Part shown: positions 1 to 26,432 of the stretch, piece after piece
Position numbering within the stretch: position 1 is the stretch's first letter
Layout of the letters: each line of letters begins with the position of its first letter
IMG/VR virus record: IMGVR_UViG_3300010155_004417
Span: 1-26,432 of that record
Reading direction: 5' to 3' (one strand)
Length of the DNA stretch: 26,432 nt
DNA from: a virus
The notes under the pieces: model-generated
What the model was told of the DNA's origin: nothing
Database searches by the model: none
The model's input: only the letters and a program-made list of their open reading frames with translations
Position numbers and translations under genes: made by a program

Positions 1-1
1 T

Positions 2-2914
2 AAGCCATTTTATATGGTGGCTAGAGATTTTATGAATCACTGCGCGCTTAAGCACGAAGTTAACGAAGGTACCGGTCGAATAACTCAATTCTCGAGCGGA
101 ATGTTGAAAAGAATATCATCACTAATAGGATATGGAGTGTCTGAATCTGCGGATAATATAGCTGACCTCTCACAGACAGCGGGAGATAAGATATCGTTAA
201 ATGCATTTAGAAAGTCAATTGGAAACGGACAGTTTGTGGCGACATTTAACGAAGGGTGGGGAGATACAAGCTCTGGCGATAGTGAAATGGTCACAGGCCA
301 GAGCTATTACGCAGACTCATTCTTTAAAAATGAAAAGTCAGGCGTGACAAAGAGCATAAAGAGATTTACAAAGCTTGCATCTGACCTTGAAACACTAGAG
401 TCTTCAATGTATAATTTTTGCAAAACATATTTCCCAGGCATCCCATTCACCGGAGGCGGAGGAAGCCGCCGCACCACCAGGGCATCAGGAGAAGATGATG
501 CAGAGTCAATAAATCTTGTCGGTCAGGTACAGGCCAGCAACAGGGGAAGGAACTCACTAAATAATCCAGCATCTCTATTTCAGCGGATCTATGAGGCTAT
601 AGCTGAACGAGTAGAGTCGGATTATGCACCTTCTGACGGTGGAATCGGAGTCGGAGAGACAAGTGGATATGCAGTTATGATGGCATCTGCTATGGATCCA
701 GAAGCTGCGTGGGCTGGACTAAAGTGGATCTGGTCGAAGATGAGAAAAAGTGAAAATGATACAGACGATAATGAGGAGAATTTAGAGGCGTCAGCTACAA
801 TTTATCTAGATGCCATATGGGATGCATTTGGTCTAGATGAGTCAACGAATAGGGGAGCTCAGAATCCAGATACAATAGAGTTTTACGGAAACGGATATGA
901 TAGTGACACTGCACCTCTTAATTTGTATGCATATGGTAGCGAAGGTACTAACTGGGCAGACTATTTCGGATCAGATCCTTCGGGTGATATAGGTAGTGAA
1001 AGATTAACATGCGATTACAATGGTCCGTGGGAGCTTTCATATCTCAGTCAGGGAAGAGACTGGAATACCATGTCGAAGCTACACGATATGCTATTAGGCG
1101 ATAAAGGTCCTATGTCGACAAACGGCGGCGTTGATTATCTAATCAATGATGTCCGTGATGCAATTTCTGACTGGGAGACGTCAGTTATATCCGGATATGA
1201 GGTTGACGAGGATGTCTCTGTAGGAGATAAGACATCTACACTTAAGATAGATGAATATGGCAGGGTGATGATGGGCTGGATAATTCTTCTTGTTATATTT
1301 AAGGAGTCTCTAACCCTTTGTATTCCGAGAGCTAGTCACAGTCCAGACACTACATTCCGTATCGGATGGTCTAGAAGAGCTGCGTGGTCGCTGGTGAATG
1401 CAAATGATATCAAAGGTCTTGATCCGGATGAAAGGACAAGCACGATAGCAGGTTCTGACTATAATGAAGTAACATCTGGAGAGTGGGATCCATCCAGCGG
1501 ATTTGGATTCAGAGACGCTGTAGAGGAGAATCTAGATCTATTCTATAAATATTTTATCACAATGATGGAATATGAGGTTAATGTGTGGAATAACATGTAT
1601 TATATCGTTGAGATATGTGACAGGGTTAAAGACACAGTAAATGACATAGTCTCAACATTTAGTGAGTCATCCACATCGAATGATCTAATAAAAGAGATGA
1701 AAGCTATCCAGAAAGATCCGAAATTAAGCTCCATTTTATTTTCATCATTGACTCCAGATCAGGTGAGGTTGTCTAGATACCTTCATAGCGCGCTTGGACA
1801 GACAAATAGAACATATCCATACCTCCCAGCCTCATCAGCAGTCATACCTAACACGTCAAAAAATCTTGGAACAGCATCTCGATTAAAGGGATTTTTAGAC
1901 TCGGAGGATACAGGTAAAAAGAGGATATTTACAATAGGCTTGCCATCAGGTCTGGTGGAATTTTTAAGGAGAGCCGCTTCAAGATCTCTTCTTGATCCAG
2001 ATTTCAACGAGTCAACAATTGTAAAGATATCACTATGGAAAAGAAATCTTCTAACAGAGACCACAGCTGACGTCCCAGTAGAATATCTATTTGATCTAAA
2101 ACGATTCATGCTTGATGGAAGGAGATCGTGGCCAATAACCTCGAGAAATATGTCTTCATATTCGGATGCCAAAGAGATAGATTCAGCGTGGCAGTATTTT
2201 AAAGGTCAGACAATAGATGATATGCTTAATGACGCAGTAATTTTAAAATATGATAGATATGGAGTGGGAACAACGTTTCAGGGCACTGCTTATTCTGATG
2301 ACTTTAGAGAAAAGATTGCTGACGATGGTACCCTAGATTCTTTAACTGAAGAGCTCATGCCAACGTGTGCTAATACAACTGGAAAATCTAAGGATATCCT
2401 TGATGAGATTTTTTATAATCACGTAACAGATTATTATCTCAAGCTATACCTACGATTAACGTCTGGTATCGATGTTAGAGAGGAAGTTTTTTGCTTCAAA
2501 GATGAGGACACAGAGATAATAGAGGCAGATTCAAATCTTTCATCTAGAAGAAAAAAGTGGGCAAGTCTTCTTAAATCTATGTATGGCACAAGAGACATGG
2601 CTAGTAGCATAACATACCAGAGGGTGCTTGGCGAGCTTGATAGATCAATATTCTTAAGCCCTGAGCGATACAAGAATAGAATCATCTATCCAAAGATATT
2701 TGACAGGGTCTTTTGTGTTCTCGTTGATGAATCTTGGTGGGAGTCTGACGAGCCAGAGGCGTTTAGCGCAGTTGATTTTGCTACAGGCATCAATAGATTT
2801 CAGAATGTCGCAGCTAAAAGCAAGGTGGCAAGATTATCACTAAAATCTAAGACAGACGATCCATCATTTTTTCAATACTACATAACAGTTACTTTATTGC
2901 CAGAATTTGATTAG
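2..2914 (+). CDS. Large virion-type protein of unknown function, 5' end cut by window
   Basis: The reading frame is open to the left edge, so at least 970 residues are present and the true start lies upstream. The first in-frame ATG, at position 14, has no ribosome-binding site before it. I do not recognise the family. The protein is acidic, rich in Ser, Asp and Tyr, and has no signal peptide. The hydrophobic run near residues 420-430 is too short and isolated to be a convincing membrane anchor. A Gly/Arg-rich linker lies near residues 150-160. It is followed after 26 bases by a strong Shine-Dalgarno sequence and the fibronectin-like protein, so it heads a row of large structural-type genes. 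Size and context suggest a tail, baseplate or neck component; this is inference from position only. Confidence 0.6.
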   Translation, partial: KPFYMVARDFMNHCALKHEVNEGTGRITQFSSGMLKRISSLIGYGVSESADNIADLSQTAGDKISLNAFRKSIGNGQFVATFNEGWGDTSSGDSEMVTGQSYYADSFFKNEKSGVTKSIKRFTKLASDLETLESSMYNFCKTYFPGIPFTGGGGSRRTTRASGEDDAESINLVGQVQASNRGRNSLNNPASLFQRIYEAIAERVESDYAPSDGGIGVGETSGYAVMMASAMDPEAAWAGLKWIWSKMRKSENDTDDNEENLEASATIYLDAIWDAFGLDESTNRGAQNPDTIEFYGNGYDSDTAPLNLYAYGSEGTNWADYFGSDPSGDIGSERLTCDYNGPWELSYLSQGRDWNTMSKLHDMLLGDKGPMSTNGGVDYLINDVRDAISDWETSVISGYEVDEDVSVGDKTSTLKIDEYGRVMMGWIILLVIFKESLTLCIPRASHSPDTTFRIGWSRRAAWSLVNANDIKGLDPDERTSTIAGSDYNEVTSGEWDPSSGFGFRDAVEENLDLFYKYFITMMEYEVNVWNNMYYIVEICDRVKDTVNDIVSTFSESSTSNDLIKEMKAIQKDPKLSSILFSSLTPDQVRLSRYLHSALGQTNRTYPYLPASSAVIPNTSKNLGTASRLKGFLDSEDTGKKRIFTIGLPSGLVEFLRRAASRSLLDPDFNESTIVKISLWKRNLLTETTADVPVEYLFDLKRFMLDGRRSWPITSRNMSSYSDAKEIDSAWQYFKGQTIDDMLNDAVILKYDRYGVGTTFQGTAYSDDFREKIADDGTLDSLTEELMPTCANTTGKSKDILDEIFYNHVTDYYLKLYLRLTSGIDVREEVFCFKDEDTEIIEADSNLSSRRKKWASLLKSMYGTRDMASSITYQRVLGELDRSIFLSPERYKNRIIYPKIFDRVFCVLVDESWWESDEPEAFSAVDFATGINRFQNVAAKSKVARLSLKSKTDDPSFFQYYITVTLLPEFD

Positions 2915-2940
2915 AGATCTTACACCACACAGGAGAGGAA

Positions 2941-4959
2941 ATGGGAAAAAGGAAATTCTTCAAATCATCATTTTCTTCAGATGATAGCTTTGTAGGAACG
3001 ACTGTTGAAGCTGCTATTGCTGGGCTTGATGAGCTAACAGATGGCTGGGATTTTGTGACATACCCCAGCGCACCAGTTACCCAGATAGACATTCCAGAGC
3101 CAGCTAAAATAACATCAAATTTCACTTATAATTTTTACACCAGAGACGAGAGGACTAATGGGGCTGGAAGATTTGCTGTGCTCGATATCAACAATCTAAC
3201 GCAAGAAGATGAATTTATTAAAAAATCTGATAGATTCCCTAGGTTTAATAGATTATTCATATTGCCTACAAGATTTGAAAACGAGGACAAATATCTTAAA
3301 GGTCTCGTAAAAAGATTAGGACCAAATATAATAAAAGATAACTTAGAAGAGATGCAGTATGAAGATTCGATGGCAACAGCAAATTTTTCTTCAATGAGAT
3401 TAAAAGATGATTTTTTAGATGAGGAGTTTTATAATGCTCTCTCATCGTCAATATCATTTTTTGGATTAAAACAGGACACAAGCGGAAATCAGCAAGCATC
3501 TGAGCTAGAGTCTGAGCTGACAGGTTCAACATTTTCAACTCAAGGATCACAGATTAGAAATTCTCTTTCAAATATTCAATCACAAGGTGTCGCTTACGCC
3601 CCGTCTGATACGAGAAAAGAGATTTCACAAAATGCACTGTCAAGTGCAACAAACATAGACTTTTCTGCAATGATCAACAATAAGATCGTAAAGAATATAA
3701 TACAGGCCTCTATTGAAGCAAAGTCAAATATCTATGAAAATGAATTGAATACAGTTTTAGAATCAGCAAAAACAATACAAGATGGAGCAATTGGAAATAC
3801 AACTCCAGGAACAATTCCATCTGATGAATTTGAATTAGCAATAGGTGGGCAAATTCACATGCTCGCATTAGACTCAGAGACAACTAAAGGGATTCAAGAT
3901 AGTATTGATGATGCAATGGAGATGAATGAGACGTCCTACCCAATAGGATATCTAGTTGAAAAGATAGAGCTTGCGCAGGTGGGAGAAGATTTTGAAAGAA
4001 TAGAGCATACTCCGATAATAGTGGAAGGATATAGGCCTGTTAATCTACTTGACAAAGATATACGATATGGAGCGACATACATCTATAATGTTAGGACTGT
4101 AGCTCTCACGAAAATTGAGGCGCTAAGGAGAGATTACGCAGATGATGTAGAGGATCAGACTGTCATGGCAACCATGATGGTCGCATCATCAGGTATATCT
4201 ACAAAGGTAGACTGTGTCGAGACAATACCCCCAAACCCACCGCAAAATCTTAGGTTCCAGTGGGACTATAGTGAGAGAAATTTGGTTCTATTTTGGGAAG
4301 AGGAGCTGAATCCACAGAGGGATGTTGTCAGGTATCAGATATTTAAGAGAAAATCTATTCACGTGCCATTTACTCTTATAAATGAGTTTGACTTTGATAG
4401 ATCAACGTCGAGAGTTGTTCCCCTTGAAAAGGCACCAAAAGATAAGATTATAAGAATGATGGGACCAAACAAGATGTTTAGAGATAAATCATTTAAAAAA
4501 AATGAATCATACATCTACACACTCGCTGCAATTGACGCCCGCGGATTCTCATCAAATTACTCAGTTCAACTTCGAGTGAGATTTGATATGTCAAGAAATA
4601 AGATCGAAGTAGATCTAGTATCTAGATCAGGAGCTCCCAAGCCTTATCCAAATCTATATCTAAATAGAGATCTTTTTGTTGATACAATTAAAGATTCGGG
4701 TCACGAGAGGATGAGAATTTTCTTCGATCCTGAATATTATGATGTCTTTAAGACAAAGACAATTAAGACATACAGAAAAAAGAAGCCAAAGATTATAAAA
4801 AAGACCCAATTTCTAGATTTGATATCTAATAACTATAAGTTACAGATAATTAACGTAGATAGCCAACTTAGCAAGGTTGTAAATATATCAATTGATGACC
4901 AATCAGGTGACATGCTTGAGATTCCCATGACAGATACCACATTATTGACCATTTCTTGA
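2941..4959 (+). CDS. Virion structural protein with fibronectin-III-like domains
   Basis: The 672-residue protein starts directly after a strong AGGAGAGG ribosome-binding site (2931-2938). Residues about 430-545 read as a fibronectin type III-like beta sandwich: a Pro-rich entry (PPNPPQNLRF), a WDYSERNLVLFW strand pair, a VVRYQIFKRK strand and a late SYIYTLAAIDARG strand. A second, weaker segment of the same kind spans about residues 335-400 (YLVEKIEL, then YIYNVRTVAL). The N-terminal half is Ser, Asn and Gln rich and predicted helical. Fibronectin-III modules are common in phage tail and baseplate proteins, where they mediate weak surface or protein contacts. The neighbours are other large structural-type genes. 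The domain class is a motif reading; assignment to a particular tail part is inference. Confidence 0.65.
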   Translation: MGKRKFFKSSFSSDDSFVGTTVEAAIAGLDELTDGWDFVTYPSAPVTQIDIPEPAKITSNFTYNFYTRDERTNGAGRFAVLDINNLTQEDEFIKKSDRFPRFNRLFILPTRFENEDKYLKGLVKRLGPNIIKDNLEEMQYEDSMATANFSSMRLKDDFLDEEFYNALSSSISFFGLKQDTSGNQQASELESELTGSTFSTQGSQIRNSLSNIQSQGVAYAPSDTRKEISQNALSSATNIDFSAMINNKIVKNIIQASIEAKSNIYENELNTVLESAKTIQDGAIGNTTPGTIPSDEFELAIGGQIHMLALDSETTKGIQDSIDDAMEMNETSYPIGYLVEKIELAQVGEDFERIEHTPIIVEGYRPVNLLDKDIRYGATYIYNVRTVALTKIEALRRDYADDVEDQTVMATMMVASSGISTKVDCVETIPPNPPQNLRFQWDYSERNLVLFWEEELNPQRDVVRYQIFKRKSIHVPFTLINEFDFDRSTSRVVPLEKAPKDKIIRMMGPNKMFRDKSFKKNESYIYTLAAIDARGFSSNYSVQLRVRFDMSRNKIEVDLVSRSGAPKPYPNLYLNRDLFVDTIKDSGHERMRIFFDPEYYDVFKTKTIKTYRKKKPKIIKKTQFLDLISNNYKLQIINVDSQLSKVVNISIDDQSGDMLEIPMTDTTLLTIS

Positions 4960-5014
4960 TAATGATTTACTTCGAATACCTTTTATCTATATATTTAATG
5001 ACAGGAGCGTAAAA

Positions 5015-5713
5015 ATGGGATTTCTTGATCAGAGTACCAATAATATTATTTTAGACGCGGTTTTAACAGACCTCGGAAGAGAGGCTTTATCTAGAAATGA
5101 TGGAAGTTTTGAAATTTTTAAATTTGCATTTTCGGATGAAGAAGTCGACTATGGTAATATAGTACACTTTGGAAGAACTGTAGGAAAAGAAAAGATTGAA
5201 AAAAATACACCAGTTTTAGAGGCAGTGACACAGGGAAATCTTGGTCAAAAGTATAGATGTAGGTCAATTAACAATGATGCGCTAACTAGGCTTCCATCAC
5301 TATCTATAACTGAGGGATTGACAGATGATATACTGTCTTTGTCTAGGACAAGTACAACAGGTGCTACATCTGAATTTGTTAAATTCAAACAGGCTCTAGA
5401 GTCAGGTACACTTGATCCTGATTTGACGGATTTCAGCTATAGGCTTACAGTAGATTATCTTTTCCTTGGGATAACGAATAGGGTCCCAGATAGTGTGGAT
5501 ACAAATAATGTGGCGATATATACAATACCTTCTGCCGCTTCAATCGACGCACAGAATCTATCTTCAGTGGGCATGACATTTTATGCAAAATCAGTATCAT
5601 CTGATCTGTTTTCTTCATATCAGCAAAAAGGCGGATCTGTTGTCGAAAAGATAGCAACTCTGTCAGGTGTCAATTCTGGTGCCACACTAAGTTTTAGAAT
5701 TCAGATATCATAA
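5015..5713 (+). CDS. Conserved phage structural-type protein
   Basis: The 232-residue protein has a clear AGGAG ribosome-binding site (5003-5007), seven bases from the ATG. The N-terminus (MGFLDQSTNNIILDAVLTD, then LGREALSRNDGSF and KFAFSDEEVDYG) is of a type I associate from memory with uncharacterised virion proteins of large T4-like marine phages; I cannot name a function. The C-terminal half is mostly alternating hydrophobic beta-strand pattern and ends in SFRIQIS. It stands 15 bases before the next structural gene and 55 bases after the fibronectin-like gene, so it is probably co-expressed with them. A small baseplate or tail-attachment component is plausible. Confidence 0.6.
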   Translation: MGFLDQSTNNIILDAVLTDLGREALSRNDGSFEIFKFAFSDEEVDYGNIVHFGRTVGKEKIEKNTPVLEAVTQGNLGQKYRCRSINNDALTRLPSLSITEGLTDDILSLSRTSTTGATSEFVKFKQALESGTLDPDLTDFSYRLTVDYLFLGITNRVPDSVDTNNVAIYTIPSAASIDAQNLSSVGMTFYAKSVSSDLFSSYQQKGGSVVEKIATLSGVNSGATLSFRIQIS

Positions 5714-5728
5714 TATTTTGAGGTAATA

Positions 5729-7000
5729 GTGGCGACATTTAAAGAACTTATAAGCGCTGACAAGAAGACAACTAAGTCATTTCTTAATCAGCTGGTTGAT
5801 ATAATCCAGGAGGACATTTCTGGATCTCTTACGAGAAAGACATATCAGGTATATGTCACAGGCGGGATAGGCCCTGGTGTGACATCTTCTCTATTTCAAA
5901 CTGTATACGATCAGGATTTCTCTTTACAAACTGCAAATCCAGTACTTGATCTAACTGTTGGAATATTTTCTGGAAGCGTAGCAGTTGCATCTTCATCAAC
6001 CGGTGTAGATTCGACAGGAAAGGTGCTTTTTCCATCGAATTCTCTTATGATGAGAGAGAAGATATCAAACTATAGACAGTTTTCACAGTTGCTTCTTGGA
6101 AATGCAGATAGTCAATTTGCATCTCCATTTTCTGGATTTGCTACCACAGACCTTATAGATCATGGATTATTCATCTGCTTTAAACGCTTATTTGCAAGAG
6201 ATATGATCAAGAGAGAGACATTTGCTATGAGGTTTTATACGTCAGCTTCTGCATCTCCGGGAGAATCAGGTAGACCAAAAACATCCGGGCCGGGTGAAGA
6301 ACCCGGCGATGGTAAGTGTGAAACAAATCTCATAATGACTTCAATATCTGGATCGACTATCTTTACAGACGTAGGATCATCAAATAACCAGGAGTCATCT
6401 TTTGGCGGTGCTGTAGGAAACATTGTTAATTCTTCAAATACAGATGAAAACGTTGGTCTAATGTTCTATGAGCAAGGAATTGCATTATTCGACATAGAAA
6501 AGATAATATCAGGAACACAACACGTGTCTGGTGTAATCGCAGCTATGAATGATCAAAATCCTGCATCTGTTGGAACAGGATACACAATTATTGGAACAGG
6601 TAGCTATGGCAACGGAAAAGCAAAGTTCGTTCCGGACCTCATGGTATCTGCATCTATGGATGATATACTAAATCACTTCGCATCTTGTAGATTTAGCTCT
6701 GGATCTAACACAGCAATAACATTTCAAAATCTAACAAATATAAATTCGACACTAATATTCTGTAGAGCGACTGCAGATGAATTTAATTACTCATCGAATC
6801 CTACTTATACCGATGCTACGACGAACAAGATACGTGTAATTGAGACTGGTCAGGAAAATACGCAAAAGGCGTTTTGTTTCATAACTACAGTTGGATTATA
6901 TGATGCGGCTGATAATCTTCTCGCTGTAGCAAAGCTATCTAGGCCAATAGAAAAGAACAATGAGAAGGATATAACGATTAGAGTTAGGCTTGATTTCTAA
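5729..7000 (+). CDS. Virion structural protein sharing a C-terminal module with the next gene
   Basis: The 423-residue protein starts at GTG (5729), the only plausible start, six bases after TTGAGG (5718-5723). The N-terminal part is predicted helix and then beta rich. Residues about 175-195 form a Gly, Pro and Glu-rich linker encoded by unusually GC-rich DNA that contains a 7-bp perfect hairpin. From about residue 240 on, the pattern NVG-x3-Y-x2-G-[IV]-A, and at the end GLYDAADNLL, then LSRPIEKNNEK and IRVRLDF, matches the C-terminus of the following 828-residue protein. The shared ending suggests both proteins bind the same partner or fold on the same scaffold. I assign it to the tail or baseplate by context only. 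Confidence 0.6.
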   Translation: MATFKELISADKKTTKSFLNQLVDIIQEDISGSLTRKTYQVYVTGGIGPGVTSSLFQTVYDQDFSLQTANPVLDLTVGIFSGSVAVASSSTGVDSTGKVLFPSNSLMMREKISNYRQFSQLLLGNADSQFASPFSGFATTDLIDHGLFICFKRLFARDMIKRETFAMRFYTSASASPGESGRPKTSGPGEEPGDGKCETNLIMTSISGSTIFTDVGSSNNQESSFGGAVGNIVNSSNTDENVGLMFYEQGIALFDIEKIISGTQHVSGVIAAMNDQNPASVGTGYTIIGTGSYGNGKAKFVPDLMVSASMDDILNHFASCRFSSGSNTAITFQNLTNINSTLIFCRATADEFNYSSNPTYTDATTNKIRVIETGQENTQKAFCFITTVGLYDAADNLLAVAKLSRPIEKNNEKDITIRVRLDF

Positions 7001-7012
7001 TGGAGATGGTAA

Positions 7013-9499
7013 ATGTCTCTTATAAAGATTCTGCCAGAATATGTTGAAAAATTTTCTCTAACTCTACATCCAGAGGTACGATATACAAGCTCATCATTTC
7101 AAGGTGGAACTGCGTATCCCACTGGAGCGATGCCGGTTGCAGTTAGACCAAGCAAGTGTTTGAAAAATCTAACAGACCCGTCTCAGATGGGGCAGAATTC
7201 ATACGATCCCAATAGCCCAGGAGTGGTTGGATTTAATACCGGTGATTTTTCTATGGTAGCTAATCTCAATGAGGTAAGAAAGAAAGTAAAAGAGATAATG
7301 GCCGTCTCAGGATCATCTGCTGATGTTAGTCTTATACTTGGAAACTACATGGAGCTTGTTAATTCTTCATCTGAAGTTTCAAGAAATAAAAAGAAACTTC
7401 AAATTGTTCGTTTTGATCCCCCTTTCTCATTTACACTAAATTCATCTGTAAAAAATTGTGTTAGAAGTGTCTTAATGCCATTTTACTCATCTTATTATGA
7501 TATGTGTCAATTTTCATATACCAACTATAACACACTTAATTTTTTTACTGGGTCTCTAGTTCCGTCAACTTCGTCCATAATATACCCAAATTTTCAATTG
7601 GGAGATAGTCCCAGACCTTATTCTCCCACCGGCTCATTTAGTTTTGATTTTTATATAAATCCGAGATATGCTAATGACTCCGGAGCAGAGTTTAAAGCTG
7701 GAACTATAATGCACATATCATCAACATTTGCATTATCACTAGTTTCTGGAACGTTACGAGATGGAAATGGATTAGTAGATGGATATAGAATGTTACTCCA
7801 GCTCAGCCACAGTGCAGACATATCTCCATCTACAGTTGATATATCGAAGAAAAATAACACACGTGTGTACCCTAGGGATCTTATATTCACATCTAAAGAT
7901 AACTCTTTAAGAAAGAATCACTGGCATCACGTATGCGTTAGGTGGGGAGGCGATACAGTTAATGATGGCACAGGTAGCATAGTCATAGATGATAATTCAT
8001 ATAATTTTAATGTACCGTCAGCGTCAATACTTCCACCTTCTCATGTAAGTACAAATGCATTATTTATAGGGAATTATTATGAGGCCCCTGTTTCATCTGA
8101 TGAGGGTGATTTTTTTAATAGAAATGCTGGAATAAATGAGGGTGTCTACCCTTATGAATACGGAAGAGTCTCTGGCGATCCAGATGTTTTTCTTTTTAAC
8201 CATCCATTAAATGCTGAGGTTCATGATTTAAAAATATTTGATGATCATATAACTGACAAGAAGATAAAATATAACGAGAAGTTTGGACAAAGAAATTTCG
8301 GATCAGAGATGAATCAAGATAGGCTTATGTTTTATGTTCCTCCCCTTTTTACAAAATCTAGCAAGACTAGAGAGTCACTAATAACGCCGTTTCAAACTGA
8401 GAGAAAGTGGACACAGAATCCATTTAATACAACATTTTCCTTCGGCGTGGGAGGATATCTCATAAATCTTCAAAATTTCACAAGAGAATTTAGAAGGGGC
8501 TATTATCCAAGATTATTTAGTTTGACAGCGTCGACAATAGATACAACTGTTCTAGACGTAACAGCGAATGGATACATATTTGCATCAGGGTCTACGAGAA
8601 AAGCAAATTTAACAATTTTACCCAATGACAATGGCAGGTTTCGACCTGACTACGAGCTGTTAAGAAGTGGTACTATCAATACTGATATGTCTATATTTAA
8701 AAATGCTTATGGTGGAATAGATCTCAGCCTGATCAATATAGATCAGATGATTACAACTGCATCTGCGTATCCAGGGTTGTCTACCGTATCAACGTCTGGT
8801 CTTGAAGCTGCAGCCAGCGGCGGCACTAATGACTTACCAGATGACACGTCAAGCGAGTCAATAGCTGCGCAGGTTGCCGGAGTCACACCTGATAGTATGG
8901 GAGGATCATCGACTTCAACAGGCCCTGTATTGACAATTTATCAAAGAACTAGAGATCCAAGCTCCAATGAGATCTCTATTTTTGATATATCGAATCTTTA
9001 TTATGGAAATAGAATACTTCCTGGGTCACTCTATATCACAGACCCTGACGTCACAGGCTCAGGAGAAAAAGTTAAAATCACCGTTAGAGATAATGAAAAA
9101 GGAGGATTATACAGGGCTGACGCTTTAACAGAACATCCTAAGTGGGCAAATGTTGGCACGGTTCTTTATAATGAAGGAGTTGCTGTCATTAAATCTCCTC
9201 ACATAGCGTATTTTGGAAAGAATAGATTTGAAATGTCATTCAAAGGTGATCAAAATATTCATGTGTTGACAGTTAATATTCCTGCTGGTGTGGGATTGTT
9301 TAACTCATCATCAAATCCACAGTATAAAGTATTATCAGCATCACTTAATGCAAATGACGAGGAGTCTAGATTTGTATACGTATCGGGACTTAATCTTCAC
9401 GATGATAATCTTAATATTATCATGAGGGGAAATCTCGCTCAGCCTGTTTTAAAGAGGCAAGAGGATGAATTTTTAATAAGATTTAAGATGGATTTTTAA
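7013..9499 (+). CDS. LamG/concanavalin-like domain virion protein, putative adhesin or tail component
   Basis: The 828-residue protein has the ribosome-binding site GGAGATGG (7002-7009) just before its ATG. Residues about 205-425 look like a laminin-G or concanavalin-like jelly roll: GSFSFDFYINPR at the start, HHVCVRWGG in the middle, IVIDDN, LFIGNYYE, and the closing strand AEVHDLKIFDDHITDKKI. Such domains usually bind glycans, or act as structural domains in phage fibres and decoration proteins. A Gly, Ser and Thr-rich linker follows at about residues 600-640. Then comes a beta-rich C-terminal module (IFDISNLYYGN, YRADALTEHPKWANVG) that ends in FLIRFKMDF and is related to the previous gene's C-terminus. 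Host-surface binding is inference from the LamG fold. Confidence 0.7.
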   Translation: MSLIKILPEYVEKFSLTLHPEVRYTSSSFQGGTAYPTGAMPVAVRPSKCLKNLTDPSQMGQNSYDPNSPGVVGFNTGDFSMVANLNEVRKKVKEIMAVSGSSADVSLILGNYMELVNSSSEVSRNKKKLQIVRFDPPFSFTLNSSVKNCVRSVLMPFYSSYYDMCQFSYTNYNTLNFFTGSLVPSTSSIIYPNFQLGDSPRPYSPTGSFSFDFYINPRYANDSGAEFKAGTIMHISSTFALSLVSGTLRDGNGLVDGYRMLLQLSHSADISPSTVDISKKNNTRVYPRDLIFTSKDNSLRKNHWHHVCVRWGGDTVNDGTGSIVIDDNSYNFNVPSASILPPSHVSTNALFIGNYYEAPVSSDEGDFFNRNAGINEGVYPYEYGRVSGDPDVFLFNHPLNAEVHDLKIFDDHITDKKIKYNEKFGQRNFGSEMNQDRLMFYVPPLFTKSSKTRESLITPFQTERKWTQNPFNTTFSFGVGGYLINLQNFTREFRRGYYPRLFSLTASTIDTTVLDVTANGYIFASGSTRKANLTILPNDNGRFRPDYELLRSGTINTDMSIFKNAYGGIDLSLINIDQMITTASAYPGLSTVSTSGLEAAASGGTNDLPDDTSSESIAAQVAGVTPDSMGGSSTSTGPVLTIYQRTRDPSSNEISIFDISNLYYGNRILPGSLYITDPDVTGSGEKVKITVRDNEKGGLYRADALTEHPKWANVGTVLYNEGVAVIKSPHIAYFGKNRFEMSFKGDQNIHVLTVNIPAGVGLFNSSSNPQYKVLSASLNANDEESRFVYVSGLNLHDDNLNIIMRGNLAQPVLKRQEDEFLIRFKMDF

Positions 9500-9510
9500 A
9501 AAGAATATTG

Positions 9511-9783
9511 ATGATTAGCATAAGAGAAATGGCTGAAGGCTGGATAAACTACGTAAGAGACAAACAGCCAGATGGTCTCTCTGATGAGATGAGAGAGATG
9601 TCTATTGAGAGAGCGAAAATTTGTAATGCATGCCCTAGCCTTCTTCTTAGAGAGACTAAGATTATGAAAAAAACGATATTTAAATTTAGGTGTGCTGAGT
9701 GTGGCTGTGCATTCCCAATGATGACATATTCAAAGAGGAAGAAATGCCCTAAAGGAAAGTGGCCAGATGATACTGGGTCTTGA
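9511..9783 (+). CDS. Small zinc-ribbon-like protein
   Basis: This 90-residue protein could also begin at the TTG at 9508, but the ATG three bases later is the ordinary choice. No strong ribosome-binding site is visible. Six cysteines are arranged as C38-x2-C41, C61-x2-C64-x-C66 and C79, a layout that would hold one or two zinc ions. A predicted helix (residues 1-35) precedes them. Its last 17 bases overlap the resolvase gene, so the two are likely translated together. Small cysteine-rich proteins of this type are common and uncharacterised in T4-like phages. DNA, RNA or protein binding are all possible. No function is assigned. Confidence 0.7.
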   Translation: MISIREMAEGWINYVRDKQPDGLSDEMREMSIERAKICNACPSLLLRETKIMKKTIFKFRCAECGCAFPMMTYSKRKKCPKGKWPDDTGS

Positions 9784-10321
9784 TATTTCAACAAGTTGCA
9801 CAGGATGGTGCATTCTAGATAATGATGAATCTTTAATAAAGATGGGGTTTATACAGCTATCAAAGATAAAGGGTCTATTTAAAAAGGCACAAGCTGTAAG
9901 AGATGAGATATCAAAAATCAATATAGGGTATGAAATTGATAGTATTCGTATAGAAGAGGATTTTCAAGCATATCGTCCAGGATTTTCATCAGCCAAGACT
10001 CTTTCTACACTATCGAAGTTCAACGGAATAGTATCATATATTTGTTTTGAAGAATTTTATATAGATCCAATATTTGTGAATGTGAATAAGGCAAGAAAGT
10101 CTCTAGGTATTAAGATAAAGAGAGAGAAGGATTGTGGAAAGTCAACTAAAGAACAAATTCTAGATTGGGTCTCTAGTCAGATGAGCGCTACGAATTATAA
10201 GTGGCCGGTTAAAATTCTCAAATCTGGCCCTAGAAAGGGCCAGACTATTTTAGATCCTGTTTGTTATGATATGGCTGATTCATATGTGATAGCTGCATCA
10301 TCTAATCACATGAACATTTAA
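9767..10321 (+). CDS. RuvC-like Holliday junction resolvase
   Basis: The 184-residue protein would cut four-way DNA junctions or branched replication intermediates before packaging. It has an RNase H-like fold pattern: strand one MILGLDISTSCTGW with acidic residue D6, a second strand IRIEED with E63 or E64, and a C-terminal helix YDMADSYVIA with D168 and D171. These fit the four acidic metal ligands of the RuvC superfamily. The length is normal for RuvC and its viral relatives. The ribosome-binding site AAAGGAA (9751-9757) lies inside the preceding zinc-ribbon gene, which it overlaps by 17 bases. T4 uses an unrelated enzyme (endonuclease VII, gp49) for this job; a RuvC-type enzyme is a known alternative in phages. 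Confident at superfamily level. Confidence 0.8.
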   Translation: MILGLDISTSCTGWCILDNDESLIKMGFIQLSKIKGLFKKAQAVRDEISKINIGYEIDSIRIEEDFQAYRPGFSSAKTLSTLSKFNGIVSYICFEEFYIDPIFVNVNKARKSLGIKIKREKDCGKSTKEQILDWVSSQMSATNYKWPVKILKSGPRKGQTILDPVCYDMADSYVIAASSNHMNI

Positions 10322-10344
10322 TTTTTTCCTAGTACAATTATTAT

Positions 10345-11310
10345 ATGGAGACATTTACCTCTAAGATTGACTTTATAAGACACGCACTAGGTGATGTTGA
10401 AATAGCTAGAGACGGTGTTAATGTTGCAACAGTTTGTCCAAATTGTGGATCTGAAAGCAGAAAGAAGAAGAAATTTTCAATAAACACTGAAAGCTGGAAT
10501 TGTCATTGTTGGGTATGCGGAATTAAGGGAAAGAATTTAGGAAATATTCTTTTTAAATACTCTAGCTCTTCATCTTCTAATGAGTTTAAAAGAAGATTTC
10601 TTTGTGAAAAAATTAATTTTTCGAATACTGATGACATAGAGGAGAAGATAGATCTTCCTGACGGTTTTACACCTCTTTGTCTAAATTTACAATCTAAAGA
10701 TCCTGATATAAGAGACTCTATAGACTATCTAAAAAAAAGAGGAATCAGTCATAATGACTTTTGGTATTTTAAGATAGGCTCTGTGACGAGAGGAAGGTTC
10801 CGACGACGAGTTATTATTCCATCATTTGACCTAGAGGGAAATTTAAACTTTTTCTCTGCGAGAGCGATTGATTCAGATGTATATAGAAAGTATATTAATT
10901 CAAATGCTAAAAAGAGTAACATCATATTCAATGAGTTAAATATAGACTGGTCTAAGGAGTTGACAATCACAGAGGGCCCATTTGATCTTTTGAAATGCAA
11001 CCAAAATGCAACGTGTTTATTAGGTGCAACTCTCAGTAAAAACTCTTATCTCTTTAAGAGAATAGTCTCTAATAGAACACCTGTACTTCTTTCTTTAGAT
11101 TCAGATGCCAGGGGTAAATCACTAAAGATAGCTGACATGCTTATAAACTATTCTTGTCATGTTAGAGTGATGGATTTAGAAAATTTTCAAGATGTTGGAG
11201 AGATGTCTCGATTTGATTTTGAAAGACTTAAGGAGAAGTCAAGCCAGTGGTCAAGAGAGGGGTCAATAATGGAAAAAATTTCAACAATTCAAACGGGATC
11301 GTTGTTTTAG
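10345..11310 (+). CDS. DnaG-type DNA primase (zinc finger plus TOPRIM)
   Basis: The 321-residue protein should make RNA primers for lagging-strand synthesis. The N-terminus holds a CHC2-like zinc finger: C31-P-N-C34, then C53 or C55 and C58 in the segment WNCHCWVCG. The TOPRIM catalytic core follows: glutamate motif E210-G-P-F-D214 (TITEGPFDLLKC) and the D252-S-D254 metal motif (LLSLDSDARG). It is shorter than bacterial DnaG (about 580 residues) and lacks a helicase-binding C-terminal domain, like small phage primases such as T4 gp61. No helicase gene is in the window. No Shine-Dalgarno sequence is obvious upstream, so the start could be further in; this ATG keeps the full zinc finger. Confidence 0.85.
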   Translation: METFTSKIDFIRHALGDVEIARDGVNVATVCPNCGSESRKKKKFSINTESWNCHCWVCGIKGKNLGNILFKYSSSSSSNEFKRRFLCEKINFSNTDDIEEKIDLPDGFTPLCLNLQSKDPDIRDSIDYLKKRGISHNDFWYFKIGSVTRGRFRRRVIIPSFDLEGNLNFFSARAIDSDVYRKYINSNAKKSNIIFNELNIDWSKELTITEGPFDLLKCNQNATCLLGATLSKNSYLFKRIVSNRTPVLLSLDSDARGKSLKIADMLINYSCHVRVMDLENFQDVGEMSRFDFERLKEKSSQWSREGSIMEKISTIQTGSLF

Positions 11311-11340
11311 ACTCGAATAGTTATCTATGCGAGGCTGATG

Positions 11341-11574
11341 ATGATAGATCTACTTAGAGACCTCATTAGAGAAGAGATTAAAAAGCTAATCCAGGATGAC
11401 GCATTATTTAGAAGAGGTGAGCTTCCTGGAATAGTGAGACATATAGACAATCCTGGAATTGAATCTGAGTTTGATGAACCTGGAGACTATGACTGTCCAG
11501 AATGCGAAAAAAGATATCCTAGTCGATGTCCAGGTCACCAAGTAGCATACAAAATTGACACAGAATCTTACTAA
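11341..11574 (+). CDS. Small zinc-binding-type protein with N-terminal amphipathic helix
   Basis: The protein has 77 residues from the second of two adjacent ATGs. I prefer 11341 over 11338 because GAGG (11331-11334) is then six bases away rather than three. The N-terminal 18 residues form an amphipathic helix (MIDLLRDLIREEIKKLIQ). A C52-x2-C55 and C63-x2-H66 zinc-ligand set follows in the C-terminal third (DCPECEKRYPSRCPGH). The helix resembles the N-termini of the genes at 20606 and 21175 and contains an I-R-E site of the type cut by T4-like prohead proteases. The gene sits between primase and the nuclease-ATPase fusion and ends in an inverted repeat. I do not recognise the family. It could be a DNA-metabolism accessory or an internal head protein. 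Confidence 0.6.
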   Translation: MIDLLRDLIREEIKKLIQDDALFRRGELPGIVRHIDNPGIESEFDEPGDYDCPECEKRYPSRCPGHQVAYKIDTESY

Positions 11575-11592
11575 TTTATACAATTATAAATT
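11573..11592 (+). repeat. Perfect 8-bp AT-only inverted repeat between genes
   Basis: The arms AATTTATA (11573-11580) and TATAAATT (11585-11592) are exact reverse complements separated by CAAT. The left arm overlaps the stop codon of the upstream gene, and the repeat lies 38-57 bases before the nuclease-ATPase start. The right arm matches the T4 late promoter consensus TATAAATA at seven of eight positions, so this could be a promoter element. It could also be an operator or a weak transcript 3' end. The stem has no G-C pairs, so a strong terminator is unlikely. Confidence 0.4.
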
Positions 11593-11629
11593 TTGTGTAA
11601 CCATTGATATAGTATGAGTTTAATAATTT

Positions 11630-14600
11630 ATGAGAATAATACATTTAGCTGATATTCACTGGCGGGGTTTATCTCGTCACAAGGAATATCGGGAATCCTT
11701 TTCAAGATTTTTTGATAAGGCGCGGATGCTAAATCCGGATGTGATTTATATCGGCGGAGATATAGTTCACAACAAGACGCAGGGTATATCCCCAGAGCTT
11801 ATAGATTGTCTCTGTTGGTGGTTTACTGGCCTATCTGATATTGCACCCACCCACGTAATTCTTGGCAACCACGATGGTCTGATGCTTAATAATGACCGAC
11901 AAGATGCTATATCTCCTATAATATCTGCATTAAAAAATCCCAATATTCACCTATATAAAAAGTCTGGAGTGTATCCTGTTAAGAATCATGAAGATTTTAA
12001 CTGGTGTGTTTTTTCATGTTTCGATGAGCCCGGGTGGAGCAGTGTTAGGCCACAAAAAAATAAAATAAACATAGCGCTATTCCATGGAGCTGTGTGGGGG
12101 TCAAAGACAGATATTGATTTTAGCATCGAGGGAGATGTTACAGATGATTTTTTTGATCAATTCGATTTCACTCTTTTAGGAGATATTCACAAACAACAAT
12201 TTTTAGATGAAAGGAGGACTATTGCCTACCCCGGATCTACCATACAACAAAATTATGGTGAAGATCTAGGAAAGGGATTTTTATTTTGGGATATTGAAAG
12301 CAAAGATAAGTTTACTAGTAAATTTTACCCAATCGATCACTCGAAACCGTTTGTGACGATAGAGTGGATGGGAAATGTACAGGATACAGTTGGCGAGTCA
12401 TTCATCTATCCTGACGGATCTAGATTTAGAATAAGATCAAAAAATAAAATATCACACGCAGATAGTAATCAGTTACAACATGCGCTTAAAAGAGAGAAAG
12501 AAGCAGCAGAGGTGGTATTCAAGTCTGAATCATCCCTTGATGTTTCTAAGATAACGACGACTGCAGGAATACTAAACAAGACGAATCTTAGAGATTCAAG
12601 CACACATAAAAGGCTCATAAGAGAATTTTATGCAGATCTTGATTTGAATGATGATGATTTTAAAAATTTAGATAATTTAATTGAAAAATATGTGTCACAG
12701 GTAACCGACAATCACGATATTTTAAGAAATATCAGCTGGCAAATTAATTCTATTAAATTTAATAATTTATTCGCATATGGTAAAGATAATTTTATTAATT
12801 TTGAAAATTTACCAGGAATAACTGGCATATTTGGAAAAAATAGAAAGGGAAAGTCATCTATAGTAGGATCTCTAATGTATTGTCTCTTTAACACAACTGA
12901 CAGGGGATCGATAAAAAATCTTCACATAATCAATAGTAGAAAAAATAAATGTGATGCACTAATTGACGCGACTGTTAATGGAGATAAGGTAAGAATCTAT
13001 AGAGAGACAGTATCACACCAGACAAGAAAAGGTGAGATTTATGCTTCAACATCTCTTGATTTAACAAAAGTAAATGAAGAAGGAGATGAAAAAGAGAATA
13101 TAACGCAGGAGCAGAGGCGAGAGACAGAGAAGATATTAAGAAAGATGATTGGAACGTCTGATGATTTTTTAATGACATCGTTAGCTTCACAAGGAGAGAT
13201 GAATACATTTATCAGAGAAAAAGCTACGATGAGAAAGATGATTCTCACAAAATTTTTAGATCTCGTTGTTTTTGAAAAAATGCACGAGATATCAAAATCT
13301 GAGACATCTAATTTAAGGGCAAGATTAAAACTATATCCGGAAATAGACAGAGACGAGGAGATAGATAATTGTCAATTTGATGCAATAAAAGTTTCAGATG
13401 ATCTAAAAATTATAGAAAGAGAGATATCACAAAAAAGAAATATTCTCAAGGAGCTGACGATTGATCTAGCACTATCAGATAATCCTGATATTATCACTGA
13501 GGCGGAGTGTGTCAATCAGAAAAAAGCTGTTGATAATTTAACCTTTAAGATTAAAGATTTTGATACGCTAATTCTAGATATTGATGATGAGATTAAATCT
13601 TTGACATTAAAAAATGAAAAAATAGAACTTGTGAAGTCAGATTTTTCTATTGGTGATCTTAAATCTAAGCTTGAGATTCAAAAAATCCTTGAGAAGGAGT
13701 CTGTAAAGCTGAGCTATGAATACGAAACATATAAGGCTGAGCTTGAAAGACAGAATAAATCAATTAAAAAACTTAATGACGTTCCATGTGGCGACAGCTT
13801 TCCATCATGTAAATTCATAAGAGACTCTCATAAAGATCGCACTAAAATAAAATTACAATCACAGATAGTTGAAAAATCTCTAAAAATTTTCAATGATATT
13901 AAGAAATCTTTAGAAGACGTTATGTGTGAGGGAATAGATGAAAAAATTGAAAAATACAACGCGCTTGTTAAGAGACAATCTGATTTATCTATAGCTTCGT
14001 CAAAGGCGCAGATTAAATTAAATAATTCTTTAAACGATAAAAGTCATACAGTTTCTATCTTAGCTGTAGAAGATGAAAAATTACAAGAGATGGAATCTAG
14101 GATGACATACGGTGAAGAAAGTCCGTCATTTGTCATTAGATCAAGAATTGCATCTCTTGAAAATGACATAAGAAATCTTGACAAAAAGAGAATGAGACGA
14201 TTTGAAAAAATAGCTCGTTTAAAAACAGAGATATCAAAGATAGAAAATGACAGAGACGAATTTGAAAAGATAAAAAATGAGCTAAGAATATATGATCTTT
14301 TCATACAGGCAGTGTCTAAAACAGGAATTCCTCTGCAGATAATGATGTCGCAGCTTCCTATTATTAACGACGAGATCTCTAAGATACTACAAGGAGTCGT
14401 AGGGTTTACGGTAGAGCTTGAGGCAGATCCAGACTCGAACTCAATGGATGTTTATATAAATTACGGAGATTCTAGACGGATAATTGAGCTAGCATCAGGC
14501 ATGGAAAAAATGATGTCATCTCTAGCAATTAGAGTTGCTCTAATTAACGTCTCATCTCTAACAAAGACAAATATGCTGATAATCGATGAAGGATTTGGCG

Positions 14601-14767
14601 CTCTTGATGAGACAAATATTGAAGCGTGTAGTAGACTATTAGAGTCACTTAAGAAGTGGTTTAGAAATATCATTGTTATATCGCATGTTGATGCTATAAA
14701 AGATGCTGTAGATAACTCTTTGGAGATAACAAAAAATGGAAAAGATGCAAAAGTTTATAGTAGATAG
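11630..14767 (+). CDS. Single-chain Mre11-Rad50 (gp47-gp46 / SbcD-SbcC) nuclease-ATPase fusion
   Basis: This 1045-residue protein should resect DNA ends for recombination-dependent replication and repair. Residues 1 to about 340 are a complete Mre11-type metallophosphoesterase: D8-I-H10-W, G-D44, G-N80-H81-D82, F-H152-G and G-D185-I-H187. From about residue 368 a Rad50-type ATPase begins: Walker A GKNRKGKSS (about 400-410), long coiled coil, a hook-like C720-x6-C727 in the middle, signature motif LASGMEK (954-960), Walker B MLIIDEG (982-988), D-loop GALD, and H-switch ISHVD near the end. In T4 these are separate proteins of about 340 (gp47) and 560 (gp46) residues. The frame is continuous with all motifs intact, so this is a true fusion. 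No Shine-Dalgarno sequence precedes the ATG. Confidence 0.9.
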   Translation: MRIIHLADIHWRGLSRHKEYRESFSRFFDKARMLNPDVIYIGGDIVHNKTQGISPELIDCLCWWFTGLSDIAPTHVILGNHDGLMLNNDRQDAISPIISALKNPNIHLYKKSGVYPVKNHEDFNWCVFSCFDEPGWSSVRPQKNKINIALFHGAVWGSKTDIDFSIEGDVTDDFFDQFDFTLLGDIHKQQFLDERRTIAYPGSTIQQNYGEDLGKGFLFWDIESKDKFTSKFYPIDHSKPFVTIEWMGNVQDTVGESFIYPDGSRFRIRSKNKISHADSNQLQHALKREKEAAEVVFKSESSLDVSKITTTAGILNKTNLRDSSTHKRLIREFYADLDLNDDDFKNLDNLIEKYVSQVTDNHDILRNISWQINSIKFNNLFAYGKDNFINFENLPGITGIFGKNRKGKSSIVGSLMYCLFNTTDRGSIKNLHIINSRKNKCDALIDATVNGDKVRIYRETVSHQTRKGEIYASTSLDLTKVNEEGDEKENITQEQRRETEKILRKMIGTSDDFLMTSLASQGEMNTFIREKATMRKMILTKFLDLVVFEKMHEISKSETSNLRARLKLYPEIDRDEEIDNCQFDAIKVSDDLKIIEREISQKRNILKELTIDLALSDNPDIITEAECVNQKKAVDNLTFKIKDFDTLILDIDDEIKSLTLKNEKIELVKSDFSIGDLKSKLEIQKILEKESVKLSYEYETYKAELERQNKSIKKLNDVPCGDSFPSCKFIRDSHKDRTKIKLQSQIVEKSLKIFNDIKKSLEDVMCEGIDEKIEKYNALVKRQSDLSIASSKAQIKLNNSLNDKSHTVSILAVEDEKLQEMESRMTYGEESPSFVIRSRIASLENDIRNLDKKRMRRFEKIARLKTEISKIENDRDEFEKIKNELRIYDLFIQAVSKTGIPLQIMMSQLPIINDEISKILQGVVGFTVELEADPDSNSMDVYINYGDSRRIIELASGMEKMMSSLAIRVALINVSSLTKTNMLIIDEGFGALDETNIEACSRLLESLKKWFRNIIVISHVDAIKDAVDNSLEITKNGKDAKVYSR

Positions 14768-15041
14768 CGACACAGATTCATGTTTTTTTATTACTGAAGA
14801 TCCTGATTTTTTAAAGGTCCCGTTTTTTTGCCCTGTGTGTGATTTTATTATGAGCAATATAGAAGATTCAAAATTTTATAATGAGTTTGGATGCTGTTCT
14901 TCATGCAGTATGAAATTTGCACAATCTAGACGAGCTGAGTGGAAATTAGGATGGAGACCATCAAAAAAAGAGATTAATGATCATAAGAAGTTCATTGAAT
15001 CTCAACCATTGAATTTATTTTTAGACGATGACCATAATTAG
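14736..15041 (+). CDS. Small Cys-rich zinc-finger-like protein
   Basis: The 101-residue protein overlaps the end of the fusion gene by 32 bases. GGAG (14722-14725) lies ten bases before this ATG; a second in-frame ATG at 14745 is possible. Likely zinc ligands are C32-x2-C35 (FCPVCDF) and C53 or C54 with C57 (GCCSSCSMKF). A conserved-looking basic stretch, AEWKLGWRPSKKEI, follows. I recall similar small proteins with a CSSC and a GWRP element in T4-like phages, without known function. Translational coupling to the recombination gene suggests a role in DNA metabolism or late regulation, but nothing in the sequence proves it. Confidence 0.7.
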   Translation: MEKMQKFIVDSDTDSCFFITEDPDFLKVPFFCPVCDFIMSNIEDSKFYNEFGCCSSCSMKFAQSRRAEWKLGWRPSKKEINDHKKFIESQPLNLFLDDDHN

Positions 15042-15060
15042 TATGTGGGAGTAATTTACT

Positions 15061-15447
15061 ATGCTTAGCTCAAGTGAAATCAACGCTTTAGGACAAGTCC
15101 TTAATGACACGTGGGGACAGTCAACACGTGGAGACTTTAGAACACCAACAATGTCAATACAAACAACTCTTCAAGGTGATATCCTTTCGTGTAATTATAC
15201 CACGATAGTTCACCTAGCATCAGAGAGAAACCTTAGAGATCAGGTGAAGGTTTTTGAAGAGGAGTCGATAAAACTAATTAATGACTATGCCAAGGAGATA
15301 AAGAAGGAATTCAAGGATATCGCAGGAAGAGTGCTAAAGCTCAAAGAACTCCATACGTCTGATAGTGTTGAGTTAATAACTGCATCACCATTTACGCCAA
15401 GAAAGACAGCATATTATAGAAGATATACAAGATTCCAGGTCGAGTAA
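15061..15447 (+). CDS. Unknown small protein directly upstream of terminase
   Basis: The 128-residue protein has a good ribosome-binding site (GGGAG, 15047-15051) and its stop overlaps the terminase start (TAATG), so translation of the two is coupled. The N-terminal half looks like beta strands (MSIQTTLQGDILSCNYTTIV). Residues about 70-105 form a charged amphipathic helix, and the C-terminus is basic (TPRKTAYYRRYTRF). In T4 the gene before the large terminase is the small terminase gp16, so this position is suggestive. However, I see no helix-turn-helix or coiled-coil core typical of small terminases. A neck or head-completion role is an equal possibility. Confidence 0.65.
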   Translation: MLSSSEINALGQVLNDTWGQSTRGDFRTPTMSIQTTLQGDILSCNYTTIVHLASERNLRDQVKVFEEESIKLINDYAKEIKKEFKDIAGRVLKLKELHTSDSVELITASPFTPRKTAYYRRYTRFQVE

Positions 15448-17072
15448 TGGCTAAAATTAACAAGTCAAGGCAGATATCTGAGATAGTCAAGTGTGGAAAA
15501 GATCCTGTTTATTTTTTCAACTCTTACATGAAGATCCAGCATCCTGTAAGAGGATTGATTAAATTTAATACGTACCCTTTTCAAGATGAGTGTGTAGATA
15601 AATTCATTGATGAAAGATTTTCAATAATTTTGAAGTCAAGACAACTGGGCATGTCCACTCTTTCTGCTGCATACGCCGTGTGGCTTGCTCTGTTTCAAAG
15701 GGATAAAAATATTCTTGTCATCGCTACGAAGCTCAGCGTGGCTCAAAACTTTATCACAAAGGTCAAGACCATGATAAGAAGTCTTCCAAAGTGGTTAGTT
15801 CTTGCAGAGATTGTGACGAATAACAAGCAGCTAATAGAGTTTAGTCACGGATCATCTATAAAAGCAATTCCTACGTCAGACGATGCAGGCAGATCAGAGG
15901 CGTTATCTCTATTGATTATTGATGAAGCAGCATTTGTGAGAAATTTTGATGAGCTATGGATGGGACTATATCCAACCATCTCTACAGGAGGTAGGGTTAT
16001 TATTCTATCTACACCAAACGGTGTTGGAGGGCAATACTATAAGCTTTACACAGACGCTGAAGCTGGACTTAATGAGTTTTCACACATAAAATTACCATGG
16101 GAAATACATCCAGAGAGAGATCAAGCATGGTTTGATGAGACGACAAAAAACCTCTCTGATAGACAAATATCTCAGGAATATCTGTGTGACTTTGCATCTT
16201 CTGGAGAGACATTTTTATCTCCATCTGATATATCGTGGATAAGAGAAATGTGTGTTCCTCCAAAAGAAAGAGCCGGTGAAGATAGAAACGTGTGGATATG
16301 GAAGTATCCACTTTCTGAACACAGCTATATTGTTACAGCAGATATAGCTCGAGGAGATTCACAGGATTTTTCTACATTTCATATAATTGATGTCGGTGAG
16401 GGGGAGTGTGTTGCAGAGTATAAAGGAAAGATTCCCCCTGATAGATTTGCAGAACTTTTAAATGAATTTGGATTGAGATATAATAAGGCTTTAATGTGTC
16501 CTGAAAATAATAGCTATGGCTATGCAACCATACTGAAGCTTCAAGAGTTACAGTATCCGAATCTTTACTATAGAAAGAGAAAGGCAATTTTTATAGGAGA
16601 CTATGTGCCAAAGTCAGATAGTGATGTTGCAGGTTTTACGACTAGCGGAAAAACACGTAGTTTAATACTAACAAAGCTAGAAGAAGTTTTAAGAAATAAA
16701 CAGATTAAAGTCTATTCAACTAGATTTTACGAGGAGCTGAAGACATTTATCTGGAAAGGAAGTAAGGCACAGGCTATGAAAGGATATCATGATGATCTGG
16801 TGATAAGTTTCGCAATAGCTATGTGGTTGTATGATACATCTTCTGAGTATAGCCAAAGCTCAAAAGAATTAAACGAAGCCATGCTAAATGCTATGAAGAT
16901 GACTAGGAATACATACGATGATATGCCTGGCGCGATAACTGAGGGCAGACCGCACAGCTCTACATCAAGAAATCCTAATGAGCACTCAGATAGCATAAAG
17001 AAAAATTCTCTATCACCAGGGTGGAATAATAAATTGCAGATAATGAAAGACCATGATTGGCTTATCAAGTGA
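15447..17072 (+). CDS. gp17: Terminase large subunit (gp17-like)
   Basis: This 541-residue motor pumps phage DNA into the prohead and cuts it. The N-terminal ATPase has a Walker A-like segment K63-S-R-Q-L-G-M-S-T71, Walker B LLIID159-E160 and the coupling motif LSTPNG (188-192). The C-terminal RNase H-like nuclease has D299 (TADIARGD), E353 (CPENNSYG) and D449 or D450 (YHDDLVIS), matching the T4 catalytic triad. The usual Walker A lysine before S/T is replaced by methionine, with a lysine at the front of the motif, a deviant form seen in other terminases. The length is a little shorter than T4 gp17 (610). The start overlaps the upstream stop. The portal gene follows after eight bases. Confidence 0.95.
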   Translation: MAKINKSRQISEIVKCGKDPVYFFNSYMKIQHPVRGLIKFNTYPFQDECVDKFIDERFSIILKSRQLGMSTLSAAYAVWLALFQRDKNILVIATKLSVAQNFITKVKTMIRSLPKWLVLAEIVTNNKQLIEFSHGSSIKAIPTSDDAGRSEALSLLIIDEAAFVRNFDELWMGLYPTISTGGRVIILSTPNGVGGQYYKLYTDAEAGLNEFSHIKLPWEIHPERDQAWFDETTKNLSDRQISQEYLCDFASSGETFLSPSDISWIREMCVPPKERAGEDRNVWIWKYPLSEHSYIVTADIARGDSQDFSTFHIIDVGEGECVAEYKGKIPPDRFAELLNEFGLRYNKALMCPENNSYGYATILKLQELQYPNLYYRKRKAIFIGDYVPKSDSDVAGFTTSGKTRSLILTKLEEVLRNKQIKVYSTRFYEELKTFIWKGSKAQAMKGYHDDLVISFAIAMWLYDTSSEYSQSSKELNEAMLNAMKMTRNTYDDMPGAITEGRPHSSTSRNPNEHSDSIKKNSLSPGWNNKLQIMKDHDWLIK

Positions 17073-17080
17073 GATTTTAA

Positions 17081-19144
17081 ATGGCAGATAGGAATACTCA
17101 AAGCCTCTTCAGGCGGCTAACACAGCTTTTTAGAAGCGGGCCTGTTATTAAGAGAAAGGTTAGAGACTTCGAGTCTTCATCTAAGCGATCATCTGCGTTT
17201 GAAATGTTTAGAAAGACGCAGAGCCACGTGTATAGCACAGCAATGAGCGCGTATGGAACATACGACAGGATGGCAAGATATTCTGACTTTAGTGAGATGG
17301 AATATACTCCAGAGATAAGCTCTGCTTTAGATATATACTCTGAGGAGACGGTCGCCGCTGACGAGCACGGAAAAGTACTTCACATACATTCTGAAAATCC
17401 AACCATTCAAAAGTTGTTAGACGAGCTTTTTTATGATACGTTAAATGTTGAGTTTAATCTCACTTCATGGGTTAGAAATCTTTGCAAATATGGTGATTTC
17501 TTTTTATTCAATGATGTTAGTCCAGATTATGGAATCATCAATGGATATCCTATGCCGGTAAATGAGGTAGAGCGTGAGGAAGGTTTTGATCCAAATGATC
17601 CCATGGCCGTAAGATTTAGGTGGGTAACACAGGGAAATCAGGTTCTCGAGAACTGGCAGGTGTGTCACATGAGAGTTCTTGGAAACGATGCATTTCTTCC
17701 ATATGGATCATCTGTTCTTGAGGCAGCTAGGAGAATCTGGAGACAACTAATCCTTGTAGAGGACGCGATGCTAGTCTATAGGGTGGTGAGATCTCCTGAG
17801 AGAAGAGTTTTTTATGTTGACGTTGGAAATGTACCGCCAGAAGAAATTCCAAATTATATGGAACAGGTCCAAGCAACACTAAAGAAGGCACAGGTTGTTG
17901 ATAGAAACACAGGAAGGGTTGATCTAAGATATAACCCACTAAGTGTTGATGAGGATTATTATCTTCCAGTTAGAGGTTCTGATTCCGGAACCAAGATAGA
18001 CACGCTTGCTGGCGGTCAAAATGCAACAGCAATAGAGGATGTTGAGTATATTCAAAAGAAACTTTTTGCAGCACTCAAGATACCAAAGGCATATCTTGGA
18101 TATGACGAAGGTCTTGGCGCAAAGGCAACTTTATCTCAAGAAGATATAAGATTCTCTAGAACAATTAACAGGATCCAGAGGACTGTTGTTGCAGAACTTA
18201 ATAAGCTTGCTATAATACATCTATTTTGTAATGGATTTGAAGGAGAAGATCTGCTAGATTTTGTTTTACAACTTTCAAACCCATCGACTATAGCACAACA
18301 ACAGAAGCTAGAGCTATATAGAACCAGATTTGAGATAGCTACATCTGCTGCAGGTGTCGAGGGACTAGTTAGTAGGGATTGGGTTAGAAAAACTCTGTTT
18401 AATATGACTGATAATGATATAGAGAACGTTAGGGAGCAGAGGATAGAGGACAAACTGGAGGATCTTGAGGTTGAGGCTGTAAAGCTACCAGGCATTGAAG
18501 GTGAAGAGGCAGGTGAAATGGGAGGCGAGGAGTATATGGAGGAAGAGCCTGCCGAAGATCTAGAAATGGCCTCAGATGACATGAATACAAAGAATCTACC
18601 ACTTTTAGATGGCAGTAGCGAGTTTAATTTAAAGGATCTTTCAATAATCGATCACGATGCGCCCATAAAGGCACAGAATAGTGTAGATAGATTGTCAGAA
18701 TTTCTAAAGAAAGGTGAAGAGGATATTAATGAAGAAGAGGATATTAGTGAAGATGATGAAGATGAAACGCCGGCAGAGAGAGCTAATGCAAATAGCAAAA
18801 GAAGGAATAAAAAGGGATATTCACACACTGATCACTTAAAGCTAGTCTCGTCTGATCCTAAGAACGTATCTGACTCTATTGCTCATCCATACGCTGAAAA
18901 ACTTAGAAGACAAAAGGAAAAAAGTGATAGAAAAAATGATATAAATCCCATAAAAGATATTTTTAAATCATCAAAACTAACAGAGTATGATGAATTTATA
19001 TCTAGTTTTATTGATGATAAGATGGAATTTCAAGCAAGAATGACATCCCAGATAAGATCTACGTTAAAATCACTCGAGAATAAAATAAGTAATGATAGAA
19101 GGGTAATATCAGAGACTGATAATCCTTCGGAGGATGAAGTATAG
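17081..19144 (+). CDS. gp20: Portal protein (gp20-like) with long C-terminal extension
   Basis: The portal forms the dodecameric ring at one capsid vertex, the entry point for DNA and the site where the prohead is initiated. The N-terminal pattern RMARYSDFSEMEYTPEIS then SALDIYSEETVAAD (about residues 64-94), and later the segment KIPKAYLGYDEGLGAKATLS, are typical of T4-like portals. At 687 residues it is longer than T4 gp20 (524). The extra length lies after about residue 460: an acidic stretch (Glu, Met and Gly rich), a second acidic run near 546-565, a basic patch (SKRRNKKG), and a final helix. It is placed directly after terminase with no sheath or tube gene between. Only a weak GAG precedes the ATG. 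Confidence 0.93.
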   Translation: MADRNTQSLFRRLTQLFRSGPVIKRKVRDFESSSKRSSAFEMFRKTQSHVYSTAMSAYGTYDRMARYSDFSEMEYTPEISSALDIYSEETVAADEHGKVLHIHSENPTIQKLLDELFYDTLNVEFNLTSWVRNLCKYGDFFLFNDVSPDYGIINGYPMPVNEVEREEGFDPNDPMAVRFRWVTQGNQVLENWQVCHMRVLGNDAFLPYGSSVLEAARRIWRQLILVEDAMLVYRVVRSPERRVFYVDVGNVPPEEIPNYMEQVQATLKKAQVVDRNTGRVDLRYNPLSVDEDYYLPVRGSDSGTKIDTLAGGQNATAIEDVEYIQKKLFAALKIPKAYLGYDEGLGAKATLSQEDIRFSRTINRIQRTVVAELNKLAIIHLFCNGFEGEDLLDFVLQLSNPSTIAQQQKLELYRTRFEIATSAAGVEGLVSRDWVRKTLFNMTDNDIENVREQRIEDKLEDLEVEAVKLPGIEGEEAGEMGGEEYMEEEPAEDLEMASDDMNTKNLPLLDGSSEFNLKDLSIIDHDAPIKAQNSVDRLSEFLKKGEEDINEEEDISEDDEDETPAERANANSKRRNKKGYSHTDHLKLVSSDPKNVSDSIAHPYAEKLRRQKEKSDRKNDINPIKDIFKSSKLTEYDEFISSFIDDKMEFQARMTSQIRSTLKSLENKISNDRRVISETDNPSEDEV

Positions 19145-19147
19145 TTC

Positions 19148-20002
19148 ATGTCAAAATCTCACAATAAAAAAAGAAATGTCGGGATTATTTATGAGCTCTT
19201 GCTCAGGAGTATATCTAGCTCGCTAATAAATAATGATAAGCCGTCTGCACAAAAAGTTCTTAACATAGTAGGAAAGAGATTTGATAAATCAACTGAGATC
19301 TATAAAGAGTTTAGACTATTTAATGCGCTGGCAAAATCAACAGTTAGTAATTCAGCTGTAACAGCAGCAATTTTAACAGAGGCTAAACAAGCAGCAAGAA
19401 GATGTGATTTTTCTAAGCTAAATAAGGAAAAATCTTATTTGATTAGAGATATAAATTACAATATCAATGATTCTAATTTTTATCACAGGCGAATACCTGA
19501 ATATAAAATCTATGCCACGATTCAGACACTCTTAAACGGGTGGAGAGAAGGAGACAGAGCTGATCTCACAAGAATAGTCCAGTATGAGTCAAAGGTTGCA
19601 GAGCACCTACTAAATGAAAAAGAAAATCCTCTTTTGGAGGAGGATATCAATACTGATGTAAATTCTCTTGTTGTGAATATAATGGCAGAAAAAATCAATA
19701 AGAGATATCAGGGTCATCTTAATGACGAACAGGTCAAGGTTATAAGAGATTATGTCTTTTCGCTTTCTGAGGGAAAGGATGATAGAATATTGAAGAGATT
19801 GAAAGAGATAAAAGATAGGACGATAATGGATTTAAAATTATTTAGAGACATGACAGATAATAAAATTCTCTTAAAGAAAATAGACGAAGTTAAAGAAAAA
19901 ATAACTACTGAGTCTTTTGAGAAAGTTGATGATAATTCAATTTCAAGATTTTTAGTGCTAATTAAATTACGTCAGGAGTTAAAGGAGGCAATAGATGGGT
20001 GA
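19148..20002 (+). CDS. Unknown helical protein between portal and protease
   Basis: The 284-residue protein lies three bases after the portal gene and overlaps the protease gene by eight bases. The nearest Shine-Dalgarno-like sequence, GGAGG (19129-19133), is inside the portal gene and 14 bases away. It is Lys, Asp and Glu rich and appears almost entirely helical, with long heptad-like stretches after residue 160. The N-terminus is basic (MSKSHNKKRNVGIIYELLL). In T4 this interval holds the small prohead core proteins gp67 and gp68, so a core or portal-associated role is plausible by position. The protein is longer than either, and I see no sequence likeness. Function not assigned. Confidence 0.65.
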   Translation: MSKSHNKKRNVGIIYELLLRSISSSLINNDKPSAQKVLNIVGKRFDKSTEIYKEFRLFNALAKSTVSNSAVTAAILTEAKQAARRCDFSKLNKEKSYLIRDINYNINDSNFYHRRIPEYKIYATIQTLLNGWREGDRADLTRIVQYESKVAEHLLNEKENPLLEEDINTDVNSLVVNIMAEKINKRYQGHLNDEQVKVIRDYVFSLSEGKDDRILKRLKEIKDRTIMDLKLFRDMTDNKILLKKIDEVKEKITTESFEKVDDNSISRFLVLIKLRQELKEAIDG

Positions 20003-20600
20003 AAATTTACAACTTTTAACTGAGTGGACCCCTTTATCATATACGAAAGATATGATAGCTGAGTCAAAAAATTTAAATAGCGGAAAGATAATGTTGAATG
20101 GTGTCCTACAGAGGTGCAACACTCTTAATCAGAATGGCAGAATTTATCCGCACTCAGTTCTTCAAAGAGAGGTGACAAATTATCAAAAATTTATATCTGA
20201 AAATCGCGCTCTTGGAGAATGTGACCACCCAGACTCGTCTGTTGTTGAGTTAAAAAATGTTTCTCACATCGTGAGACAGGCAAAAATGGATGGTGACAAT
20301 GTAATGGGTGTCATTGAGATATTAGATACACCCAGCGGAAATATATTAAAAAGCCTAATAGAGGCAGGCGTGACACTAGGAATATCATCTAGAGGGGTTG
20401 GATCGACTAAACAAGAAGGCGACACACAGATTGTTCAAGATGATTTTCAATTAATTTGCTTTGACATGGTTAGTGAACCATCTACGCCAGGTGCGTTTAT
20501 GCTTAGAGAGGGAAATATGATCTCTAAGTCTGATCTTGACAAGCATTTTACTTCAACAGATAGAATTGATAGGATTTTTAATGACATCCTATCCTGGTAG
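19995..20600 (+). CDS. gp21: Prohead core protease (gp21-like)
   Basis: This 201-residue serine protease sits in the prohead core and, after assembly, cleaves scaffold, capsid N-terminus and internal proteins, making room for DNA. The fold is that of herpesvirus-like assemblin/T4 gp21 proteases: the motif NQNGRIYPHSVLQREV (45-60), catalytic H78 in GECDHPDS, and the serine at 131 or 132 in GISSRGVG, followed by FDMVSEPSTPGA. The length is close to T4 gp21 (212). A strong ribosome-binding site, AAAGGAGG (19981-19988), fixes the start six bases later, inside the previous gene. T4 gp21 cuts after L/I-x-E; such sites appear in neighbouring proteins. Confidence 0.93.
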   Translation: MGENLQLLTEWTPLSYTKDMIAESKNLNSGKIMLNGVLQRCNTLNQNGRIYPHSVLQREVTNYQKFISENRALGECDHPDSSVVELKNVSHIVRQAKMDGDNVMGVIEILDTPSGNILKSLIEAGVTLGISSRGVGSTKQEGDTQIVQDDFQLICFDMVSEPSTPGAFMLREGNMISKSDLDKHFTSTDRIDRIFNDILSW

Positions 20601-20605
20601 AGATA

Positions 20606-21109
20606 ATGGCAAAGCTAACAAGATCTGCGATTAAGTCAATTGTAAAAGAATGTCTCATTGAAATTTTGCAGGAGGGTCTGATGACAGACTCCTCCGCTTC
20701 CTTTATCAATGAGTCAAAAAAGAGCCATATTAGATCTAATAGCGCGCCCAAAGAAAGAAAAACCAGAGAGCCTGTTAGAAGAATGGGTCTTGATAAGATT
20801 GAATTTTCTAGTCAAAATATGTCACCCAATCAAAATCTTGATAGAAATATTAGAGAGGCTGCGAATAGCATGACTTCTGATCCCGTTTTATCATCTATAT
20901 TAGAAGATACAGGAAAGACAACACTCCAAGAGCAAATGGTAGCTGAGCAAAAAACGGGGCCTGGCGGAAATGCAATTCCTACATCGATGGCAGGTGATAG
21001 GATGGCAAGGGTGGCTGCAATGTCAAACCCAGAAGATCTTTTTGGAGAGTCAGCTAGCAAGTGGGCTGATCTAGCATTTTCAGCTCCTGTAAATCGACCG
21101 CAAAATTAG
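20606..21109 (+). CDS. Putative internal head protein with capsid-targeting-like N-terminus
   Basis: The 167-residue protein begins five bases after the protease gene. The first 23 residues form an amphipathic helix (LTRSAIKSIVKECLIEIL) that ends in two protease-type sites, L17-I-E19 and L21-Q-E23 before G24. The rest is Ser, Asn and Pro rich, basic in the first half, and probably disordered. T4 internal proteins and Alt carry a short N-terminal capsid-targeting sequence removed at such a site by gp21; by analogy this may be an internal protein packaged in the prohead. The family is not recognised, and a role as core component is an alternative. The ribosome-binding site is weak (GAGAT). Confidence 0.6.
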   Translation: MAKLTRSAIKSIVKECLIEILQEGLMTDSSASFINESKKSHIRSNSAPKERKTREPVRRMGLDKIEFSSQNMSPNQNLDRNIREAANSMTSDPVLSSILEDTGKTTLQEQMVAEQKTGPGGNAIPTSMAGDRMARVAAMSNPEDLFGESASKWADLAFSAPVNRPQN

Positions 21110-21162
21110 ACTAAATTCATTCTCTATTTTATTACATGTCGATATATGTATAGATGTTCATT

Positions 21163-21169
21163 CGGAGGT
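21163..21169 (+). promoter_or_regulatory. Ribosome-binding site fixing the start at 21175
   Basis: CGGAGGT stands five bases before the ATG at 21175. An in-frame ATG at 21154 lies upstream of this site and has no such sequence before it, so the longer form is unlikely to be the one made. Confidence 0.7.
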
Positions 21170-21174
21170 TTAGA

Positions 21175-21429
21175 ATGTCTAGAAGACTTACTTTTAAAGA
21201 TCTTAAAAAGATCGTCTTAGAAGAAAAGAAAAAGATGCAAAAGGCAGGAATCATTCCTGTTGAAGACGTAAAGACTGTGGAAAAGGCATGGGCTGGCGGC
21301 GATAATCTAGTTAATAAGATTGACTTTGTAAAGAAGCTTGGTATCACAGAGACAAAATTGAAACAGAAGGCACAAAAGATATCAAAGATTAGATCTGCAT
21401 TAAAGAAAAACATAGTAAAGTCACTATAA
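21175..21429 (+). CDS. Small Lys-rich protein, putative prohead core component
   Basis: The protein has 84 residues from the ATG with a proper ribosome-binding site; an upstream in-frame ATG at 21154 would add seven residues but has none. It is strongly basic, with lysine making up about a quarter of the residues, and mostly helical. The N-terminal SRRLTFKDLKKIVLEEKKKM resembles the helices at the start of the 20606 and 11341 gene products and contains L15-E-E17, a possible prohead-protease site. Small charged proteins encoded near gp21 in T4 (gp67, gp68) act in the prohead core; a similar job is plausible here. It could instead be a DNA-binding internal protein. No family recognised. Confidence 0.6.
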   Translation: MSRRLTFKDLKKIVLEEKKKMQKAGIIPVEDVKTVEKAWAGGDNLVNKIDFVKKLGITETKLKQKAQKISKIRSALKKNIVKSL

Positions 21430-21436
21430 CTAAATC

Positions 21437-22045
21437 ATGTCTGAATTAGAACAACTGCCAGAGGGATACCATTCAAGACGACAAACAATGGTCGAGCCTG
21501 ACCCGCCTAGAGAAGGATATGCTTCAGCAAATGCGCTTGTCGGGTACAGAAGTGATGTAATCTTAAAGGGATCATTTCCGAATTCTCCCATAATGTGGAC
21601 AGATAATTCAGACGATATATTAACAGATAAAGGTCAGACCCAAACATACAGGGATATAATCGAAGACGGAATAATATCTGGATATGAATTTCCCACCGGA
21701 GTCCAGTTCAATTATGAGGGTTCGCCTGACGTATCAAGCGTAGCCCCGTCTGGAGACAAGGGCGGAGCAGGAAATCCAATGACAGCTGAAACTTTAGAAG
21801 GAAACGCTTGGCCGGTACCAAATCCCGTATCATCTCCCCACGCAGATCCCTATCTTCAGCAGTCATACGAAGGTCCAGAATATATTCAGAGAAATATTAA
21901 TTTTGGCTGCGGACCCACGTCACCCCAAAATCCATCTGTAACATCATCAGAAATTGGATCACAAGATTTTACAAGTTTAGATATGGGCTCTCGAGGTGGT
22001 GAGACCAGGGTGGGCGCTGATAGTAATGGTAAGATAACTGTCTAG
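21437..22045 (+). CDS. Unknown Gly/Pro/Ser-rich protein, paralogue of the next gene
   Basis: The 202-residue protein starts seven bases after the previous stop and has no clear ribosome-binding site. It is low in hydrophobic residues, rich in Gly, Pro, Ser and Asp, and probably largely disordered. In order it shares with the next gene product: QTMV-x-P near the N-terminus (16-21), F-x2-SP with a following TD and DD (47-60), FP then GSPDV (85-99), and near the end the P-x-TS-[ST]-EI-x2-Q pattern (166-176). It lies in the head-assembly cluster between protease and scaffold. A head-associated structural role is inferred from location only. Confidence 0.6.
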   Translation: MSELEQLPEGYHSRRQTMVEPDPPREGYASANALVGYRSDVILKGSFPNSPIMWTDNSDDILTDKGQTQTYRDIIEDGIISGYEFPTGVQFNYEGSPDVSSVAPSGDKGGAGNPMTAETLEGNAWPVPNPVSSPHADPYLQQSYEGPEYIQRNINFGCGPTSPQNPSVTSSEIGSQDFTSLDMGSRGGETRVGADSNGKITV

Positions 22046-22118
22046 AAGTTCTCACTTAAATGTGATAGTTTTTTAAGTTCGTCATATTTATATTGTTAAC
22101 ACACAAGGAGAGTTAAAA
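22046..22118 (+). other. Longest intergenic gap, with short inverted repeats and a T-run
   Basis: This 73-base gap contains an inverted repeat ACTTAAA (22054-22060) and TTTAAGT (22072-22078), an overlapping 4-bp TCAC/GTGA stem, and a run of six T at 22069-22074. It also holds an AT-rich stretch around 22085-22096 and a strong AAGGAGAG ribosome-binding site just before the next gene. A weak terminator followed by a promoter for the downstream paralogue is possible, but neither element is clear enough to call. Confidence 0.3.
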
Positions 22119-22613
22119 ATGGCATCACAACCACAGACAATGGTTCAACCCGCAGCACCCGTAGACAGGCCTTACGGGTCAAGAAATGAAAGTAATCTAA
22201 AGTCTATATTTGCAGATTCTCCTCTTTACACAGATTACAATGATGATGAATTGATAAAGACGCTGTATCAGGAAGACGTTTTAGACGGCACAGTTACTGA
22301 TGGTCTTGGATTTCCTAATTTTGATACATCATATACAACAAATGGATCTCCGAATCTTGAGGATGTAGAGACAGGCGGCGGAGGAAAGCCAGCAACCCCA
22401 TATGTCCCAAATCCTGATTCACCCGGTCCTGGTAGCACATCTGCTGCAGATCAGGCTGAATTTGGAGGAACAATTCCAGATAGCGCACCGGAATATGGAT
22501 CTGGACTCGGAGGTCTCGTATCTCCAAACACGACAAGTACCGAAATTGAAAAGCAGACTCTAGGATCATATATCTCTGGAAAGTCTTATGCTGGATCAAA
22601 TGGTGCGACGTAA
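22119..22613 (+). CDS. Unknown Gly/Pro/Ser-rich protein, paralogue of the previous gene
   Basis: The 164-residue protein follows a strong ribosome-binding site (AAGGAGAG) and the longest intergenic gap in the window, so it may be expressed more strongly or separately from its paralogue. Shared elements: QTMVQP (6-11), F-x-DSP with TD and DD (31-43), GFP then GSPNL (64-80), and SPNTTSTEIEKQ (135-146). The centre is a Gly and Pro-rich linker (GGGGKPATPYVPNP). It has no cysteine, membrane segment or known domain. The protein is about 40 residues shorter than its paralogue, the difference lying in the linkers. Location among head-assembly genes suggests a virion protein; the role is unknown. Confidence 0.6.
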   Translation: MASQPQTMVQPAAPVDRPYGSRNESNLKSIFADSPLYTDYNDDELIKTLYQEDVLDGTVTDGLGFPNFDTSYTTNGSPNLEDVETGGGGKPATPYVPNPDSPGPGSTSAADQAEFGGTIPDSAPEYGSGLGGLVSPNTTSTEIEKQTLGSYISGKSYAGSNGAT

Positions 22614-22620
22614 TTGAGAT

Positions 22621-23340
22621 ATGACAAAGAGGCTTTACTATAATCCTGCATCAGCTACTGGTGATCCAAGAACTGGGCATGGTTACGGTAAGGCACAGAA
22701 GATACCAAGCATGGGAACCGGCGTAGGTTCTGAGAGAATGGTAAGCTCATCAGAAACTGGTATATACGCTGAACCTTTTATCGATGATGAGGATGAAGAG
22801 GATATTTTTGATGACAAAGAGGAAACTGATAGATTTGTTCAAATGATAAATAAAAATGTCGTAAGCCCAGATCCAGCATTTTGGCCACGCGCTGACAGAG
22901 GATCTCTAGGGCAGACTAGCGTCGGATGGGCACTTGGTTTTGGAGGAACTGGAATCGGAGAGGCAGCGTATAGAAGGGCTACAGGCCAAAGCCTACCTGT
23001 CCCAAAGGGACAGAAGCTTCCAATGGCATCAAAGGGCATAGCACCATTTCCAAATTCTATTCTTTACCCATCAGGATTTGACGGGCCTCCGTTTGGTACG
23101 GGAAATGCAGGCCAGGCATTTAGAACTACAGGTCCAGCAAGAAAGACAGGAACGCAGTATGGAGCTTCTCGTGCGCCGCTCGAAACGTTAGACGATGAAG
23201 AGATCCCAATAATGTCTTTTAAGGATATTTTAGATATTGATCCTGATGAGAGATCTATATTAAGGCAGAGAATAAGGATAATGAAGCTATTAAATAGGAT
23301 AGATGAGATTGATTCTGATGTAAATTTAGATTCAGCATAA
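22621..23340 (+). CDS. Unknown protein in head-assembly cluster
   Basis: The 239-residue protein begins seven bases after the preceding stop, with only a weak GAG nearby. The N-terminal 50 residues are Gly, Ser and Tyr rich. A very acidic stretch (DDEDEEDIFDDKEETD) follows at about residues 55-71, then a Gly and Pro-rich middle (about 95-185) with few hydrophobic residues, and a short charged helix at the C-terminus (ERSILRQRIRIMKLLNRIDE). It resembles a flexible, scaffold- or capsid-associated protein more than an enzyme. The composition is similar to the two paralogues before it, but I see no clear shared motif. It lies directly upstream of the scaffold gene. Confidence 0.6.
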   Translation: MTKRLYYNPASATGDPRTGHGYGKAQKIPSMGTGVGSERMVSSSETGIYAEPFIDDEDEEDIFDDKEETDRFVQMINKNVVSPDPAFWPRADRGSLGQTSVGWALGFGGTGIGEAAYRRATGQSLPVPKGQKLPMASKGIAPFPNSILYPSGFDGPPFGTGNAGQAFRTTGPARKTGTQYGASRAPLETLDDEEIPIMSFKDILDIDPDERSILRQRIRIMKLLNRIDEIDSDVNLDSA

Positions 23341-23353
23341 TAATTAAATGTTA

Positions 23354-23360
23354 AGAGGGA
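23354..23360 (+). promoter_or_regulatory. Ribosome-binding site fixing the start at 23366
   Basis: AGAGGGA stands five bases before the ATG at 23366. A longer in-frame start at 23348 lies before this site and lacks one of its own, so I use 23366. Confidence 0.65.
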
Positions 23361-23365
23361 CTATA

Positions 23366-24841
23366 ATGTCACAAACACTTTACGACGAAGCGATAGCAGA
23401 GGCAAAGCTTTTAAAAGAGACAGCTGAACAAAATGCTAAAAATGCTATAATAGAGGCAGTCACACCCAGAATTAGAAACTTTATAGAAGATCAGCTGATA
23501 GGTCATGAATCTTCCAGTCAGTTATCTCAATCAGATATTTTATCTGACGTAGCTTCAGATATAGTCTCTATGAATAGCAGTGGTGACGATGTAGTGCTTG
23601 ATGAAAGCGCTCTTACCTCTTTACTAGAAGTGTTTGGAGGAGAGGATTTAGCTAGCGTTTCTTCTGAGAACGTTGTTAGCGACGCCCTTAGAGAGTCATT
23701 TGGTTCACTAGATGTTACTGATAGGCGAAAATTATTACAAGTGGCCAATAAACTTAATCAAAACCTAGATCTTTTTGAAGGTCACGTAATAGATAATGAT
23801 GTATGTGTTCAACAGGAGAGCTCTAGAATGGCTAGATCCAAAAACGTTCTATATGAAGTTGACCTCGATGAGTTAGCAGATATGGCAGCTGAGATGATGT
23901 CAGAGAAAGATGCTGACGATGAAGAGGAAGAAGATGATGAGAAGCTCGATGAGATCATGAATCTTTTGGGGTTAAGTCATCTTAATGAAGATACGATAGA
24001 GATTGATTTAGGAGACGCAGAGCTTCCTGAAGATGTTCAACTCGCCGCTCGTCTAGTTTTAGATGACGAAGATGAAGAGGGCGAAGATGTTGAGGTTGAC
24101 GTCGAAGAAGAGGAAGAGTTTGACGTACCACTTCCAGGAGAAGAGGAAGAAGAGGTCGAGGTTGAAGAAGAGGACCTCGATGAGATTTTTGAGATAGATG
24201 AGAGTGTTCTAAGATCCGAGATCAGACGATTACGTCAAGGAATCTCTGAGGCTAAGGATATGGCTCAGTTAAAAGGTATTAAAAATGACATGGCAGCCAG
24301 CTGGGGTGGAAAAGGTAACTCCAAGGCCGGCGTGAAAGGCTCGTACGGCGGAGCCGGAAAAGGAAAGGCCGGTGTCATTGGTGCGTTTGGTGGAGGAAAG
24401 GCTAGCGGTGATCCGTTAAAGGTAACACTTAACAAGCTTTCCGAGACGATAAAGAAAGAGAGGCGCAAGAATCGATCTCTCAATAAGAGGCTCAGTGAAT
24501 ACAGAAGTGCAGTTGAAACACTTCGTGAGCAGTTGACAGATCTTAATCTGTTCAACGCAAAGCTTCTCTATGTAAACAAGCTATTGCAGAACAAGGACGT
24601 ATCATCCTCGCAGAGGAGAACCGTCGTTGAGTCAATTGACAATGCTAAGAGCTTGAGAGAGGTAAAGTTAGTCTATAGAACTCTAACGGAGTCCTTTACG
24701 AAGGGTAATAGCGGAGTTCTAAGAGAATCAGCAACGCGTCGAACATTAGGTTCGTCTTCACGTGTGGCAGGCAGATCTTCATCTGACTCTGCTTCCGCTG
24801 AGGTGAATCGTTGGGCGGTGCTTGCAGGAATCAAAGAATGA
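23366..24841 (+). CDS. gp22: Prohead scaffold core protein (gp22-like)
   Basis: The 491-residue protein would form the inner core on which the capsid shell assembles, and is later cut up by the protease. Evidence: location directly before the capsid gene, extreme charge, helical content, and a C-terminal part (LFNAKLLYVNKLLQ, then SIDNAKSLREVKLVYRTLTE) of the form I know from T4-like marine phage scaffolds. The N-terminus has I10-A-E12 before A13, a classic cleavage site. Acidic tracts occupy about residues 183-193 and 233-274. A Gly and Lys-rich insert with an internal imperfect duplication (GKG-x-KAGV-x-G) occupies about 313-346. It is much longer than T4 gp22 (about 270 residues). Arg codons shift from AGA toward CGN in its second half. 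Confidence 0.85.
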   Translation: MSQTLYDEAIAEAKLLKETAEQNAKNAIIEAVTPRIRNFIEDQLIGHESSSQLSQSDILSDVASDIVSMNSSGDDVVLDESALTSLLEVFGGEDLASVSSENVVSDALRESFGSLDVTDRRKLLQVANKLNQNLDLFEGHVIDNDVCVQQESSRMARSKNVLYEVDLDELADMAAEMMSEKDADDEEEEDDEKLDEIMNLLGLSHLNEDTIEIDLGDAELPEDVQLAARLVLDDEDEEGEDVEVDVEEEEEFDVPLPGEEEEEVEVEEEDLDEIFEIDESVLRSEIRRLRQGISEAKDMAQLKGIKNDMAASWGGKGNSKAGVKGSYGGAGKGKAGVIGAFGGGKASGDPLKVTLNKLSETIKKERRKNRSLNKRLSEYRSAVETLREQLTDLNLFNAKLLYVNKLLQNKDVSSSQRRTVVESIDNAKSLREVKLVYRTLTESFTKGNSGVLRESATRRTLGSSSRVAGRSSSDSASAEVNRWAVLAGIKE

Positions 24842-24863
24842 TAACAACTGCACAACTAATATT

Positions 24864-24870
24864 AAAGGAG
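24864..24870 (+). promoter_or_regulatory. Strong ribosome-binding site of the capsid gene
   Basis: AAAGGAG lies five bases before the ATG at 24876, a near-ideal site and spacing, fitting a very highly expressed gene. Confidence 0.8.
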
Positions 24871-24875
24871 ATATA

Positions 24876-26432
24876 ATGTCTAAGTCATTCACACTTAATC
24901 AGCTAACCGAAGGTATTCGCGAACGTAACGTGGGTACTGAGGGAACGCGACTTGTGAACAAGTGGTCAAGGACAGGTCTACTTCGTGGTCTACAGGATCA
25001 CAGTCGAGAGATCATGTCGCGTCTTCTAGAGAACCAGGCTGCACAGCTTCTGAGAGAGCAAAACTCTCTCTCTACAGGCGGTGGAAACCTAACATCCTCT
25101 GGAGACATCCGCGGTTTCACAAACATAGCATTCCCGATCGTCCGCCGAGTTTTCGGTGGTCTCGTCTCTAACGAGCTTGTATCAATTCAGCCCATGAGCC
25201 TTCCATCTGGTCTGCTCTTCTATCTGGATTACACCTATGGATCTAACGTTGGTGGTGACGCCAGCCTAACCACAGGTGATGCAGGAACAAACGATGCCGA
25301 ACAGTTCGCTCGTGGACAGTCGATCTACAACTTGCCAACAGGTAAGGGTGTCCGTTCAGGATCTCTCGCGGTTGGTGGTCAGTATGACCTTGTTGGAACG
25401 ACATATACAAAGGTTCACAAGACAGCAACTGGTGCAAACCTGACGCTTCTCGCATCTGGTGCATATAACGCATCATCTACACTTCAGAATGGTGGAACGT
25501 TGTGGGCTACGGGATCTGACGGCAAGCTTCTTCAGTTTGACCCACAGGTGACAAATCTCATTGAAGATCAGAATGGAGTACTAACAGGTGAGGGTCAGTT
25601 CCAGGCTCTGGTATTTGATCTCACAGCTTGGCCAACTGATTCTGAGCTTTCACAGATCAAGGGTGTGGGTCTCTACTCTCAAGCTGACTCCGGTGCTGGA
25701 GCAGATATTGTAGCTGATGTGGGTCTCCATGAGCTTAATGATGGAGATACTAACATCCTCCAAGGTGGAAAGAATCTGGTAAATGTTCGTCGTCTTACAC
25801 AGATTGGAACGTATAGCGGAGGTGTATTCACACCTGCACCGCTTGCTACCACTAATACCACGAACGGTGCGATTCTAATGGTTGTATCGGGAACTCTTGT
25901 TGGTGCAGGACTCGGGGCTACTGATACGAACCTCACAGCTTCATACGTCATAGGCCCAAGCCTTAACGTTGACACAAGCGCAGGTGACGTATTAACTATT
26001 CCGACATTTGAGTCAGATTTTAGTACGGCTCCTAGTCCGGTGATCCCTGAGATCGACATCAAGATTGAGTCGATCGCTGTTACAGCTGTGACACGTAAGT
26101 TACGTGCCCGTTGGTCTCCAGAACTCGCTCAGGATCTTAACGCCTACCACAGCCTTGACGCTGAGGTCGAGCTAACCCAGATCCTCTCCGAGCAGATAGC
26201 ACTAGAGATTGATCGTGAGATTCTCAATGATCTTCTCTCTGAGGCACAAGGAGCTAACTACTACTGGTCGAGAATGCCTGGTAACTTCGTTAATAAGACG
26301 AATGGAACTGCGGTGACAAAGGCAAGTGCACTTGCTGCAGGCCCAACCTTCACAGGTACAGTTAGAGAGTGGTACGAGACACTGGTCGAGACAATCATAG
26401 ATGTCGCTAACCAGATTCATCGTAAGACTCTA
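24876..26432 (+). CDS. gp23: Major capsid protein (gp23-like), 3' end cut by window
   Basis: The frame is open for 519 codons to the right edge with no stop. It encodes the shell protein of the head. T4 gp23 hallmarks are RRVFGGLVSNELVSIQPMS with LPSGLLFYLDY after it (90-118), and LRARWSPELAQDLNAYHSLD then AEVELTQILSEQIALEID (about 409-446). An LLRE61 before Q62 matches the site where the protease removes the N-terminal peptide (T4 cuts after residue 65). The stretch between the two hallmark blocks is about 285 residues, roughly twice what I recall for T4, so the whole protein probably exceeds T4's 521 residues. Arg codons are mostly CGN, unlike the other genes, in keeping with strong expression. 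Confidence 0.95.
   Translation, partial: MSKSFTLNQLTEGIRERNVGTEGTRLVNKWSRTGLLRGLQDHSREIMSRLLENQAAQLLREQNSLSTGGGNLTSSGDIRGFTNIAFPIVRRVFGGLVSNELVSIQPMSLPSGLLFYLDYTYGSNVGGDASLTTGDAGTNDAEQFARGQSIYNLPTGKGVRSGSLAVGGQYDLVGTTYTKVHKTATGANLTLLASGAYNASSTLQNGGTLWATGSDGKLLQFDPQVTNLIEDQNGVLTGEGQFQALVFDLTAWPTDSELSQIKGVGLYSQADSGAGADIVADVGLHELNDGDTNILQGGKNLVNVRRLTQIGTYSGGVFTPAPLATTNTTNGAILMVVSGTLVGAGLGATDTNLTASYVIGPSLNVDTSAGDVLTIPTFESDFSTAPSPVIPEIDIKIESIAVTAVTRKLRARWSPELAQDLNAYHSLDAEVELTQILSEQIALEIDREILNDLLSEAQGANYYWSRMPGNFVNKTNGTAVTKASALAAGPTFTGTVREWYETLVETIIDVANQIHRKTL

Follow-up and report, generated by a model that had tools for sequence, protein, structure and literature searches.

In relatives of a phage gene that joins Mre11 and Rad50 in one polypeptide, the fused gene has quite probably been split again by homing endonucleases at one site inside the nuclease, and the split has outlasted the decay of the endonuclease. 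In these phages Mre11 would be built from a pair of polypeptides, of which the second also makes up Rad50. Most of the family carries a C-X6-C hook rather than CXXC. The gene from which we started lies at 11630..14767 (+) of the window, the whole 26,432-nt stretch of viral DNA analysed (IMG/VR record IMGVR_UViG_3300010155_004417). It very probably encodes a single-chain Mre11-Rad50 (SbcD-SbcC) nuclease that acts as paired chains, is gated by ATP and resects phage DNA ends for recombination-dependent replication.

The gene is a single open frame with an ATG start and no interruption (1045 codons plus stop). Its parts, with domain borders taken from the secondary structure of an AlphaFold model, are the following:

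11630..14767 (+), fused Mre11-Rad50 gene (one frame; family matches; same fused frame in 205 loci)
11630..12331 (+), Mre11 phosphoesterase domain, residues 1-234 (Pfam Metallophos, invariance in 56 rows, AlphaFold model)
12350..12526 (+), Mre11 capping domain, residues 241-299 (AlphaFold secondary structure; Foldseek match 7dog)
12596..12706 (+), Mre11 C-terminal helix-loop-helix, Rad50-docking, residues 323-359 (AlphaFold model; length conserved in relatives)
12707..12733 (+), Mre11-Rad50 linker of 9 aa, residues 360-368 (AlphaFold model, family alignment)
12734..13264 (+), Rad50 N-terminal ATPase lobe, residues 369-545 (Pfam AAA_23, model, alignment)
13265..13780 (+), Rad50 coiled coil, ascending arm, residues 546-717 (model helices)
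13781..13819 (+), hook loop of VPCGDSFPSCKFI type, residues 718-730, with C720-X6-C727 replacing CXXC (sequence, model, alignment)
13820..14314 (+), Rad50 coiled coil, descending arm, residues 731-895 (AlphaFold model)
14324..14761 (+), Rad50 C-terminal ATPase lobe, residues 899-1044 (Pfam, PDB matches, model, alignment)

Pfam Metallophos (PF00149) matches residues 1-188 (E 4.9e-12; 47.1 bits against a curated cut-off of 21.5), AAA_23 matches residues 374-601 (E 4.3e-8), and SbcC_Walker_B is found near the C terminus with an E of 7.7e-5, below the family cut-off. The PHROGs match is the SbcC-like phrog_77 (E 5.8e-51), and PDB sequence matches relate the N-terminal half to SbcD/Mre11 and the C-terminal half to Rad50 and SbcC. 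The AlphaFold model, built from 56 family members (mean pLDDT 85.9), shows all Mre11 and Rad50 elements in order, with a pTM of 0.55 that makes the relative placement of the domains uncertain. Its best PDB matches by Foldseek are Mre11-Rad50 complexes (7zr1, 7yzp, 3auy), other SMC-type heads and the S. aureus SbcD nuclease plus capping domain (7dog). The best matches among viral models include giant-virus and phage DNA repair exonucleases of about 1200-1400 residues aligned over the full length, and full-length matches in the viral structure library occur in giant viruses and Tenacibaculum phages. The first-pass annotation had described a phage Mre11-Rad50 in a single polypeptide, and this is genuine: both domain sets are complete in one frame, where T4 has two genes.

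A single-sequence scan of IMG/VR returned six full-length relatives, one of them 80% identical and located on a 118-kb contig, and a profile scan returned at least 591 confirmed relatives. The whole fused protein is found in one frame in 205 fetched loci (160 distinct sequences), including the 80%-identical copy, and the isolate genome of Microcystis phage Mel-JY01 contains the fusion as one 1066-aa CDS; a hidden stop or frameshift, one of the initial concerns, is therefore discarded. Since independent contigs and an isolate phage have the same fused frame, we reject an assembly or frameshift artefact joining two neighbouring genes, a reading whose probability is negligible. The 205 loci come from many independent metagenomes, and the linker has 8 or 9 residues in all 56 aligned rows. 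Nothing was found in favour of an artefact: a hook-motif scan made with no selection for fusion gave 120 loci; in 71 of them the 5' context is complete, and 63 of these are fused and 7 split. Only the remaining one, L185, has multiple broken frames, and it was set aside as a poor assembly. An ordinary two-gene layout with a missed stop near 12700, also feared at first, was rejected because it is absent from close relatives; those close relatives that do have two genes are split at the equivalent of about 12206-12220, inside Mre11. We also discarded a cellular or plasmid origin, since the plasmid matches listed cover the Rad50 part alone (about 24% identity) and the matches in genome collections are few, mostly short or on phage-like MAG contigs, MAG labels on phage contigs being unreliable. 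The fused family is large, very abundant and common in aquatic phages.

Two other arrangements were observed during these searches. A contig from a rumen Bacteroidales bin contains a stand-alone Mre11 of 277 aa (L131:4992-5825) with Rad50 about 12 kb away (G003:C1:194710-196953), next to RuvC-like and primase genes. The 735-kb phage LR756501.1 (L004) has, besides its fused gene, a second SbcC-like match with several in-frame stops at 670999-672753.

The fusion itself is not new, a point on which the first-pass annotation was undecided. Mre11/Rad50 fusions, to which the protein belongs by having both domains on one chain with Mre11 first, were described in 2011 by Yoshida, Claverie and Ogata in Mimivirus, five bacteria, eukaryotes, plasmids and Bacillus phage 0305phi8-36 (PMC3175470). 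Mimivirus R555 and the other 2011 fusions share with it the kept capping domain and helix-loop-helix and a short linker; R555 differs in its length (1351 aa vs 1045 aa) and possibly in its hook, which here is C-X6-C, and the bearer here is a tailed phage. The relevant part of a jumbo-phage survey presents SbcC and SbcD as a near-universal partner pair and makes no mention there of a fusion. T4 gp46/gp47 have the same two activities, are also phage-encoded and act in DNA metabolism, but they are two genes with two small ORFs between them, a CPTC (CXXC) hook and GDIFD/GHFH metal motifs. Bacterial SbcCD and archaeal or eukaryotic Mre11-Rad50 share the fold and the catalytic motifs, but they are separate subunits with a CXXC zinc hook, and the coiled coils of SbcC are longer. 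The Mel-JY01 protein (WWT39521.1, annotated as AAA domain containing protein) is fused, 30% identical over its whole length and has a primase two genes upstream, differing in its ordinary CXXC-type hook (CKHC).

In the phosphoesterase domain, the metal-site motifs are D8xH10, G43-D44-I-V-H47, G79-N80-H81-D82, H152 and G184-D185-I-H187. D8, H10, D44, N80-H81-D82, H152, D185 and H187, which the first-pass annotation had named, are all at the given positions and invariant in the 56 aligned relatives, except for one row gapped at D8/H10; apart from this gap, the catalytic positions of both halves are invariant in relatives down to 27% identity. Not every one of the named residues is canonical, though. 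All positions of the motifs DxH, GDxxD, GNHD, H and GHxH are present and invariant, with GDxxH and GDIH replacing GDxxD and GHxH: H47 sits where canonical Mre11 has aspartate, and D185 where it has histidine. Mimivirus R555 has exactly these two departures, with the third Asp of GDxxD replaced by His and His206 by Asp (PMC3175470). Metal use or the rate of the nuclease may differ with the altered site at D185, a change that nevertheless does not vary across the family. The two changed residues could also be taken as a sign that the nuclease is inactive and the fusion a structural tether of DNA ends, but we regard this as very improbable. Down to the same identity none of the other metal ligands varies, H81, H152 and H187 among them, and the split relatives also keep all of them, which implies continued selection for catalysis.

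The covalent link had been proposed to replace the docking interface between Mre11 and Rad50, and this finds no support. The capping domain and the C-terminal helix-loop-helix (helices 323-333 and 341-359) are predicted intact in the model and are followed by the 9-residue linker, which fits the 9-12 residues calculated to span the gap in the Thermotoga complex (PMC3175470). With the docking elements predicted intact and a linker of fitting length, the fusion probably preserves the normal interface and merely makes it covalent.

The Rad50 half has the two lobes and the coiled coil of an ABC-type ATPase of the Rad50/SbcC kind, with Walker A (GKNRKGKS, 402-409) and Q-loop Q521 in the N lobe, and the signature S956GME959, Walker B LIIDE (to E987), D993 and the H-switch H1019 in the C lobe. 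N404, K408 and S409 of Walker A, Q521, S956-G957-x-E959, D986-E987, D993 and H1019 are invariant in the 56 aligned relatives. The full Rad50 ATPase seen by the first-pass annotation holds for Walker A, the signature, Walker B and the H-switch; a hook is present too, but its apex loop is C720-X6-C727 and not CXXC. The apex motif of the family is VPCGDxFPxCKFIKDS, with the cysteines six residues apart, and both are at the C-X6-C positions in 51 of the 56 aligned rows, which were gathered without reference to the hook. The other five are Mel-JY01-type sequences, most of them showing CXXC, and a few fused proteins (L040, L071 and L079) have a C-X8-C hook. Among the two-gene phages compared, CXXC is present in T4, T5, SPO1-like, Melnitz, S-CREM1 and G, with none in the Moorella phage protein. 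The CXXC hook is stated to be conserved across all forms of life and viruses (PMC5093744). Its replacement by C-X6-C looks undescribed, and tethering through the hook may be altered or missing.

At least 22 related phage sequences have the fused gene split again inside the nuclease domain, a sample enriched by a search aimed at splits, so that their frequency is to be read from the hook-motif scan only. After one more scan the distinct N-half sequences numbered 23, with that of LR756508 among them. The split relatives, among them L203, L221, L166, L146, L170, L267-L274 and L288 (IMG/VR), have two ORFs with the break inside the phosphoesterase domain. The first ORF stops just past GDIH; the second opens with MSKKIRIKxKKPWxAYPGSxxQQNYxE and runs through Rad50, comprising the C-terminal part of Mre11 plus Rad50. 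All metal ligands are kept in 23 of 23 N halves, and the tail EIEIDEDDLxKYPGAEVIx is also conserved. One fused protein, that of L154, has the corresponding insert without a break. The stop and the start overlap in many of these relatives (ATGA, GTGA or TTGA), an arrangement that suggests translational coupling.

Several split relatives contain putative homing endonucleases, or remnants of them, in the gap between the halves. Complete ORFs of 289-300 aa, 43% identical to each other, are found there in L281 (3138-4007) and L315 (2979-3881), matching homing-endonuclease PHROGs (best E 4.1e-17, in L315) and, weakly, Vsr. A second contig carries the L315 endonuclease (L338:4001-4900), and an endonuclease 39% identical lies at the same site between the halves of L339 (approximately 3875-4867), a relative only 29% identical to the window protein over the C-terminal half. 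L290 retains just the two termini of the endonuclease, shorter residues are left in L301 and L318, and the remaining split relatives have nothing recognisable. In the 484-kb phage LR756508.1, a different ORF, encoding a zinc-ribbon TnsA-like nuclease, occupies the same split site (L003:3665-4582). The simplest reading of these sequences is that homing endonucleases have split an older fusion at one permissive loop more than once, and that the halves would reassemble. Genes in pieces made by homing endonucleases are known in phage Aeh1 (nrdA/mobE), T4 (topoisomerase gene 60/mobA) and Aeromonas phage 25 (gene 43) (PMC2988022). There, as in the split relatives, a conserved replication gene is broken by an endonuclease gene and its product comes as two polypeptides; the difference is that the interrupted gene is here Mre11-Rad50. 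The re-splitting of Mre11-Rad50 inside the nuclease by a selfish DNA element appears to be undescribed, and no report of an Mre11 split by a homing endonuclease was found among the open-licence papers searched.

A short SbcD was also observed in a T5-like phage (L134:1243-3029), where the annotated protein (D12) has 233 aa and is devoid of the N-terminal metal motifs. The T5 neighbour D11 had no Pfam match, and it might be the missing half of D12.

The direction of change was read from a tree of the Rad50 part, a quick one that leaves out giant viruses and has long branches among two-gene phages. The fused phage sequences cluster in a single supported group, separate from the two-gene T4, T5, SPO1-like and G, with one exception: the fused sequence of the huge phage LR756501 groups with a two-gene sequence, an uncertain placement on a long branch, and a second origin of the fusion is therefore possible. 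The split sequences branch from inside the fused group, and the starred branches require no fewer than four changes of state. These relationships point to the fusion as the older arrangement in the family.

The following genes surround the fusion in the window:

9767..10321 (+), RuvC-like Holliday junction resolvase gene (PHROG RuvC-like resolvase, E 1.1e-11)
10345..11310 (+), DNA primase gene, upstream of the fusion (PHROG DNA primase, E 6.5e-42)
15447..17072 (+), terminase large subunit gene, downstream of the fusion (PHROG terminase, E 1.3e-54)

When 113 loci were searched with the window genes, the primase was found in 103, the terminase in 86 and the RuvC-like resolvase in 75, all lower bounds since many contigs end before reaching those genes. 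Where present, they keep the order RuvC-like resolvase, primase, fusion, terminase. In the Mel-JY01 clade the primase is present, but a terminase was not found adjoining the fusion. A gene of 101 aa at 14736-15041, with no PHROGs family, overlaps the last 32 bases of the fusion gene; 80 of the 113 related loci have it. The region 2-9499 contains large ORFs of 970, 672, 232, 423 and 828 aa essentially without PHROGs or Pfam matches (the first has a marginal one), and several of them are conserved upstream of the resolvase in relatives.

Two chains would most likely pair into the usual head with two nucleases and two ATPases, each chain bearing a coiled-coil arm, and ATP binding and hydrolysis by the Rad50 part would gate the entry of DNA ends into the Mre11 active site. 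The enzyme would resect or open double-strand ends, hairpins or blocked ends of phage DNA, and the resulting 3' tails would feed recombination-dependent replication, which is the role of T4 gp46/gp47. The fusion would set a 1:1 ratio and a local concentration of the two parts while retaining the ordinary docking helices. On the analogy with T4 gp46/gp47, of which it would be a covalent version, and given the resolvase, primase and terminase neighbours, resection of phage DNA ends for replication is the most likely role. The T4 homologue is annotated as needed for host-DNA degradation as well as for recombination, and Rad50 complexes are discussed as acting on foreign DNA (PMC10586767), so the main role could instead be the destruction of host DNA or the countering of host defences. 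This we consider unlikely, because the constant presence of primase and Holliday junction resolvase genes, beside packaging genes, points to phage DNA metabolism. Similar neighbours were noted in 2011: marine homologues of Mimivirus R555 adjoin phage primases and endonucleases and probably belong to phages (PMC3175470).

With the fusion itself already known, this gene is of value as a clearly delimited representative of an aquatic phage family that is very abundant: with both parts in one gene at a 1:1 ratio, Mre11-Rad50 is convenient for structural and single-molecule studies of the ATP gating of the nuclease. Its relatives supply Mre11 enzymes split by nature and a naturally occurring substitute for the CXXC zinc hook. 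The need of the hook for CXXC becomes directly testable with the C-X6-C proteins, and so does, with the split ones, the reassembly of a nuclease broken inside its catalytic domain.
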